From Paenibacillus sp. BIHB 4019 (GTDB lineage: Bacteria; Bacillota; Bacilli; Paenibacillales; Paenibacillaceae): a stretch of 64,000 nt of DNA. Below are positions 1 through 64,000 of this stretch, in pieces. The stretch lies in contig NZ_CP016808.1 of the NCBI RefSeq assembly GCF_002741035.1, forward strand, positions 5,442,501 to 5,506,500. Direction: 5' to 3'. Under the pieces are notes generated by a model. The model searched no databases. It was given only the letters and a program-made list of their open reading frames with translations, and was not told where the DNA came from. The position numbers and the translations under genes were made by a program. Position 1 is the stretch's first letter. Every line of letters begins with the position of its first letter.

Positions 1-2401
1 CGGGAAAGTATCGATTTCCTCATGCGATTTGTCTACAGGCGAGCTGTACGTCACTTCGTTCCCGCTTCAGATGGAAGCGCTGATTGATGAAATTAACGTT
101 TATCAGCCTGCGGAAATTGTTGGCGATGAGGACTTGCTGGACAAGCTGCAAGCATCAGACGCGTGGAATCGCCCGATATTGCTGACAAAGCGCGAGCCTG
201 TACCGGAGCAAAAGCTGCTCGACCAGTTCGGAAAGCAGGAGCTTGTACAGTTGAATGAAGCATGCATGCGCGCAGTGAGCCTGCTAATTGGCTATTTGGA
301 TGATACGCAAAAGCGCTCGCTCGGTCATGTTCGCGCAATTCGCAGCTATGAGCCGGGTCAATATATGATCCTTGATCATTATACCCGCCGAAATCTGGAG
401 CTGACTGAAACTGTGCGCGACCGCTCGAAGAAGGGCTCGCTGCTTTGGCTGCTGGACCGCAGTCAAACCTCAATGGGAGCAAGGCTTATGCGCCGCTGGA
501 TCGACAAGCCGTTGCTGTCGCGCACCGCGATTGAAGCCAGGCTGGATGCGGTGGATACGTTGTACCGCAACTTGATTTTGCGCGATGATATTCGCTCTGA
601 GCTGAATGATATTTATGATTTGGAGCGTCTGGTCGGCAGAGTGGCGTTTGGCAGTGCCAACGGACGCGACATGAATGCTCTCAAAACGTCGATTCAGCGC
701 GTCCCTCAGCTGGTCGAGCTATGCAAAGCCTCGGGATCGCAGCGGCTAGAGCAGTTGGTCGACGGATTGGATGATTGCGCCGATTTGGCAGATATGATTG
801 CGACAGTAGTCGTAGACGAGCCGCCAGTCTCGATTCGCGAAGGCGGAATTATTCGTGCAGGCTACGATGATTATTTGGACCAGCTTAAAGAAGCCAGCAC
901 CAATGGGAAAAAATGGCTCGCTGAGCTGGAGCGCGCAGAGCGCGAAGCAACTGGCATTCGCTCGCTCAAAATCGGCTACAATAAAATATTCGGCTATTAT
1001 CTCGAGGTTTCCAAAGCCAATCTCGCGATGCTGCCGGAGGGCCGCTACGAAAGAAAACAGACGCTTTCCAATGCCGAGCGGTTCGTAACGCCGGAGCTGA
1101 AGGAAAAGGAACGCTTAATTCTTGAGGCCGAGGAAAAGATGGTCGATATCGAATATGAACGTTTTCTGGAGCTTCGCGAGCATTTAGCAGGGCAGCTTCA
1201 CCGTCTGCAGCGGCTTGCTGAAGCCATAGCTGAGCTTGATGTGTATCAGGCATTTGCGACGGTCAGCGCAGAGCGCAGATTTACCCGCCCCTCGATTACC
1301 GATTCGTTCGATATGGTCATCGAAGAAGGCAGGCATCCCGTTGTGGAGGCTGTTATGGAAAATGGGGCAGCGTTCATTGCAAATGCGACGCAGCTACATA
1401 AAGAGCATAACTCGATGCTGCTCATTACCGGACCGAATATGGCGGGCAAAAGCACCTACATGCGCCAAGTGGCCTTGATAGGCATTATGGCGCAGATCGG
1501 CTGCTTTGTTCCGGCAAAATCGGCACAAATTCCACTGACCGACCGGATTTTCACGCGGATTGGCGCGGCGGATGATCTGATTGGCGGACAAAGTACGTTC
1601 ATGGTGGAAATGAAGGATATTCAAATTATGACCGAGAAGGCGACGGAGAACAGCCTTGTCATTATTGACGAGCTTGGGCGCGGCACTTCTACGGGCGAAG
1701 GCATGGCCATTGCCCAAGCGGTTATTGAATATGTGCATCATCAGATTCGCTGCAAAGCGCTCGTATCGACCCATTTTCACGAGCTGTCGCATTTGGAGGA
1801 TTCCTTGCCTCAGCTGACCAATGCATGTATGGCGGTACAGGAAAGCGGCGATCATGTTACCTTTTTGCGCAAGATGATACCCGGCGCTGCAGGGACGAGC
1901 TACGGCATTTATTGCGCAAAGCTTGCCGGCTTGCCGGAGTCCATTATTTCCCGATCCTATGAGCTATTGGAAGTTTCGGATGCATTGGTTGAAAAAAATG
2001 CGAGCATCAAGATGGGCACAGCTGCTGTTGTTGAAACAGATAGACGCACTGCTGAGGAGAAAACCGCTTCTAATAAAAATAAACCAGAGCATTCGTATGC
2101 AGCCTTGCAGTCTGGCGATACTTTGTCAAATGCTTCGGGCCATGCAGATAGCAGCATTCCATCTGCTTCCGATCCTTCGGCCAGCCAAGCATCGAGTGCT
2201 GGCGTTCGCGAAACTGCGGCGGCCATTCAGCTGTCCATTTGGGATGAGCCAGCTGCCGCTCAGGCGGATTCGAGCCGCCGTAAAGGGAGTCCCAAATCCG
2301 AGCAGCTTGCTGATCAACTGCGCAAGCTCGACCTGTTTAATATGACGCCGATGCAGGCGATGCAGTGGCTTAATGATATGAAACGCAAAATGAACGACTA
2401 G
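1..2401 (+). CDS. mutS: DNA mismatch repair protein MutS (5' end outside window)
   Basis: MutS recognises mispaired bases and passes the signal to MutL. The reading frame is open from base 2, so the true start and the mismatch-binding N-terminal domain lie upstream. What remains is the connector, lever, clamp and ATPase regions. The ATPase shows Walker A GPNMAGKST (near base 1428), Walker B with DELGRGTSTGEG, and the STHFHEL stretch. After the ATPase comes an Ala/Ser-rich, poorly conserved linker (about bases 1990-2220). It ends in QLSIW (about 2228-2242), which resembles the beta-clamp binding motif at the end of Bacillus MutS, then a short C-terminal helical dimerisation segment. mutL follows after 36 bases, as expected for a repair operon. 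Identity is certain; the clamp motif is inferred. Confidence 0.97.
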   Translation, partial: GKVSISSCDLSTGELYVTSFPLQMEALIDEINVYQPAEIVGDEDLLDKLQASDAWNRPILLTKREPVPEQKLLDQFGKQELVQLNEACMRAVSLLIGYLDDTQKRSLGHVRAIRSYEPGQYMILDHYTRRNLELTETVRDRSKKGSLLWLLDRSQTSMGARLMRRWIDKPLLSRTAIEARLDAVDTLYRNLILRDDIRSELNDIYDLERLVGRVAFGSANGRDMNALKTSIQRVPQLVELCKASGSQRLEQLVDGLDDCADLADMIATVVVDEPPVSIREGGIIRAGYDDYLDQLKEASTNGKKWLAELERAEREATGIRSLKIGYNKIFGYYLEVSKANLAMLPEGRYERKQTLSNAERFVTPELKEKERLILEAEEKMVDIEYERFLELREHLAGQLHRLQRLAEAIAELDVYQAFATVSAERRFTRPSITDSFDMVIEEGRHPVVEAVMENGAAFIANATQLHKEHNSMLLITGPNMAGKSTYMRQVALIGIMAQIGCFVPAKSAQIPLTDRIFTRIGAADDLIGGQSTFMVEMKDIQIMTEKATENSLVIIDELGRGTSTGEGMAIAQAVIEYVHHQIRCKALVSTHFHELSHLEDSLPQLTNACMAVQESGDHVTFLRKMIPGAAGTSYGIYCAKLAGLPESIISRSYELLEVSDALVEKNASIKMGTAAVVETDRRTAEEKTASNKNKPEHSYAALQSGDTLSNASGHADSSIPSASDPSASQASSAGVRETAAAIQLSIWDEPAAAQADSSRRKGSPKSEQLADQLRKLDLFNMTPMQAMQWLNDMKRKMND

Positions 2402-2437
2402 AAGCGGCATGTCCGTGTGGGAAGGAGGAAAACACAT

Positions 2438-4588
2438 ATGGGTAAAATTCTCGTACTGGACGAGCAGCTCGCGAACCAGATTGCCGCAGGCGAAGTGGTA
2501 GAAAGACCTGCTTCTGTCATTAAGGAGCTAGTCGAAAATGCAGTCGATGCCGGCAGCTCCACGATCGACATCACCGTGGAAGAGGGCGGCTTGAATCTAA
2601 TCCGTGTGACAGACAATGGCTCAGGCATTCCTGCCGAAGAAATCGAAACGGCATTCCAGCGCCACGCTACGAGCAAAATAGCAACGAGCAGCGACTTGTT
2701 CCGCATCGCAAGCCTAGGCTTCCGCGGCGAGGCGCTGCCAAGTATCGCGGCCGTATCGCGGCTGGAATGCTTGTCCTCTACCGGACAGACTGGCCTAGGA
2801 CATAAGCTGAGCATTGAAGGCGGGACGATTACGGCCAGTATTCCGGCTGCTATGCCGCAAGGAACGGATATGACGGTGCGCGACTTGTTTTACAATACGC
2901 CGGCCCGGTTGAAATATATGAAGGCGGTGCAAACCGAGCTTGGACATATTTCAGATTATATTTACCGCATTGCGCTTGCGCATCCCGGCATTGCTTTTAC
3001 ATTAAAGCATAATGGCAATACGCTGCTGCGAACGCTCGGTACAGGCGACCGTCTGCAGGTTATTGCTGCTATTTATGGCTCGAATACGGCCAAAGCAATG
3101 ATGGCGATACAAGGCGAAAGCCCGGATTATGAGCTGTTAGGCTATATTTCCAAGCCTGAGCTGACACGGTCGAATCGCAATGGCATAACCGTCATTGTAA
3201 ATGGGCGGTATATTCGCAGCCATGCCGTTAATCAGGCGATGCTTCAGGCTTACCATACGCTGCTGCCGATCAATCGTTTTCCACTTGCGATTATTGAAAT
3301 TGGAATGCATCCGAGCTTGCTTGATGTAAACGTACACCCTTCCAAAATGGAGGTTCGCTTCAGCAAGGAGGCAGAGCTGCGGACGCTTGTTGAGACGGCT
3401 ATTCAGGCTGCACTTGGCAAAGAACGTCACATTCCTGGCCCGGATTCTATTCATAATCAGAAAAGGTCAGGTCCTGTATTTGTTCAGGGCGCCATGTCCT
3501 TTCATCGTCCAGAGCCCAAAACACCGCCTGTACCAGAGAAGGACAACATAGGGGAGCGGTCGATAGCACAAGCCCCTTATTCCCCATTTGGCCAAGGTGC
3601 TTCCAGAGAATTTGTGCCGAAGGATGCGGCTGAACGTTTGTACAAGCCTGCCCAAACTGGAAATAGCTTGGCGCGTGAAGCAAGCGCAGCATGGGGGAAC
3701 TTTGCCTCTGAGGCTGTGCAGTCCCTTGGACGAGCAGCGGCGAATAGTTCCCCGTCGCAAAGCGAAGACGCTCCGCTTCCAGCCGAGCCTGCATGGATAC
3801 GCCAAGACGCAGCTAGCTCGCAGACTGCGGCTAACGGAAGCGAGCCCGGCAACGGATTGGAAAGCGCAGGGGCAGCAACTGCCGATTTAAGCAGTGAAGT
3901 TGCTGCTACTGTTCATACGGCAGCCTTACCCGATGTTAATTTCGGACAAGGAGGCCAAGTGCCAGTTGCTCCAGAGCAGCCTTCAGCAGCGAATGAAGCG
4001 GGATTTCCCGAGCTGCATTGGATTGGCCAACTGCATGGCACGTATATTGTGGCACAGTCGGAGGAAGGACTGTATTTAATTGACCAGCATGCAGCGCATG
4101 AGCGGATCAATTATGAATATTATTACGCCAAGTTTGGCATGCCCGAGGCTGCTAGCCAGCAGCTGCTAGTGCCGCTTACACTGGAGTTTACGCCGGGCGA
4201 GGCAGAGCAGCTGCGCGGCCTGCTGCCCCTATTTAACGAAGCGGGCGTAGAGCTTGAACCGTTTGGCTCCCAAACGTTTCTTGTACGAGCGTATCCGCAG
4301 TGGCTGCCGGATGGCGAGGAGAAGGATATTATTGAAGAGATGGCTGATTTGCTGTTGGCCGAGCGCAAATCAATCAATATTGCCAAGCTGCGCGAGAAGG
4401 CGGCCATTATGTGCTCCTGCAAGGCATCTATTAAAGCGAATGACAGACTGACAAGGGAAGAGGGAGCAGCGCTGCTTTCCCGGCTTGGTGCATGCCATCA
4501 ACCGTATACTTGCCCGCATGGACGCCCGATAGTCGTGCATATGTCCACCTATCAGCTCGAAAAAATGTTTAAGCGGGTGATGTCATGA
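2438..4588 (+). CDS. mutL: DNA mismatch repair endonuclease MutL
   Basis: MutL couples mismatch recognition to strand nicking. ATG 2438 is chosen because GGAAGGAGG lies just upstream; an in-frame GTG at 2417 precedes that site and is unlikely. The 716-residue product has the GHKL ATPase at the N-terminus (ELVENAVDAGSS, DNGSGI, ATSKI, FRGEAL). A long Pro/Ala/Ser-rich linker follows (about residues 330-520). The C-terminal dimerisation domain carries the endonuclease motif DQHAAHERINYE (about residue 549) and CPHGRP (about residue 692). These mark it as a nicking MutL, as in Bacillus, not the E. coli type. QQLLVPL (about residue 574) sits where Bacillus MutL has its beta-clamp motif. The stop overlaps the next start (ATGA). 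Confidence 0.97.
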   Translation: MGKILVLDEQLANQIAAGEVVERPASVIKELVENAVDAGSSTIDITVEEGGLNLIRVTDNGSGIPAEEIETAFQRHATSKIATSSDLFRIASLGFRGEALPSIAAVSRLECLSSTGQTGLGHKLSIEGGTITASIPAAMPQGTDMTVRDLFYNTPARLKYMKAVQTELGHISDYIYRIALAHPGIAFTLKHNGNTLLRTLGTGDRLQVIAAIYGSNTAKAMMAIQGESPDYELLGYISKPELTRSNRNGITVIVNGRYIRSHAVNQAMLQAYHTLLPINRFPLAIIEIGMHPSLLDVNVHPSKMEVRFSKEAELRTLVETAIQAALGKERHIPGPDSIHNQKRSGPVFVQGAMSFHRPEPKTPPVPEKDNIGERSIAQAPYSPFGQGASREFVPKDAAERLYKPAQTGNSLAREASAAWGNFASEAVQSLGRAAANSSPSQSEDAPLPAEPAWIRQDAASSQTAANGSEPGNGLESAGAATADLSSEVAATVHTAALPDVNFGQGGQVPVAPEQPSAANEAGFPELHWIGQLHGTYIVAQSEEGLYLIDQHAAHERINYEYYYAKFGMPEAASQQLLVPLTLEFTPGEAEQLRGLLPLFNEAGVELEPFGSQTFLVRAYPQWLPDGEEKDIIEEMADLLLAERKSINIAKLREKAAIMCSCKASIKANDRLTREEGAALLSRLGACHQPYTCPHGRPIVVHMSTYQLEKMFKRVMS

Positions 4589-5376
4589 TCGTGACAACCG
4601 CCGATCGTCCCTCTGAGGCGACGGTCGCCAAGGCGAGAAGAATTGCAGGTGAGCTGTCCGTCCCTTATCGGGCGAGGGGCCGAATGACGCTGCGGCAAAT
4701 CGGCGCCGAAATGGCCGAGATTCGCCTGTTTGTTGTGACGGATCGCGAAGTCAGGTATTATGAAGGACAGACGGATACGCCGTTATTTTTTCACCCCAGC
4801 ATGGCTTTTGTAAGAGTCAAGCGGCTTCGAAGGGGAGAAACAGATCCGCTCATTACGCTCTCTGGCTGCGAGGAAGGCGATACGATAGTAGATTGTACAG
4901 CTGGACTCGCTTCAGATTCGCTTGTATTCGCTTATGCGTCCGGTACGTCCGGACAAGTAACTGCCATCGAAAGCGAGCGGGTGCTATGCGCCCTAGTGCG
5001 CGAAGGGCTTACGGTCTACGAATCGGGGCTTGCTGATGTGGATGCGGCGATGCGCAGAATCCGAATGATCAGCATGAACCATCTGGACTACTTGCGGCAA
5101 CTGCCGGATCAAAGCGTAGACATCGTGTATTTTGACCCGATGTTCCGGCAGCCGATTCATGAGTCGAGCTCGATTCAGCCGCTGCGCCAATTGGTCAATG
5201 ACAGCGCCTTGTCTGCCGAGGCAGTGGCCGAAGCGCTGCGAGTGGCGCGCAAAACCATCGTGCTTAAGGAGCATCGCCATAGCGAGGAGTTTGCAAGACT
5301 CGGCTTTGAGCGGCGGCATTTACATTCTTCAAAAATTGCTTATGGAGTGATAGAGGTTGCCAGAACAAGAGAATAA
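4585..5376 (+). CDS. Class I SAM-dependent methyltransferase, RsmJ-like
   Basis: The start overlaps the mutL stop by four bases, so translation is probably coupled. The 263-residue protein has a Rossmann methyltransferase core: VDCTAGLASDS (motif I, glycine loop), an acidic end of strand 2 (AIESERV), and VYFDPMFRQP as the catalytic-loop motif. This resembles the RsmJ/DUF548 family, whose E. coli member methylates a guanine of 16S rRNA and has a DPMYP-like motif. The N-terminal third (about residues 1-85) is also found in Gram-positive homologues. The methylated substrate is not known from sequence; assignment as an rRNA enzyme is inference. It sits between mutL and miaA and overlaps miaA by 20 bases. 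Confidence 0.8.
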   Translation: MIVTTADRPSEATVAKARRIAGELSVPYRARGRMTLRQIGAEMAEIRLFVVTDREVRYYEGQTDTPLFFHPSMAFVRVKRLRRGETDPLITLSGCEEGDTIVDCTAGLASDSLVFAYASGTSGQVTAIESERVLCALVREGLTVYESGLADVDAAMRRIRMISMNHLDYLRQLPDQSVDIVYFDPMFRQPIHESSSIQPLRQLVNDSALSAEAVAEALRVARKTIVLKEHRHSEEFARLGFERRHLHSSKIAYGVIEVARTRE

Positions 5377-6379
5377 GCGGGTAACTGCGCTGGGCAAAAA
5401 GCAGCCTTTGCTCGTATTAATTGGCCCTACGGCAGTTGGCAAAACCCATTTAAGCCTGGAGCTGGCCAAAGCTTGGCAGGCGGAAATCATTTCGGGCGAT
5501 TCGATGCAGGTTTATCGCGGCATGGACATCGGAACAGCGAAGCTTCCACTGGAAGAGCGAGAGGGCATCGCACATCATTTAATTGATATTCGCGACCCGG
5601 ATGACCCCTATTCGGTGGCAGACTTTCAGGCAGGCTGCGGAAGCAGCATTGAAGAGATTGCTGCTAGGGGAAAGCTGCCCTTCATCGTTGGCGGCACGGG
5701 ACTATATGTGGAAGCCGTATGCTACGGCTTTGAATTTTCAGAGAGCGGCTCAGATGAGGCCTTTCGCCAGGAGCAGGAGCAGTTTGCTCTTGCGCACGGT
5801 GCTGAGGCGCTGCATGCGAAGCTTGCGCTTATTGACCCGAAGTCCGCGGAACGCCTGCACCCGAATGACCAAAGGCGCGTCATCCGCGCGCTTGAAGTAT
5901 TCCATTTAACAGGAATCAAGCAATCAGAGCAGCTCGAGGGTCAGAAAAAAGAATCCCCCTACGAATTGTGTATCATCGGGCTGACGATGGATCGGGCGGA
6001 GCTGTACCGCCGGATTGAACTGAGAATTGACCAGATGCTGGAACAGGGGCTGGTCGAGGAAGTGAAGGCGCTGCTGTCGCGTGGCGTTCCGCCTCATGCT
6101 GTAGCTATGCAAGGACTCGGCTATAAGGAAATAGCGTCATTTTTACGGGGAGAATGTACGCTTGAGGCTGCGGTAACTTTGCTGAAAAGAGACACGAGAC
6201 GCTTTGCCAAGCGCCAATTGTCATGGTTTCGTCACATGAAAGATATCGAATGGATCGATATGGGGGAAAATTTTCACAACAATTTGCATCGGATTCATGG
6301 TATAATAGCAGGAAAGTTTCAAGTCCATCTTGAATATACTTCTAATCAATCTTTTGTAGACGGAGGTAACGTCCAATGA
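5357..6379 (+). CDS. miaA: tRNA dimethylallyltransferase MiaA
   Basis: MiaA transfers a dimethylallyl group to A37 of tRNAs that read codons starting with U. The 340-residue protein shows the P-loop GPTAVGKT (residues 23-30), the tRNA/DMAPP signature [24 protein letters not shown], and [10 protein letters not shown]. The TTG start inside the methyltransferase gene is supported by GATAGAGG just upstream and by coupling in this tight operon. The C-terminus runs about 25 residues past the family core. The last bases overlap the hfq ATG. Confidence 0.95.
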
Positions 6380-6618
6380 ACAAATCCATCAACATTCAAG
6401 ATACGTTCTTGAACCAATTGCGTAAAGATAACATTCCCGTTACAGTCTTCCTGATGAACGGGTTCCAAATCCGGGGCGTTATTAAAGCGTTTGACAACTT
6501 CACCATTATTATTGACAGCGAAGGCCGTCAACAAATGGTGTACAAGCATGCCATTTCGACGTTTACTCCGCAGCGAAATGTATCTCTCATGCAGGACAAC
6601 AGCAGCTCTGACTCGTAA
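6376..6618 (+). CDS. hfq: RNA chaperone Hfq
   Basis: An 80-residue Sm-like protein that forms a hexameric RNA-binding ring. It has the Sm1 segment ([22 protein letters not shown] begins near residue 8; core [18 protein letters not shown]) and the Sm2 motif VYKHAIST. The acidic/serine tail is short, as in other Firmicutes. GACGGAGG lies six to seven bases before the ATG, and the start overlaps the miaA stop. The miaA-hfq order is conserved across many bacteria. Confidence 0.97.
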
Positions 6619-6680
6619 GGCGCACGTTATTAGTGAAACTTTCTAATAGCGGTCTGCGTTTAACTAGATAGCGGAAGGAA

Positions 6681-6713
6681 AGGGCAGCCCGCTTTAATAG
6701 GGGTTGTCCTTTT
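6681..6713 (+). terminator. Probable terminator after hfq
   Basis: AGGGCAGCCC (6681-6690) pairs, with some G-U pairs, with GGGGTTGTCCT (6700-6710), followed by a short T-rich tail. It would end the mutS-to-hfq transcript before the penicillin-binding protein gene. The T-run is short, so confidence is moderate. Confidence 0.55.
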
Positions 6714-6777
6714 CATTCCGGGGGTATAAATAAGAAGACAGACAGCTTCTAAGAAGAAGCGCAGGAGGGGAGTCACA

Positions 6778-9306
6778 ATGGCTGATCGCAGGCAAAGAAC
6801 ACAACCTGAGAAGAAAACAAAGCCTAAGAAGAAAAGAAGAATGTCGGGGAAAACATGGTTTTTCCTGTTGTTTTTCACTGTAGTTATAGCTATCGTGTGC
6901 GGGATCATCGGATATTCGCTTATTATTTTGAATGGTGAGCGGTTGCTGAAGGAAAGAGCCGATATGATGGTTATGGGCGAAGCATCCATTGTTTATGATG
7001 CGAATGGAGATGAAATTTCCCGATTGTCCACGCCGGAAGAAAATCGTGAAATTGCCGAATACGATGAAATTCCGAAAGAAATGATGAACGCCGTAGTGGC
7101 GACGGAGGATCAGCGGTTTTACGAGCATGCCGGCATCGACTTTTTTGCAATTGGTCGGGCACTCGTCAAGGACGTTATCGCTCGCAGCGCGGTCGAGGGC
7201 GGAAGTACGATTACCCAGCAGCTAGCTAAAAATATGTTTTTATCCTCGGATAAGACATTGTTCCGGAAAGCGACGGAAGCTTCGATTGCTGTCGCATTGG
7301 AAAACAACAATACGAAGGAAGAAATATTGACGCTTTATTTAAACCGGATATACTTCGGCAAAGGCATTTACGGCGTCAAGGGAGCTGCAAAGTATTATTT
7401 TAATACCGAGCTGAAAGACTTGAAGCTGTGGCAAATGGCGACGCTCGCCGGCATGCCGAAAGCGCCAAGCCGCTACAACCCGGTTAATGATGCGGAAGGC
7501 TCCAAGGTGCGCCGTGGAGTTGTGCTTCAGCTGATGTACGACCAGGGCTACATTACGAAGGACGAAATGGACGAGGCGAAGGCCGTTGATTATGTGACTC
7601 CGCCAACCGTAGAGCAAAGCAAGGACGAGCCTTATAAAGCTTTTGTTGACTACGCAGTGGAAGAAGCTTTGAGAGTTATGCCGGATATGACCGAAACGGA
7701 TCTGCGTATTGGCGGTTACCGGATCTATACGACGCTCAACCCAACAGCGCAAAGCGTCGTTGAGAAAGAATTTGCCGACGACTCCAACTTTGAAGAAAGC
7801 GTCGACGATAAGAAGGTTCAAGGCGCAATGGTCATTATCGACCATCGGGACGGGGCCATCCAAGCCATCGCAGGCGGCCGCGATTATGAACGCAAAGGCT
7901 TGAACCGCGTCGAATTGCCGCGTCAGCCGGGATCGGCGTTCAAGCCGATTACTTCTTACGGCCCGGCGCTGGAAACCGGTCAATATTTCCCGTGGACGGT
8001 TTTGAAAAATGATAAAACGTGCTTCGGCAACTATTGTCCTAAAGATTCAAGAGGCGCAACCCCGATTACGATGCAGGAGGCGGTTAAGCATTCCCGCAAC
8101 TTGCCAGCCGTATGGACGCTGAATGAAATTGGCGTTAGCAACGGCGTGAAATTTGCGACAAAGCTTGGTTTTGAACTGAGCGACCAGGATCGCAATCTTG
8201 CGATTGCGCTTGGCGGATTGACGGAAGGTGTTACACCGCTGCAGATGGCGACAGCTTACAGTACTTTTGCCAATAGTGGACAAACCGTTGATTCCCATAC
8301 CATTAGAGAAATTACAACGAGCAGCAATACGGCTGTCTATACGTACAAAGCTCCGTCAACTGAGCAGGTTATGAATGTGGATACCGCATGGTATATGACC
8401 GAAATGCTGCAGACCGTTGTCCAATCCGGAGGTACGGGAACAGGCGCGGCAATAGATCGCCCAGTTGCCGGCAAGACGGGTACGACTCAGCACGGTATTC
8501 CCGGCTTTAATTCAAGCGCTAACCGTGACGCTTGGTTTGTTGGCTATACACCAGAGTGGACAGCCGCTGTATGGATGGGGTACGATCGAACAGATGAGCA
8601 GCATGTGCTCAAGAAGAGCAGTGCCCAGTCGGCTGCCATGTTCTCCAAGGTTATGAAGCAGGCGATGGCAGACATGCCGAAGACCAGCTTTAAGAAGCCG
8701 CAGGGCGTGAAAGAGCCGGTTAAAGATGTCGGAGCAGTAACGAATTTTAACGCTGTGTTTGTACCAGAGCAAATGAAAGTTGCTTTGTCATGGCAAGGGG
8801 CAGCAAGCAGCAACATTTCGTATAAGGTTTATCGCAAGGCGATGGATCAAACGGATTTCAGCTTGTTTGTTGATGCTGCTGGAACAACGGTTGATGATAT
8901 GTCCGTTGCACCAGGCATGTCGTACGACTATTATGTCGTAGCAATCGATGCGGAAAACAACCTGACAAGCAAGCAGTCTGAGACGATAACCGTACAAATT
9001 CCCGAGACGGTCATTGATGTTCCAGACGTTCCGATGGATTCTATTGATCCTGATGAAGGGGGTATTGAGCTGCCATCCTTTAGTCCTGACAGCGGTATGA
9101 CGCCAACCCCGACGCCTGGCCTGGAGACACCTCCAATTGAAACCATCGACCCAGGGACATTTAGTCCCGAGCCTACGGATAACATGGCTAGCCCTCCAGT
9201 TGAGGAGGGCTGGCAAAATGGCGGCAATGTAGGAGGAGGGGATAATCCGGCGAACGCGACGCCGGACCCCGCCCAAGGGGATGGAACGACTAACGAAGCC
9301 GGGTAG
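6778..9306 (+). CDS. Class A penicillin-binding protein (PBP1A family)
   Basis: A bifunctional peptidoglycan synthase of 842 residues. A basic cytoplasmic head (residues 1-28) is followed by one membrane helix (about 29-50). The GT51 glycosyltransferase domain has EDQRFYEHAGID (about 110) and GGSTITQQLAKNMF (about 141-154). The transpeptidase domain has all three motifs: SAFK (about 386), SRN (about 439) and KTGT (about 566). Past residue 650 there is a fibronectin-III-like module and then a Pro/Thr/Gly-rich tail of about 100 residues, likely threaded into the wall. The ATG is preceded by CAGGAGGGG. Such extended tails are common in Bacillales PBPs; nothing identifies the physiological role beyond wall synthesis. 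Confidence 0.95.
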   Translation: MADRRQRTQPEKKTKPKKKRRMSGKTWFFLLFFTVVIAIVCGIIGYSLIILNGERLLKERADMMVMGEASIVYDANGDEISRLSTPEENREIAEYDEIPKEMMNAVVATEDQRFYEHAGIDFFAIGRALVKDVIARSAVEGGSTITQQLAKNMFLSSDKTLFRKATEASIAVALENNNTKEEILTLYLNRIYFGKGIYGVKGAAKYYFNTELKDLKLWQMATLAGMPKAPSRYNPVNDAEGSKVRRGVVLQLMYDQGYITKDEMDEAKAVDYVTPPTVEQSKDEPYKAFVDYAVEEALRVMPDMTETDLRIGGYRIYTTLNPTAQSVVEKEFADDSNFEESVDDKKVQGAMVIIDHRDGAIQAIAGGRDYERKGLNRVELPRQPGSAFKPITSYGPALETGQYFPWTVLKNDKTCFGNYCPKDSRGATPITMQEAVKHSRNLPAVWTLNEIGVSNGVKFATKLGFELSDQDRNLAIALGGLTEGVTPLQMATAYSTFANSGQTVDSHTIREITTSSNTAVYTYKAPSTEQVMNVDTAWYMTEMLQTVVQSGGTGTGAAIDRPVAGKTGTTQHGIPGFNSSANRDAWFVGYTPEWTAAVWMGYDRTDEQHVLKKSSAQSAAMFSKVMKQAMADMPKTSFKKPQGVKEPVKDVGAVTNFNAVFVPEQMKVALSWQGAASSNISYKVYRKAMDQTDFSLFVDAAGTTVDDMSVAPGMSYDYYVVAIDAENNLTSKQSETITVQIPETVIDVPDVPMDSIDPDEGGIELPSFSPDSGMTPTPTPGLETPPIETIDPGTFSPEPTDNMASPPVEEGWQNGGNVGGGDNPANATPDPAQGDGTTNEAG

Positions 9307-9339
9307 CAAGCGGCAATACGTAAGGAGCTGGTTACAGGA

Positions 9340-9993
9340 ATGAGCAGGAAACAGTGGTCGGTATGCAGTGCTCTTGTAATAGCACTTCTCATAATGACAT
9401 TGCTTACCGGCTGTGGAGCGAAGGGAAGCTTGACCGGTACAGGAACGGCGGCGGAATCCGGAAATGCCGAGAAGGTGATGCGCTGGGAGCGCATGCCGGA
9501 GATGGAACTGGATCTCAATAAAACGTATTCCGCCGTTTTTACAACGAATAAAGGGAATTTTACTGTGAAGCTGTATGCGAACGAAGCGCCTATTACGGTA
9601 AATAATTTTGTTTTTCTGGCTCGCCACGGCTTTTATGACGGTTTGACGTTTCATCGCATTATTGAGTCGTTTATGATTCAGGGTGGCGATCCGCAAGGCA
9701 ATGGCGTTGGGACGCCTGGTTATTCGATTCCCGACGAGCTGGATACGGAAATTAAGTATGAGTCTGGTATTGTTGCAATGGCGAATGCTGGAAAGCCGAA
9801 TACCGGCGGCAGCCAATTTTTCATTTGCACAGGCTCTGGCTCCGAGAATTTGAATCAGAACCCGAACTATTCCATTTTCGGCAAAGTTGTAAGCGGTATG
9901 GACACGGTACTTGAAATTGCGAAGACGCCAGTAGACAATAATGAGCCGCTTGAAGAAATTATTATTCAAAATATAATCATTCAGGAAAAATAG
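9340..9993 (+). CDS. Lipoprotein peptidyl-prolyl cis-trans isomerase (cyclophilin)
   Basis: A 217-residue cyclophilin anchored outside the cell as a lipoprotein. The signal peptide ends in the lipobox LLTGC (Cys about 25). The domain shows FHRIIESFMIQGGDPQGNG and NTGGSQFFI, the active-site and peptide-binding signatures of cyclophilins, including the catalytic Arg in FHR. It likely helps fold exported proteins; its place just behind a PBP gene, 33 bases away, fits an envelope role, which is inference. A strong terminator follows. Confidence 0.93.
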   Translation: MSRKQWSVCSALVIALLIMTLLTGCGAKGSLTGTGTAAESGNAEKVMRWERMPEMELDLNKTYSAVFTTNKGNFTVKLYANEAPITVNNFVFLARHGFYDGLTFHRIIESFMIQGGDPQGNGVGTPGYSIPDELDTEIKYESGIVAMANAGKPNTGGSQFFICTGSGSENLNQNPNYSIFGKVVSGMDTVLEIAKTPVDNNEPLEEIIIQNIIIQEK

Positions 9994-10000
9994 CTTTGCC

Positions 10001-10031
10001 ATCGCCGTCCCGTTACTGGGGCGGCGATTTT
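10001..10031 (+). terminator. Rho-independent terminator after cyclophilin gene
   Basis: ATCGCCGTCCC (10001-10011) pairs over 11 bp with GGGGCGGCGAT (to about 10028), followed by TTTT. Confidence 0.8.
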
Positions 10032-10174
10032 GCAGTGTAAGAAAGCGAAGCTTGGTTTATTTTTCAAGTCGGGTGGAGATGAGCGGCTGGTTATGGTAAG
10101 CTTTTTACAAAGCTATCCTTTACCATCGAAAGCCGTTACTTTAGGGCTTATCTCAACGGAAAGGTACGTTCCGT

Positions 10175-10732
10175 ATGAAACGAAAATTTTCTGACCGTGC
10201 GAACTGGCGTCGCATTTTGCGCAAGAGCTACTCTTGCATCACGCTGGACAATGATGAGTTCCGAGGCTTGGTCACCTTTTACCGCATTCACGAATTGCGT
10301 GAGCCGCTTTGGAAAGAGTACAACGGACGCCGGCTTTGTCTGGCAGATCGAGGTTATTTGTGGATGCAGCATTTTCCTCGTGGCGAGCATTTCGTCGTGA
10401 CGACGATGTTTGATGACAAGGGCCGTGTTGTGCAGTGGTACATTGACATTTGCAAGACACAGGGACTGACGGATCAACAGGTTCCCTGGTTTGATGATCT
10501 GTTTCTTGATGTGGTCGTACTGCCAAGCGGTGAAGTGTTTCTGCTCGATGAGGATGAGCTTGAGGATGCGCTGCGTCAGGGTGATGTAACAGGCAAGGAG
10601 GCTGCTATGGCACGCAAGACAGCCGGCAGGCTGCTGTCTAATATTCGCAATGGGCGTTTCCGTTATTTTACGCTTAGCTTGAAGCATCGCAAAAGCTTGG
10701 TGGAGAAGACAGGAGAGTTAAGCGAGTCATGA
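10175..10732 (+). CDS. DUF402 family protein (possible nucleotide phosphatase)
   Basis: A 185-residue soluble protein of the DUF402 family. Seen motifs are YSCITLDN, a WKEYNGRR-like basic patch, VVQWYIDICK and the acidic FDDLFLDVVVLPSG and LLDEDELEDAL. This acidic cluster resembles the metal site of DUF402 nucleoside di/triphosphatases such as the Staphylococcus NtdP type. The exact substrate cannot be read from sequence. GGAAAGG precedes the ATG, and the stop overlaps the next gene (ATGA), so the two are probably co-translated. Confidence 0.8.
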   Translation: MKRKFSDRANWRRILRKSYSCITLDNDEFRGLVTFYRIHELREPLWKEYNGRRLCLADRGYLWMQHFPRGEHFVVTTMFDDKGRVVQWYIDICKTQGLTDQQVPWFDDLFLDVVVLPSGEVFLLDEDELEDALRQGDVTGKEAAMARKTAGRLLSNIRNGRFRYFTLSLKHRKSLVEKTGELSES

Positions 10733-11382
10733 AGCAAATGCTAAGGACAGGGAGCAGCCGGCGCAAGCGGCGGACGAATAAGCGTCCGGGGCTGCTCCTG
10801 TTTCGTATGTTGGCCTGGTGTATCGTTGCAGGGGTGTTCTGGTGTGGTTATGTATTATGGGTTATTAACAGCTATGAAGCACCTAAAGAGCGCGAGAAAG
10901 CGGATGTCGGTATCGTGCTCGGCGCTGCGCTTTGGGACAATGTGCCAAGTCCGGCGCTCAAAGAGCGTCTGAACTTGGCCTATAAGCTGTATGAGCAAGG
11001 CAAGGTGGACAAGCTCATTATGAGCGGCGGTCTTGATGCAGGGGGCGCTGTTGTGACAGAAGCGGCGGGAATGAAGACGTATCTGGTCAATAAAGGCATT
11101 CCAGAGGACAAGGTGCTGCTGGAGGACAAATCGACGAGCACGTATGAAAATCTGCTGTTCAGCAAAACCATTATGGAGCGCGAAGGTTTTGCGAGCGCTT
11201 TGATTATTACCCATCAATTCCATGCGCCTAGGGCACTGGAAATTGCGCAATTTTTGAACTATGCGTCAGTTGAAGCTGAGGGTACACCATCACAGGTATT
11301 GAAGCCGTGGAACGCTGAAGGACGCGAGGTTTTAGCCTATACAAAATGGAAGCTTGACGCCCTGATGCTCTGGCTGGGCTGA
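10729..11382 (+). CDS. YdcF/SanA-like DUF218 membrane protein
   Basis: A 217-residue protein with a very basic N-terminus (about 20 residues), one membrane helix (about 24-45) and an extracytoplasmic DUF218 domain. The domain shows DVGIVLGAALWD, IMSGGLDAGG, STSTYENLLFS and ALIITHQFHAPRA, the usual conserved blocks of the YdcF/SanA family. Members act in the envelope, for example vancomycin-related SanA or enzymes of envelope carbohydrate metabolism, but the reaction is not established. The start overlaps the DUF402 stop. Confidence 0.85.
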   Translation: MKQMLRTGSSRRKRRTNKRPGLLLFRMLAWCIVAGVFWCGYVLWVINSYEAPKEREKADVGIVLGAALWDNVPSPALKERLNLAYKLYEQGKVDKLIMSGGLDAGGAVVTEAAGMKTYLVNKGIPEDKVLLEDKSTSTYENLLFSKTIMEREGFASALIITHQFHAPRALEIAQFLNYASVEAEGTPSQVLKPWNAEGREVLAYTKWKLDALMLWLG

Positions 11383-11426
11383 TCATATGACAGGTATAGT
11401 TATAAAATCTGTTAATAGGACCGTTT

Positions 11427-11552
11427 ATGCCTGAATACACTTGTAAAGCGGAACAATGCCCAAGCAGCGAGACTGCTGCAAGGGAGCGGTTTCTGCTTGA
11501 ATGCGGCGCTTATGCAAATGCGCTCATTCCTAATGACAAGTGCGAAGGATAG
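11427..11552 (+). CDS. Possible 41-residue Cys-containing small protein
   Basis: An ORF of 41 codons in the gap before spoVK. AGGA lies six bases before the ATG. It encodes four cysteines in a loose C-x5-C ... C ... C arrangement and many charged residues. It ends three bases before the spoVK ATG, so it could be a leader or coupled small protein. I recognise no family, and the coding evidence is only the ORF and its spacing. Confidence 0.3.
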   Translation: MPEYTCKAEQCPSSETAARERFLLECGAYANALIPNDKCEG

Positions 11553-11555
11553 GTG

Positions 11556-12548
11556 ATGCGTCAGATGAGCGGACATGTCAAATCGGGCACAAATAGCGGA
11601 CCCAGGCCTTCAAGGCAAATTAACGTTATTCTCAGAAGCCATGAGACGTATGCAGTCGCAGCTTCTGCGCCCCTCACTGAAAGCGAGTCTTTGTCAGCGG
11701 TAAAGCCTTTGCCTGCGAGCGACCATTTTGCTGAAATTCAGAAAGAACTTGAGCCAATGGTCGGGATGGAAAATGTGAAAACGCTGATTTATGAAATTTA
11801 TGCCCTTCTCTATATAAGCCGCATGAGGTCGGAAGCTGGTCTTTTTGGCGGCTCGCATGTGTATCATATGATTTTCAAAGGCAACCCCGGTACCGGCAAA
11901 ACAACGATTGCGCGCATCGTCGCCAAGCTGTTTCAAAAAATGGGCGTGCTGTCGAAAGGCCATCTGATTGAGGTAGAGCGTGCTGATCTTGTAGGCGAAT
12001 ACATTGGCCATACGGCTCAGAAAACGCGCGATTTAGTACGCAAGGCCATGGGCGGCGTGTTGTTTGTCGATGAGGCTTACAGCCTTGCCAGAGGCGGGGA
12101 AAAGGATTTTGGCAAAGAAGCGATTGATACGCTTGTGAAGTGCATGGAAGACCGGCGCAATGATTTTGTACTGATTCTTGCCGGCTACCCAGCCGAGATC
12201 GAGCATTTTTTACTGACGAATCCCGGTCTGCCTTCGCGGTTCCCGATTCAGATTGACTTTCCTGACTATTCGGTGGACCAATTGATACAAATTTCCGAGC
12301 TGATGTCCAAGGATCGTGATTATCATTTGGCGCAGCAGTCCATATTTAAGTTAAGGCAGCATTTAATGACGGAGAAACAAAATGACATTTTTTCCTTCAG
12401 CAATGCAAGATACGTTAGAAATATTTTGGAAAAGGCGATTCGCCATCAGGCGGTGCGGCTGCTGAATCATTATGCAAGCGGTGTACCGCCAAAGCAAGAG
12501 CTGTTGACCATCAGGCCGGAGGACTTCAAATGGGAGCCGAAAGCTTGA
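11556..12548 (+). CDS. spoVK: Stage V sporulation protein K, AAA+ ATPase
   Basis: A CbbX/SpoVK-type AAA+ ATPase of 330 residues. Walker A is GNPGTGKTT (about residue 109), Walker B is VLFVDEAYSLARGG, and the sensor segment ILAGYP and the arginine-bearing NPGLPSRFP follow. In Bacillus, SpoVK acts in the mother cell in late spore maturation. The position directly before hflX matches Bacillus. ATG 11556 follows GAAGGA by six bases; a GTG at 11553 is an alternative. The N-terminal 55 residues are a low-conservation extension. Its presence supports a spore-forming host. Confidence 0.92.
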   Translation: MRQMSGHVKSGTNSGPRPSRQINVILRSHETYAVAASAPLTESESLSAVKPLPASDHFAEIQKELEPMVGMENVKTLIYEIYALLYISRMRSEAGLFGGSHVYHMIFKGNPGTGKTTIARIVAKLFQKMGVLSKGHLIEVERADLVGEYIGHTAQKTRDLVRKAMGGVLFVDEAYSLARGGEKDFGKEAIDTLVKCMEDRRNDFVLILAGYPAEIEHFLLTNPGLPSRFPIQIDFPDYSVDQLIQISELMSKDRDYHLAQQSIFKLRQHLMTEKQNDIFSFSNARYVRNILEKAIRHQAVRLLNHYASGVPPKQELLTIRPEDFKWEPKA

Positions 12549-12582
12549 TGGAGCCACAATGAACGATTGAGAGGGTAAACAT

Positions 12583-13875
12583 ATGCGAGAAAAGACGCAC
12601 GATACACAGACTGACATCCAGGACCGGGCTATATTGGTCACTTTGGTTACACAACAAATTAAACGCGGTTCCAGTGACCCGGAGCATTCACTTCAGGAAC
12701 TGGTGAAGCTTGCTGAAACAGCAGGCGTTGAAGTGCTTACAACATTAACGCAAAACCGTGAAAAGCCTGATACAAAATGGTTTATCGGCAAAGGCAAGGC
12801 GGAGGAGCTTCGTCTGGTAGCCGATGAAATGGGTGCGACGACTGCTATTTTCGATCAAGAGCTTTCCGGGGCGCAGGTGCGCAATCTCGAAGAGATGCTG
12901 GATGTGAAAATTGTAGACCGGACGCAGCTTATTTTAGATATTTTCGCCCAGCGTGCGGGAACGCGCGAAGGGAATATCCAAGTTGAGCTGGCACAGCTCA
13001 GTTATTTGCTGCCGCGCCTGTCAGGACACGGCAAAAACTTGTCGCGTCTTGGCGGCGGCATCGGTACGCGCGGTCCCGGCGAGTCCAAGCTGGAGACAGA
13101 TCGGCGCCATATTCGGGGGCGTATCTCTGATCTTAAAGCCCAGTTGGACGAAGTTGTTCGCCATCGGCATTTGTACCGCGAGCGCAGAAAAAAATCCGGC
13201 ATCATTCAAGTGGCGCTAGTCGGCTATACGAATGCGGGTAAGTCGACGCTGCTGCGTCAGTTGACGGATGCCGACGTATATGTGCAGAATCAGCTGTTCG
13301 CCACACTAGATCCAACTTCACGCACGCTGGAGCTGCCTAACGGCCGCGAAGTGATTTTAACCGACACGGTTGGCTTTATTCAAAATCTGCCCCATGATCT
13401 CGTTGCCGCTTTCCGCGCGACGCTTGAGGAAGTGAACGAGGCGGATTTAGTGCTGCATGTGGTAGACAGCAGTTCGCCGATGCGCGATGAGCAAATGGCG
13501 GTTGTAGACCGCATTCTGAACGATCTTGGGGCTGCGGGCAAACCGACGCTGACGATTTATAATAAAATCGATCTTTGTTCGCCTGAGGAAGCCTACACGC
13601 TTCGTTCTGGTGGAGATTCTCTAATTATTAATGCGTACAAGGAAGCCGACTTGAAGCTGCTTTGCGATACGATTCAGGAAAAGCTGATGGGGGATACCAT
13701 TGTTTTTGCGCTGCCAGCTTCCAGAGGCGATTTAATCGCGCTTGCTTATCGTACGGGGGAAGTAATTGAGCAAGAAGTGGATGGCGAAGAGGGGGAACTG
13801 CTTCGGCTGACGATTCAACTAAGCAAGCAGGATTATGAAGTGAATGGGCATCGCCTGCATCCTTATATCGTATAA
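12583..13875 (+). CDS. hflX: Ribosome-associated GTPase HflX
   Basis: HflX binds the 50S subunit and can split stalled ribosomes. The 430-residue protein has the HflX N-terminal domain (FIGKGKAEEL, VDRTQLILDIF, GTREGNIQVELAQL, GPGESKLETDRR) and an Obg-HflX GTP-binding domain with GYTNAGKST (about residue 214), DTVGFI and NKID. GAGAGGG precedes the ATG by eight bases. A perfect 11-bp palindrome (13857-13881, GCATCCTTATA/TATAAGGATGC) spans the stop codon but has no T-run, so it may protect the mRNA end instead of terminating. Confidence 0.96.
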   Translation: MREKTHDTQTDIQDRAILVTLVTQQIKRGSSDPEHSLQELVKLAETAGVEVLTTLTQNREKPDTKWFIGKGKAEELRLVADEMGATTAIFDQELSGAQVRNLEEMLDVKIVDRTQLILDIFAQRAGTREGNIQVELAQLSYLLPRLSGHGKNLSRLGGGIGTRGPGESKLETDRRHIRGRISDLKAQLDEVVRHRHLYRERRKKSGIIQVALVGYTNAGKSTLLRQLTDADVYVQNQLFATLDPTSRTLELPNGREVILTDTVGFIQNLPHDLVAAFRATLEEVNEADLVLHVVDSSSPMRDEQMAVVDRILNDLGAAGKPTLTIYNKIDLCSPEEAYTLRSGGDSLIINAYKEADLKLLCDTIQEKLMGDTIVFALPASRGDLIALAYRTGEVIEQEVDGEEGELLRLTIQLSKQDYEVNGHRLHPYIV

Positions 13876-13920
13876 GGATGCCTCGGAGCCGATCGACAAA
13901 AGGGAGAGACTACAGCAGCA

Positions 13921-15240
13921 ATGAACGGAAATAGCGGATTTGAAAATGGACATAGCGGCAAGGAAGAAGACTTGGTATGGAAACGGCTTGAGGAGCTTGC
14001 TGAGGAAGCTGAGGAGCTTGCAGGCGATCGAATGAAGGCGGTTGACCGCATTGCAGAACGCAATCAGTGGAAGGTCATTCAGGCTTTTCAGAAGCATCGG
14101 GTCAGCGACTATCATTTTAGCGGCTCCACTGGCTATGGCTATAATGATCGTGGGCGTGAAGTGCTTGATTTGGTATATGCAGATATTTTCGGTGCGGAGG
14201 CGGCGCTCGTTCGCCCGCATTTTGTATCTGGGACACATACGATTAGCTGTGCCTTATTTGGGGTATTAAGACCAGGAGACGAGCTTTTATACGTTACAGG
14301 CAAGCCTTATGATACGCTGCATAAAGTCATTGGCAAGCCGGGCGATGGAAAAGGCTCCTTGCAGGATTTTGGCATCCAATACAATGAGGTGGCGCTGCTG
14401 GATGACGGCGGCCTTGACTGGGCAGGAATTGAAGCAGCCATTACAGCACAAACTAAAGTAATTGGCATCCAGCGCTCTCGCGGCTACAGCTGGCGTGCTT
14501 CTTTTACTGTGCAGCAAATTGGTGAAATAACGAGCCGTGTCAAGCAGATCAAGCCTGATGTGCTGGTGTTCGTGGACAATTGCTATGGTGAATTTACCGA
14601 GCTATTGGAGCCGACCCAGGTTGGCGTTGATATAATGGCAGGTTCATTGATCAAAAATCCTGGAGGCGGCCTTGCCTCGACCGGCGGTTATATTGCTGGA
14701 ACAGCGGCGGCGGTTGAAGCGGCAGCTTATCGCTTGACCGCTCCAGGCATTGGTGGCGAAGTAGGCGCTATGCTTGGGACGCTGCGCTCGATTTACCAAG
14801 GGCTGTTTCTGGCCCCTCATTTAGTGGGACAAGCGGTTAAAGGCAGCGTGCTCGCTTCTGCATTATTCACGCAGCTTGGATTTGATACGCAGCCTCACTG
14901 GGATACGCCGCGTACGGATTTAATTCAAGCAGTCAAATTTGGCAGCGCAGAGCATCTGATTGCTTTTGTCCAGGGCATTCAGCAGGCAGCGGCAGTTGAC
15001 TCCCATGTTACACCAGAGCCTTGGGACATGCCTGGTTATGAACATCCTGTCATAATGGCGGCAGGAACGTTTATTCAAGGCGGCAGCCTCGAGTTATCTG
15101 CAGATGCGCCTATTCGCGAGCCTTACATCGCTTACATGCAGGGAGGGCTTACGTTTGCCCACGCGAAATTCGGTATTTTGACGGCATTGAAGCGTCTCGT
15201 TGAAAATGGATTAATTGTAATTAAACCTCACACAACTTGA
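13921..15240 (+). CDS. PLP-dependent enzyme of the aluminium-resistance / methionine gamma-lyase-like family (YnbB-like)
   Basis: A 439-residue fold-type I PLP protein. The lysine in GSLIKNPGGGLASTGGY (about residue 245) is the likely Schiff-base lysine. FVDNCYGEF supplies the cofactor-binding Asp, and FVSGTHTIS lies in the phosphate-binding region. The family is annotated from an aluminium-resistance phenotype and from resemblance to methionine gamma-lyase; the true substrate is unclear. It lies between hflX and glnR exactly as ynbB does in Bacillus subtilis. The acidic, coiled-coil-like N-terminus (residues 15-40) is typical of the family. Confidence 0.88.
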   Translation: MNGNSGFENGHSGKEEDLVWKRLEELAEEAEELAGDRMKAVDRIAERNQWKVIQAFQKHRVSDYHFSGSTGYGYNDRGREVLDLVYADIFGAEAALVRPHFVSGTHTISCALFGVLRPGDELLYVTGKPYDTLHKVIGKPGDGKGSLQDFGIQYNEVALLDDGGLDWAGIEAAITAQTKVIGIQRSRGYSWRASFTVQQIGEITSRVKQIKPDVLVFVDNCYGEFTELLEPTQVGVDIMAGSLIKNPGGGLASTGGYIAGTAAAVEAAAYRLTAPGIGGEVGAMLGTLRSIYQGLFLAPHLVGQAVKGSVLASALFTQLGFDTQPHWDTPRTDLIQAVKFGSAEHLIAFVQGIQQAAAVDSHVTPEPWDMPGYEHPVIMAAGTFIQGGSLELSADAPIREPYIAYMQGGLTFAHAKFGILTALKRLVENGLIVIKPHTT

Positions 15241-15265
15241 CACTTCCTTGGTAGGACGTTAAAAT
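15237..15265 (+). promoter_or_regulatory. Sigma-A type promoter for glnRA
   Basis: TTGACA (15237-15242), a 17-base spacer and TAAAAT (15260-15265), 34 bases before glnR. The -35 overlaps the stop of the preceding gene. I did not find a clear GlnR operator of the TGTNA-N7-TNACA type around it. Confidence 0.7.
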
Positions 15266-15299
15266 AGATGTAAATGAGCGACTGGAAGGTTGATGTGAT

Positions 15300-15710
15300 A
15301 TGGCTGACGAGATACGTAGAAATATGGCCTTATTTCCAATAGGCATTGTAATGAAGCTAACTGATTTAACCGCCCGCCAAATCCGCTATTACGAGCAGCA
15401 TGAGCTGATCGTACCAGCGAGAACGGCTGGTAACCAACGGCTTTTTTCCTTTAACGATGTGGAACGGCTGTTGGAAATTAAATCGTTGATTGAGAAGGGT
15501 GTCAATATTGCCGGAATTAAGCAGGTTATGAATCCGGTTTCCAAAGAATCCGATGATGCGACTATCGTTAGCGAGCAGTCGGAGGTTACGCGCAAAGAAC
15601 TGTCTGATGCCCAGCTTCACCGCATGCTCAAGCAGCAGCTATTGGAGAAACGGCCTGGTCAGGCCTCGCTTATACAGGGTCAGCTGTCGCGTTTCTTGCA
15701 CAAGCGCTAG
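15300..15710 (+). CDS. glnR: Nitrogen-control repressor GlnR (MerR family)
   Basis: GlnR represses glnRA and other nitrogen genes when glutamine is plentiful, using feedback-inhibited glutamine synthetase as its sensor. The 136-residue protein has the MerR-type winged helix (ARQIRYYEQHELIVPARTAG, then RLFSFNDVERLLEIK) and a C-terminal tail ending in basic residues, where GlnR contacts glutamine synthetase. GGAAGG precedes the ATG. glnA follows after 48 bases in the same operon. Confidence 0.95.
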   Translation: MADEIRRNMALFPIGIVMKLTDLTARQIRYYEQHELIVPARTAGNQRLFSFNDVERLLEIKSLIEKGVNIAGIKQVMNPVSKESDDATIVSEQSEVTRKELSDAQLHRMLKQQLLEKRPGQASLIQGQLSRFLHKR

Positions 15711-15758
15711 GGTGCAATCGTACAATTATAATCAAGCAAACAAGGGAGATGACTTTTA

Positions 15759-17087
15759 GTGAGCTATACTAAAGAGGATATCAAGAGAATTGCTGAGGAA
15801 CAGAACGTAAGATTCATTCGCCTTCAATTTACAGATTTGCTAGGAACGATTAAAAACGTTGAGATTCCAATGAGCCAATTGGATAAAGCGCTTGATAATA
15901 AAATGATGTTTGACGGTTCTTCCATCGAAGGTTATGTGCGTATTGAAGAATCTGACATGTACCTTTACCCAGATTTAGATACATGGGTCGTATTCCCGTG
16001 GGTTGCACAAGATCGTGTAGCTCGTCTAATCTGTGATATTTATATGCCTGACGGCACACCGTTCGCAGGGGACCCGCGCGGTATTCTGAAACGTGCGCTG
16101 AAGGAAGCGGAAGAAATGGGTTATACGGCGATGAACGTCGGTCCTGAACCGGAATTTTTCCTTTTCAAAACCGATGAGCGTGGCGAGCCTACAATGGAAC
16201 TGAATGACCAAGGCGGTTACTTTGACCTTGCACCTATGGACTTGGGCGAAAACTGTCGCCGCGAAATCGTGTTGACGCTGGAGGAGATGGGCTTTGAAAT
16301 CGAAGCATCTCACCATGAGGTTGCTCCTGGACAGCATGAAATTGACTTTAAATACGCAGACGCGATTAAAGCGGCTGACCAAATTCAAACATTCAAGCTC
16401 GTTGTTAAAACGATCGCTAGAGAGCATGGCCTGCACGCTACATTTATGCCTAAGCCATTGTTCGGCGTTAACGGATCGGGTATGCACTGCCACCAATCGT
16501 TGTTCCAAGGCAGCACTAACGTATTTTATGACGAGAGCGACAAGCTGGGCCTTAGTGCAACCGCTCGTTATTATATGGCAGGTATTTTGGAGCATGCACG
16601 CGCAATGGCTGCGATCACGAACCCAACAATCAACTCGTACAAGCGTCTTGTGCCAGGTTATGAAGCACCTTGCTATGTGGCATGGTCCGCAAGCAACCGC
16701 TCGCCAATGATTCGTATTCCAGCATCAAGAGGACTGAGCACGCGCGTTGAAGTGCGTAACCCAGACCCTGCTGCTAATCCATATTTGGCACTTGCTGTTA
16801 TGCTGAAAGCAGGCCTTGATGGAATCAAGAACAAAACGGCGCTGCCAGCTCCAACAGACCGCAACATCTACATTATGACTGAAGAAGAGCGCATCGAATC
16901 CGGCGTGCCTAGCTTGCCAGTTGATCTTAAAGAAGCTTTGGACGAGCTGCTCCGCAGCGATGTCATCTGCAGCGCGCTCGGCGAGCACGCTCTGGCTCAC
17001 TTCTATGAGCTGAAAGAAATTGAGTGGGATATGTACAAAACGCAAGTCCACCAGTGGGAAAGAGATCAATATTTGACTTTGTTCTAG
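15759..17087 (+). CDS. glnA: Type I glutamine synthetase
   Basis: GlnA makes glutamine from glutamate, ammonium and ATP. The 442-residue length and sequence fit the GSI-alpha subgroup of Firmicutes, which is controlled by feedback inhibition and GlnR, not adenylylation. Signatures are [11 protein letters not shown] (N-terminal), [37 protein letters not shown] and [16 protein letters not shown]. The GTG start has AAGGGAG upstream. A strong terminator follows, and the conserved core ends here; the accessory island begins. Confidence 0.97.
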
Positions 17088-17096
17088 AAGGTGAAT

Positions 17097-17127
17097 CCCT
17101 TAGCGCTGTAAGCGCTGAGGGTTTTTT
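17097..17127 (+). terminator. Rho-independent terminator of glnRA
   Basis: CCCTTAGCGCT (17097-17107) pairs with AGCGCTGAGGG (17111-17121) followed by TTTTTT. Confidence 0.88.
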
Positions 17128-17369
17128 CTTTTTGTGGGCTTTTTATATAATTCTAGTTGTCGAATCGGTCTCCCACAAAATGCCCACAAAAATCAAATAA
17201 AATCTTGCTTGGGGCGGTGACAGGATCTCGTTTAAGGATTACCCACACTTTGAAATGGTGTTCGCCCTGACGACGGCACAGTATCGAGCTGGACAGAGAC
17301 CGGCAACGGGTTTAGCGATACTAATTTCTCTTGCTCAAGCAAGATTACTTAGTTTATTTTTACATGAAA
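17128..17369. other. Non-coding start of the accessory island
   Basis: No convincing gene. TTTGTGGGC (about 17131-17139) is repeated in inverted form as GCCCACAAAA (about 17182-17191), next to a CCCACAAAATGCCCACAAAA tandem. Such GTGGG-rich repeats are common near integrase attachment sites in Firmicutes, but no integrase is present, so an attachment remnant is only a guess. Confidence 0.3.
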
Positions 17370-17525
17370 CTATCCTTCAAAAGTTTCTCTTTCTTTTTTT
17401 CGCTCTTTTTCAAGCTTAAGTAATTCTTCTTTTAGCTTCACAGTATCCATTACTTCATAAAGGCCTCCTTTAAGAACGATTAAAATGTTGGATAAGTTTA
17501 AAATTGCAAAAACAGATAAAATCAT
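17370..17525 (-). CDS. Small membrane protein with charged coiled-coil tail
   Basis: A 51-residue ORF whose ATG overlaps the stop of the nuclease remnant (ATGA), which suggests translational coupling. The first 22 residues are a hydrophobic helix ([18 protein letters not shown]). GGAGG lies within the ORF ahead of a second in-frame Met, so a shorter product from about 17450 is possible. The rest is a Lys/Glu-rich helix ([18 protein letters not shown]). I recognise no family; single-helix proteins with charged tails can be holin-like or regulatory, but nothing shows this here. Confidence 0.45.
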
Positions 17526-18021
17526 TCGCAAGCGACGCGATCCCCATCACGGTCTAGTTTAGCACTATAACCGGGTTCCCCTCTATAAATAGGATCAGCT
17601 CCACGATTGTCGGAGGGAGTAACTATATCAGCTCCATCTCCGCCTTTTTTGCACATGGCCATCGGCCATTCGTCGCGATCATATCCCTTTTTTTTTGCTG
17701 CCACATCTTTTAATGATGCATTACGGTTTACATCAGCTCCGCAACGGTCAATCGTATAAATTGACGGCTTACCTTTACTTATAGCATCAACGATATGATT
17801 AGCGGTTTCAGCATATTTAGATGACGGGAAAGTAATCTAAATATGCTGAAACCGGCATCTGACGTTGGAGACGGAGAAAGAGTAGGGCTCGCGGTAGACG
17901 CATTCTCTGCAACAACAACAACGGCGCTTGAAGCTGTTGCTGCTGGCTTGTCTACTGTTGTAGTGGCTCAACCCGAAAGCAGCAGGGTAAGTGATAGCAG
18001 AGCTGAAATAAAACCTTTCAT
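17522..18021 (-). pseudogene. Decayed NucA/NucB-type DNase lipoprotein with Excalibur-like end
   Basis: Reading leftward, an ATG at 18021 (GAGGTG upstream) begins a signal peptide whose lipobox reads LLSG followed by TGA where a Cys codon is expected. The frame continues as a Ser/Thr/Pro-rich linker, then a one-base frameshift near 17837 leads into a clear NucA/NucB nuclease domain: [45 protein letters not shown] and PSDNRGA. The end ([11 protein letters not shown]) is Excalibur-like and calcium-binding. NucB-type enzymes are secreted DNases acting at RDE-containing sites. The two lesions would block lipidation and the catalytic domain; only a GTG-initiated 60-residue piece could be made. Sequencing error would be the alternative. 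Confidence 0.72.
17803..17854. repeat. Perfect 18-bp inverted repeat with 16-base loop
   Basis: CGGTTTCAGCATATTTAG (17803-17820) and its exact complement (17837-17854) flank a 16-base loop inside the nuclease remnant. The right arm lies at the frameshift, so the repeat may have caused the lesion by template switching. Confidence 0.9.
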
Positions 18022-18692
18022 TATTGCACCTCGTTTGCATCGGATGCAATTAACCATATGCCTGCTCCAGTATCAGTACGGAACGTATACTTAATATTGT
18101 TACGTATCGCGGATACTTTTAGGTTACTAATATCAGAGTCAGGGTCATTTAACCCAAATTCAACTAAAACTGATTCCCTATCTTCTACATCAAGCGTGGG
18201 GTTTGTTGCTATTATTAAAACACCCATTGCCAGTACGAAATTCGATATCGTTTCTGTTGTGCCGTCAGGATTTACAATTAATAAGATTTCTCTGATACTA
18301 GAGTCTTTTTTGTTAATAGACGCATTCATGATAAGTGAATTAGAAAACTCATATTTGAAGCTGTCTAGAACGAGACCTTCTTCAATTTTCAATGAACTGA
18401 TATTAAAGTAGTCACCAAACTCCTTAGATGCTTTATTGAAAGCGGTCTGGAACTCCGTAGCATTTATGCCGAGTGTACTAGGAATTTCAGCATCCTGCTT
18501 AGCAGTAGGTTCAGGGGAAGCCGCCTCAGTTGTCACGGCTTCTGCAGACGCAGTAGCTTCAGGCGCCTTTGTAACGGCTGGAGAACTGACAGGTGACGCG
18601 CTCTCTTTTGCTGTCGTTGTTTTTTCATTAGTAGCCCCACAACCTGTTAATACAATCATTGCTGCAATTATAGATATAAATATTCTCTTCAT
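18021..18692 (-). CDS. Lipoprotein of unknown function
   Basis: A 223-residue protein with a lipoprotein signal peptide (lipobox VLTGC, Cys about 18), a Thr/Ala/Pro/Ser linker (about 20-70) and a compact C-terminal domain of mixed alpha/beta character. GGGAG precedes the ATG. Its TAA overlaps the ATG of the nuclease remnant by one base, so the pair formed an operon of two surface lipoproteins with similar linkers. I do not recognise the C-terminal domain. Confidence 0.75.
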   Translation of the reverse strand: MKRIFISIIAAMIVLTGCGATNEKTTTAKESASPVSSPAVTKAPEATASAEAVTTEAASPEPTAKQDAEIPSTLGINATEFQTAFNKASKEFGDYFNISSLKIEEGLVLDSFKYEFSNSLIMNASINKKDSSIREILLIVNPDGTTETISNFVLAMGVLIIATNPTLDVEDRESVLVEFGLNDPDSDISNLKVSAIRNNIKYTFRTDTGAGIWLIASDANEVQ

Positions 18693-18809
18693 TCCCAGTC
18701 TCTCCCTTGTAGTAGTTTCGACATAAATATACTACAAAAGTCGCATTTTGGCGATATGTGGAAGAAAAGTATAATCTCTTTGAAGAAAACTATAAGTTGA
18801 AACAAAAAA

Positions 18810-18835
18810 GCCATGCCAAATAGCGTCGGCAAGGC
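18810..18835 (-). terminator. Terminator for the unknown 138-residue gene
   Basis: Read on the minus strand, GCCTTGCC and GGCATGGC pair (one mismatch) and are followed by TTTTTT (bases 18809-18804). Confidence 0.6.
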
Positions 18836-18932
18836 TCATTTGTTATATCTACTGTAGAAAGATTATTTGTTAACTGTACTTGGATTAGATACCCGTATAA
18901 TGGGTGAATTTTTTTGATTTTTCTTGCCAGAG

Positions 18933-19349
18933 TTAATATATAGTTAATTCAGATAGGTTTTCGAAATTAAATATGTCTTCTAACGTTTTAATACCAATCC
19001 TAACTTGATCTAAAAGTTCCTCTGGTGTTTCGTATCTTATGGCATTTTCGTAATCTTCTACTACTGTAAAGTACCATCCTCCTTGGGATATAGAAATTGA
19101 GTATTTTTTATCGTTATAAGTAAACATAATTTCATGTCCAGCAGCTATATCTTCTGATAAATTAATATAATTATAAATTGGAAATTCCTCCTTAGCAGGC
19201 ATCATATCAGTAATTATACTATACATACTATACCAATCTGATCGGGGTTTCGTTTTGGTCCAATCATAATCATGTCTATGAGGTGCTTTTGGATGGATTT
19301 TTTGATTACCATAATTTACGTTATTTTTATTGATTTTTGAAACATTCAT
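18933..19349 (-). CDS. Unknown protein, immunity-protein-like in appearance
   Basis: A 138-residue soluble protein, AT-rich codon use. The N-terminal 40 residues are His/Lys/Asn-rich (HPKAPHRHDYDWTKTKPRSD). The remainder has alternating strands (HEIMFTYNDKKYSISISQGG, WYFTVVEDYENAI) and a helical end with PEELLDQVRIGIKTLEDIF. The shape, size and lone occurrence in an accessory region resemble small immunity proteins of polymorphic toxins, but no toxin partner is nearby, so this is a guess. A terminator lies about 100 bases downstream. Confidence 0.55.
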   Translation of the reverse strand: MNVSKINKNNVNYGNQKIHPKAPHRHDYDWTKTKPRSDWYSMYSIITDMMPAKEEFPIYNYINLSEDIAAGHEIMFTYNDKKYSISISQGGWYFTVVEDYENAIRYETPEELLDQVRIGIKTLEDIFNFENLSELTIY

Positions 19350-19405
19350 TAGTCCTCTGTTTGAATAATATCTGATTTTAATTGTTAAAATTCATTTAAA
19401 ACTAA

Positions 19406-19624
19406 TCGATACTTGAGGAAATCCCTCCTGTAACTAATAATGAACAAGCTGGTTTTACTTTTGGATCAACAACGGAAGAAGTAAAAGAAATAATGGGGGC
19501 ACCAAATCGCGCCTCTCAAATCGGAATGTTAGATACATGGTATTATGGCAAATCCACTGTTACTTTTAACGATGGTATAGTTACTGGATGGAGTAATGAT
19601 GGAGATAACCTGCTGATAAAATAA
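19406..19624 (+). pseudogene. 3' fragment of a BamE/SmpA-like repeat protein gene
   Basis: A 72-codon open frame without a usable start. It encodes FTFGSTTEEVKEIMGAP, then WYYGKSTVTFNDGIVTGW, the pattern of small outlier-lipoprotein (SmpA/BamE-like) domains found at the ends of many Bacillales proteins. A TAA closes the frame upstream and there is no ribosome binding site, so it is the remains of a longer gene. Confidence 0.6.
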
Positions 19625-19670
19625 ACGAATTCATTGATCCATTTTTTTAGTACATATCTATATAAGAGAG

Positions 19671-19706
19671 GCTCTTCCAGCTTAATGAGTTGGCGGAGCT
19701 TTTTGT
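19671..19706 (+). terminator. Terminator after the BamE-like fragment
   Basis: GCTCTTCCAGC (19671-19681) pairs with GTTGGCGGAGC (19689-19699) with small mismatches, followed by TTTTT. It is the expected end of the lost gene's transcript. Confidence 0.6.
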
Positions 19707-19762
19707 GTACAAAAGTCTAAAATGCTTATGAAAGGAAATCCTAATGTTAGGAGGGATGAGCA

Positions 19763-20443
19763 ATGTGTGGTCGCTTTACAATTACGTCGAATTTAGAAGA
19801 AGTGGTTGAAGTATTTGATGTGGGGAAGACGAATTATGAATACATGAAGCGCTACAATGTAGCTCCAACACAAACGGTGCCAGGAATATTTTATAAAGAT
19901 GGGCAGCGGATCATGGAAGGATTTAAGTGGGGTCTCATACCGTTTTGGAGCAAGGATACAAAGATTGCGTATAAGACCATAAATGCGCGGGCCGAGGGGA
20001 TCGAGAGGAAACCGGCTTTCCGACACCTGTTGAAGCGAAACAGATTACTCATACCTAGTGACGGTTTTTATGAGTGGAGACAAGAGGAGGATGGGAAGCA
20101 GCCTTTTCGGTTTCAGTTGGAATCAAAAGCTGTCTTCGCTTTTGCTGGCCTCTATGACACATGGCGCAATGCAGATGGCGAAGAGGTACAAAGCTGCACG
20201 ATTATTACTACAACACCTAATCAGCTGGTATCGAAAGTTCATAATCGTATGCCGGTCATATTAACAGGTGAGGCTGCTGCCGATTGGATTGATCAAGATA
20301 TAGTAGCAACTGAAGATGTTCTAAGCTTCCTAAAGCCTTACCCAGCAGAGTTAATGATGAAATACCCCGTTTCGAGAGATGTAGGAAACGTTAAAAACGC
20401 TCATGAATCTTTAATTGATGAAATACCGCTAAATTCACAATGA
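19763..20443 (+). CDS. SRAP (SOS response-associated peptidase, YedK/HMCES-like) protein
   Basis: SRAP proteins form a covalent crosslink with abasic sites in single-stranded DNA through Cys2. The 226-residue protein begins MCGRFTI with this Cys. It also shows YNVAPTQ, WGLIPFW, NARAEGI, RLLIPSDGFYEW (catalytic Glu) and HNRMPVIL (catalytic His). GGAGGGATGA precedes the ATG by a normal distance. No LexA box was found upstream. A partial, broken second copy lies at 24228-24436. Together with ku and the ligase this makes a small DNA-damage cluster in the island. Confidence 0.93.
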   Translation: MCGRFTITSNLEEVVEVFDVGKTNYEYMKRYNVAPTQTVPGIFYKDGQRIMEGFKWGLIPFWSKDTKIAYKTINARAEGIERKPAFRHLLKRNRLLIPSDGFYEWRQEEDGKQPFRFQLESKAVFAFAGLYDTWRNADGEEVQSCTIITTTPNQLVSKVHNRMPVILTGEAAADWIDQDIVATEDVLSFLKPYPAELMMKYPVSRDVGNVKNAHESLIDEIPLNSQ

Positions 20444-20492
20444 AGATTGAAACAGCCCACCAAGTATCTGGTGGGCTGTTTCAATCTTCATT
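20439..20492. terminator. Bidirectional terminator, perfect 23-bp stem
   Basis: Arms 20439-20461 and 20470-20492 are exact complements around an 8-base loop, between convergent genes. The left arm includes the SRAP stop codon. Confidence 0.85.
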
Positions 20493-20542
20493 GTTAAAAC
20501 CAATGGTCCTGAAATTTATAAAGTAGATGCTAGACTTTATTA

Positions 20543-21268
20543 TTACTTTTCAAGCCAGCTTTCATCCCACAGTAAATATCCTTTACCATTTGCACCAGGT
20601 TGGCCCTTGAATTCAAGGATAAGTTCTGTAGTTCCTTTTGGAATATCAAGAGTATTAGTGACAACAGTGCCGTTGTTTACAGATCCTGTTGCAAATGTAC
20701 TTGTTTTAGTTCCGATACTATAAGTAGCATTAGTTCCTTTTGGGTCTTTAAAGCCAATGGAAATACCTATCTTTTTCGTTCCTTCTTTAATTTTAAAAGT
20801 AACCCCTTGGTTAGCTGAGTTGACACCTTGAACTACAAATGCGCTTGTATATTGAGTTTCTCCGAATAAAAGCTCATCTACATTATTCGTGATTCCACTT
20901 TCTGTATACGTTTTTACGTGCGATACATTGCTTGTATTAAATGGCTGCCTAGTAGCCTCTTGATCACCCGTTGATATGGATATAGACTGTGTATCGTTAT
21001 CCCATTTAATCTCTGCGCCTGTAGCTTCTGCAACTGAACGGAGAGGTACATATGTTGTTCCAGCATAACTTATTGGTTTAACAGCAGCGCCATTAGAATC
21101 TTTTGGATTCCAGGATTCTCCGTTCAAGATAAATTTAATACCATGATTCAGGTTGGCTTGTATTTTTTCTAGTGATCCAGCAGCCTGCGCTCCCATAGAG
21201 AACGAAAATACACATGCTGTTGCAACACCTGCTAAAAGCCATTTGTTCTTTGATTTCAAATTAAACAC
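20543..21268 (-). CDS. Secreted stalk-domain (copper amine oxidase N-domain-like) protein
   Basis: A 241-residue exported protein. A signal peptide (about 1-29, ending GAQAA) precedes one stalk domain: IKFILNGESW, then YAGTTYVPLRSVAEATGAEIKWD, the hallmark of PF07833, very common in Paenibacillus surface proteins. The C-terminal half is a beta-rich module ending in GYLLWDESWLEK that resembles a NPCBM/carbohydrate-binding sandwich, which I cannot confirm. Function is likely at the cell surface. AAGGAGTG lies just before the ATG on the minus strand. Confidence 0.8.
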   Translation of the reverse strand: MFNLKSKNKWLLAGVATACVFSFSMGAQAAGSLEKIQANLNHGIKFILNGESWNPKDSNGAAVKPISYAGTTYVPLRSVAEATGAEIKWDNDTQSISISTGDQEATRQPFNTSNVSHVKTYTESGITNNVDELLFGETQYTSAFVVQGVNSANQGVTFKIKEGTKKIGISIGFKDPKGTNATYSIGTKTSTFATGSVNNGTVVTNTLDIPKGTTELILEFKGQPGANGKGYLLWDESWLEK

Positions 21269-21430
21269 TCCTTAATATGTGGGTATAATATAAGGATTCT
21301 ACATTATTCCTGAATTTCCTTCTTTTATTTTGGGTAATTATAACTACTTTTTAAATTCGCAAGTGCTTGAGAACTGATATTTATTTGTGGTAACACAAAA
21401 TACAGTTAAATTAACTGGCGTATTTAGTTA

Positions 21431-21637
21431 TTATTTGTCTCCAAATCTGATTAGTTTAGGTTGTCGAAGTAGAGCGAAATCAGTAAATTCAAGTGCAGTT
21501 ATACGAGCTGGGAAGGGGACAGCAAGCAACAACATCAGTCCATTTCTTTTTTTAGCCGAATGGATTTTCTCATGGATGCTGTTGCATAAACTGCTGCAGC
21601 ACCTGCTTAGAAGCATTGTCCAATCCCTATTGTTTTA
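21431..21637 (-). pseudogene. Remnant of ATP-dependent DNA ligase C-terminus (duplicate)
   Basis: On the minus strand the frame reads GLDNASKQVLQQFMQQHP, a degenerate middle, then VPFPARITALEFTD and LLRQPKL-RFGDK. This matches the last 70 residues of the intact ligase at 25169-26053 closely. The fragment is fused at about 21629 directly to sequence that lies upstream of ku in the intact copy, so the rest of ligase and all of ku were deleted. Confidence 0.85.
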
Positions 21638-21704
21638 TTTTAGAGCGTGCATTTACTGGAAAGATATTCATTTAGCATAATAATCTGTATTGCATTCAGC
21701 ATGT
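21629..21704. repeat. Direct repeat upstream of agr operon 1
   Basis: About 75 bases starting ATTGTTTTATTTTAG and containing GTGCATTTACTGGAA and TGCATTCAGCAT. The same block, diverged at roughly a quarter of positions, is upstream of agr operon 2 (26913-26988). It is shared leader DNA of the duplicated block and may hold the agr promoter. Confidence 0.8.
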
Positions 21705-21803
21705 CCCCATGTAATGATGAGTTTAATAGATAAAGCGGTAGCAGACGTACCAAAGCCACTCACACCAAAGAAGAACTAGGGCTGTAAAGGGAGACGATGA
21801 AAT

Positions 21804-22466
21804 ATGTTGGAATTCATTTTATTTATGCTTTTCTCCATTGTTGAGGGTTTCGGCATTCTTTACTTAATGCTCAAGATTTACCGATACGATGCAGCAAGCT
21901 TTTATCCAGCACTAATTGTTGTAACGTTAATGAGTTTGCAAAGCTTTTTTTTGAGGGAGGAACTTTCGCTCGAAAGTATCGTGCCCGTTATCAATATTTT
22001 TGTGTTCGTAATATTTCTATCGGTCGTTATCAAGATACCTTTTTTTGCGGCATTAATTATTACTGGTTTGGGGTATTTTATTTTCGCCTCTATCCAAGGT
22101 GCGATTGTTAATACCATACCTTTTTTCTCATTGGCAGAGATTAAAGTGCATCCATATATAGGGTACTTGCTACAGGTCATCACAGCCGGGGTTAACCTTT
22201 CTATTGCCTGGGGACTAAACCGTATGCGAATTGGCTTTATGGAGAGCATCTCAGAAAAGATGCGTTTTCCTCATGAACAGAGAGTGGTCGGAGGTTTTAT
22301 CATTGTGATCTTGCTCGGATTCGGTTTTATACTCCACCAGCGGAGCGAGTTGTTAAATATTATATACTATTTCCTAGCAGCATTATTTTTCTTTGTTTAT
22401 TCGTACCTCAAGGAGGTTAAGCCCAATGGTGGAAACTATTTCGAGAAGACTAGCAATAAGCATTAA
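21804..22466 (+). CDS. AgrC-like membrane sensor without kinase domain (agr operon 1)
   Basis: A 220-residue integral membrane protein with about six to seven helices (from residues 1-24 to 188-207) and only a short basic tail. Its layout matches the transmembrane sensor half of AgrC-type histidine kinases, and it is the first gene of an operon with AgrB, AgrD and LytTR proteins. There is no histidine box or ATP-binding domain; the ORF ends after the last helix, inside agrB. It is a clear paralogue of the protein at 27140-27793 (compare LMLKIYR and LMFKIFR). AAAGGGAG precedes the ATG. A role as peptide receptor, or as a membrane anchor holding the LytTR protein, is inference. Confidence 0.75.
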   Translation: MLEFILFMLFSIVEGFGILYLMLKIYRYDAASFYPALIVVTLMSLQSFFLREELSLESIVPVINIFVFVIFLSVVIKIPFFAALIITGLGYFIFASIQGAIVNTIPFFSLAEIKVHPYIGYLLQVITAGVNLSIAWGLNRMRIGFMESISEKMRFPHEQRVVGGFIIVILLGFGFILHQRSELLNIIYYFLAALFFFVYSYLKEVKPNGGNYFEKTSNKH

Positions 22467-22974
22467 ATCAGTCGTTCCGGAGCATCCAGCGTCGGTAGCT
22501 CGCTTGCAATACGCTTTGTCGTTTATCTTAAACGCTTTATTTATAATTACAGGTGCGCTGCTCATATCCTTTTTCACTGGGCGAACAAGCGGCGTTGTAG
22601 CAGCGTTGATATCATTTGCAATACTTAGGCAGGTATCCGGAGGCATACACCTAAAATCGGGCACAATGTGTGTCATAGTATCCGTAGGCGTGGCGACGGC
22701 ATTGTCTTTCACGCCTAACTTTCCGGGAAAAATGTTGGTGATAATCAATCTCTTAAATCTATTGATTGTATTAATGTTTTCACCAACAGACATAGAAAAA
22801 CAGTCTCGTATCCCAAAACGTTATTACCCACTACTTAAGCTTTTATCTGCCTTAATTGTATGTAGCAATCTGTTGATAGAATCGTCTATAATTGCATTAA
22901 CTCTGCTTGTGCAGTGTTTGACTTTAATTCTGGCGAAGGTGGTGAGTACCCATGCTAAAAAATCTAGTATATAA
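22426..22974 (+). CDS. agrB: AgrB-like autoinducer-peptide processing protease (agr operon 1)
   Basis: AgrB is a membrane cysteine peptidase that cuts the AgrD propeptide and closes the thiolactone or lactone ring. The 182-residue protein has several membrane helices and the motif LRQVSGGIHLKSGTMC, in which His and Cys are seven residues apart, as His77 and Cys84 are in Staphylococcus aureus AgrB. ATG 22426 is chosen because AAGGAGG lies just before it. It overlaps the upstream sensor gene by 41 bases and overlaps the propeptide gene by 23 bases, so all are co-translated. Confidence 0.92.
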   Translation: MVETISRRLAISIKSVVPEHPASVARLQYALSFILNALFIITGALLISFFTGRTSGVVAALISFAILRQVSGGIHLKSGTMCVIVSVGVATALSFTPNFPGKMLVIINLLNLLIVLMFSPTDIEKQSRIPKRYYPLLKLLSALIVCSNLLIESSIIALTLLVQCLTLILAKVVSTHAKKSSI

Positions 22975-23074
22975 ATTGGCTTCATTATTGGACGGCGCGG
23001 CTGTTTTTTCAGTAAGAACAGCAAGCTTCCTCTATGTCAATCAGCCAGAAACCCCAGAAGAATTGTTGAAATAG
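22952..23074 (+). CDS. agrD: AgrD-like cyclic autoinducer propeptide (agr operon 1)
   Basis: A 40-residue ORF starting inside agrB, with GAAGGTGGTGAG upstream. It has the AgrD layout: an amphipathic N-terminal helix (MLKNLVYKLASLL), a core (RTASFLYV) and an acidic C-terminal signal NQPETPEELLK. The tail aligns without gaps to AgrD tails, for example S. aureus DEVEVPKEL and Clostridium YQPEEPKSL. The residue five before the tail, where others have Cys, is Ser, so the predicted ring is SFLYV closed as a serine lactone. Serine rings are known in some staphylococci. No Cys occurs in the peptide. The N-terminal trimming point is not predictable. Confidence 0.85.
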   Translation: MLKNLVYKLASLLDGAAVFSVRTASFLYVNQPETPEELLK

Positions 23075-23086
23075 CGGTGAACATCC

Positions 23087-23482
23087 ATGCACTTATTCAC
23101 GATTGATACGTTGACCGTCTCCAAGGACGAGTTAGGCACATTAGGTCTAGTTTCTGTTAAGGTACAGGACATTATAATTATTAAATCCTTATCGGAAAAG
23201 AAACGCATAATCATACACACTCTGACGGATGTTTACTATACTATGGGTACTCTTGTATACTGGGAAACGGCGCTTAACAGCAGCGGGTACAATTTCCTTG
23301 TGCTCGATCGTTCAGAAATGATTAATCAAGATAAGGTAATATTGCTGAATCCCAAAACAGGAGATGCTTACTTTGAAAGGTTTGTTAATAAACAATCTAA
23401 AAAATGCGGCGTAGCATACCATAGAGTCAAAGATTTTGTCGAATTTATGCTGAAGTACAATCCGGAAATTCAACTAATGTAG
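23087..23482 (+). CDS. Stand-alone LytTR DNA-binding regulator (agr operon 1)
   Basis: A 131-residue protein that is almost entirely a LytTR domain: KVQDIIIIKSLSEKKRIIIH, TLTDVYYTMGTLVYWETAL, and SEMINQDKVILL correspond to the successive strands and the asparagine-containing loop of AgrA/LytR DNA-binding domains. There is no receiver domain, so it cannot be activated by phosphotransfer in the way AgrA is. It starts 12 bases after agrD, with only a weak CGGTGA ribosome site. Likely targets are the CGACA repeats at 23550 (inference). The partner is probably the membrane protein of the same operon. Confidence 0.82.
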   Translation: MHLFTIDTLTVSKDELGTLGLVSVKVQDIIIIKSLSEKKRIIIHTLTDVYYTMGTLVYWETALNSSGYNFLVLDRSEMINQDKVILLNPKTGDAYFERFVNKQSKKCGVAYHRVKDFVEFMLKYNPEIQLM

Positions 23483-23510
23483 CCCTTCCTACAGGAAAAG
23501 GGCTATTTTT
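23480..23510 (+). terminator. Terminator of agr operon 1
   Basis: TAGCCCTT (23480-23487) pairs with AAGGGCTA (23498-23505), followed by TTTTT. Confidence 0.85.
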
Positions 23511-23549
23511 ACGCGTTAAATTAACGTTCTTCATTTGTCAAGACTTATT

Positions 23550-23589
23550 CGACATAGTGCGACATAATTCACGATCGCCAATTTATATT
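23550..23589 (+). promoter_or_regulatory. Paired CGACA regulator sites with downstream -10
   Basis: CGACA occurs at 23550 and 23560, exactly one helical turn apart, both within TTCGACATAGTGCGACATAA, with CGATC at 23572. A TATATT -10-like hexamer starts at 23584. The same arrangement follows agr operon 2. I infer that these are LytTR-type operators for an agr-controlled promoter that drives the 135-residue gene. Confidence 0.55.
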
Positions 23590-23653
23590 TACTTCTTCCA
23601 GTAAGTCCCTGATAATACAGGTATAAGCCTATTACATCAGGGGGATACAGGTC

Positions 23654-24061
23654 ATGGAGATAGCAGAATTTGAAAAAAACACCGCATTTAAGTTTGCAGA
23701 GTTCAAAAAGAAATGGTCTGGAAGAGGAGCAATACGAACAACTTTTCGACTTGATACAGATTCAGCAGTCCTTGTCTTTGAACAGGATTTCACGAATTTG
23801 GAATATGATTTATTAGACTTTACAAAGTCTGAAAATCGAATGGACAAATATCTAAAAAGGATTGTGAATGTAATGACAGGGGACTTTAATCCTTTTCTCA
23901 ATTCGTTACATGAAGGTCTGCAAATTACGGCGATGAAGACGACTGTAGAGGGGCTGGCATTCAGGTATCAGATCACCACAATGGTGTTTAATAAAAATTT
24001 GCGACAACTCGTACTGTCTGATGATATAGACAAGAGTAGAATCTTACAAAGCACTAAATAA
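23654..24061 (+). CDS. Unknown 135-residue protein, candidate agr-controlled gene
   Basis: A soluble, charged protein with no signal peptide. Seen features are an acidic/basic N-terminus (EIAEFEKNTAFKFAEFKKKW), RTTFRLDTDSAVLVFEQDF strands, and a C-terminal part with FRYQITTMVFNKNLRQL. Sequence is like no family I recognise. CAGGGGG lies nine bases before the ATG. It is the only gene between the paired CGACA promoter and a terminator at 24100, so it is probably the output of operon 1; this is inference. Confidence 0.6.
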   Translation: MEIAEFEKNTAFKFAEFKKKWSGRGAIRTTFRLDTDSAVLVFEQDFTNLEYDLLDFTKSENRMDKYLKRIVNVMTGDFNPFLNSLHEGLQITAMKTTVEGLAFRYQITTMVFNKNLRQLVLSDDIDKSRILQSTK

Positions 24062-24099
24062 AAAAAGTTGGTGACTGAATGGTAAGAAGCCGGACCGAG

Positions 24100-24146
24100 C
24101 CGACACAACGACGCTGATAAGAAGCGTACTTTGTGTCGGTTTTCTT
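24100..24146 (+). terminator. Terminator after the 135-residue gene
   Basis: CCGACACAA (24100-24108) pairs with TTGTGTCGG (24131-24139) and an inner ACGC/GCGT pair extends the stem; TTTTC follows. Confidence 0.85.
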
Positions 24147-24147
24147 G

Positions 24148-24225
24148 CTAGATGGGGGCTAGCAAAAGGGTGGGATGGATAAACTGACGATCCACTTCCA
24201 GTGCCCGTGCAAATTCGGCTTGTGT
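24148..24225 (-). pseudogene. Fragment of an XRE-type helix-turn-helix regulator
   Basis: On the minus strand the sequence KMTQAEFARALEVDRQFIHP is an XRE-like HTH start, closed by a stop soon after. No upstream or downstream continuation is found; it is a relic of about 26 codons lying directly against the SRAP remnant. Confidence 0.5.
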
Positions 24226-24227
24226 CA

Positions 24228-24436
24228 TCTTTTATGAATATATGAAGCGTTACAATGTAGCTCCAACACAATTAGCTCCGGGAATATTTAATAAAGATGG
24301 GCAGCGCACTATGGAAGGCTTTAAAAAGGGGGGCTTACACCGTTCTGGAGCAAAGATGCTAAGATGGTATTTGAAACAATAAATGCCCGTTTTCAGGCAT
24401 CTACTTAAGCAGAATCGAATTCTTATTCCAAGTGAT
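24228..24436 (+). pseudogene. Broken second copy of the SRAP gene
   Basis: The sequence EYMKRYNVAPTQLAPGIF and KDGQRTMEGFK matches the intact SRAP protein residues 28-55. It then shifts frame (KDAKMVFETINAR), loses the AEGIERKPA segment, and ends as FRHLLKQNRILIPSD. The N-terminal Cys and C-terminal half are gone. It marks the left end of the second copy of the duplicated block. Confidence 0.85.
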
Positions 24437-24438
24437 CG

Positions 24439-25074
24439 ATGAAAGTGAATGTCATTGATACGCTACAAAATGAAGATGTATACGATTTTATTTTCGTTAC
24501 TGTGCGTTACGATCGATCCGAATCAGCGTTGTTTGCTCTAAAAGATAATCAAAGCAAAAACATAGTTACGATGACTGGTAATTCAATTGGATTTTCTTCA
24601 TGGCTGGATATCGTAGGGGATAGACTTTTACCAGCTTTTCCTGGTTTCGGCGGACAGATTAAAGATGGCGTATTGCATGCGCGATTTCCACCAAAGATTT
24701 TAGTGGCAACTGCATTTGGGGAAATTGATGGTGTAGTCACACATTCCGTATCAGACATTGCCATGTTGAGCGTTTTGCAAACAGCTAGAACCAGAAAAAC
24801 GGCACACCAAATAACAGTCACTTTTAAAGGCTATTTAAGGGCGATACAAAAATCTGGCGTTTCTATTGATCCAGCAATTCTTAAAATGGTGCTTAAATTT
24901 CCCAACTTCATTTTGGATCTATTCTTTATGATGTGGCAACGGACCAAGATGGTTCAGGATATGATGTTGCCGGATTATGCGGATAATGCGAACAATGAGA
25001 TTGTGCAGCTAAATAATGATTTATTGAAGTTTTTAAGTCAAAATGACACCGAATTGGAAATACATGCTCAGTGA
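24439..25074 (+). pseudogene. N-terminally truncated ketopantoate-reductase-like gene (ApbA/PanE family)
   Basis: A 211-residue frame that resembles the middle and C-terminal parts of ApbA/PanE-type reductases found in many Bacillales: DFIFVTVRYDRSESAL, KNIVTMTGNSIGF, RLLPAFPGFGG, and ATAFGEIDGVVT. The N-terminal Rossmann GxGxxG segment (about 70-100 residues) is missing and the frame starts right at the SRAP remnant junction with no ribosome site. It is therefore probably non-functional as a reductase, although the remaining frame is intact. Confidence 0.65.
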
Positions 25075-25168
25075 GTTTTACTGAAACATGAAGGTAATTT
25101 TATCTCTTCAATCGGGCATCAATCTTCTTTTTAAAACAGAGAGTTCTGAGGCCTAAAAGGTACTTTGG

Positions 25169-26053
25169 TTATGATTTGTCCCCAAATCCGAGTAGCTTAG
25201 GCTGGCGAAGTAGTCCGGAATCAGTAAATTCCAGAGCTGTTACACGAGCTGGGAAGGGGACTGAAAGCCACACAACATCAGATTTTACCATGCCAGGAGT
25301 TAGCTCTTTAAAAGGGCACTCCCCAGGGTGATCTACCATAAACTGATGAAGTACTTGCTTGGATGCTTGATCCAAGCCCGAAACATGCCCGATGTAACGA
25401 TTTTCATATCGCAGGACAAGGCTTGAAACAAGTCCATCCCGCAGTTTTATGCCGACGACGTCAGCGACTATCCGTACTTCTTTGCGTTTTTTAAACCAAT
25501 ATTGATGTTTTTTTCCCTCCATATAAGGGCTATCTAATCTTTTCGAAATAATTCCTTCCCATTCCCGTTCATTCAGCCAATTCCAAAGTGCTTGTCCATC
25601 GAAATGCAAATCGGTTACAAATAGTCGAGGCGTTTTCTCTGGAAATGAGGCTTTCAGTTTCTCAAAACGTTCTTTATAAGGGAGTTTGCGAATGTCCTCG
25701 CCATTCGAATTGATCATATCAAACATTACAAAAATAAGGCCATCATCGGGGATGCGTTTTCGCGCCCCTAACTTGGCTCTTTGAAAATTTGGGCGCACCC
25801 CATCGAAATAGGCGATTTCTCCATCCAATATACAAGGGCCAACGCGGATCGGCTCTAATAACGCCACTATTTCCGGGAAAGTATGATTACGCGGCTCCAA
25901 CCTTCGTCCGAATAGTTCCACCCTCCCTAAACCATCTAAGCGGACCAAAGTGCGCACGCCGTCCCATTTAATTTGATAACCCCATTCGGGGCCTTCGGGA
26001 ATAATGGAAGAGGTTATAGGAGCCATAGGGACAGAAGGGAGCTGCATGGTCAT
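25169..26053 (-). CDS. ATP-dependent DNA ligase of non-homologous end joining (LigD ligase domain type)
   Basis: Seals breaks bridged by Ku. The 294-residue protein is a stand-alone ligase with KWDGVR (about residues 29-34, nucleotide-binding Lys), LDGEIAYFDG, FVMFDM, EGIISKRLDSPY, WFKKRKE and a C-terminal OB domain. It lacks the polymerase/primase and nuclease domains of full LigD. The ATG overlaps the ku stop by four bases, so the pair is co-translated. The C-terminus duplicates in the remnant at 21431-21637. Confidence 0.92.
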   Translation of the reverse strand: MTMQLPSVPMAPITSSIIPEGPEWGYQIKWDGVRTLVRLDGLGRVELFGRRLEPRNHTFPEIVALLEPIRVGPCILDGEIAYFDGVRPNFQRAKLGARKRIPDDGLIFVMFDMINSNGEDIRKLPYKERFEKLKASFPEKTPRLFVTDLHFDGQALWNWLNEREWEGIISKRLDSPYMEGKKHQYWFKKRKEVRIVADVVGIKLRDGLVSSLVLRYENRYIGHVSGLDQASKQVLHQFMVDHPGECPFKELTPGMVKSDVVWLSVPFPARVTALEFTDSGLLRQPKLLGFGDKS

Positions 26054-26898
26054 GATACGTTACCCTTTGCTTTGGCTGTTCTCTTTTTCTTGGTTGAGGG
26101 AGCGCTTGGAGGTATGGCGGCTGATTTTGTAGCATCCAAGCTTGCTTGTAGCGCGGCCATCAGATCGATGACATTGGTCCGTCCTTCAGCAGTCGGTGCA
26201 GATACAACATCAACACTCTGTCCCGCTATTTTTTGTTGAATCAATTCAGTTAATGCGATACGGTAATCGTCCGTATATTTGGCAGGGTCAAACGGTTCGC
26301 TGAGCTGTTCTACCAGCATCTTAGCCATTTCGAGCTCTTTGTCGTTAATCGTTGTTTGCACAGGTATGTTAGGAACCTGGGAAATGGCTCTAATCTCATC
26401 TGGAAAAAACATCGTTTCCAAACATAAGCAGTTTCCCACTACTCTTACAGCTGCTAGGCTGCTTTTACTGCGAATAGATATTTTGGCTATGCCTATCTTG
26501 CTAGTCTGCTGGATTGCTTCTAATAATAGGTTGTAGGCTCCAGCTCCTGTCATATCGGGGGAGAGGTAATAGGCTTTTTGAAAATAGATCGGATCGATCT
26601 CAGATAAGTCCACGAAATCTAATATCTGAATGGTTTTGGCGGACTCGGGTTTAATAGCATCAAGCTCTTCTTCTTTAACGATCACGAATTTACCTGCCTC
26701 GTATTCAAATCCCTTAACAATTTCGTCAGCGACGATCTCTTTATTGCAGTGGCGGCACATTTTTGCGTAATTAATCGGCATGCCACATTCCTTATGTAAA
26801 CTTCGGAATGATATATCCTTGTCTTCCGTCGCAGAGTGCATTTTGACGGGGACGTGCACCAAACCAAAGCTAATAGCACCTTTCCAGACGGTATGCAT
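26050..26898 (-). CDS. ku: Ku protein for non-homologous end joining
   Basis: Ku forms a homodimeric ring on DNA ends. The 282-residue protein begins MHTVWKGAISFGLVHVPVKM, typical of bacterial Ku, with SFRSLHKECG, CRHCNKEIV, KGFEYE and FVDLSEIDPIYFQKAYYL. The ATG at 26898 is preferred because AAGGAG lies eight bases upstream; an in-frame GTG at 26907 overlaps that site. The C-terminal tail is Lys/Ala-rich, as in Bacillus Ku, and may contact ligase. The direct repeat that precedes agr operon 2 lies just upstream, so the ku promoter and agr leader are divergent. Confidence 0.95.
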   Translation of the reverse strand: MHTVWKGAISFGLVHVPVKMHSATEDKDISFRSLHKECGMPINYAKMCRHCNKEIVADEIVKGFEYEAGKFVIVKEEELDAIKPESAKTIQILDFVDLSEIDPIYFQKAYYLSPDMTGAGAYNLLLEAIQQTSKIGIAKISIRSKSSLAAVRVVGNCLCLETMFFPDEIRAISQVPNIPVQTTINDKELEMAKMLVEQLSEPFDPAKYTDDYRIALTELIQQKIAGQSVDVVSAPTAEGRTNVIDLMAALQASLDATKSAAIPPSAPSTKKKRTAKAKGNVS

Positions 26899-26912
26899 AT
26901 AAAACACTCCTT

Positions 26913-26988
26913 ATCGTTTTATTTTAGTTTGTGCATTTACTGGAAGGATATTCATGTATCATAAAAATCCGTAGTGCATTCAGCATAT
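26913..26988. repeat. Direct repeat upstream of agr operon 2
   Basis: The partner of 21629-21704, sharing ATTTTAG, GTGCATTTACTGGAAGGATATTC and TGCATTCAGCAT. It lies between divergent ku and agr operon 2. Confidence 0.8.
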
Positions 26989-27139
26989 GTGAAGAAATTG
27001 AACTTATTATTCACTTAGCGTCATATTTCGTATTGCCAATATGGACATCTGCGTGCAATGATGGAATTGTAATCTAATATATAGTTTTACTACTAAAAAT
27101 ACATTCTAAGACGGTGGCGACCTGGATACTATTAATTTT

Positions 27140-27793
27140 TTGTTTTTAAGCATGTTTGATGCTCTAGCTGTCGTAATTCTGATGTTTAAAATTTTCAGGC
27201 AGAGTCTACGTGAGCACAAATATATAATCGCGCTGCTATGCGCGATAAGCTCATGTTCATCTTATTTATTTAGGGTTGTACTTGATTTATCTCCTGTTCT
27301 GGACATGTTGGTGCAAATTATGATTTTTCTCCTATTTAATAGGTTCCTTTTGAAGGTGAAAGTCTTTTATTCATGGATAATGGTTGCGACAGGGTTTGGT
27401 GTATTTGTCGCTTTGCAGCTACCTGTTTACTATGTCGCTACGCTCTTCGGCGTTAATGAATCCGTTGCGGCCACATCAGGCGGGTCGGGAATCGAAATCA
27501 TACAAATATTAACCGATTCTGCTGCAGTGATGATAGGTGCTATTTTCAAAGTCTTTAACCTTGGCTTCGCATTCATCGTAATTCCGCCGCACGATTTTGA
27601 CATCAGAGAGAAATTTTTCATCGGAACGAATAGGTTGATTATCATTTCTACCTTAGCGATTGCCGTCACTATTATAGCTGCTTTGTACATAACCATTCAT
27701 TTCAATGTAGTCATGTTTATTTATCCGTTAGTTTTGCTGGCCTTAATAATACTTTATTATCTATCGAGCAGGAGGGATAGGGAAGATGATTGA
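27140..27793 (+). CDS. AgrC-like membrane sensor without kinase domain (agr operon 2)
   Basis: A 217-residue multi-helix membrane protein, paralogue of 21804-22466. It has no kinase domain; the last residues are a charged RRDRED tail. The TTG at 27140 is the first ordinary start, but alignment to the paralogue continues upstream through LDTINFLFLSMFDA, and GGTGG lies five bases before an in-frame CTG at 27122, so the true start may be that CTG. The stop overlaps agrB by eight bases. Role as receptor or LytTR anchor is inference. Confidence 0.72.
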   Translation: MFLSMFDALAVVILMFKIFRQSLREHKYIIALLCAISSCSSYLFRVVLDLSPVLDMLVQIMIFLLFNRFLLKVKVFYSWIMVATGFGVFVALQLPVYYVATLFGVNESVAATSGGSGIEIIQILTDSAAVMIGAIFKVFNLGFAFIVIPPHDFDIREKFFIGTNRLIIISTLAIAVTIIAALYITIHFNVVMFIYPLVLLALIILYYLSSRRDREDD

Positions 27794-28289
27794 ATACATT
27801 TCCAGACAAATAGCAATATCTATTAAAAAGGCTGATCCGCAGGGCAATGTATCTGTCAATGTAATGGCCTACCAATTGGGGTATTGGTTAAATCCAACGG
27901 CGATAATAGCACTATCTTTAGGCATTGGGTGGATTACTGGTGCTTTTCTCGGGACCGTAATGGGTATGCTTGCCTTTTGCATCTTGAGGCGTTATACAGG
28001 CGGTTTTCATTTTTCGTCATTAACCAAATGTTTTATCGTTTCTGCTGCTCTACTTTCAACAATCCCACATATTGTTTTGAATGATGCAGCAGTGATAGCC
28101 TTAACGATGTTAAGCGCAATTCTATTACTTATTTTTCGAAGGGGGGGCGGTGTTTCTTTACTCCTCGTATTATCAAATATATATTTTAAATCAGATGTAA
28201 TCGCGCTTGCATTTTTGGCGCAGATGTTTTTTGTTATTATTCAACAGATTGGGGGTGTAAAAGGGAATGAAACAGAAATTAGCGCGTAA
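27786..28289 (+). CDS. agrB: AgrB-like autoinducer-peptide processing protease (agr operon 2)
   Basis: A 167-residue membrane protein with LRRYTGGFHFSSLTKC, again His and Cys seven residues apart as in AgrB. It is about 15 residues shorter at the C-terminus than the first paralogue. GGAGGGATAG precedes the ATG. It overlaps the upstream sensor gene by eight bases and the propeptide gene by 23 bases, the same overlap as in operon 1, so the duplication preserved the layout. Confidence 0.9.
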   Translation: MIEYISRQIAISIKKADPQGNVSVNVMAYQLGYWLNPTAIIALSLGIGWITGAFLGTVMGMLAFCILRRYTGGFHFSSLTKCFIVSAALLSTIPHIVLNDAAVIALTMLSAILLLIFRRGGGVSLLLVLSNIYFKSDVIALAFLAQMFFVIIQQIGGVKGNETEISA

Positions 28290-28389
28290 ATTCTCGAAAA
28301 TCCTATCTAAAGAAGCGGAGAAATCTGCAGAAGGAAAAAAACAAAAAATTTTCCTCGGAAGCCAACCGGTACCGAAGGAATTGAAGTAG
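28267..28389 (+). CDS. agrD: AgrD-like propeptide lacking a ring Cys/Ser (agr operon 2)
   Basis: A 40-residue ORF with the same length and position as agrD of operon 1, starting 23 bases before the agrB end (GGGGGTG upstream). It has a basic N-terminal helix (MKQKLARKFSKILSKEAEK) and a C-terminal signal QPVPKELK like AgrD tails. The residues before the tail are KKQKIFLGS. There is no Cys in the peptide, and no Ser in the expected ring position five residues before the tail (only Ser20 and Ser32). A thiolactone or lactone ring of the usual kind is therefore not possible at that site. Confidence 0.75.
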   Translation: MKQKLARKFSKILSKEAEKSAEGKKQKIFLGSQPVPKELK

Positions 28390-28390
28390 C

Positions 28391-28771
28391 GTGAGTCTTA
28401 TGGATATGACAACAGAGATTTTGGGACAGCGGGTATACGGGGACGTAATAAATGGGGAGCAATTTGATACTTTCATTTTGTCTGAGGTCATGCTGATTGA
28501 TGTCTTCAAACCTAAGAAAAACTATGTCGTACCGCGTTTTTACACAGTAAAAGGAATCTTTACAGTAATTCTAACGCTTGATGCTTGCAAACAAATATTT
28601 ATACCTTTAGGTTTTAAGTCATTAGATAGCAACATTCTTGTCAACATCGACCACATTAATTATGTAAAGGTCGAGAGATTTGGAAACACCGCTTTTTTTG
28701 AAGGTGGAGTCACTGCAAATGTAATTGGTCGGAAACTTCATTTGGTGGAACATTTAATAAAAAATGACTGA
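28391..28771 (+). CDS. Stand-alone LytTR-like DNA-binding regulator (agr operon 2)
   Basis: A 126-residue LytTR-like protein without a receiver domain, in the same position as the operon 1 regulator. The features are SEVMLIDVFKPKKNYVVPRFYT, GIFTVILTLDACKQIF, and SNILVNIDHINYVKVER, matching the LytTR strands and Asn-containing loop. The GTG at 28391 starts two bases after the agrD stop; an in-frame ATG at 28400 is an alternative. It is more diverged from canonical LytTR than the operon 1 protein. Confidence 0.78.
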   Translation: MSLMDMTTEILGQRVYGDVINGEQFDTFILSEVMLIDVFKPKKNYVVPRFYTVKGIFTVILTLDACKQIFIPLGFKSLDSNILVNIDHINYVKVERFGNTAFFEGGVTANVIGRKLHLVEHLIKND

Positions 28772-28802
28772 TTCCTATAGGTTAGGAATCAGTCATTTTT
28801 TC
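28763..28802 (+). terminator. Terminator of agr operon 2
   Basis: AATGACTGATTCCT (28763-28776) and AGGAATCAGTCATT (28784-28797) form a perfect 14-bp stem followed by T residues. Confidence 0.9.
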
Positions 28803-28877
28803 AGATTAAAAATTATACAAGGTAATATGGACTTCGTCAAGAAATTTCCGTCCTAGGATGGAAATTAAATGTCTATT

Positions 28878-28919
28878 CGACAATTTCCGACATTGTGACG
28901 ATATCTCCTGTGATACAAT
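28878..28919 (+). promoter_or_regulatory. Paired CGACA regulator sites with downstream -10 (copy 2)
   Basis: CGACA at 28878 and 28888, 10 bp apart, preceded by TATT as in copy 1, with CGAT at 28899 and a TACAAT hexamer at 28914. The distances to the -10 (36 here, 34 in copy 1) are nearly the same. It follows agr operon 2 and its terminator. LytTR binding is inferred from the match between copies. Confidence 0.55.
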
Positions 28920-28925
28920 AAAAAT

Positions 28926-29240
28926 GTAAAACAGAGGGAAACAATATCATTATAGAGACAGACAGATATTAAAGCAGGAATGATCGAGTTAAAGACAGCG
29001 AGGAGTTAAAGCTGCATTGATTTTCGTCTCACAGTAGAGAGAAGTGTAACTATTTTTACTTGGCTTATACTGTTGAATTCGGATTGATTGTGCAATTCCT
29101 CGCTGATTTCGATCAGCTTCCCTGACATCGAATGAATGAGTTAACAATAATATTGTAAGATAACCAATGGAAAAATCAGATAAGGGCTGACATGGACATT
29201 ACTGATGTAGTAATCAGTAATGATTTGTGTCGGTCCTTTT
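28926..29240 (+). ncRNA. Candidate agr-controlled non-coding RNA
   Basis: From the paired CGACA promoter to the hairpin at 29185 there are about 310 bases with no convincing ORF: every ATG, GTG or TTG frame I followed closes within 15 codons. The end is a strong hairpin with a T-run. A short untranslated transcript controlled by a LytTR protein next to agr would resemble RNAIII in Staphylococcus, but no RNAIII sequence is seen. Decay of a former gene (compare the 135-residue protein after operon 1) is the other explanation. Confidence 0.35.
29185..29240 (+). terminator. Terminator of the region after agr operon 2
   Basis: CATTACTGAT (29197-29206) and ATCAGTAATG (29213-29222) form a perfect 10-bp stem; outer GGGCTGACA and TGTCGGTCC extend it, and TTTT follows. 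Confidence 0.75.
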
Positions 29241-29363
29241 ATATTCAGTAAGAAAAAGTAAAGTGAGTAGACTGGAGGTTTTTATATTTTTTATTATTAG
29301 GTATAAATTCCTATTATATTTTCCGATATAAGGTATATTATATTGAGCAAAGGGGATCTAAAT

Positions 29364-30113
29364 ATGGCAAAACGTAGAAGGAAGAAAGAGGAGTTGGACC
29401 CGGTACAAGCATTTGTGCTGCTTCTTATGTTGGGTGCAGGTTTTGGGGCGTACAAGCTTACAAATTCTTTTATTTTTGCGGGTGTGGCATTTGGTGCGGT
29501 TATGTTGTTGTATGCAATTGTAGCGATATCAATTGCTCGCAAACGCAATGAACGCCTTAAGCGTTCCGGTATTGCAGAAATTGATAAGATGGAGGGCCGA
29601 CAGTTCGAGAAGTATCTTGGACATCTTTTAGAGGCTCATGGCTACAAGGTAACGGTGACGAAGGCAGCAGGAGATTTCGGGGCAGATCTTGTTATAGCAA
29701 AAGGCGCACAAAGGGTGGTCGTTCAAGCTAAACGTTATAGTAATAATGTCGGGATTAAGGCTGTTCAAGAAGCACAGGCTTCTATCGCACATTATTCGGC
29801 AAGTGAGGCATGGGTCATTTCCAACAGTGGATATACAGAAGCTGCAGTCACATTAACAAAATCAAATGCCGTTCGGCTTATAGATCGAGCAGAGCTCATT
29901 GAAATGATTTTGAAGATCAATGCTGATAGATCAATTCCAACACCACATACCAACACAGAACAAAACAATACAGAGAAAATAATTATGAAGCAAATAAAAA
30001 ATGAAGTAGCATGTGCAAAATGTGGCCAGCTATTAGTCCGTCGTAAAAGTGCGCGTGGGGAGTTTTTGGGTTGTTCAAGCTTTCCTAAATGTCGACATAC
30101 CGAGGCAGTTTGA
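29364..30113 (+). CDS. Membrane-anchored Mrr-type restriction nuclease with topoisomerase zinc finger
   Basis: A 249-residue protein. A basic head (AKRRRKKEE) is followed by two membrane helices (about residues 17-55), a Mrr-catalytic domain (MEGRQFEKYLGHLLEAHGYK, GDFGADLVIAKGAQRVVVQAKRY with the D ... QAK nuclease core) and a C-terminal zinc finger of the topoisomerase I type (CAKCG ... CSSFPKCRH). Such proteins are common and their targets are mostly unknown; modified-DNA restriction or DNA maintenance at the membrane is possible. ATG 29364 follows AAAGGGG; an in-frame TTG at 29343 is less likely. Its terminator is shared with lexA. Confidence 0.85.
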   Translation: MAKRRRKKEELDPVQAFVLLLMLGAGFGAYKLTNSFIFAGVAFGAVMLLYAIVAISIARKRNERLKRSGIAEIDKMEGRQFEKYLGHLLEAHGYKVTVTKAAGDFGADLVIAKGAQRVVVQAKRYSNNVGIKAVQEAQASIAHYSASEAWVISNSGYTEAAVTLTKSNAVRLIDRAELIEMILKINADRSIPTPHTNTEQNNTEKIIMKQIKNEVACAKCGQLLVRRKSARGEFLGCSSFPKCRHTEAV

Positions 30114-30156
30114 GGAGGGAGACCGAGAGCTGGAAAAAATCCTCTGCCTAAATTAA

Positions 30157-30202
30157 AAAGCTGCATCCAACCCGTTTCTAGTGCGGGAAAGGATGCAGCT
30201 TT
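30157..30202. terminator. Bidirectional terminator between mrr-like gene and lexA
   Basis: AAAGCTGCATCC (30157-30168) and GGATGCAGCTTT (30191-30202) form a 12-bp stem between convergent genes. Confidence 0.85.
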
Positions 30203-30234
30203 ATTCTTGTATGAAGGGTATGAAATTTCAACGA

Positions 30235-30858
30235 TTAATGAAAATCACGGAACAAGCCGATGACTTTGCCTAAAATCGTAACGTTCTTCAGGCGGATAGG
30301 TTCCATGGTTACATTTTCCGGTTGGAGACGGATATGATCCTTCTCGCGGTAAAAGGTTTTGACTGTTGCTTCATCGTTCTCAGTCATGGCGACCACAATA
30401 TCACCGTTAGTAGCGGTCTGCTGCTGGCGTACAATAACATAGTCGCCGTTATGTATGCCGGCTTCAATCATGCTCTCGCCAATGACATTAAGGATGAATA
30501 CATCATCATCTCCTACGTAATGGGAAGAGATGGGGAAATATTCTTCAATATTCTCAGTAGCGGTAATCGGCACACCTGCAGTAACTTTACCTACGATTGG
30601 TACATGGGTAACAGCAGGACGGATAATTCCGTCGACATCTTCCTGATCCAAAATCTCGATAGCGCGAGGTTTAGTCGGATCGCGGCGGATAAGCCCTTTC
30701 TTCTCCAGACGGTCCAGATGACCGTGTACAGTCGAGCTTGAAGCAAGTCCAACTGCTTCTCCAATTTCACGTACGGAAGGCGGATAACCCTTCTCGCGAA
30801 CTTCGTTCTTTATAAATTCCAGGATCGACTGCTGGCGATTGGAAGCTTTGGACAACAC
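30235..30858 (-). CDS. lexA: SOS repressor LexA
   Basis: LexA represses DNA-damage genes and cleaves itself when RecA filaments form. The product has the winged helix ([30 protein letters not shown]), the cleavage-site Ala-Gly in [10 protein letters not shown], the catalytic Ser in [10 protein letters not shown] and the catalytic Lys in ATVKTFYRE. The start is uncertain among GTG 30864, GTG 30858 and TTG 30855; GGAG lies five to eight bases before the last two. It diverges from yneA across a five-box LexA operator region, so it is autoregulated. Confidence 0.96.
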
Positions 30859-30973
30859 GATCACTCCAGTTCACGCACTCCATGATGAGTGCGACATGAA
30901 TTTTGATTGAAACTTTGATCCATGCACTTCATTCGAAGTGCAATATGAGTATTTATTTCTCAAATTATAACAT

Positions 30974-31078
30974 GGAACCGCCGTTCGTACAAACATAAGT
31001 TCCTAAAAACAAAAGTTCGCATTGTCTGTTGACCGCAAACAAATGTTCGTGTTAATATCGAAACAGAACAAACGTTTG
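30974..31078. promoter_or_regulatory. Array of five LexA boxes between lexA and yneA
   Basis: Five sites match the Bacillus-type CGAAC-N4-GTTCG operator: 30974-30987 (GGAACCGCCGTTCG), 30990-31003, 31006-31019, 31036-31049 (CAAACAAATGTTCG) and 31065-31078 (AGAACAAACGTTTG). The first three are spaced exactly 16 bases apart and the last two about 30. This allows tight joint control of both genes. Confidence 0.85.
31029..31058 (+). promoter_or_regulatory. Promoter of the yneA-like gene
   Basis: TTGACC (31029-31034), an 18-base spacer and TAATAT (31053-31058). LexA box 4 lies inside the spacer, so LexA would block RNA polymerase directly. Confidence 0.7.
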
Positions 31079-31090
31079 GGAGTGAGGGCA

Positions 31091-31471
31091 ATGATCATTT
31101 ATCCAGAATCCTATCAATCTATTTTCTCAGAGAAAGCGCCTGTTAAGGCGGCAAAGATGAAATGGCAAATCAGCATGGCTGGATTTAGCAGCTATGCTTT
31201 GAAGTTGGCGGTGTGTCTGGCTCTGTTTATTGTATTGTTTTCTGGTTTTTTATTGGTGCGCACAGAAGCTTCAGTGAATCATGTTGCGCCAGCGGCTGCT
31301 GGAGAGCAGACAGTAGTGGTTGCGCAAGGCGATACATTATGGGAGCTTGCACGTAAATACTCGGACAGTTCGGATGATATACGCTGGTCCGTTTATCAAA
31401 TTCGGGAACGCAACCAGCTGTCGTCGCCAGATATATGGCCTGGGCAGAAGCTGGTCATTCCTTCTCCGTAG
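31091..31471 (+). CDS. yneA: YneA-like SOS cell-division inhibitor
   Basis: A 126-residue protein with one membrane helix (about residues 33-55) and a C-terminal LysM domain (VVVAQGDTLWELARKY ... PDIWPGQKLVIP). This is the layout of Bacillus YneA, which blocks division after DNA damage and is released from LexA repression. ATG 31091 follows GGGAGTGAGGG. The position next to lexA is conserved in Bacillales. Divergent LexA boxes confirm SOS control. Confidence 0.88.
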   Translation: MIIYPESYQSIFSEKAPVKAAKMKWQISMAGFSSYALKLAVCLALFIVLFSGFLLVRTEASVNHVAPAAAGEQTVVVAQGDTLWELARKYSDSSDDIRWSVYQIRERNQLSSPDIWPGQKLVIPSP

Positions 31472-31570
31472 CTTCATTAAGAAGCATGCCTCTATAATAT
31501 ACGCAAGCTGTTTGCATGACGGAAATCATGTAGCTGTCCTTCGGAACTTTTGAAGCGTGAATACTCGACC

Positions 31571-31631
31571 TAAATACAGAATAGATCGGAACAATGATAG
31601 CATTATCGTTGTACGATCTATTCTGTATTTA
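31571..31631. repeat. Long hairpin with 18-bp perfect arms
   Basis: TAAATACAGAATAGATCG (31571-31588) pairs with its complement at 31614-31631, and the inner ACAATGATA/TATCGTTGT (8 of 9) extends the hairpin to about 28 bp around GCAT. No T-run follows, so it is not an ordinary terminator. It sits between yneA and the DUF896 gene. Confidence 0.85.
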
Positions 31632-31721
31632 ATTATAGCCCCGTTTTCTTGACAACTGCGTATTGGTAATGTCAAAGTAGAAAGAGTTTGGGAAAAGTAC
31701 AGCAAGTGAGGTGAGCAATCA

Positions 31722-31925
31722 ATGGAAGAGCTTATTGCCAGAATTAATGAATTATCCCGTAAAAATAAAACAGTCGGTTTGACGCCCGAGGAACTGACGG
31801 AACGGGCTGAACTGCGCAGTAAATATATGGAGCAGTTTAAAAGCAATTTTCGCCAACAGCTTGATACGATTAAATTCGTAGAAGATGAAGAGAGCGAAGC
31901 GGGAGACGAGAAGCCACAGCATTAA
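31722..31925 (+). CDS. DUF896 family protein (YnzC-like)
   Basis: A 67-residue soluble, helical protein: LIARINELSRKNKTVGLTPEE then ERAELRSKYMEQFKSNFRQQL, the family signature. YnzC is a small protein of the lexA-yneA region in Bacillus; function is unknown. GTGAGGTGAG lies just before the ATG. The C-terminal tail is acidic. Confidence 0.88.
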   Translation: MEELIARINELSRKNKTVGLTPEELTERAELRSKYMEQFKSNFRQQLDTIKFVEDEESEAGDEKPQH

Positions 31926-31956
31926 TTATTTTAATGGGAGAGGCGGTCATCATTTT

Positions 31957-32943
31957 ATGAAATACCAACTGCTTGGACGTAGTGGACTAGCTGTTTCTGA
32001 ACTTTGTCTTGGAACGATGACATTTGGCAATACAACGAATGAGCAGGATTCGCTTGAGATGATCAATCGTTTTGTGGAGTGCGGCGGCAATTTTCTCGAT
32101 ACAGCGAACGTTTATGTAAGCGGACGCTCTGAAGAGATCGTCGGAAAAGCGATTCAAGGCCGTCGTTCTGAGATGGTCGTTGCTACGAAAGTTAGGATGA
32201 CAACATCTTCTGATATTAATGGAGTAGGGCTGTCCCGCAAGCATATTATGGACGGCGTGGAAGCGAGCCTCAAGCGACTGCAAACCGATTACATTGACTT
32301 GTATCAGGTTCATTTATGGGATCATGCTACGCCGATTGAAGAGACGCTGCGGACGCTCGATGATCTTGTCACATCAGGCAAGGTGCGTTATATCGGCTGT
32401 TCTAACTTTTTTGCATGGCAGCTTATGAAATCTTTGGCTTGGAGCGATGCTAATCGGTATGTGCGCTTTGTTTCGCTGCAGCCTCAATATAGTCTCGTCA
32501 GCCGCCAGATGGATCGTGAAATGATGTCGCTTTGCTTAGAAGAAAACGTTGGTGTTATTCCATGGGCTCCGCTTGGCGGCGGTTTTCTGACAGGCAGGTA
32601 TGATCGCACAGAGCCGACAGAGGGCAGATTGACAAGCAAAGTAGGCGAAAGTGCTTGGGCAAACCGGGCAAATGAGCAGAACTTTGCTGTTTTGGATGCT
32701 GTAATAGCAGCTGCCAAGGAGCTTGATAAAACACCTGCTCAAGTTTCACTGAATTGGCTGCTGCAAAGGGAAGGAATCACATCCCCAATCTTTGGAGCTA
32801 GCACGCTTGCGCAATATGAGGATAATATGGGAGCTGTCGGCTGGACGATGCCTGAAGAGATATGGAATCGTCTGGACGAGGTCAGCGCGCTTGCCGAAGA
32901 CTATCCGAATCGTTTTATTGCAAAATTCAAACGCCCGTTTTAA
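31957..32943 (+). CDS. Aldo/keto reductase
   Basis: A 328-residue NADPH-dependent oxidoreductase of the YccK/Tas type. The catalytic Asp and Tyr are in FLDTANVYVSGRSEE, the catalytic Lys in VVATKV and the His in DLYQVHLWD. The motif GASTLAQ near the C-terminus binds the cofactor phosphate. Substrate is unknown. ATG 31957 is used since an upstream start would overlap the DUF896 gene. Confidence 0.92.
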   Translation: MKYQLLGRSGLAVSELCLGTMTFGNTTNEQDSLEMINRFVECGGNFLDTANVYVSGRSEEIVGKAIQGRRSEMVVATKVRMTTSSDINGVGLSRKHIMDGVEASLKRLQTDYIDLYQVHLWDHATPIEETLRTLDDLVTSGKVRYIGCSNFFAWQLMKSLAWSDANRYVRFVSLQPQYSLVSRQMDREMMSLCLEENVGVIPWAPLGGGFLTGRYDRTEPTEGRLTSKVGESAWANRANEQNFAVLDAVIAAAKELDKTPAQVSLNWLLQREGITSPIFGASTLAQYEDNMGAVGWTMPEEIWNRLDEVSALAEDYPNRFIAKFKRPF

Positions 32944-33049
32944 CGAATTACGATGAAACCTGGAGATATACGGTGTCAGCCTGCATCACTTGTCAGACTT
33001 GATTTATTAAGCGTGATTTTGTGTTGCAGCATAATAAGGAGGAACGACT

Positions 33050-33556
33050 TTGTCACGTACATGGGAGCGCAAGGTGCGCCGAAACACGAATCAAATTAAC
33101 AAAAATCGCAAAAAACAAGGCGGCCCAAGCTTTAAGCCAGCTGGACCCCAATCCGATCGTTTTGTTGGCCGCAGCTATATTGCGCCGATTTTGCTCCTGC
33201 TGTTTATTGCCATGTACGTTATACTTGCCCAAATGGACCCGCAATTTAAATTCGATACCTTGCTAGGTGTGACAATTGGCTGCTATGTATTTCTGGCAAT
33301 TGTATTTTTCCTGCGGCGCCCGTATATTACAATCGGTAAAAACTATGTTCAAACGCGCAAGATGACTGGCGACAAGCGTCTAGGTGCAGAAGCGATCAAG
33401 ACGATTCGCGTACAGCCTGGCTATGTGTCGATTGAACCGCAAAAAGGATCGACATGGGCTTTTTCGCGAGTATTTCATCGTTATCCAACGGATGAAATCA
33501 GCGCAAGGTTAGAGCAATTTGCCAAAGAAAACGGCATAACATACGAACAAAAATAA
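33050..33556 (+). CDS. Two-helix membrane protein with PH-like domain
   Basis: A 168-residue protein with a basic N-terminus (WERKVRRNTNQINKNRKKQG), two membrane helices (about 43-60 and 67-88) and a cytosolic PH-like segment (RRPYITIGKNYVQTRKMTGD, KTIRVQPGYVSIEP). The TTG start is favoured by AAGGAGG eight bases upstream. Family known only as uncharacterised; the HAD gene follows after 24 bases. Confidence 0.65.
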   Translation: MSRTWERKVRRNTNQINKNRKKQGGPSFKPAGPQSDRFVGRSYIAPILLLLFIAMYVILAQMDPQFKFDTLLGVTIGCYVFLAIVFFLRRPYITIGKNYVQTRKMTGDKRLGAEAIKTIRVQPGYVSIEPQKGSTWAFSRVFHRYPTDEISARLEQFAKENGITYEQK

Positions 33557-33580
33557 AACGACCAGGAGCGTCAGTGAACA

Positions 33581-34366
33581 ATGGCAAAGCTAGCGGTATT
33601 ATTTGATTTGGATGACACACTGCTATGGGATGACCGTAGTGTAAAAGAAGCATTTGATGCGACCTGTCAAGCAGGTGCGGAAGCAGCGGGCGTAGATGCG
33701 GTAGAGCTGGAGGAAGCTGTTCGCAAGGAAGCTCGCAGCTTATATGAATCGTATGAAACATTCCCTTTCACGAAAATGATCGGAATAAATCCTTTCGAAG
33801 GCCTATGGGCTAACTTCCGTGAGGGAGAGCAGGAGGAGTTCAGAAAGCTGGAGCAGCTTGCACCCGCTTATCGTCGTGAAGCATGGACGAAAGGGCTAAA
33901 AGCGCTGGGAGTAGACAATCAAGAGCTTGGCGCCAGACTGGCCGAGCAGTTTCCAGCAGAGCGCAGAGCGCGCCCGATTGTATATGATGAAACGTTTCGA
34001 TTGCTAGATGCGCTAAAAGGCAAGTATAAGCTGCTGCTGCTAACGAACGGCTCACCGGATTTGCAGCAGGAGAAGCTTACAGGCGTTCCACAGCTTGCGC
34101 CTTATTTTGACCACATCATTATTTCTGGCGCTTTCGGAGAAGGCAAGCCGGCCGCTTCGATTTTCCGCCATGCGCTGGAACGCCTTGGTATTGAACCGGA
34201 GCAGGGCATAATGGTTGGGGACAAACTGACAACGGATATTTTAGGTGCAAATACCATTGGTATGGATTCGGTATGGATTAATCGCCATGGCGCTGTTCGG
34301 TCGGATGAAATTGTGCCTACATATGAAATTAAGCATTTAGAGGAATTGCTGCCGCTGCTGGGATAG
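33581..34366 (+). CDS. HAD-family hydrolase
   Basis: A 261-residue HAD-IA phosphatase-like protein. Motif I is FDLDDTLLW, motif II LLLTNGSP, motif III in AFGEGKPAAS and motif IV MVGDKLTTDILGA. A helical cap lies at residues 18-110. Substrate is unknown; in some Bacillales such HAD proteins act on pyridoxal or sugar phosphates. CAGGAGC precedes the ATG. Confidence 0.9.
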   Translation: MAKLAVLFDLDDTLLWDDRSVKEAFDATCQAGAEAAGVDAVELEEAVRKEARSLYESYETFPFTKMIGINPFEGLWANFREGEQEEFRKLEQLAPAYRREAWTKGLKALGVDNQELGARLAEQFPAERRARPIVYDETFRLLDALKGKYKLLLLTNGSPDLQQEKLTGVPQLAPYFDHIIISGAFGEGKPAASIFRHALERLGIEPEQGIMVGDKLTTDILGANTIGMDSVWINRHGAVRSDEIVPTYEIKHLEELLPLLG

Positions 34367-34408
34367 TCGCGCGTATACTCGCGCCATTACTGCTGCAAAA
34401 GCATAAGA

Positions 34409-34449
34409 AGAAGCCCCTTGGTCCATTGGAAATGGCTCAAGGGGCTTCT
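34409..34449. terminator. Bidirectional terminator between HAD gene and mtnD
   Basis: AGAAGCCCCTTG (34409-34420) pairs with CAAGGGGCTTCT (34438-34449) between convergent genes. Confidence 0.85.
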
Positions 34450-34481
34450 CTGTATAATGACGCAAATCAATGAAGGAACGA

Positions 34482-35024
34482 TCAAGCTTTAGTGAAAGCA
34501 GGGTCTTCGAACGGGTGGGCAATCCAGCCTTCAGTTTCAATAAACAGGCGAACAGCAACGATTTGACGGTTGTCCATCAACGTGAAGAAGTGAGGAATTG
34601 TTTCTGGAACCGAAATAACGTCTCCCGCTTCCAGCTCAACGTCGAAATAACCGACTTCTTCGCTGCCTTTAATAATAAAGATGCCGCGTCCGGCTGTAAT
34701 CGCCCGCACTTCATCTTCCGTGTGCGTATGCACTTGCTCAAAACGTTTTAGAATATCATCAAGACCTGGGGTAGCATCTGAAAGGGCAACGATATCCCAT
34801 GTTTTGTAACCGCGACGTTCGGCAAGCTCGCGAATTTCAACATCGTAAGTAGCGAGAATTTCCGCTTTCTCTTCATCGGATAATACAAATTTATCTTGCA
34901 GATGGCCTGGCAACTTGCTAGCATCCCAGTGTTCATAAAGCACTTCTTGGCTTTCTAAAAACGCGCGAACGTTCTGCTCGCCAGATATTCTTTCCTCAGT
35001 ATTGCGAATTCTAATCTCAGCCAT
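34482..35024 (-). CDS. mtnD: Acireductone dioxygenase (methionine salvage)
   Basis: MtnD oxidises acireductone to the ketoacid precursor of methionine. The 180-residue cupin has the metal-binding HTHTEDEVR motif (His, His, Glu) and the second His in VPETIPHFF. ATG 35024 is chosen (AGAGGGA upstream); GTG 35027 is adjacent. It is divergent from metH, so both methionine genes share the 156-base gap. No S-box riboswitch was seen there. Confidence 0.95.
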   Translation of the reverse strand: MAEIRIRNTEERISGEQNVRAFLESQEVLYEHWDASKLPGHLQDKFVLSDEEKAEILATYDVEIRELAERRGYKTWDIVALSDATPGLDDILKRFEQVHTHTEDEVRAITAGRGIFIIKGSEEVGYFDVELEAGDVISVPETIPHFFTLMDNRQIVAVRLFIETEGWIAHPFEDPAFTKA

Positions 35025-35180
35025 CACAATTCCCTCTTTTCCTATTGAAATTAAATGTTATATTAAATATATAATGATTATAATGCAAAAACAAGCGATT
35101 GTCGATTGCAATTGCTTTTCACATTGCGTCGATTCTGTTAAACTGAACTTTAGTGATTTTCACAGGAAGGGTGCACATAA

Positions 35181-38100
35181 TTGTCGAAACCAACCATACA
35201 AGAAATGATGCAAAAGCGGATATTGATTTTGGACGGCGCAATGGGAACGATGATTCAGCAAGCCGATCTTACCGAGGATGATTTTGGCGGTGAGGATATG
35301 GATGGCTGTAATGAAATACTCGTGTTGACGCGTCCTGATGTCATCCGTACTATACATGAACAATATTTAGAGGCAGGCACGGACATTTTGGAAACGAATA
35401 CGTTCGGAGCAACGAGCGTCGTGCTGGCTGAATACGATATACCGGAGAAGGCGCGCGAAATCAACCTGGCAGCGGCGAAAATTGCTCGTGAAGCGGCGGA
35501 TAAATATTCGACGCCGGAGCATCCGCGTTATGTGGCAGGAGCGCTTGGACCGACGACGAAGACGCTTTCTGTAACAGGCGGGGTTACTTTTGAAGAGCTT
35601 GTCGACAGCTACTACGAGCAGGTCATTGCGCTCATGGAAGCAGATGTAGATGCGCTGCTTCTGGAAACCTCCCAGGATACACTTAATGTAAAAGCGGGCA
35701 GCATCGGCATTCGCAATGCGTTTGTGACGATGGGCCGTGAGCTTCCGATTATGATTTCGGGAACGATTGAGCCTATGGGAACGACGCTGGCGGGCCAAAG
35801 CATTGAATCGTTTTATATTTCACTGGAGCATTTGAAGCCAATATCCATGGGGCTAAACTGTGCGACGGGTCCTGAGTTTATGCGTGACCATATTCGTACG
35901 CTTAGCGAAATTGCCAATTCGGCAGTAAGCTGTTATCCGAACGCGGGCTTGCCGGATGAGAACGGTAATTATCATGAGTCGCCGGAATCGCTAGCGAAAA
36001 AAATGTCTGCTTTTGCCGAGCAGGGCTGGCTCAACATTGCTGGCGGCTGCTGCGGTACGACGCCGGACCATATCCGCGCACTGGTCGAGACGATGGCGAA
36101 GTATCCGCCGCGTACCAAATATGGCGAGCATCCTGCAGCTGTTTCCGGCATTGACACCGTCTATATTGAGCCGGAAAACCGCCCAATTATGATCGGAGAG
36201 CGCACGAACATTTCCGGCTCGCGGAAGTTCAAGCGCCTGATTAAAGAAGAGAAATTTGACGAAGCTTCGGAAATTGCCAGAGCGCAAGTAAAAGGCGGAG
36301 CCCATGTCATTGACATCAACTTGCAGGATACGGACATTGATGAAGCGTACGCCGTTCATAATTTTTTACCGCAAGTCGTCAAAAAGATTAAAGTGCCGCT
36401 CATGCTCGATTCAACCTACGATCATATTATTGAGCTGGGCCTTAAATATTCGCAAGGAAAAGCGATCATTAACTCCATCAATCTGGAGGATGGCGAAGCC
36501 AAGTTTGAAAAGATTCTTCCGCTTATCCATCAATATGGCGCAGCTGTCGTCATGATACTAATTGATGAGCGCGGTCAGGCGGTTAGCCGTGAAGCGAAGC
36601 TCGAAGTGGCAGAGCGTTCCTACCGTTTGCTAGTTGATAAGTATGGCATGAACCCGGAGGATATCATTTTTGACCCGAATATGTTCCCGGTTGGCTCTGG
36701 TGACCCGCAATATATTGGCTCCGCAGTGGAGACGATTGAGGGGATTAAACTAATCAAAGAAAAATATCCGCTTGCCAAAACGATTCTAGGCCTCAGCAAC
36801 ATTTCCTTCGGTTTGCCAGACGCGGGCCGCGAAGTATTGAACTCGGTTTATTTGTACCATTGTACAAAAGCAGGACTTGATTATGCGATTGTAAATACCG
36901 AAAAGCTGGAGCGTTACGCTTCGATTCCTGAAGAGGAGCGCAGACTTGCTGAGGAATTGATTTTTAATACGACAGACGAGACGCTGGCTGCTTTCGTTGC
37001 CGCCTTCCGCGAGAAGAAAGTGGTCAAGAAAGAGAAAATCTCCAACCTGACGCTGGAGGAAAGACTCGGTTCTTATGTCGTTGAAGGCACGAAGGAAGGA
37101 CTAATTCCTGATCTGGATTTGGCGCTTGCCAAATATACGGCGCTGGAGGTCATTAATGGACCGCTCATGCGGGGGATGGAAGAGGTCGGCAGACTGTTTA
37201 ATAATAATGAGCTTATTGTGGCGGAGGTACTGCAAAGCGCAGAAGTCATGAAAGCTTCGGTTGCTCATTTGGAGCAGTTTATGGAGAAGGATGAATCGTC
37301 CGTAAAAGGGAAAATTATATTGGCGACGGTAAAAGGCGACGTGCATGACATCGGCAAAAACCTCGTTGAAATTATTTTGTCCAACAACGGTTACAAGATT
37401 ATTAATCTCGGCATTAAAGTACCGCCTGAGAAGCTTATAGAAGCTTACCGCAATGAGAAGGCGGATGCGATTGGCCTGTCGGGCTTGCTGGTCAAATCGG
37501 CGCAGCAGATGGTCATTACAGCTCAGGATATGCGCAGCGCAGGCATTGACGCGCCAATTTTGGTCGGTGGTGCAGCGTTGACCCGGAAATTTACGAAGAC
37601 GCGGATTGGTCCAGAGTATGACGGCTTGGTGCTGTATGCGAAGGATGCGATGGACGGGCTTGATATTGCCAATAAGCTGATGGATAAAGACCACCGTCAA
37701 CGGATGGAAGATGAGATGGCGGAATACAAGGCATCGGGCGGCGAGGAAGAGGTTCAAAGCAAAGAACTGCCTAAGCTTACCCGAATCGAACGTTCAAAAA
37801 TTTCCGTAGACGCGCCGGTGTACATTCCACCTGATTTGGATCGCCACATTTTGCGCGATGTTCCGCTGCCGCATATTATTCCTTATATCAATATGCAGAT
37901 GCTGCTCGGCCATCATCTAGGACTGAAGGGCAACGTGGAAAACCTGCTGAAGGAAAAGAACGAGAAGGCGGTTCATCTCAAAGAAACGGTTGACGGCATT
38001 TTGCATGAAGGAACGACGAACGGGATTTTGAAGGCTAACGGCATGTACCGCTTCTTCCCGGCGCAGTCCTCAGGCAACGATATTATTATTTATGATGCTA

Positions 38101-38627
38101 ACGATCAGACGAAGGAAATCAAACGTTTCACTTTCCCGCGCCAGCAGGTAGAGCCATTCCTTTGTTTGGCGGATTTCCTGAAGCCTGTAGATAGCGGCAT
38201 TATGGATTATGTCGGCTTCCTCGTTGTAACGGCTGGCGAAGGCATTCGCGATTTGGCGGGGCAATGGAAGGATCAAGGCGATTACTTGCGTTCGCACGCG
38301 CTGCAATCGGTGGCGCTTGAAGTGGCGGAAGGGCTCGCTGAGCGCGTCCACCATATGATGCGGGATATTTGGGGCTACCCGGATCCGCATACGATGACGA
38401 TGAAGCAGCGCCACGGCGCACGTTATCAAGGGATTCGCGTTTCGTTCGGCTATCCGGCCTGTCCGGATCTGGAAGATCAAGGCCCCTTGTTCGAGCTGAT
38501 GAAGCCTGAGGATATTGGCGTGGAGTTGACGGAAGGTTTCATGATGGAGCCGGAAGCATCGGTATCTGCAATGGTATTTTCCCATCCGGAAGCGCAATAT
38601 TTTAATGTTGAGAAGGTTGAACGTTAG
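35181..38627 (+). CDS. metH: Cobalamin-dependent methionine synthase
   Basis: MetH methylates homocysteine with methyltetrahydrofolate through methylcobalamin. The 1148-residue protein is modular: homocysteine-binding domain with zinc Cys in NCATGP (about 227) and [10 protein letters not shown] (about 289), a pterin-binding domain ([12 protein letters not shown]), the B12 cap, the B12-binding domain with DVHDIGKN (about 720), and the AdoMet reactivation domain with [11 protein letters not shown] (about 1086). The TTG start is preceded by AGGAAGGG. A terminator follows. Confidence 0.96.
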
Positions 38628-38658
38628 GAGCATATATAGCAGCATGAATAGCAGGGAG

Positions 38659-38702
38659 AGCCTCCGCAAAATCGTTTTTAACGATTGGCGGAGGCTTTAT
38701 CC
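38659..38702 (+). terminator. Terminator after metH
   Basis: AGCCTCCGC (38659-38667) pairs with GCGGAGGCT (38688-38696), with an inner AAATCGT/ACGATT pair, followed by TTTAT. Confidence 0.75.
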
Positions 38703-38729
38703 TATTTTTGAACAGGAGGCGGTAGGTGC

Positions 38730-39665
38730 ATGGAAATTTGGTTTCTTGGAACAGGTGCGGGACGGCCGTCGAAAGAACGCAATGTGACGTCGATTGCGCT
38801 GCGGCTGCCAGAGCCGGACGGCGGGCTATGGATGTTCGATGCGGGCGAAGGCACTCAGCATCAAATGATGCGATCCCCGCTGAAAATGGGCAAGCTTAAT
38901 GCTCTATTCATTACGCATCTGCATGGTGATCATACCTTTGGCATTCCAGGTCTGCTTAGCACAAGGTCTTATTCCGGCGGCAAAGGTCCGCTCCATTTGT
39001 TTGGTCCTGTAGGCGTTGAAGAGATGGTGCGAACTGCCCTGCGGCTAAGCGGAACCCATATTGATTATGAATTGATCATAACCGAAATCCAAGGGGATGG
39101 CGTTATTCATGAGGATGAGCGATTCGTTGTGGAAGCGTGGTCATTGGATCATCGGCTGCCCTGTTATGGCTACCGTCTGCTGGAGCGCGATTGTCCGGGC
39201 AAGCTTAATACAGAGCGTTTGAAAGCGCTAGGTGTTCCGTCAGGACCGCTATACGGCAAGCTTAAGCAGGGCGAGGATGTGCAGCTGCCGGATGGCACGA
39301 CGGTGCGTGCTGCTGAAGTAGCCGGAGCTCCATTAAAAGGAAGAATCATTGCAATTGCTGGCGACACCAGCCCATGTGCCAACATAGCCCGGCTTGCCGA
39401 AAATGCAGATTTGCTCGTTCACGAAGCGACGTTTGCTGCAGGACAGGAAGAGAAAGCGCATGAATATGGGCATTCGACGACGATTGAAGCGGCGCAGGCT
39501 GCTAAGGATGCAGGCGTGCAGCAGCTGATTATGACGCATTTCAGCTCGCGTTTTCTGCTTGAGGATATGCCGATGCTGAAGGAAGAGGCCCAGCGTATTT
39601 TTCCGCAATCCGAAGCGGCCTATGATCTGTTCCATGCCAAAATAGCAAGGCGCAGCGACTGTTAG
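38730..39665 (+). CDS. rnz: Ribonuclease Z
   Basis: RNase Z removes 3' trailers from tRNA precursors that lack CCA. The 311-residue metallo-beta-lactamase-fold protein begins MEIWFLGTGAGRPSKERNV, has the zinc motif HLHGDHTFGIPGLL, the RNase Z-typical GPLYGKLKQGEDV exosite region, GDTSP, and a late HSTT and MTHFSSRF. GGAGGCGGTAGG precedes the ATG. Confidence 0.95.
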   Translation: MEIWFLGTGAGRPSKERNVTSIALRLPEPDGGLWMFDAGEGTQHQMMRSPLKMGKLNALFITHLHGDHTFGIPGLLSTRSYSGGKGPLHLFGPVGVEEMVRTALRLSGTHIDYELIITEIQGDGVIHEDERFVVEAWSLDHRLPCYGYRLLERDCPGKLNTERLKALGVPSGPLYGKLKQGEDVQLPDGTTVRAAEVAGAPLKGRIIAIAGDTSPCANIARLAENADLLVHEATFAAGQEEKAHEYGHSTTIEAAQAAKDAGVQQLIMTHFSSRFLLEDMPMLKEEAQRIFPQSEAAYDLFHAKIARRSDC

Positions 39666-39802
39666 TCTTGGTACACTTCCGTCCAGCCTGCTACACCCTA
39701 AGTCCCCCTTACGAAATCAACATATGCTGAAAATAATGCGTTGACATTCCCCCCGTATGATGGCTGTGAACAGCAGTATACACATCGGGAGGCTGATACG
39801 TG

Positions 39803-40771
39803 ATGGATACAGCAAGCCATTTATTGTTCGGCGCAACACTTGGGGGACTCGCGATGCTCGACCCTGCGCTCGCTGCGCAGCCAGCCGCAATGCTTGCCGT
39901 ATGGACAGCAACGCTGCTCGGCAGCCATGCGCCTGATTTTGATACGGTGATGCGCTTTAAAGGGCAAGCGGCCTATGTGCGCCATCATCGCGGCATTACG
40001 CATTCACTGCCTGCGCCTGCCATTTGGTCGCTGCTGGGCTTGCCGATTGCGTGGCTTTATGGTGTGCCCGAGCTTGCCTGGCAAGTTGTAGGCTGGATGT
40101 TCGTTGCGGTCTGTTTTCATGTATTGCTGGACCTGTTCAATTCCTTTGGCGTGCAATGCGCCAGACCTGTTTCGCAGAAATGGCTGCATTTAGATACGTT
40201 ATGCTTATTTGATCCGTATTTGTTTGTTTTGCATGCATCTGGCTGTATCCTTTGGGCGTCAGGCCTAGCCGAGCCAGGCCCGATGTTTGCTATCATTTAC
40301 GCTATGACGGCTCTCTATATCGGATGGAGGCTGCGAGTAAGCCGAAAGGTGAAGCGGCTGCTGCGAGAAAGCTTCGGCCTCCGTACAGGCATAACGCTTG
40401 TACCGTCACTGCTTGGCTACAGCTGGCAGTTTACGGCAGACTGCGGCGACCATTATGCAGCGGGCACGGTTGCCGGAGGTTTGGTTACGATCGAGACGAC
40501 CGTCAGCAAGCTGGATGACGCGGAGCTGGCTCCGGTTGTGCGTGCAGCGATGAACGAGGAAGGCGTGAAAGCACTATTGTCTTTTTCCGAGCGGGTTCAT
40601 GTGAATGTGCAGGAAAAGCTCGATGGTTACGAAGTGACCTGGAGCGATGTGCGTTTTTGGAATAAGCAGCAAATGCCGTTCGGGGTAGCTGTGACGCTCG
40701 ATGCGGATATGAAGGTGCTGAATCACCGGTTGGGATGGAACAAAAAAACGTGGGAGCCACCCCACGTTTAA
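39803..40771 (+). CDS. YfhP-like membrane-bound metal-dependent hydrolase (YdjM/DUF457 family)
   Basis: A 322-residue integral membrane protein. MDTASHLLFGATLG and SHAPDFD plus HHRGITHS form the His/Asp metal motifs of the YdjM/DUF457 family. About five helices cover residues 1-180; the remaining half is a soluble domain of unknown role. In Bacillus the YfhP member affects YfhO/lipid or stress functions, which is not established here. ATG 39803 is chosen; a GTG at 39800 is equally near GGGAGG. The coding end lies inside the minus-strand terminator of the next gene. Confidence 0.85.
   Translation: MDTASHLLFGATLGGLAMLDPALAAQPAAMLAVWTATLLGSHAPDFDTVMRFKGQAAYVRHHRGITHSLPAPAIWSLLGLPIAWLYGVPELAWQVVGWMFVAVCFHVLLDLFNSFGVQCARPVSQKWLHLDTLCLFDPYLFVLHASGCILWASGLAEPGPMFAIIYAMTALYIGWRLRVSRKVKRLLRESFGLRTGITLVPSLLGYSWQFTADCGDHYAAGTVAGGLVTIETTVSKLDDAELAPVVRAAMNEEGVKALLSFSERVHVNVQEKLDGYEVTWSDVRFWNKQQMPFGVAVTLDADMKVLNHRLGWNKKTWEPPHV
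40745..40770 (-). terminator. Minus-strand terminator of the sdpI-like gene
   Basis: On the minus strand AACGTGGGG and CCCACGTT pair around GTGGCT and are followed by TTTTTTT (bases about 40748-40742). It overlaps the end of the YfhP-like gene. Confidence 0.65.
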
Positions 40772-40795
40772 TCATAACTTTTGAAAAAGCAAGGG

Positions 40796-40827
40796 ATAGC
40801 GCTCTTCCAAGAGCGCTATATTTTTTT
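40796..40827 (+). terminator. Plus-strand terminator of the yfhP-like gene
   Basis: ATAGCGCTCTT and AAGAGCGCTAT form an 11-bp stem around CC, followed by ATTTTTTT. It overlaps the stop codon of the sdpI-like gene. Confidence 0.75.
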
Positions 40828-41445
40828 GTTAACAAAGATAGAAGAGATGACCGACAGGATGGAAACGAGCGCAATCAACGTCAGAAAGCTGATCAGCTGC
40901 ACTAAGCCTGGCAGGAACACCGTCCCTATAATGAGGAAGCCGCCCCAGAAAAATATTTTGGCCGAAAGCTGATGTGTTTTGCGCCATACATGCTCGTTAT
41001 TCAGCGTTATCGGTGTTTTGATGCCGACAAAACGATTGGGCTTCATACGCGGCAAATAGTTCCCGATCGTAATGAACAAAATGCCGATAAACGGGATGAC
41101 GACCATCAGAATATCAAGCTCGACGCCATAGCCATATGCGATAATGAAGCCTTGAATGGCGGCTAGGCCAAGCATCAGCACTTGATTGATAATATCGGTG
41201 CTTTTAATCGTGCTTGAGCTTGCAGCCAGCTTAGGGTCGATTTTCGGCAAATATTTAAACATCAGTGTAACCAGCACCATCAATGCCGGGATGAAAAATA
41301 AAGCAAACATTTTGCCGGCATAACGGTCAGGCTCGCCAAACGCATTCCAATGTACGGGCATAGTGTCAGGCAGAGAAGAGTAGAAGATTATCCCGGCAAT
41401 AAAGGATAGCGCGATAATAAGCCAAGTCCAAACATTGTTTTTCAT
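40816..41445 (-). CDS. SdpI-family membrane protein
   Basis: A 209-residue, six-helix membrane protein with the DUF1648/SdpI signature (DTMPVHWNAFGEPDRYAGK near the start, then IGNYLPRMKPNRFVGIKTPIT and WRKTHQLSAKIFFWGG). SdpI is the immunity and signal-sensing protein for the cannibalism toxin SDP in Bacillus; many homologues exist without the toxin, as here. The upstream ArsR-type gene makes an sdpR-sdpI-like pair. ATG is preceded by a GGAAAGGAAC-like site. Confidence 0.88.
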   Translation of the reverse strand: MKNNVWTWLIIALSFIAGIIFYSSLPDTMPVHWNAFGEPDRYAGKMFALFFIPALMVLVTLMFKYLPKIDPKLAASSSTIKSTDIINQVLMLGLAAIQGFIIAYGYGVELDILMVVIPFIGILFITIGNYLPRMKPNRFVGIKTPITLNNEHVWRKTHQLSAKIFFWGGFLIIGTVFLPGLVQLISFLTLIALVSILSVISSIFVNKKI

Positions 41446-41489
41446 TATTCATCGTTCCTTTCCAAGTCAGGTCATAAATCGGTTGATGT

Positions 41490-41747
41490 TCATTGAAACG
41501 AAGCAATCCATTTGAGCAAATCCTGAAAGACGGTTGTATTCAGCGTATAGTAAATATGCTGCCCTTTGCGTTCGTCCGATACTAGCTCAGCTTGCTTCAG
41601 CAAGCTTAAATGATGGGAAATGCTCGGCTTGGTCATGTGAAAATGGTCTGCAATTTCCCCCGCTGTCAAATCCTGCTCTTTCAATAAATCAAGGATCGTG
41701 CGTCTAGTGGGATCGGATAACGCTTTAAACGCCTGGTTAATCGACAA
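41490..41747 (-). CDS. ArsR-family repressor (SdpR-like)
   Basis: An 85-residue winged-helix protein: FKALSDPTRRTILDLLKE, LTAGEIADHFHMTKPSISHHLSLLKQAELV, and ERKGQHIYYTLN. No metal-binding Cys pair is present, so it is a member of the autorepressor type, in which a membrane SdpI protein captures SdpR when ligand is present. The TTG start follows AAAGGAG. A perfect palindrome lies upstream as a likely operator. Confidence 0.87.
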   Translation of the reverse strand: MSINQAFKALSDPTRRTILDLLKEQDLTAGEIADHFHMTKPSISHHLSLLKQAELVSDERKGQHIYYTLNTTVFQDLLKWIASFQ

Positions 41748-41771
41748 TGAGGGATGATCTCCTTTCGATAT

Positions 41772-41787
41772 TTAGATAATTATCTAA
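41772..41787. promoter_or_regulatory. Probable SdpR-type operator palindrome
   Basis: TTAGATAATTATCTAA, a perfect 16-bp palindrome, 25 bases before the start of the ArsR-type gene. TAGATAATTATCTA-like sites are typical ArsR/SdpR operators. Confidence 0.7.
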
Positions 41788-41859
41788 CAATCTAATATAA
41801 TAACATTGTATGGGCTAAACCCTTATGTTGTCAATAATCGGATACCCAAAAAATAAAAT

Positions 41860-41888
41860 TGCAGGCCGAACATGTATTCTTGTAAAAT
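41860..41888 (+). promoter_or_regulatory. Promoter of mrfAB with a LexA-like box in the spacer
   Basis: TTGCAG (41860-41865), a 17-base spacer and TAAAAT (41883-41888). The spacer contains CGAACATGTATTCT (41868-41881), which matches a LexA operator except for one core base (ATTC instead of GTTC). Confidence 0.5.
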
Positions 41889-41938
41889 GAAAGAAACGAG
41901 TGAACTAGAAAAGTCAGGATACAAGGAGAGAAACAGTC

Positions 41939-44224
41939 ATGAACCGCTGGACGGGAAAGACCTCGGGACTCGAGGAGTGGCTGGAGCTGCTGAAGCACGA
42001 TCAGGACATAACGGACAATATCACCCACTGGCGGACCATTCCGCCTCGCGAGGCTTGTACCGCAGCATTGCCTGCGGATCTGCATCCTAAGCTTGCGGAA
42101 GCGCTGCGCTCAAAGGGAATTAATGAACTATATACGCATCAGGAAACGGCCTATCGGTTCGTTCGAGAAGGCCATAGCGTTGTAGCGGTCACCCCGACTG
42201 CCTCTGGCAAAACCTTATGCTACAACCTGCCGGTGCTCCAGTCTTTATTAGAGGATGAGGAAGGCCGGGCGCTGTATTTGTTTCCGACGAAGGCGCTGGC
42301 GCAGGATCAGGTGGCTGAGCTTCAGACGCTTGCCGATCTGATGGACGTCGACCTCAAGACGAATACATACGACGGGGATACCCCTCCGACTGTAAGGCAA
42401 GTGATCCGCAACGCTGGACATATCGTCGTAACGAATCCGGACATGCTGCATTCGGCGATTTTGCCGCATCATACGAAATGGGTTAAGCTGTTTGAAAATA
42501 TTAAATATATCGTGATCGATGAGCTTCACGCCTACAGAGGCGTGTTCGGAAGTCACGTTGCCAATGTGATCCGCAGGCTCAAAAGAATTTGCCGGTTTTA
42601 TGGGTCTAATCCGCAATTTATTTGTGCATCAGCGACCATTGATAATCCCGCCGAGCATGCAGCAAAGCTAATAGGCGAGCCTGTGCGGCTCGTCGATAAC
42701 AATGGCGCGCCAACGGGCGAAAAGCATTTTATTTTTTATAATCCGCCTGTTGTGAACAGGCAGCTAGGCATTCGCCGCAGCAGCGTGCTGGAGACGAGGA
42801 AGCTGGCAGGGTTGCTGCTTCGGCAAGGCGTGCAGACGATTGTGTTCGCCCGCAGCCGGGTGCGCGTCGAGCTGCTGCTGACCTATTTGCAGGATATCAT
42901 TAAGGACAAGCTCGATGCGAAGACGATTCGCGGCTACCGCGGCGGGTATTTGCCCAAGCTGCGGCGGGAAATTGAGCGGGGCCTGCGCAGCGGCGAAATT
43001 CGCGGCGTCGTCAGCACAAATGCGCTGGAGCTCGGCATTGACATTGGCCAGCTTCAAGCTTGCGTGCTGAATGGTTACCCAGGCACAGTAGCCAGCACCT
43101 GGCAGCAATCGGGCCGTGCGGGGCGCCGGCAGGGCAGCGCGGTTACTTTTTTAGTGGCAAGCAGCAATCCTTTGGATCAATATATGATTCAAAATCCTGA
43201 CTTTTTCTTCAATCGGCCGCCAGAGCGCGCGCTTATTCATCCCGATAATTTGCTCGTGCTCATTGACCATGTGAAATGTGCGGCATACGAGCTTCCATTT
43301 GAAGAGGGCGAGAAGTTTGGCGAGGAATCGCTTGCGGATATGATGGAGTTTTTAACGGAGGAAAAGGTGCTTCACCGTGCGGGCAGCCGCTGGTATTGGA
43401 TGGAGCAATCGTTTCCCGCCCATAACATTTCGCTGCGCTCCGCAGCGCAGGAAAACTTCGTCATCATTGATATGACAGAGGGCAGCCGCGTACTCGGCGA
43501 AGTTGATCGCTTCAGTGCCCCAACCCTTATTCACGAAGAAGCGATATATATCCACGAGGGCGTGCAGTACCAGGTCGAGAAGCTGGATTACGCTGAGAAG
43601 AAGGCTTACGTGCGCAAAGTCGATGTCGATTATTACACCGATGCGAATCTCGCAGTGGAGCTGAAGGTGCTTTATGTAGACAAGGAGCGCGAATCGGGCG
43701 AGCTGACGAGGCAGTATGGAGAGCTGGCGCTGAATGCCAAGGCGACGATTTTTAAAAAGATTCGGCTGCGCAGCCATGAAAATATTGGCTCTGGTCCGAT
43801 TCATTTGCCAGAGGAGGAGCTGCATACGAGCGGCTACTGGTTCTCGTTCAGCGAAGAGGCTGCTGCGCGCAAAAGCAAAAATGAGATGCAATACGCTCTG
43901 CTGGGCATTGCGAATGTGTTGGTTCATATTGCACCGCTCTATTTGATGTGCGATCCCTATGATATTCGCGTCGTCCCGCAGGTGAAGGCTGTGCATACAC
44001 AGAAGCCGACGATTTATTTTTATGACCGGTACCCGGGCGGCATTGGTCTTAGCGAAAGACTGTTTGAGGTGCATGATGAACTGATCCGTCAGGCAAAGTC
44101 GCTCATTCGCGGCTGTACTTGCTTGAGCGGATGCCCAGCCTGTGTGGGGCCGATTGAAGAGGTCGGACTGCTTGGCAAGGAGCAGGCGCTTAAGCTTCTG
44201 GAGGAAGCGGAGGGAAATACATGA
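41939..44224 (+). CDS. mrfA: DNA repair helicase MrfA (YprA)
   Basis: MrfA works with MrfB in the UvrABC-independent repair of mitomycin C adducts in Bacillus subtilis. The 761-residue DEAD/DEAH-family protein has TPTASGKT (about 86), the DELH box in IVIDELHAYRG, helicase C-domain ELGIDIG and QSGRAGRRQG, and the C-terminal Cys cluster CTCLSGCPAC (about 726-735), which binds zinc. AAGGAGAG precedes the ATG. mrfB starts at ATGA overlap. Confidence 0.93.
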   Translation: MNRWTGKTSGLEEWLELLKHDQDITDNITHWRTIPPREACTAALPADLHPKLAEALRSKGINELYTHQETAYRFVREGHSVVAVTPTASGKTLCYNLPVLQSLLEDEEGRALYLFPTKALAQDQVAELQTLADLMDVDLKTNTYDGDTPPTVRQVIRNAGHIVVTNPDMLHSAILPHHTKWVKLFENIKYIVIDELHAYRGVFGSHVANVIRRLKRICRFYGSNPQFICASATIDNPAEHAAKLIGEPVRLVDNNGAPTGEKHFIFYNPPVVNRQLGIRRSSVLETRKLAGLLLRQGVQTIVFARSRVRVELLLTYLQDIIKDKLDAKTIRGYRGGYLPKLRREIERGLRSGEIRGVVSTNALELGIDIGQLQACVLNGYPGTVASTWQQSGRAGRRQGSAVTFLVASSNPLDQYMIQNPDFFFNRPPERALIHPDNLLVLIDHVKCAAYELPFEEGEKFGEESLADMMEFLTEEKVLHRAGSRWYWMEQSFPAHNISLRSAAQENFVIIDMTEGSRVLGEVDRFSAPTLIHEEAIYIHEGVQYQVEKLDYAEKKAYVRKVDVDYYTDANLAVELKVLYVDKERESGELTRQYGELALNAKATIFKKIRLRSHENIGSGPIHLPEEELHTSGYWFSFSEEAAARKSKNEMQYALLGIANVLVHIAPLYLMCDPYDIRVVPQVKAVHTQKPTIYFYDRYPGGIGLSERLFEVHDELIRQAKSLIRGCTCLSGCPACVGPIEEVGLLGKEQALKLLEEAEGNT

Positions 44225-45606
44225 GCAGTTTGCGAGAGCGAATGAATCGTCTGCGCAGCAGCGCAGCCGGTTCGGCAATCAGCACAGGCGAAGCGATAGG
44301 AAGTGCGGGACAGCAGACTTCTGAAGTGCCTGATTTAGAAGCCTCTCTAGAAGCCTCTTTAGAAGGTAATAAAGAAGCCACTGAGACAGAAGCAGAATTA
44401 GAAATAGAAGCGGGCGCGGAGCAGCTTCCAGATAGCTGGCTCGCCATGGGCGTCAAGCTGCAAACGAATGAGGTAGGAACCTTTTTGCTGCGTGAAGTGA
44501 AATATCCTGCGGCCCATCAGCATGGCATTCACCGACTTTCGGAGCTTCAGGAAGCCAGCAAAGGGCTATCTGCTTTTCACGGGGAGCAAATTGGCGCAGA
44601 GCATTTGCTTATTCTGGATTTGGAGACGACCGGCCTCGGAGTCGGGACAGGCAATGTGCCGTTTATGGTGGGCATTGCCTATTGGCAAGAACAGCAGTTT
44701 ATTGTAGAACAGGCGCTCATTCGCCATCCGGCAGAGGAACGGGCGATGCTGGCCTATTTGAAGGAAAAGCTGACGGCTTATGCGTATCTGGTAACGTATA
44801 ACGGACGAACGTTTGATTGGCCCGTCATGCTGAACCGATTTATATTGAATGGCTTTGGAAGCAAAGTGTGGGCGCCGCTGCACTTGGATTTTCTGCATCC
44901 TGCACGCAGCGTTTGGCGCAATACGCTTGCTTCATGCAGGCTAAGCCATGTGGAGGAAGAGCGGCTAGGCATTGAGCGAGTGGATGATGTGCCAGGCTCG
45001 CTTGCCCCGCAGCTGTATTTTCAATATTTAGCTGATCAAAATCCGGAGCCGCTGGAAGGCGTATTCCGCCATAATGAAATCGACATGCTTTCTCTTGCGA
45101 GCTTAGCGATCCGATTTGGGCATTTGTTAAATGGCGAAGCGGGCTGCGGCCCGCTCCCGATGCCTGAAGAGCCGGAGGAAATCGTGCGAACAGGGCTTTG
45201 GCTGGAGAAGATGGGACAGGCGGAGAAGGCGGAACGATTATTTGCGGTGGCAGAACAGCTTCCGGGTATGACGCTTAATGCTTTGCTGCTGCTCGCGGCA
45301 CGTGACAAGAAGGCTGGAAATTGGCGGCGAGCTGTGTTATTGTGGCAGAAGGCTGTAATGTTGCCTCACAAATTTGGGGCAAGCGATGACAGCGCCTTTA
45401 TCGAACTCGCTATGTATTACGAACATAAGCTGAAAGATTATGATTCGGCTTTATTATATGCGGACGAAGCGCTGCAGATGGCGCTTAGCCATCCGCTTCG
45501 GGGGCGTCAGACTGCCAAGCAGCGGGCGGAGCTTGCAGAGCTTCGCAAGCGGTCATTGCGCTTGCAGGGCAAGATAGGAAGGAAGCTGGGGAATCATGGG
45601 ACATAA
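44221..45606 (+). CDS. mrfB: Exonuclease MrfB (YprB), RNase H-like
   Basis: MrfB is the DEDDh nuclease partner of MrfA. The 461-residue protein has an acidic Glu/Ala-rich N-terminal linker (about residues 25-75), then LILDLETTGLG (Asp, Glu of motif I), TYNGRTFDWP, and RHNEIDMLSLASL in the RNase H-like fold, and a C-terminal helical part (residues 330-455) with TPR-like repeats. It overlaps mrfA by four bases and the next HAD gene by 11 bases. Confidence 0.9.
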   Translation: MSSLRERMNRLRSSAAGSAISTGEAIGSAGQQTSEVPDLEASLEASLEGNKEATETEAELEIEAGAEQLPDSWLAMGVKLQTNEVGTFLLREVKYPAAHQHGIHRLSELQEASKGLSAFHGEQIGAEHLLILDLETTGLGVGTGNVPFMVGIAYWQEQQFIVEQALIRHPAEERAMLAYLKEKLTAYAYLVTYNGRTFDWPVMLNRFILNGFGSKVWAPLHLDFLHPARSVWRNTLASCRLSHVEEERLGIERVDDVPGSLAPQLYFQYLADQNPEPLEGVFRHNEIDMLSLASLAIRFGHLLNGEAGCGPLPMPEEPEEIVRTGLWLEKMGQAEKAERLFAVAEQLPGMTLNALLLLAARDKKAGNWRRAVLLWQKAVMLPHKFGASDDSAFIELAMYYEHKLKDYDSALLYADEALQMALSHPLRGRQTAKQRAELAELRKRSLRLQGKIGRKLGNHGT

Positions 45607-46408
45607 TTTGCCTGAAATGATGGGCCTGCTCATCGATCTCGATGGCACGCTTTATCATGGAACGAGAAGAATTGAAGGCGCAGATGCTTTGCTGCGCAAG
45701 CTTAAGGAGCTGAATCTTCCTTATCGGTTCGTTACGAACAATTCTTCGGCTACCCCCGGAGATGTAGCGGAGCGATTGAACAGAATGGATATTCCGGCGG
45801 AGGCGCAGGATGTGTGCACATCAGCGCAGGCTGCTGCGGAATATGTGGCTTCTGTAAAGCCGGGAGCTTCTGTTTTTGTTATTGGAGAGGCTGGCTTGCG
45901 CGCAGCTATTGAAGAAGCCGGCTTGCGGCTAACGGAGGAACAGCCGGATTTTGTTATTCAAGGTATCGACCGTGAGCTTAGCTATTCGAGGCTTTCGCTT
46001 GCGGTTCGCTATATTCATGGCGGAGCTCCGTTTATTTTAACGAACCCGGATTTGCTGCTTCCTTCGGAAGGCGGATTAATGCCGGGGGCTGGTTCAATTG
46101 GAGCGATGCTGCAAGCAGCAGGGGGCAAGGAGCCGATTGTCATTGGCAAGCCCTCATCGATTTTGATGGATTATTCCTTAAAGCAGCTCGGCCTTCCGGC
46201 TTCGGACACATGGGTAATCGGTGATAATCTGGCTACGGATATAGCAGCTGGCCGCGCTTCGGGCTGCGGGACGCTGCTCGTTTTGACAGGACTTACAACG
46301 GAGCAAAATTATAAGCACTATTCGGAACGCGCAGGCTGCGAACCGGATAAAATATGTAGAAATTTAGATGAGCTGATCTCTTATATTACGGAAACTGCAA
46401 ACAGCTGA
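45596..46408 (+). CDS. NagD/AraL-type HAD-IIA phosphatase
   Basis: A 270-residue phosphatase with motif I LLIDLDGTLYHG, motif II RFVTNNSSATP, motif III in IGKPS, and motif IV IGDNLATDIAAG. The cap domain lies between residues 80 and 190, typical of type IIA. The Firmicutes family removes phosphate from sugar phosphates or nucleotides in a broad way; the substrate is unknown. It starts inside mrfB, so it is probably co-translated. Confidence 0.9.
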   Translation: MGHNLPEMMGLLIDLDGTLYHGTRRIEGADALLRKLKELNLPYRFVTNNSSATPGDVAERLNRMDIPAEAQDVCTSAQAAAEYVASVKPGASVFVIGEAGLRAAIEEAGLRLTEEQPDFVIQGIDRELSYSRLSLAVRYIHGGAPFILTNPDLLLPSEGGLMPGAGSIGAMLQAAGGKEPIVIGKPSSILMDYSLKQLGLPASDTWVIGDNLATDIAAGRASGCGTLLVLTGLTTEQNYKHYSERAGCEPDKICRNLDELISYITETANS

Positions 46409-46447
46409 CATAGGGATAGCGTACAGACAGGAAGGAAGCGAACAGCA

Positions 46448-47272
46448 ATGCCGGAATTGCCGGAAATCGAAAATTATCGCGTATTATTAACAGAACGGCT
46501 CGCAGGAGACCGAATTACAGGCACACAAGTGCTGCAAGAGAAGTTTCTAAATGTTTCCGCTGAGCAGTTTGACGAAGCGCTAACGAATAGAACGATCTGG
46601 TTTGTGGAGCGTCGTGGCAATCATTTGCTTCTGCATCTAGACAATGGCAAACGTTTGCTTGCGCAGCTTCATGCTGGTGCGTACCTGTTTTATGGGCAAG
46701 GCGAGGAACGCCCGCAGAGCGAGGCGCAGATCGTCATTCATATGGAAAAGGGAAGCCTTTATGTTGCAGGAATGCGCCAGGGCTTCGTTCATCTTTTATC
46801 GGTTAAAGAAACGCAGCAGGTGCTGGCAGAGCTAGGGCCTGATCCTTTAGATAAAAGGCTGACGCTTGAAAAGTTTGTTCAGCTGTTCCGTAAAAAACGC
46901 GGTGCTTTAAAGGCCGCATTGGCTGATCAGCAAGTAATTAGCGGAATCGGTTCCGTTTATGCCGATGAAATTGCATTTGCTGCCGCTGTGCGTCCGGATA
47001 TCAAAATTCCGCTTATTCAAGAAGACGCATGGCAGCGTCTATTTGAAGCGATGCATGTGGTGCTGAAGGATGCGGCGGCTAAGGGTGGGAGCATGGAGCA
47101 GCCCCTTACGATGGACGACAAGCTGACAGGCGGCTACTATATACAACGCCGTGTCTACGAGCGTGCAGGGGAAGCATGCAGTACTTGCGGCTCCCAGATT
47201 GAAGTCGTTGGCACTGCTGCGCGCAAGGCATTTGTCTGTCCGTCCTGCCAGCCGGAGCAAGTGGAAAGCTAA
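46448..47272 (+). CDS. Fpg/Nei-family DNA glycosylase
   Basis: A 274-residue base-excision enzyme. The N-terminal PELPEIE provides the catalytic Pro2 and Glu3; the helix-two-turn-helix reads VISGIGSVYADEI (with the Asn of the usual GIGN replaced by Ser), and the C-terminal zinc finger is CSTCG ... CPSCQ. The gene is divergent from classical mutM in having GIGSVYADE, so it is probably a subfamily of Fpg/Nei with uncertain damage preference. GGAAGG precedes the ATG. Confidence 0.88.
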   Translation: MPELPEIENYRVLLTERLAGDRITGTQVLQEKFLNVSAEQFDEALTNRTIWFVERRGNHLLLHLDNGKRLLAQLHAGAYLFYGQGEERPQSEAQIVIHMEKGSLYVAGMRQGFVHLLSVKETQQVLAELGPDPLDKRLTLEKFVQLFRKKRGALKAALADQQVISGIGSVYADEIAFAAAVRPDIKIPLIQEDAWQRLFEAMHVVLKDAAAKGGSMEQPLTMDDKLTGGYYIQRRVYERAGEACSTCGSQIEVVGTAARKAFVCPSCQPEQVES

Positions 47273-47296
47273 AAGTCGCGAACGGGGGAATCGTTC

Positions 47297-47629
47297 ATGA
47301 TACATCTTTTTTTAGACGATTACAGGCATTGCCCAAAGGGATTTGAACTGGCTTTGACAGCTGAACAGTGCAAACAAATGATTGATACGCAAGAAATCGA
47401 TATTTTATCGCTTGATTATGATTTAGGCTGGAACCAGGATACGGGTGCAGAGGTTGTTCGCCATATAGTGAGCACCGGACGTTATCCAAAGCAGGTTTTC
47501 CTGCACACCTCCAGCGCAGCAGGACGGGTACAAATGTATCAAATGCTGTACGCCAATGCACCGAAGGAAACGAAAGTGCATAATGGGCCGATGCCGTTCT
47601 CGCTGCTGGAGGAAATTGCTTCATTGTAA
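47297..47629 (+). CDS. Cyclic-phosphate-processing-type receiver domain protein
   Basis: A 110-residue stand-alone domain with a receiver-like start (IHLFLDDYRHCPKGFELA), LSLDYDLGWNQDTGAEVV holding the Asp at the phospho-acceptor place, and FLHTSSAAGRVQM with a conserved His-Thr-Ser. This resembles the cpREC group (receiver-like, predicted to process cyclic phosphate ends). Activity is not established. GGGG precedes the ATG by about eight bases. Confidence 0.75.
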   Translation: MIHLFLDDYRHCPKGFELALTAEQCKQMIDTQEIDILSLDYDLGWNQDTGAEVVRHIVSTGRYPKQVFLHTSSAAGRVQMYQMLYANAPKETKVHNGPMPFSLLEEIASL

Positions 47630-47659
47630 AGGTTTGTGTGATGTTAGGGAGGTGGCGTT

Positions 47660-48682
47660 ATGAGCCGGTGGATTGGTACGGCTAATCAAGGATATGCTGC
47701 CTATGCGGTAGAAGAGCTGAGGCGTTTATTAGGCCAGCTGAAAGTGACGCAGCTTGCAGCTGGTGAAGTATTTTTGTTTGAAAGTCCGCTTTCAAGGGAA
47801 GAAACCTTGGAAGCGGTTCAGCGGCAGCTGCCGATTTTTTTAAGGCATTTGCAGCCGGTTGACCGCGTCATTGAGGCAAGCGGCAATGCGGATGATTTGG
47901 AAGAGCTGTCCAGAGTGGTGCGGAATGCACAGCTTTCTTTTGTGGACAAGCAGGTATCGATTCATTTGCGCAAGGCGAAGGTTACCGTCTATCCGTATTC
48001 TGCGGCAGATACGAAAGCGGTGCTGGATGCGGTGCTCGAAGAAATCGGAGCCGAATCAGCGAGACAATCGCCGGATATGATTATTGCGATTTATGCTGCT
48101 GCAAGTCAGCTGTATGTCGGCTGCGGCACACCTGTGGAGATGTTGTCCGATTGGCCGGGCGGCGCTGTGCGTTTTCAACGGGAGGAAGGGCAAATTTCCC
48201 GTGCGAAGTTCAAGCTGCTGGAGGCGGAACGGGAGTTTGGCCTGCACTATGAAACTTTCCAGCAGGCGCTGGACATTGGTGCGGCACCGGGAGGCTGGAC
48301 GTCGCTGCTGTTGGAACGAGGTCTCCGAGTGACGGCCGTCGACCCTGGCGAGCTGCATCCTTCGTTAAATGGCCATCCTGCATTAACCTACCATAAGCGT
48401 AATGCGTCGGATGTGAAGCTGCCCGCAGAAGCTTATGATTTGCTTGTCTGCGATATGAGCTGGAGCCCGATGCAAATGAGCAGGCTCGTGCTCGACCTGC
48501 AGCAGTCCTTAGCGCGTGAAGCTACAGCGATTATTACCATTAAGCTCATGCACCGCAAGCCGCTGCAAACGATTCGAGATGTGTCAGAGCGGCTCAGCTC
48601 CGCTTTTACGATTGAGAGGGCCAAGCAGCTATTCCACAATCGCGATGAAATTACATTGTATTTAAAATATCGCAAGGCTTAG
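47660..48682 (+). CDS. RlmM-like FtsJ-fold RNA methyltransferase
   Basis: A 340-residue protein with an N-terminal THUMP-like RNA-binding half (about 1-170) and a C-terminal 2'-O-methyltransferase. The SAM-binding motif is LDIGAAPGGWTSLLLE, the catalytic tetrad is suggested by KFKLLEAE (Lys), LLVCDMSW (Asp), TIKLMHRK (Lys) and DEITLYLK (Glu). E. coli RlmM modifies C2498 of 23S rRNA; the Gram-positive target is not known. GGGAGGTGG precedes the ATG. Confidence 0.85.
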   Translation: MSRWIGTANQGYAAYAVEELRRLLGQLKVTQLAAGEVFLFESPLSREETLEAVQRQLPIFLRHLQPVDRVIEASGNADDLEELSRVVRNAQLSFVDKQVSIHLRKAKVTVYPYSAADTKAVLDAVLEEIGAESARQSPDMIIAIYAAASQLYVGCGTPVEMLSDWPGGAVRFQREEGQISRAKFKLLEAEREFGLHYETFQQALDIGAAPGGWTSLLLERGLRVTAVDPGELHPSLNGHPALTYHKRNASDVKLPAEAYDLLVCDMSWSPMQMSRLVLDLQQSLAREATAIITIKLMHRKPLQTIRDVSERLSSAFTIERAKQLFHNRDEITLYLKYRKA

Positions 48683-48748
48683 TTTTAAAAGCAATTCGTG
48701 ATGAGCGCTCCAACCGGGGCGCTTATTGTCGATAAGGGGGCAGTTCCT

Positions 48749-50497
48749 TTGCGTAAAATAAGAGCGCTTTATGCGAATTTGCGTATTAAACATAAGCTGT
48801 TCCTTCTCCTCTCCGCCGTCCTATTAACCGTTGCGGTACTTGGCGGCGTTCTTCAGCAATATGCCTTCGACATCTACGACCAGAAAATCTATGAGCAATC
48901 TGCCAAAGCGTTAAGCCTCTCTGCCGTAAGCATTGAGAATGAGCTTCGAAAAATCGAGCAGTTGTCCTATACGATTGCCACAGACACCAAAGTACAGGAA
49001 TATTTGCGGACTATTAAGAGCGGTGGAACGGAATACGATAACTACGTGCTTCAAATGAATATTCAGGACCGCGTCGTTAATTTGGGCGGCTTGGATAAAT
49101 ATATTCATTCCGTTCAGCTATATGATGTGCATGATAAGGCTTATGCAACCGGCGTGCGCACGATAAATTTATCGAGTTCCAGACTGGAGCGGCTCAAGCT
49201 GGAAACGAAGCGAAATGAAGGGGGCAATACGTGGGTAGCGCCTGGCGAAGGCGACAGCTCACTATCTGCAGCCCGTGAAATTCGCAGCTATAAAAATTTG
49301 GACATGGATTATTTAGGCACCATTGTCGTGCGCGTAGATGCGGTCAAGCTGTTCCATGACTTGTCGGCCGGCCTTGACAGCAGCGGAGCTAATATGATGA
49401 TTGCCAGAGGCGCAGAATTAATTTATCCGGACAAGGCTATTTTTTCTGTCGAAGAGCTCTTAAGTTTGACAGATGGGTCAAGCGGATACCGCATTATGGA
49501 GCGGGAAGGCAATTCTTTTTTTGTCACCTACGTCGCTTCCAGCCGCATGAATTGGTATTATTATACGATCATCTCGTTTGATGATATTTTTCGCAATTTA
49601 GTTTGGGTCAAAAATTTCGTTATTGCCGCTTTTGGCTTGCTGTTTATTATTTCAGGCATATTTGCGCTGCGCGTCGCCAACGGGATTACTAAACCGATTG
49701 AACGGCTTAATGCCAATATGAAGCGCATTCAATTAGGGTATTTCGATTATGTAGAGGACCCGGCGGAGCGGGCGCTTGCGATGGATGAGGTAGGCCAAAT
49801 GCAGCGAAACTTCCGTATCATGGTTGAACGCATCAATGAGCTGATTCATGAAAACTATGTCAAGCAGCTTGCGATTAAGGATACGCAGTTCAAGGCGCTC
49901 CAGGCGAACATTAATCCGCATTTTTTGTACAATACACTTGATTCGATTAACTGGAGCGCCAAAATGAGCAATCAGCTGCAAATTTCGCAAATGGTGGAAG
50001 CGCTCGGCTCCTTGCTTCGCACGTCGATTAACTTGAAGGAGTCGATTATACCGCTGCGCAAGGAATTGGAAATCGTCAATCATTACATTACGATTCAAAC
50101 GTTCCGCTTTGAGGAGCGCCTCGACTTCAAGCTTGATGTTCCAGAGGAGCTGCTCAGCTGCGGTTTGCCAAAGCTGGCGCTGCAGCCGCTGATTGAAAAT
50201 GCCATCCATTATGGATTGGAAGAAATGATTGACAGCTGTACCATTAGCATTCAGGCTTATACAGAGGAAGGGTTTCTGTATATCGTTGTGCGGGATAATG
50301 GTCCCGGCATGGAGCAGGCTTATGCGGATAAGCTGTTAAGCGGCGAGGTGAAGACGAAAGGAACAGGGCTTGGGCTGCGAAATATTGATGAGCGCATTAA
50401 GCTGCTGTATGGCGAGGAATATGGCCTTCATGTGAGCAGCCAGCCGAATGAAGGGGCAGCGGTCAGCCTGAAGCTGCCTGATGAAAGGAAGGATTAG
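48749..50497 (+). CDS. Sensor histidine kinase, YesM type
   Basis: A 582-residue membrane kinase that pairs with YesN. One helix lies near residues 15-38, an extracellular sensor domain follows to about 280, and a second helix (about 283-305) leads to a HAMP-like linker. The phospho-acceptor is the His in NINPHFLYN (about 390), and the ATPase has ALQPLIENAIHYG and DNGPGM. TTG 48749 is preferred since AAGGGGG lies eight bases upstream; an earlier GTG or ATG near 48698 has no ribosome site. The response regulator starts two bases after. Confidence 0.9.
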   Translation: MRKIRALYANLRIKHKLFLLLSAVLLTVAVLGGVLQQYAFDIYDQKIYEQSAKALSLSAVSIENELRKIEQLSYTIATDTKVQEYLRTIKSGGTEYDNYVLQMNIQDRVVNLGGLDKYIHSVQLYDVHDKAYATGVRTINLSSSRLERLKLETKRNEGGNTWVAPGEGDSSLSAAREIRSYKNLDMDYLGTIVVRVDAVKLFHDLSAGLDSSGANMMIARGAELIYPDKAIFSVEELLSLTDGSSGYRIMEREGNSFFVTYVASSRMNWYYYTIISFDDIFRNLVWVKNFVIAAFGLLFIISGIFALRVANGITKPIERLNANMKRIQLGYFDYVEDPAERALAMDEVGQMQRNFRIMVERINELIHENYVKQLAIKDTQFKALQANINPHFLYNTLDSINWSAKMSNQLQISQMVEALGSLLRTSINLKESIIPLRKELEIVNHYITIQTFRFEERLDFKLDVPEELLSCGLPKLALQPLIENAIHYGLEEMIDSCTISIQAYTEEGFLYIVVRDNGPGMEQAYADKLLSGEVKTKGTGLGLRNIDERIKLLYGEEYGLHVSSQPNEGAAVSLKLPDERKD

Positions 50498-50498
50498 T

Positions 50499-52055
50499 TT
50501 GTTCAAAGTGCTGTTGGTAGACGATGAACGTATTATTTTGGAAGGCATTTCACAAATTGTTCCATGGACAAGCTCTGGCGCAGAGTTGATCGGCACTGCC
50601 CGAAATGGTTTGGAAGCGTTGACTTTTATTGAAGAGCAACAGCCTGACATTATTATTTCAGATATCAAGATGCCAGGCATGGACGGGCTTCAGCTCGTAG
50701 AGCGGGTAAAAGAGCTGTATCCGCAAATAGCATTCATTTTGCTTTCTGGCTTTAGTGAATTTGATTATGCGCGCACCGCGATGGCTTATGGGGTCAAACA
50801 TTATTTGCTTAAGCCTTGTAATGAGACGAAGATTACGGAGGCGCTCATCGAGGTTATTGAAGATCTCCAGACGCAGCGCACGCAGCATCAATTCGTTCAA
50901 ACGATTCAAAGCGAGCTGACCAGGGTGCTGCCCCATGCGAAAGCGCAATTTCTTAAAGAGCTCGTTACGAATAAAACGTATGGCAAGCGCGATTGGGATA
51001 CGTATCGCCGGATGTTTCATATTACGCATGACACGTTGCCAATCAGGCTCATCTTGATGCAGGTGGAAGGAATGTTTGAATACGAGCATATTTTTGCCCT
51101 GACGAACATTGCCGAAGAAAAGCTTGGCGAGGAAATTGTGCTGCTCAGTACAACGATCGGTCGGCACGTCCTGCTGCTTATTCAGGAAACAGAGCAGGAG
51201 GAGCAGCTATTTTCCCGGCTGTCAGGCATGAAGTGCACCTTCACTGATTTTTATAAGCTTGAAACGACGATTGCCGTCAGCGGCGCAGGGGAAATTACGG
51301 ATGCACGCAAAATGTACCGCGAGACGCTCGAATGCCTGAACTTCCGCTTTCATGTAGGAGAGGGCGCGATTATTACGCCTCAGGATCTTTCTACCGCAGC
51401 AGCAGTGCTGCCTTCGAGCTTCGATTATGACGAGGAGCAGCTTGGCATGGAGCTGAAAGCGGGGAACTGGGAAGCCGCGAGCGAGGAGCTGGCCCGTTTT
51501 TTTCAATTGCTTGCCGACCAGCGCATGGATACGGTGTTGACAAAATCATATGTCATCCCGCTCTTTGTTTCCATCTCCCGGCAAAGTGCACCGGATCGGT
51601 TAAACGATTATTTGCAAATGCTGGCACGGCTTGATGAGCTGGAGACGCTGAAGGCTATTGAGGCTTTCGTGAGACAAGCAGCTAAAGACATATGCGAGGC
51701 GAATTTTGATTCATTTTCCAGCAAGCAATCGACGGTTATAAAAAAAATGATCGAAGTTATCGCATCCAATCTCGCTGATCCGGCATTGTCGCTCAACTGG
51801 GTAGCGAATGAAATTTTATATATGAATGCGGATTATTTAGGCAAGCTGTTCAAGAAAGAAACGGGCGAGCGCTTCTCAGCCTACGTCATGAAGCTGCGTG
51901 TAGAGAAGGCGATGGAGGAAATTATGCGGACGGAGGACGTTAAAGTTTTCGAGCTTGCGGAGCGTTTTGGCTTCGGAGACAACCCGCAATATTTCAGCCA
52001 AGTTTTTAAAAAACATACCGGCTATACGCCATCCGACTACAAGAGGTCACTATAA
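50499..52055 (+). CDS. AraC-type response regulator, YesN type
   Basis: A 518-residue two-component regulator. The receiver domain has VLLVDDER, the phospho-acceptor Asp in IIISDIKMPGMDG (about 54) and KPCNE (Lys switch). A long middle region (about 130-400) is poorly conserved and may dimerise or sense. The AraC HTH lies at the C-terminus (LNWVANEILYMNADYLGKLF, FELAERFGFGDNPQYFSQVFKKH). TTG 50499 is chosen because GGAAGG lies just upstream; an ATG at 50481 within the kinase gene is possible. It probably activates the ABC operon that follows. Confidence 0.9.
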   Translation: MFKVLLVDDERIILEGISQIVPWTSSGAELIGTARNGLEALTFIEEQQPDIIISDIKMPGMDGLQLVERVKELYPQIAFILLSGFSEFDYARTAMAYGVKHYLLKPCNETKITEALIEVIEDLQTQRTQHQFVQTIQSELTRVLPHAKAQFLKELVTNKTYGKRDWDTYRRMFHITHDTLPIRLILMQVEGMFEYEHIFALTNIAEEKLGEEIVLLSTTIGRHVLLLIQETEQEEQLFSRLSGMKCTFTDFYKLETTIAVSGAGEITDARKMYRETLECLNFRFHVGEGAIITPQDLSTAAAVLPSSFDYDEEQLGMELKAGNWEAASEELARFFQLLADQRMDTVLTKSYVIPLFVSISRQSAPDRLNDYLQMLARLDELETLKAIEAFVRQAAKDICEANFDSFSSKQSTVIKKMIEVIASNLADPALSLNWVANEILYMNADYLGKLFKKETGERFSAYVMKLRVEKAMEEIMRTEDVKVFELAERFGFGDNPQYFSQVFKKHTGYTPSDYKRSL

Positions 52056-52069
52056 CCGTATAGTGATCT
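52033..52069 (+). terminator. Terminator after the YesN-like gene
   Basis: GAGGTCACTATA (52033-52044) pairs with TATAGTGATCTC (52049-52060) with one G-T pair, followed by TGTTTTTTT. The stop codon lies inside the right arm. Confidence 0.8.
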
Positions 52070-52090
52070 CTGTTTTTTTAACAAAAAAAG

Positions 52091-52131
52091 CGGTTTTCTT
52101 TATTAAGAAAACGCATACAAAACGCTATAAT
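52091..52131 (+). promoter_or_regulatory. Promoter of the sugar ABC operon, with an adjacent dyad
   Basis: TTAAGA (52103-52108), a 17-base spacer and TATAAT (52126-52131). An imperfect dyad, GGTTTTCTT / AAGAAAACG, overlaps the -35. The weak -35 and dyad suit an activated promoter, likely by the YesN protein; this is inference. Confidence 0.5.
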
Positions 52132-52185
52132 TTGATTTGTAAGCAACATAAATAATCACTAAGAAGAAATAAGGGGGAATACGAA

Positions 52186-53505
52186 ATGAAGAAGCAAGCT
52201 AAAAAAGTTGTTCTCGCCCTCATGGCGTCCGCACTCATGCTGGCTACCGCTTGTGGCAGCAACGCAGGAACGAATTCGGAAACAGGCACTAATGCAGGTA
52301 CGAACAGCGGTGGCGGCGACAAGCCGATAACGCTTCGCATGGCATGGTGGGGTTCTGAAACGCGCCACGAATACACGAAAAAAGTCATTGACCTTTACAA
52401 AACGAAAAATCCAAATGTAACGATTGAAGTTGAATATGCAAACTATGATGATTATTGGAAAAAAATCGCTCCGCAAGCAGCAGCTAATGAGCTTCCGGAC
52501 ATTATGCAAATTGATACTGGCTACTATGCACAGTATGCAGGCAAAGGCCAACTGGCAGACCTGACGCCATACTTCGGCAAAGAAATTGATGTAACCAACA
52601 TTTCTGAAAATGCTTTGAACGGTGGTAAATTGGGCGATGGCGTGTTCGGGATGAACCTTGGCGTCAACTCTCTCGGCTTCCATTACGATCCAGCAACGCT
52701 TGCTAAAGCTGGCGTAGACAGCATCCCGGAAAATTGGTCGTGGGATGATTATCTGTCCATCGCGGCGAAAGCGAAAGAGAACGGCATTTATATCGACAGC
52801 GGCATGCGCGCAGAAGTATTCTTCGGCTACTACCTCCGTACAGTAGGCAAGAAGCTTTACAATGAGGCAGGCAATGGACTTGGCTATGAAGATGACCAAT
52901 TGTTCGTAGATTTCTTTGGCAAACTGGCTGATCTTGTAAAATCCGGCGCAGCGCCAACTCCAGATACACTCGCTCAAATTAAGGGTGTTGAAGATGATAT
53001 GACGGTGAAAGGCACGCAAATCGGCGTATGGCAGTGGTCCAACCAGTTTGTTGCCCTTCAGCAAGCGGTTAACCGTCCAATGAAATTTGCTCCAGCGTTA
53101 AACCCAGGCGCTAAAGAAGGTCTGTATCTGAAGCCAAGCATGTTCTTCTCGATTTCGAAAAACTCGAAAGCGAAAGAAGAAGCAGCGAAATTTATCAACT
53201 TCTTCGTTAATGATCCAGAAGCAAACAAGCTGATTCTTGGCGAGCGTGGCGTTCCAGTATCCAGCGTTATTAAAGAAGAGCTTAAACCGCTCTTGTCCCC
53301 AGAGCAAGTTCAAGTATTTGATTATGTAGCTTGGTCGGAAGAAAACAGCTCCCCAATGGATCCAGTTGATCCTATCGGTGCTATCGAAGTATTTGCATCG
53401 CTGAAAAGCTTGACGGAGCAACTGAACTACGGACAAATTTCGGCAGAAGATGCTGCTAAGAAATTTAGAAGTGAAGCAGAAAACGTATTGAAGAAAAATA
53501 AATAA
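52186..53505 (+). CDS. Sugar ABC transporter substrate-binding lipoprotein
   Basis: Extracytoplasmic solute-binding protein (family 1). The 439-residue product has a lipoprotein signal with LATAC (Cys about 23), a Gly/Asn/Thr spacer, then ITLRMAWWGSETRHEY, DIMQIDTGYY, and WSWDDYLSIAAKAKENG, typical of oligosaccharide binders. GGGGG-rich site precedes the ATG. A hairpin downstream (53519-53551) without a strong T-run probably stabilises the highly expressed 5' part of the operon. Confidence 0.93.
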   Translation: MKKQAKKVVLALMASALMLATACGSNAGTNSETGTNAGTNSGGGDKPITLRMAWWGSETRHEYTKKVIDLYKTKNPNVTIEVEYANYDDYWKKIAPQAAANELPDIMQIDTGYYAQYAGKGQLADLTPYFGKEIDVTNISENALNGGKLGDGVFGMNLGVNSLGFHYDPATLAKAGVDSIPENWSWDDYLSIAAKAKENGIYIDSGMRAEVFFGYYLRTVGKKLYNEAGNGLGYEDDQLFVDFFGKLADLVKSGAAPTPDTLAQIKGVEDDMTVKGTQIGVWQWSNQFVALQQAVNRPMKFAPALNPGAKEGLYLKPSMFFSISKNSKAKEEAAKFINFFVNDPEANKLILGERGVPVSSVIKEELKPLLSPEQVQVFDYVAWSEENSSPMDPVDPIGAIEVFASLKSLTEQLNYGQISAEDAAKKFRSEAENVLKKNK

Positions 53506-53518
53506 AAGTTGGAAAAGC

Positions 53519-53551
53519 GGGCGATGGCGCTTATAAGATGGCCCATCGCCC
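53519..53551 (+). repeat. Intercistronic hairpin after the binding protein gene
   Basis: GGGCGATGG and CCATCGCCC pair over nine bases around a 15-base loop; the tail is only TTCCCTT. It may cause partial termination or protect the upstream mRNA, giving more binding protein than permease. Confidence 0.6.
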
Positions 53552-53601
53552 TTCCCTTAAACCGACTTAATAGACTTCACTAGGAGCAGGAGCTGGTTAC
53601 G

Positions 53602-54501
53602 ATGAAATCATTGGCCTTCCGCAACAATCTCGTTGGATACACGTTTATATCACCGTTTGTCATTGGCTTTCTAATTTTCACCCTCATACCTGCAGCTGCG
53701 TCCCTTTATTTCTCCTTTACGGATTATGATTTGCTGTCATCGCCCAGCTGGATAGGGCTTGAAAATTATACGTCCATGTTCACCTCGGATGACCGCTATT
53801 TGCAATCGCTTAAGGTTACGATGCTTTACGTGTTTCTGGGTGTTCCACTGCGGCTGATTTTCGCTTTATTCGTCGCTATGATCTTGAATACAACCTCGAA
53901 AGCTGTCGGGTTATATAGAACGGTGTATTATTTGCCTTCCATTATTGGAGGAAGCGTCGCAGTATCGATTATGTGGCGGAACCTGTTTGGCGATCAAGGG
54001 ATTATCAATGTGATGCTTAATTCGATAGGCGTAGACAGCGTACGCTGGTTCGGCGATCCAAATGCCGCATTGTTCATGCTCGTCACGTTATCAGTATGGC
54101 AGTTTGGTTCCTCGATGTTGATTTTCCTGGCGGGACTGAAAAATATCCCTAATGAATTGTACGAAGCATCCGGTGTTGACGGTGCGGGCTTCTTTACAAA
54201 GTTTTTCCGCATTACCTTGCCAATGCTGACTCCGATTATTTTGTTCAATCTGATTATGCAATTAATTAGTGCATTCATGACCTTCGTTCCGGCCTACATT
54301 ATTTCCAAAGGTGAAGGCGGTCCGCTAGATGGCACGCTGCTGTACTCCTTGTATCTGTTCCGTCAAGCCTTCGTATTCTTCGATATGGGTTATGCTTCTG
54401 CAATGGCATGGGTCATGCTCATCATCGTTGGCATTTTGACAGCAGTCGTATTCGCAACATCCAAGCTATGGGTTCACTATGAATCGGAAGGAGGCCGCTA
54501 A
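53602..54501 (+). CDS. Sugar ABC transporter permease 1
   Basis: A 299-residue inner-membrane permease with six helices. The coupling-loop signature [22 protein letters not shown] (first part [12 protein letters not shown]) contacts an ATPase that is not encoded nearby; Firmicutes often share one MsmK-type ATPase among several importers. GGAGCTGG precedes the ATG. It is two bases from permease 2. Confidence 0.93.
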
Positions 54502-54503
54502 AC

Positions 54504-55340
54504 ATGATATTGAAAAAATTTAAGTGGCCGATTTATCATATTTTCGTTGGCCTGCTGGCGATCGTTATGGTGTATCCCGTTATTTGGCTGCTGATGAGCT
54601 CATTTAAGCCTAGTAATCTTATTTTCACAACTTCCAGCTCGCTCATTCCTGATCCATGGATTTGGAGCAACTACGTTACAGGCTGGATTGGGTCCTCTGG
54701 GCAATCATTTATGGGTTTTATTACAAACTCGCTGAAAATCGTTATTTTCTCGACGATCGGTGCCGTATTGTCATCAGCTTTTATCGCCTTCGGTTTTGCT
54801 CGTCTGCAGTTTAAGGGCAGAGCGATCTGGTTCGCGGTGATGATGGTTACGCTGATGCTGCCGCATGACGTTGTACTCGTTCCGCAATACATTATGTTTT
54901 CCAAGTTGGGCTGGATCGGTACGATTTCACCGATTGTTGTACCTCAATACTTCGGTGTTCCGTTCTTTATCTTCCTGATGGTTCAATTTATTCGGACCAT
55001 TCCAAGAGAGATGGATGAAGCGGCTACGATTGACGGAGTTGGGAAGTTCGGATTGTTTTTACGCATTATCCTGCCGCTTATTATTCCGGCGCTGGCAACA
55101 GCTTCGATTTTCTCCTTCTACTGGCGTTGGGAAGATTTGATGGGCCCATTGCTTTATCTGAATAAACCAAGCTCTTATACCGTATCGCTCGGTTTGAAAA
55201 TGTTCCTCGATAGCGAAAGTGTATCCAACTGGGGTGCCATGTTCGCAATGTCGATCGTAAGCTTGATTCCGGTTTTAGGCGTATTCTTCTTATTCCAGCG
55301 CTATATCGTTGAAGGAATAAGCACAAGCGGGTTGAAATAG
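54504..55340 (+). CDS. Sugar ABC transporter permease 2
   Basis: A 278-residue MalG/UgpE-type permease with six helices and the EAA loop [20 protein letters not shown]. It starts two bases after permease 1, preceded by GGAGG within that gene, so both are probably made in equal amounts. Substrate is suggested by the following GH105-like hydrolase. Confidence 0.93.
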
Positions 55341-55369
55341 TGACGATGATTAATGAGGAGACGAGTGAA

Positions 55370-56404
55370 ATGCCACAACTGCAATTTGATGAGCAACATT
55401 TACGCGAAGTAATCGATAAAGTCGTAGACCGTACATTCCGCATGGATTTTGGTTGGGATTGGCCCGGCGGCGTTGCATTTTTCGGTGTATGTGAAGCTTA
55501 TGAGGCAACGGGGAATGAAACATACTTAACGCTGCTTAAAGAATGGGTGGACGAGAAGCTTGAGGATGATCTTCCTAAGCTGTCGGTTAATGGCGTATCG
55601 ATTGGTCACGCTCTCATTACGTTATATAAGGCAACCGATGACCGCAAGTATTTAGAGATTGCGATCAAAATGGCAGATTATTTGCAAAACGATGCGGTAC
55701 GGTTTGCCGAAGGCATTTTCCAGCATACGGTTAATTCTGAAACGTACAATTTCCCTGAGCAGGCTTGGGTCGATACGATGATGATGGCGGGTTACTTCCT
55801 CATTCGCATGGGCGAGCTTCTGGGACGGGAAGACTATTTGGAGGACGGCTTGCTGCAATACCATGGTCATGAGCGTGTACTGCAAGACCCTGTCAGCAAC
55901 TTGTATTATCATGGCTGGGATAATATTGCGCAAAACCATATGTCGAGCATTTTCTGGGCACGCGGCAATGGCTGGGCTGCGCTTACGATGGCCAAAGCGC
56001 TCCCGCTCATTGCCGTACAGCACCCATCCTTTATGATTATTGAAGGGTCGCTGCGCGATCAGGCCGCTACGCTGGTGCGCCTGCAATCAGAGAAGGGACT
56101 CTGGCATACGATTGTAAACGATCCTGCTTCCTATGAGGAAACGTCCGGTTCGGCAGGCATCGCGGCAGGCTTGTTCACTTTTGGGTCGCTGTACAATAAA
56201 TATATCCAGAAGTCGATCGACGGTATTTTGGAGCAAATTACCGAAGATGGCGCTGTACAAGGCGTATCGGCTGGAACGGCTGTTATGAATGATGCGGAAG
56301 GCTATAAAGGAGTATCCTGCAAACGAATTCAAGGCTGGGGCCAAGGTTTGACACTCGCTTTCCTGGCGACGGTGCTGCAATCGAAAAAACGCGAGTTTTC
56401 GTAG
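55370..56404 (+). CDS. GH105-like unsaturated uronyl hydrolase (YteR-like)
   Basis: A 344-residue cytosolic alpha/alpha-barrel hydrolase. GH105 enzymes hydrolyse the 4,5-unsaturated galacturonyl residue left at the end of pectin fragments by lyases. The catalytic Asp is probably in AWVDTMMMAGYFL (compare YteR D143), with WARGNGWAAL and SGSAGIAAG conserved. ATG 55370 is chosen because GGAG lies nine bases upstream; the frame extends to a GTG at 55340 overlapping the permease stop. It lies in an operon with the ABC transporter. Confidence 0.9.
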   Translation: MPQLQFDEQHLREVIDKVVDRTFRMDFGWDWPGGVAFFGVCEAYEATGNETYLTLLKEWVDEKLEDDLPKLSVNGVSIGHALITLYKATDDRKYLEIAIKMADYLQNDAVRFAEGIFQHTVNSETYNFPEQAWVDTMMMAGYFLIRMGELLGREDYLEDGLLQYHGHERVLQDPVSNLYYHGWDNIAQNHMSSIFWARGNGWAALTMAKALPLIAVQHPSFMIIEGSLRDQAATLVRLQSEKGLWHTIVNDPASYEETSGSAGIAAGLFTFGSLYNKYIQKSIDGILEQITEDGAVQGVSAGTAVMNDAEGYKGVSCKRIQGWGQGLTLAFLATVLQSKKREFS

Positions 56405-56435
56405 GAGACCGCCTGTGCAATAGCTGGACAAAAAA

Positions 56436-56488
56436 ATGCAGTAAAAAACGCTTCTCCACTTAAGGTGGGGAGGCGTTTTTTACTGCAT
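56436..56488. terminator. Bidirectional terminator between GH105 gene and MFS gene
   Basis: ATGCAGTAAAAAACGC (56436-56451) and GCGTTTTTTACTGCAT (56473-56488) are perfect complements, with further pairing inside, between convergent genes. Confidence 0.9.
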
Positions 56489-56494
56489 GCTTAT

Positions 56495-57745
56495 TTACTC
56501 AGTCAAAGCCTTCTCTGCTGCAGGAGCAATGCCGCTCTGCAACTTAAACAGCGGAAGGAGAATGGCTACCCCTAGAAGGAAAAATAAACCTGCAATGATA
56601 TACATAGGCACGAGTGAAATCGCATTTTTCATCAAGCCCGACAACATCATCGTAACGACCATCGAGCCCATAAACATAGGGGTTAAGATGCCATTTACGC
56701 GACCGATAAACGATTCCTTCGTATTTTGCAAAATTAGAGTGTTAATTCCGATTTGGATGCAAGGCAAAGCTAAGCCGCTAATAAATTGAAGACTAAGCGT
56801 GAACCAGTAATCCTTCGATAATCCCATTCCGATCATGGCGATACTATCGATTGTCATGCCAAGCGCTAAAAGCTTCTGCGGCGATAGTTTACTGGAGAAG
56901 CTCATCGCAAGCACGCCGCCGATAATCATGGCTATCCCATTTACTAATAGAAACCACTGCAAATAATCCTCCGGTTTCCCAAGCCGCTCTGTAATAAGAA
57001 AGATGCCCATCGGCTGAATTAAGCCAAGCCCAAGCCCAGCGGCAATGAAGCCGCCGCCAAGGGTACGAAGTATTTTACTGGACCATACGTAGCGAAAGCC
57101 TGCTTTAATGTCTTCTAGCACGCGGGATTGCTGCTGCTCTCCAGCTTCATCACGATCACGAGGCAGGAAAGCTAGCGAAAGAGCAGATAATAGAAAGGCT
57201 GCGCCCATTACGCCAATGGCCGTCTCGATGCCATAGCTTTGATAAACAAACGTACCAACGACGGGGCCGAATATCATAAAGACGGCGAACAGTGTCTGAT
57301 AAAGCGACATACCCGTCTGGACCAGATGTTCGGGGACATGGAGCTTGAACAGCTTCATGCCAGCAGGCTGAGAAAATTGCGACAAAATAGCTGAAATTAA
57401 GGTGGCAAAAAAGACGGCATGCCAAGTTCCATTTTCCATGGCGAATAATACGGCCAAAATGGATACGGCGCTTAACAGGTCGCACCACACCATCGTCTTT
57501 TTCGGCCTCCAGCGGTCGGCGAACGTCCCGCCAATAAACGAAAATACGAAGATTGGCGCGAACTCCGCAACGGAGATGAGCGATACGGCGAAGGCATCAT
57601 CATTAGTCATTTTTTTTACATAAAGCAAAACCGCAATATTTCGTACCCAGATGCCGATTTGCAAAAATAAAGTGGACATCAATATTGCTTGCACAAATCG
57701 ATTGCTTAACAGCGATAATGCTGAAGCAGGTTGAGTGGCTGTCAT
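56495..57745 (-). CDS. MFS transporter
   Basis: A 416-residue, 12-helix transporter of the MFS_3 type (like macrolide-efflux or enterobactin-exporter relatives). Seen features are GGTFADRWRPKKTMVW (loop 2-3 motif A) and PRDRDEAGEQQQS in the central loop. The substrate is unknown. The ATG at 57745 follows AGGTG; an in-frame GTG at 57754 is possible. Confidence 0.85.
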   Translation of the reverse strand: MTATQPASALSLLSNRFVQAILMSTLFLQIGIWVRNIAVLLYVKKMTNDDAFAVSLISVAEFAPIFVFSFIGGTFADRWRPKKTMVWCDLLSAVSILAVLFAMENGTWHAVFFATLISAILSQFSQPAGMKLFKLHVPEHLVQTGMSLYQTLFAVFMIFGPVVGTFVYQSYGIETAIGVMGAAFLLSALSLAFLPRDRDEAGEQQQSRVLEDIKAGFRYVWSSKILRTLGGGFIAAGLGLGLIQPMGIFLITERLGKPEDYLQWFLLVNGIAMIIGGVLAMSFSSKLSPQKLLALGMTIDSIAMIGMGLSKDYWFTLSLQFISGLALPCIQIGINTLILQNTKESFIGRVNGILTPMFMGSMVVTMMLSGLMKNAISLVPMYIIAGLFFLLGVAILLPLFKLQSGIAPAAEKALTE

Positions 57746-58003
57746 CCTTTTCACCTATCCTTTTTCACTTTTTAAGCAGCGTTGTATTCAATGGGGATTT
57801 TACAGGACATTCCAGTGTGAAAAAAGGCTCGCTAGAACGAAAGTGTACTCCGCCTTAAGACGGATAAAGGGGAGCTTCTGGCGTCTAAATAGGATATCTA
57901 TAACTATATTATTTTGTATTTCTAGCAGGTAAATATAGTATTTTTGTCGAAATTCCATGGATGTTGTTGAACTCTATCGAATACAGACAAGGGGCTTGTT
58001 TAC

Positions 58004-59494
58004 ATGCATTTGTTTTTGAGAAAAAGGCTGTTATTATGGCTGCTTATTTTGGCGATTGTGCTGCCTACTCTAGTTGCAGCGAGTGGAGGGGGCTCCAAGC
58101 AAGCGATTATAAATCCAAAACAGCTCTACAGCTATGAAAGAATGACGCGTGATATGAAGAAGCTCGCTGAAGCTTATCCTGAGCTGATCCGTTATCGGAG
58201 CCTCGGAAAAAGTGAATATGGGCGCGAGCTGTGGGTGATGGAAATTGGCAATGGTCCTGTTAATGTATTGCTGAATGCATCCCATCATGCAAGGGAATGG
58301 ATGACAACCATTACGGTCATGAATATGGCGGAAACGATGGCTGCAAGCGCAGCTAAGCAAGGAGTGTGGAAGCAGCTGAATACGGCTGATTTATTCGATC
58401 ACATCACGTTTCACATTGTGCCTATGGTTAATCCCGATGGCGTAACCCTCCAACAAAAAGGGCTAGTTGCTTTTCCGCAGCAAAATCATGCCGAATTAAT
58501 CAAAATGAACAAAAATAGCCGGGATTTCAAGCGCTGGAAAGCTAATGGCAAAGGTATCGATTTGAACAGGCAGTATCCCGCCGATTGGGACACGATACGC
58601 CAAGCCGAATATGCGCCTTCCTATAAAAATTATAAAGGCAAAAAGCCGCTGGAAGCGAAAGAAGCCCAGCTTATGTACAATTTCACCAAACAAATAAAGC
58701 CGGAAATCGCAATCTCCTATCACTCGTCTGGTGAAATCATATTTTGGAATTTTAAGACGAAAGCATCTAATTTGCCAAGAGACCGGGCATTTGTCCAAGC
58801 TTACGCAGCCATGACGGGCTACCGGGCGGTAGCTCCAGAAGCTAATCCTTCGGGGGGCGGTTTTACCGATTGGTTTATTACCGAGTTCGGCAAACCGGCC
58901 CTTACGCCAGAAATAGCTCCTGCTGTAGGAGAGACGAATGTACCGCTGAGCTACTGGGACCGAATTTGGAAGCAGCACAAGGATACGATGTGGCTCATTG
59001 GGACGACGGCTTACGAGCAAGCGATGCTGGAAGAAAAAGCAAAAAAAGCGTCTGCCACCATTGAGCTGACCACGCCAGCGACATCTTATCGTTATCCGGT
59101 TCTGAACCGGGAAACAGCTAGCAGCGTAAAATCAGGTGTCTATAAGGTGACGAGAGAAAAAGGAAGCTGGTATGAGATTCAAATAAGCGGGCAAGGGAGC
59201 AGATGGATAGCTAAAAGCGTGGCGAAGCCGTGGAGCAAGCCAGTTCCGACTCCAATATCAACTCCAACATCAAGCCCAAGTCCAAATCCGACACCGACTG
59301 CAAGTCCTATTGTGACCCCGCCTTCACCTAGCATGGGGGCACCGATCGCGTCGGAGCCATCGTCGGAGCCATCGGCAGAGCAGGGGCCGACGGCTCCTTC
59401 AGCAACTGAAATTCCAATAGTGGAGGGGGTGCCGGCGGAAAATTCGGGATCGAGCGAGATTCCAACACCGATTCCAGCCCCCAGCTCAACTTGA
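58004..59494 (+). CDS. Secreted M14-family zinc carboxypeptidase
   Basis: A 496-residue exported peptidase. The signal peptide spans about residues 1-27. The M14 domain shows the zinc motif HHAREW (His, Glu; about 95), GIDLNRQYPADWD, ISYHSSGE (second zinc His) and the catalytic Glu in TPEIAP (about 304). An SH3-like segment (about 345-410, WYEIQISGQGSRWI) and a Pro/Ser/Thr tail follow, which suggests wall attachment. Bacillales relatives include gamma-D-glutamyl-diaminopimelate peptidases; the substrate is unproven. The ATG follows GGGGC. Confidence 0.9.
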   Translation: MHLFLRKRLLLWLLILAIVLPTLVAASGGGSKQAIINPKQLYSYERMTRDMKKLAEAYPELIRYRSLGKSEYGRELWVMEIGNGPVNVLLNASHHAREWMTTITVMNMAETMAASAAKQGVWKQLNTADLFDHITFHIVPMVNPDGVTLQQKGLVAFPQQNHAELIKMNKNSRDFKRWKANGKGIDLNRQYPADWDTIRQAEYAPSYKNYKGKKPLEAKEAQLMYNFTKQIKPEIAISYHSSGEIIFWNFKTKASNLPRDRAFVQAYAAMTGYRAVAPEANPSGGGFTDWFITEFGKPALTPEIAPAVGETNVPLSYWDRIWKQHKDTMWLIGTTAYEQAMLEEKAKKASATIELTTPATSYRYPVLNRETASSVKSGVYKVTREKGSWYEIQISGQGSRWIAKSVAKPWSKPVPTPISTPTSSPSPNPTPTASPIVTPPSPSMGAPIASEPSSEPSAEQGPTAPSATEIPIVEGVPAENSGSSEIPTPIPAPSST

Positions 59495-59564
59495 AACTAA
59501 AACGATTCAAGGTGAAACGGCTGCCGCCGCCCTCTAAAAATTTTATACTTTCCTATATTTTTAG

Positions 59565-59608
59565 AAAGCATGCAGAGAGCGAATGAGCTACACCCTGCAT
59601 GCTTTTTT
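59565..59608 (+). terminator. Terminator after the M14 peptidase gene
   Basis: AAAGCATGCAG (59565-59575) pairs with CTGCATGCTTT (59595-59605), followed by TTT. Confidence 0.85.
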
Positions 59609-59612
59609 GCTG

Positions 59613-59813
59613 CACATTTTTTGGCGGAAAAAGGGCCGGATTTGGGGCATAACCGCTATAATCCTTAGCTCACATTTGGCTGTAACCCTTGCGCCACAAG
59701 GGATTGCGCTACAACATATGGCGTGGTGATTATAGGCAAACCGCCCCAGCGGAGTATACGATAAAAGGGTAACAAACGCACCTAAATGAATTCCAAATTC
59801 GGGAGGTCAAAGC
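59613..59813. other. Gap before the second sugar ABC operon
   Basis: No ORF of note. TATAAT occurs at 59657-59662 but no good -35 lies 16-18 bases upstream. AACCCTTGCGCCACAAGGGATT forms a small hairpin near 59683-59704. I see no clear regulator site. Confidence 0.35.
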
Positions 59814-61370
59814 ATGAGAAAGAAACAAGCGGCAACAACATTTCGCGTCTTATGTACAACGACATTAGCAGGCTGCATTTTGGCAGGCTGTGCATCAGGT
59901 TCAGGCGTGAACGAGGGAAGCGCAACTTCAGGCACCAATCAAGGAGGCGCACCTACGAGCGAAACACAAGCTCCTTTTAAACTGACCATAATGACAAACT
60001 TGCATACACCGGAAGTTCCTACGGATGCTATTGAGAAAATGCTAGAGGAAAAAACGAACACGGATTTGACGATTAACTGGGTGCCGGACGGCAGCTATGA
60101 AGAAAAACTAAACTCGTCATTTGCAACCGGTTCCTTGCCTCAGGCCGTTTACATGAAAAATCAGACGACCTACATTTTATTCCGCGATGCCATTCGCAAC
60201 AATCAATTTTGGGAAATTGGCCCGTTCATTAAGGACTACCCGAATTTAAGCAAGCTCGATGAGCTGGTTGTAAAAAATACAGCGGTAGACGGCAAAACGT
60301 ATGCCATCTATCAAGAGCGTCCGCTATCGCGCCAAGGCATTATTTTCCGCAAAGACTGGGCGGATAAGCTAGGGCTCGCTGCACCAAAAACGACGGATGA
60401 GCTTTACAATATGCTGAAGCAGTTTAAGGAAGGCGATCCGGACGGCAACGGCAAGGCCGACACGATGGGGCTGACCGACCGCAGCGATTTGGTGTATGGC
60501 GCCTTTAAGACGGTCGCCTCGTATTTTGGCACCCCGAACAACTGGGGCTTGGCAGATGGCAAGCTGCAGCCGGAATTTATGTTCCCGCAGTATAAAGAAA
60601 CGATGGATTTCTTCAAAAAGCTGTATGACGAAGGCCTAATCAATAAAGATTTCCCGGTTACGAGCAAGGAAGATCAGCAAAATCTGGTCATTACAGGAAA
60701 AGCGGGCATGTACATTGGCTCGATGGCGGATGTGCAAAGCTTGCATCAAAAAACCGTCGAAATTAATCCAAATGCCCTTTACGATGTAGCGAACCACATT
60801 AGCGGACCAGACGGCAATGCGGGCATTTGGTCGATTCCAGGTTATGGAAACCTAGTATTGTTCCCGAAATCGTCTGTTAAATCGGAAGAAGAGCTGAAAA
60901 GCATCCTGGCTTTCTTTGACAAGCTGATGGAGCCAGAGCTGGCTAACCTTGTGAAATGGGGAGTTCCAGACAAGCATTACACCATTGTTGAAGGCGGCTT
61001 AGTCCAAAAGGCCGAAGATACGAAGATGACCGACCGCGAGCAAAAGCCATATGAAATTTTGCAAGTGGGCGGCGAAAGCACGATTGATATGCTGCGTGCC
61101 TACAATAAGCTTCCAGCTAAAGCAAAAGCTGAAGAACTTATTATCGAAAACAACAGCATGCTCATTAACGATCCAACAGCAGCGCTTGATTCCAAAACAT
61201 TCGGTTTGAAGGGCGTAGAGCTTCAGCAAATTATTAACGATGCGACATACCGCTATATTTTGGGCAATCTGGACGCGGCAGGATTTGATGGTGAAATCGA
61301 GCGTTGGAAAAAAGGCGGCGGCGAGAGCATCATTGCGGAATACAATGAATCTTTGGCTAAATCGCAATAG
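59814..61370 (+). CDS. Oligosaccharide-binding lipoprotein, LplA-like
   Basis: A 518-residue solute-binding protein. The lipobox is LAGCA (Cys near residue 25), followed by a Gly/Ser/Thr spacer. LTIMTNLHTPEVPTDA and DTMGLTDRSD (calcium-like loop DPDGNGKADTMG) match the LplA/YtcQ/family 1 long binders of Paenibacillus and Bacillus lpl/yte loci. GGGAGG precedes the ATG. It begins the second importer. Confidence 0.92.
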   Translation: MRKKQAATTFRVLCTTTLAGCILAGCASGSGVNEGSATSGTNQGGAPTSETQAPFKLTIMTNLHTPEVPTDAIEKMLEEKTNTDLTINWVPDGSYEEKLNSSFATGSLPQAVYMKNQTTYILFRDAIRNNQFWEIGPFIKDYPNLSKLDELVVKNTAVDGKTYAIYQERPLSRQGIIFRKDWADKLGLAAPKTTDELYNMLKQFKEGDPDGNGKADTMGLTDRSDLVYGAFKTVASYFGTPNNWGLADGKLQPEFMFPQYKETMDFFKKLYDEGLINKDFPVTSKEDQQNLVITGKAGMYIGSMADVQSLHQKTVEINPNALYDVANHISGPDGNAGIWSIPGYGNLVLFPKSSVKSEEELKSILAFFDKLMEPELANLVKWGVPDKHYTIVEGGLVQKAEDTKMTDREQKPYEILQVGGESTIDMLRAYNKLPAKAKAEELIIENNSMLINDPTAALDSKTFGLKGVELQQIINDATYRYILGNLDAAGFDGEIERWKKGGGESIIAEYNESLAKSQ

Positions 61371-61422
61371 GGCAATAGGAATAGAACTCCTGTAAAAACA
61401 GGGAACCGAAAGGATGTTTCAC

Positions 61423-62379
61423 ATGAGCAGCAACTCAGCTTCGGCAATAGCAGCCGTTAAGCCGGATATGAAGAAGCATGACCTTCGCCGGCGCATAATG
61501 AAAAACAAAGCCATCTATCTCATGATTTTGCCGGGACTGCTGTATTTTGTCTTATTCAAATATTTCCCCATGTGGGGGCTTGTGATCTCCTTCCAGGAAT
61601 ACCGTCCATACGACGGTATTCTCGGAAGTGATTGGGTAGGCTTCAAGCATTATCAGCGCTTGTTTACCGAGCCGATGTTTTGGACGATTTTTCGCAATAC
61701 GATTATCTTGTTTCTGATGAATTTAATTTTCTTTTTTCCCGTCCCTATCATACTCGCGATTTTGTTAAATGAAGTAAGGCTGCAAGCATTCAAGCGTTTT
61801 GTACAAACGATTGTGTACATTCCGCATTTTATGTCCTGGGTTATCATTGTATCGATTTCCTTCGTCATGGTCACGATGGATGGCGGGATGATCAATGAGG
61901 GCCTTGATGCGATGGGCATGCAGAAAATCAACTTTTTGCTAAGCGATGAATGGTTCCGGCCCATGTACATTGTGCAGGTCATCTGGCGTGAAGCAGGCTG
62001 GGGAACGATTGTGTACCTGGCGGCCATCGCGGCCATCGATCCGCAGCTGTACGAGGCATCGCGGATGGACGGTGCCAACCGTTTCCGCCAAATTTGGCAT
62101 ATTACATTGCCGTCGATCCGCAGCGTTATTGTAATCCTGCTCATTTTGAAAATTGGCGATGTGCTGGAGCTAGGATTTGAGCATGTGTATTTGCTGCTTA
62201 ACGCGATGAACCGGAATGTGGCGGAAATCTTTGATACGTATGTATATACAGCAGGGCTTAAACAGGGGCAGTTCAGCTATAGCACCGCGGTAGGCTTCTT
62301 CAAATCCTTCGTCGGTTTGGTATTGGTAATGTCTGCGAACTGGCTGGCCAAAAAATTCGGCGAAGAGGGCGTATATTAG
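61423..62379 (+). CDS. Sugar ABC transporter permease, LplB-like
   Basis: A 318-residue permease of the LplB/YteP class. A basic N-terminal tail (KPDMKKHDLRRRIMKN) leads to six helices; the EAA loop is LYEASRMDGANRFRQIWHIT. ATG 61423 is preferred because AAAGG lies nine bases before it; ATG 61414 directly abuts that site. Confidence 0.92.
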   Translation: MSSNSASAIAAVKPDMKKHDLRRRIMKNKAIYLMILPGLLYFVLFKYFPMWGLVISFQEYRPYDGILGSDWVGFKHYQRLFTEPMFWTIFRNTIILFLMNLIFFFPVPIILAILLNEVRLQAFKRFVQTIVYIPHFMSWVIIVSISFVMVTMDGGMINEGLDAMGMQKINFLLSDEWFRPMYIVQVIWREAGWGTIVYLAAIAAIDPQLYEASRMDGANRFRQIWHITLPSIRSVIVILLILKIGDVLELGFEHVYLLLNAMNRNVAEIFDTYVYTAGLKQGQFSYSTAVGFFKSFVGLVLVMSANWLAKKFGEEGVY

Positions 62380-62426
62380 GCTCCACGCTTGCCGCCGAAG
62401 CAACATCTTGAGGAGGAAAGGCTATT

Positions 62427-63308
62427 ATGGTGCATGACAAAACGATTGGCGGCCGCCTATTTGATGGCGCTGTCTATGTAATATTATTTTTAGTTGCGTT
62501 AGTGACGATTCTTCCTTTCCTGCATATTATTGCGGGATCGCTAACGACGGTCGATGAGCTGGCGCAAAAGCGATTCGTCCTGTTTCCAACGAAAATTAGT
62601 TGGGATGCGTACACCTATATTTTCTCAACGAATACCATTTTTCGCAGTATGCTGGTTTCGATTGGAGTTACTGGTTTTGGTACGCTGTTCAGCATGATAC
62701 TAACTTCATTGATGGCCTATGGCTTGTCAAGACGAGATCTGGTTGGTCGCAAGCAGCTGATGTTTATGATTGTGTTTACGATGCTGTTCAGCGGCGGGAT
62801 GATTCCGACCTTCATCGTCGTGAAGTCGCTAGGCATGATTGACAGTTATGCGGCGCTAATTGTGCCAACGGCGATTAATGCGTTTAACCTGATAATTTTG
62901 CGCAGCTTCTTTCAAAATTTGCCGGATGGTCTTGAGGAGTCGGCAAAAATTGATGGCTGCACGGATTGGGGCATTTTATTCCGCATCGTCATTCCGCTCT
63001 CCATGCCGGCAATTGCAACGATTTCCCTCTTTTATGCCGTAACGTATTGGAATACGTATTTGCCGGCGATTTTGTACATTGATAGTGCTGAAAAATGGCC
63101 AATTCAAGTATTGCTGCGGCAAATTGTTATTTTGGCAAGCGGCTTGACGGCGGATTCTTCGGGCTTCTCGGGAGATTTCGTTACGCCTCCAGATCAGACG
63201 ATCAAAATGGCCGTCATCGTGGTAGCGACCGTTCCGGTGCTGCTCGTGTATCCATTTTTGCAAAAGTATTTTGATAAAGGCGCTTTACTGGGCTCGGTGA
63301 AGGGGTAG
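62427..63308 (+). CDS. Sugar ABC transporter permease, YtcP-like
   Basis: A 293-residue second permease of the YtcP class, typical partner of LplB. Six helices, with the EAA loop LEESAKIDGCTDWGILFRIV. GAGGAGG precedes the ATG. Like the first importer, no ATPase gene is near, so a shared MsmX-type ATPase is expected. Confidence 0.92.
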   Translation: MVHDKTIGGRLFDGAVYVILFLVALVTILPFLHIIAGSLTTVDELAQKRFVLFPTKISWDAYTYIFSTNTIFRSMLVSIGVTGFGTLFSMILTSLMAYGLSRRDLVGRKQLMFMIVFTMLFSGGMIPTFIVVKSLGMIDSYAALIVPTAINAFNLIILRSFFQNLPDGLEESAKIDGCTDWGILFRIVIPLSMPAIATISLFYAVTYWNTYLPAILYIDSAEKWPIQVLLRQIVILASGLTADSSGFSGDFVTPPDQTIKMAVIVVATVPVLLVYPFLQKYFDKGALLGSVKG

Positions 63309-63386
63309 TCTGCCTGCAGACACTTCCCTTCGGGGGTTCACAGTTTGTCCATCCTTGTATCCTATATGAAGAGAGGTTGAAGTCAA

Positions 63387-64000
63387 ATGAGTCTATCCAC
63401 TTTAGCTGAAACGATGCGTGTACGCGATGCGTTAGCGCTGGAATGGGGCGTTGCCGCCTGCGATTCCTTAATGGCGAGATTTCCCCAAGCGCATGACTTG
63501 CCTCCAGCAAACCGCTGGCATTACCATCAAGGTGTATTTTTGTATGGTATGCTCAAGGTATGGGAGCAAAATGGCGACGAGCGATATTTGCTTTATATTA
63601 AAAGCTACGCGGATGCCTTGATCGATCCATATGGGAATTTAGCTTTTGAGCGCGGCGAGCTGGATGCGATAATGGCAGGGCTGATTTTGTTTACGCTGGA
63701 CGAGCAGTTTGATGATCCACGGTATCGGCTGGCGGCAGATCGCCTGCTCGGACTGTTTGGAACGCTCAGTCAGACGTCGGAGGGAGGCTTCTGGCATAAG
63801 GATAAATATCCTTATCAAATGTGGCTGGATGGCCTCTATATGGGCGGCGTATTTGCAATGATTTATGGTGCGAAATATGACAAGCCGGAGCTACTGGATA
63901 TGGCGCTCAAGCAGGAGCGATTAATGAATCGGCATATGAAGGATGTACGGACAGGATTGCTGTATCATGCGTGGGATGAGACGCGAAGCATGCCATGGGC
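63387..64000 (+). CDS. GH105-like unsaturated uronyl hydrolase, 3' end cut off
   Basis: The first 204 residues of a YteR-like GH105 enzyme, open to the window end. WHYHQGVFLYGMLKVWE and WLDGLYMGGVFA (with the likely catalytic Asp) are the family motifs, followed by YHAWDETRSMPW. It is clearly different from the GH105-like gene at 55370, so two such hydrolases serve two importers. GAGAGG lies about ten bases before the ATG. Confidence 0.85.
   Translation, partial: MSLSTLAETMRVRDALALEWGVAACDSLMARFPQAHDLPPANRWHYHQGVFLYGMLKVWEQNGDERYLLYIKSYADALIDPYGNLAFERGELDAIMAGLILFTLDEQFDDPRYRLAADRLLGLFGTLSQTSEGGFWHKDKYPYQMWLDGLYMGGVFAMIYGAKYDKPELLDMALKQERLMNRHMKDVRTGLLYHAWDETRSMPW

Follow-up and report, generated by a model that had tools for sequence, protein, structure and literature searches.

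Two kinase-free Agr-like operons in Paenibacillus sp. BIHB 4019: putative peptide circuits built on a membrane protein and a receiver-less LytTR protein, with a possible lysine-lactam signal

Gram-positive quorum sensing is generally taken to rely on histidine kinases as its membrane-bound peptide receptors. A 64,000-nucleotide stretch of Paenibacillus sp. BIHB 4019 (here called the window) raises the question of how an Agr-like peptide could be read by an operon that encodes neither a kinase nor a receiver domain. The initial annotation of the window had proposed that the logic of Agr is combined there with that of the streptococcal LytTR regulatory systems (LRS), a secreted cyclic peptide acting on a membrane protein and its LytTR partner without phosphotransfer.

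Operon 1 (21804-23482, from the ORF calls) lies on a single strand in the order M1, AgrB1, AgrD1, LytTR1. The first gene, M1 (21804..22466, + strand, as are all the genes and elements given below), encodes a 220-residue protein with seven predicted membrane helices and no kinase domain, a putative AIP receptor. AgrB1 (22426..22974) encodes a peptide-processing membrane protease of 182 residues with H75-x6-C82 (PF04647, 60.7 bits, E = 1.5e-16; cut-off 23 bits), and AgrD1 (22952..23074) a 40-residue pro-peptide of the Ser type (TIGR04223, 34.9 bits; cut-off 19 bits). Its predicted Ser-lactone ring, S25-F-L-Y-V29, would be encoded at 23024..23038 (SFLYV, positions P-10 to P-6 counted from the proline of the P-x-E-L tail), and a cut at V29|N30 is predicted by analogy with AgrD. 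LytTR1 (23087..23482) encodes a DNA-binding protein of 131 residues without a receiver (PF04397, residues 21-120, 35.9 bits, E = 8.8e-9). M1 overlaps AgrB1, which in turn overlaps AgrD1. The ORFs, Pfam and NCBIfam bear out the seven-helix protein without a kinase, the AgrB with H-x6-C, the 40-residue AgrD-like peptide and the receiver-less 131-residue LytTR protein that had been described earlier. The four genes thus stand as stated, with two corrections: AgrD1 has no Cys but a Ser as ring residue, and about 3.6 kb downstream begins a second, diverged operon. The order M-AgrB-AgrD-LytTR was also found in other species, and because the identical order recurs, the arrangement of operon 1 is not a product of chance.

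Neither M1 nor its counterpart M2 gave a kinase or other family match, and M had no Pfam or NCBIfam match at E <= 1. An AlphaFold2 model of M1, made with 20 M sequences, consisted of seven long helices (mean pLDDT 79.8) and stopped after the seventh, with no further domain. That M1 is a frameshifted kinase gene was ruled out, since AgrB1 starts inside the end of M1; M ORFs were moreover short across species, the 84 distinct ones being 203-311 aa long (under a length filter of 190-320 aa, with unfiltered open frames of similar size). Rfam gave no match at gathering scores across 10 sources. A shared upstream promoter of both operons was considered and rejected: the resemblance of 21423-21538 and 21621-21702 to the segments 25164-25281 and 26905-26986 comes from a decayed ligD/ku duplicate, 21423-21702 being a copy of the ligD end and the ku upstream region with 83-85% identity to those two segments. 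Among related loci (referred to by L numbers), operon 1 adjoins a ku/ligD match in L070/L071, and operon 2 adjoins ku in L115/L120. A second decayed duplicate near operon 1, at 24242-24382, is a 46-residue remnant like part of the ORF at 19763-20443, which we take to be SRAP-like.

In operon 2 (about 27122-28771) the four genes of operon 1 recur in a more diverged form (20% identity between M2 and M1, 33% between AgrB2 and AgrB1). The second M protein, M2 (27122..27793), has an uncertain start, at an in-frame CTG (27122) or TTG (27140); a TAA stands in frame before it at 27107-27109, and relatives of M2 are annotated with a longer N-terminus. AgrB2 (27786..28289, 167 aa) has H-x6-C (PF04647, 48.7 bits). 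AgrD2 (28267..28389, 40 aa; TIGR04223, 12.9 bits, below the cut-off) has neither Cys nor Ser at the ring position and belongs to a Lys type, with a predicted ring K27-I-F-L30 cut before G; alignment of the AgrD tails places the putative lactam ring codons (KIFL) at 28345..28356. LytTR2 (28391..28771, 126 aa) scored 16.4 bits with PF04397, below the cut-off, and has the LytTR fold without a receiver: the 13 best PDB matches of its model (pLDDT 79.5) were all LytTR domains or proteins, among them a B. cereus LytTR domain, ComE and AgrA. AgrB1 and AgrB2 are the only two PF04647 AgrB matches in the genome (closed, 7.25 Mb).

The arrangement is not confined to this strain. Of 394 Paenibacillaceae genomes searched, 261 had AgrB and 237 matched the M profile. 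We then compared 110 AgrB loci of this family, 30 fetched and 80 hand-picked, a sample skewed to better scores rather than random and with a few genomes included twice. M was present in 77 of these loci, and a kinase-like long membrane protein in 24; M together with a receiver-less LytTR gene was present in 65. The kinase-less order of membrane protein, AgrB, AgrD and LytTR, for which the initial annotation had suggested a search, is widespread. The kinase-free M form is the commonest among the Paenibacillaceae AgrB loci of this non-random sample. The kinase-like class was defined by a membrane ORF on the same strand, 330-520 aa long and with at least four predicted helices, or by a match to a small kinase HMM, and was not Pfam-checked; the M loci L121 and L237 were also flagged as kinase-like. 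No LytTR ORF of 95-170 aa was called in 12 of the 77 M loci. Nine of the 110 loci fell in neither class: L042 and L046 look kinase-type but are cut, L145, L153, L250 and L252 have regulator- or sensor-type genes on the opposite strand, and L157, L215 and L248 encode Lys peptides.

Among the best 30 M loci, all four genes were found in 16, M, AgrB and AgrD without LytTR in seven, and M with LytTR only in three; a recognised AgrD was missing in two and AgrB was broken in two. The seven in which LytTR was not found include two same-genus relatives; several of these seven and two loci of family f23 were searched once more by HMM or tblastn, and no LytTR was found. Across the class M occurred in 35 of 398 genomes: 18 of this family, 14 of family f23 and one in each of three others. 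On the AgrB tree, 14 of 18 Cys-type AgrB proteins from M-less loci formed their own fully supported branch, with the other four on long branches elsewhere.

Where M comes from was approached by sequence, profile and fold. The nearest named protein relatives belong to Paenibacillus sp. KS-LC4 and P. algorifonticola, and each sequence search for the full family gave just three proteins at E <= 0.01, a low yield because M diverges fast. No fold match was found in PDB or BFVD at E <= 0.001, and an hhalign comparison of the M profile with that of AgrC sensor halves found nothing, the kinase alignment being mixed and shallow. AgrC ancestry of M accordingly rests on loci L207 and L208. The latter encodes a 450-aa protein with an M-like N-terminal part and a C-terminal part like the AgrC dimerisation region (20.6 bits), with Arg where the dimerisation HMM has His and no ATPase by Pfam, and its neighbours are AgrB, a Ser-type AgrD and a LytTR regulator with a receiver. 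L207 resembles L208, but its C-terminal part barely matches the dimerisation region; hydrophobic bias is high in both, so that the match to M is weaker than its E-value. In L214 M is short and the LytTR regulator has a receiver. Read as a series, these three loci look like a stepwise loss of the kinase first and then the receiver, the presumed direction of change. Read by eye, L148 and L152 encode tandem LytTR proteins, and at L148 2230-3066 a Lys-type AgrD-like N-terminus continues in frame into such an apparent tandem protein.

Distances across 120 loci suggested that M and LytTR change together: the partial correlation was 0.56 for M-LytTR with AgrB removed and 0.25 for AgrB-LytTR with M removed, in pairs that are not independent and were compared without a significance test. 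If M and LytTR are partners, loci with both genes and without AgrB and AgrD are to be expected, and such loci were found. M and LytTR are adjacent in L077, L082 and L086, with AgrB and AgrD not found in the fetched stretch; these may be listeners without a signal of their own.

We next compared 80 stretches following LytTR with 99 upstream of M, drawn from loci L034-L175 with near-copies removed. The top short words after LytTR were TCGACA (20 observed, 2.8 expected) and its neighbours. The pattern CGACA-N5-CGACA, in either orientation, followed LytTR in 17 of 80 operons, including the two in the window, and the N5-spaced pair was missing in the other 63. Seventeen CGACA pairs had a period of 10, and no other period in the range 5 to 40 had more than three; counted in one orientation and with spacers of 3-9 bp, pairs occurred in 11 of the 80 stretches (shuffles 0.0), and none of the 99 stretches upstream of M had a CGACA pair 5-40 bp apart. 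The window has one CGACA-N5-CGACA per LytTR gene, two against 0.05 expected: element 1 (23550..23564), a putative LytTR target promoter, after LytTR1 and element 2 (28878..28892) after LytTR2. TTCGACA-N5-CGACA has four sites genome-wide (reversed-pattern control, two), three of them at or just past the 3' end of receiver-less LytTR genes. The third site runs across the stop codon of a 116-aa receiver-less LytTR gene in a prophage-like region (about 3080263-3080613; L261 464-814) with no AgrB near. The fourth was rejected as LytTR-linked: it has no LytTR match near, and about 110 bp separate it from the final repeat of a CRISPR array that can be read by eye at about 2900-3455 of L260. This placement points to a LytTR target promoter as the probable role of CGACA-N5-CGACA, and its position after LytTR in that role is new here.

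The gene that comes next differs between groups of loci, being for instance a 135-aa ORF, an Sda-like gene or (pro)phage genes. Operon 1 is followed, after element 1, by the 135-aa ORF (23654..24061), a putative target gene; L034/L164 and L117/L175 have homologues at the corresponding position. An Sda-like sporulation inhibitor gene follows the operon in 33 loci (tblastn), a group of Lys-type loci; PF08970 scored above its cut-off in L066 and just below it in L130, and gave no match in L137. Sda-like loci include L063, L065-L067, L125, L130-L132 and L136-L139. Because those Sda loci that belong to the 80 lack the CGACA pair, target sites must differ between groups. The Sda-like neighbour would suggest a link to the sporulation choice, as the phage copies described below would to lysogeny.

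The peptides themselves fall into distinct classes. We aligned 149 distinct AgrD tails on the P of the P-x-E-L tail, counting ORFs near AgrB with a tail P-x-[EDKQAS]-[LFAMIVE] in loci picked for AgrB or M; loci without such an ORF were dropped. All 149 belong to the following Cys, Ser and Lys classes. The 128 tails from M loci comprised Ser at P-10 (55), Cys at P-10 (15), Cys at P-11 (7), Ser at P-9 (1) and Lys at P-9 (50), and the 21 from loci without a called M comprised Cys at P-10 (18) and Lys at P-9 (3). Lys occupied P-9 in 53/53 tails of the Lys class versus 0/88 in the Cys/Ser (P-10) classes. Within the Lys class P-10 varies freely, P-6 is hydrophobic in 53/53 and P-5 is His or Gly in 49/53, which fixes the register, since P-5 His is the commonest residue in the other classes too. 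The AgrB proteins of this class keep His and Cys in 53/53, and its rows span two families plus phages. On the AgrB tree the Lys label needs three changes, Ser 10 and Cys (P-10) 12, so the constancy of Lys is partly due to relatedness. The tails with Cys at P-11 (L124, L129, L133, L141, L222, L231 and L253), which have GHRP or GHHP tails, represent a further ring register and one AgrB-tree clade.

Natural AIPs have a 16-atom ring, and the cut made by AgrB of S. aureus separates P-6 from P-5. A ring of Cys or Ser and four further residues has 16 atoms, and one of Lys and three further residues, with the same cut, has 16 as well. Lys at P-9 in place of Cys or Ser, new here and seen in operon 2, would therefore keep the 16-atom ring as a lactam, and by this arithmetic the product of the Lys class is likely a lactam rather than a linear peptide. 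If true, the class would be a third ring chemistry for one protease family. The widest reading, that one AgrB branch makes lysine-lactam pheromones and that the window holds a Ser-lactone and a Lys-lactam circuit, each with a kinase-free receptor gating LytTR directly, in a module also carried by temperate phages, we put forward tentatively, at somewhat less than an even chance.

The module does occur in phages. A tblastn search with AgrB1 matched eight phage records, which represent five phages including Abouo and Paisley. Three isolate phages, Davies, Emery and Harrison, each encode M, AgrB, a 38-42-aa peptide and a 118-121-aa LytTR protein; the LytTR gene is gp48 in Davies and gp57 in Emery and is also present in Harrison, and its products, annotated as hypothetical or peptidase, matched the LytTR HMM at 3e-18, 5e-12 and 2e-11 (in a set of 14 proteins). 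All four genes were found in 11 of 12 predicted viral contigs, the remaining contig ending inside the operon; two of the contigs, L164 and L175, carry the same sample number. A tblastn search of phages with M1 gave nothing, and the region downstream of operon 1 had no DNA match in phages. Further downstream of the operon in L164 is an S24-only protein: 8121-8396 encodes an S24-peptidase domain without an HTH, a possible prophage antirepressor, and is flanked by the operon on one side and an inverted XRE-type repressor gene on the other. Ours is not the first sighting of a kinase-less Agr form in phages. Hargreaves and co-workers described in 2014 phages with AgrB, AgrD and AgrC-like membrane proteins lacking the ATPase domain, and the available part of that paper lists for Davies, Emery and Abouo AgrB, AgrD and one or two membrane proteins, maybe AgrC homologues, without an ATPase domain (PMC3901668). 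What differs here are the LytTR gene, the bacterial spread and the Lys peptides, none of which we found in that part of the text. A 2025 review, likewise available in part, states that agr-carrying phages lack AgrA and that host AgrA or another effector may serve (PMC11945551).

Each operon of the window is probably a self-contained peptide quorum-sensing circuit without phosphotransfer, running from a peptide ring through M and LytTR to a CGACA promoter. AgrB would cut AgrD and close the ring, and the ring peptide would build up outside and bind M, which would be an AgrC sensor half minus its kinase. Peptide-bound M would then alter its hold on the cytosolic LytTR protein, through a presumed contact and by either release or capture, and LytTR would act at the CGACA-N5-CGACA promoter and drive the next gene, in operon 1 the ORF at 23654. 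The combined logic proposed in the initial annotation is sound and partly supported, its M-to-LytTR step being one that we infer: the operons have no kinase or receiver, are widespread and hold the only two AgrB genes of the genome, whereas upstream repeats of the streptococcal type show no enrichment and the genome has two AgrC/AgrA-type pairs outside the operons.

In each of those pairs, at about 6508.7-6510.3 kb and 755-757 kb (L027, L028), a HATPase_c_5 kinase gene lies next to that of a LytTR response regulator, with no AgrB beside them. An orphan AgrC-type kinase with an AgrA, if shown to use this peptide, had been named at the outset as what would count against a kinase-free circuit, and the pairs would fit an ordinary Agr system with a split receptor, in which a kinase of the genome hears the peptide and M is an accessory (exporter, immunity protein or AgrB partner). 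The occasional occurrence of M-AgrB-AgrD without LytTR would also fit. However, in a survey of these two kinases, kinase 1 (E <= 1e-30) was absent from nine of the 13 same-genus genomes that carry M together with its AgrB, while four genomes without an AgrB match had it, kinase 2 occurred in one of 51 same-genus genomes, its own, and M and LytTR also pair without AgrB and AgrD; we regard the split receptor as unlikely.

Slightly less likely again is an LRS of the HdrRM/BrsRM kind that answers some other signal, with AgrB and AgrD as passengers whose product would be an unrelated peptide, perhaps a small antimicrobial to which M confers immunity. A LytTR-only protein with a membrane protein is what LRS have in the available part of PMC6193735, and M-LytTR pairs without AgrB and AgrD exist. 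Against this, an intact AgrB lay beside M in 25 of the best 30 M loci, 77 of the 110 loci that had been selected by AgrB alone contained M, and M stands first and LytTR last, the reverse of LRS of the S. mutans type. LRS-type 9-bp direct repeats (11-13 bp apart) were likewise not enriched upstream of the operon, with four hits in 99 stretches and 9.5 expected from shuffles (150-bp stretches upstream of M, 8-of-9 match, period 20-22). Least probable by a clear step, and in our view very improbable, are decayed operons that survive as functionless relics of (pro)phage modules. Close versions of the operon do occur in predicted proviruses, operon 1 is flanked by the decayed ligD/ku copy, and the M2 frame has a stop where its annotated relatives are longer at the N-terminus; yet all eight frames are open, bar the uncertain M2 start, and neither copy has lost the active-site residues of AgrB, the Ser or Lys of the ring, the gene overlaps or the element after LytTR.

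Set against known systems, the self-contained circuit that we prefer shares with Agr (agrBDCA) the AgrB protease with H-x6-C, the LytTR output domain, and a spacing from the AgrD ring residue to the P-x-E-L tail equal to that of Cys-type peptides in kinase-type loci. It differs from Agr in having no histidine kinase and no receiver, with M in the place of AgrC, and in the Ser or Lys that replaces Cys in most sampled M operons. An agr-like cassette is mentioned for P. polymyxa ATCC 842 in the available part of PMC7425212, and in the literature searched, mostly without subscription papers and in part as excerpts, we found no description of a bacterial kinase-free class, its LytTR partner or Lys peptides. 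With LRS (HdrRM, BrsRM) the operons share a soluble receiver-less LytTR protein encoded with a membrane protein; as far as the available text of that source goes, HdrM has DUF2154 and the regulator gene precedes the membrane gene in the S. mutans type (PMC6193735), whereas M has no Pfam match and comes first, LytTR comes last, and a dedicated peptide maker is present. According to the same partial source, the signals of HdrRM and BrsRM were not known in 2018 (PMC6193735), and the circuit would give LRS a model with a defined ligand. As a class, the M operons form a variant that stands between Agr and LRS without belonging wholly to either. Arbitrium and similar peptide systems, by which temperate phages carry their own signal, use a linear peptide and a cytosolic receptor, in contrast to the predicted membrane receptor and AgrB-made ring of the M operons. 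In the M operons the sensor half seems to have been detached and coupled directly to a DNA-binding protein, and the operons look like a signalling system that has kept its secreted ring peptide, minus the usual phosphate relay.
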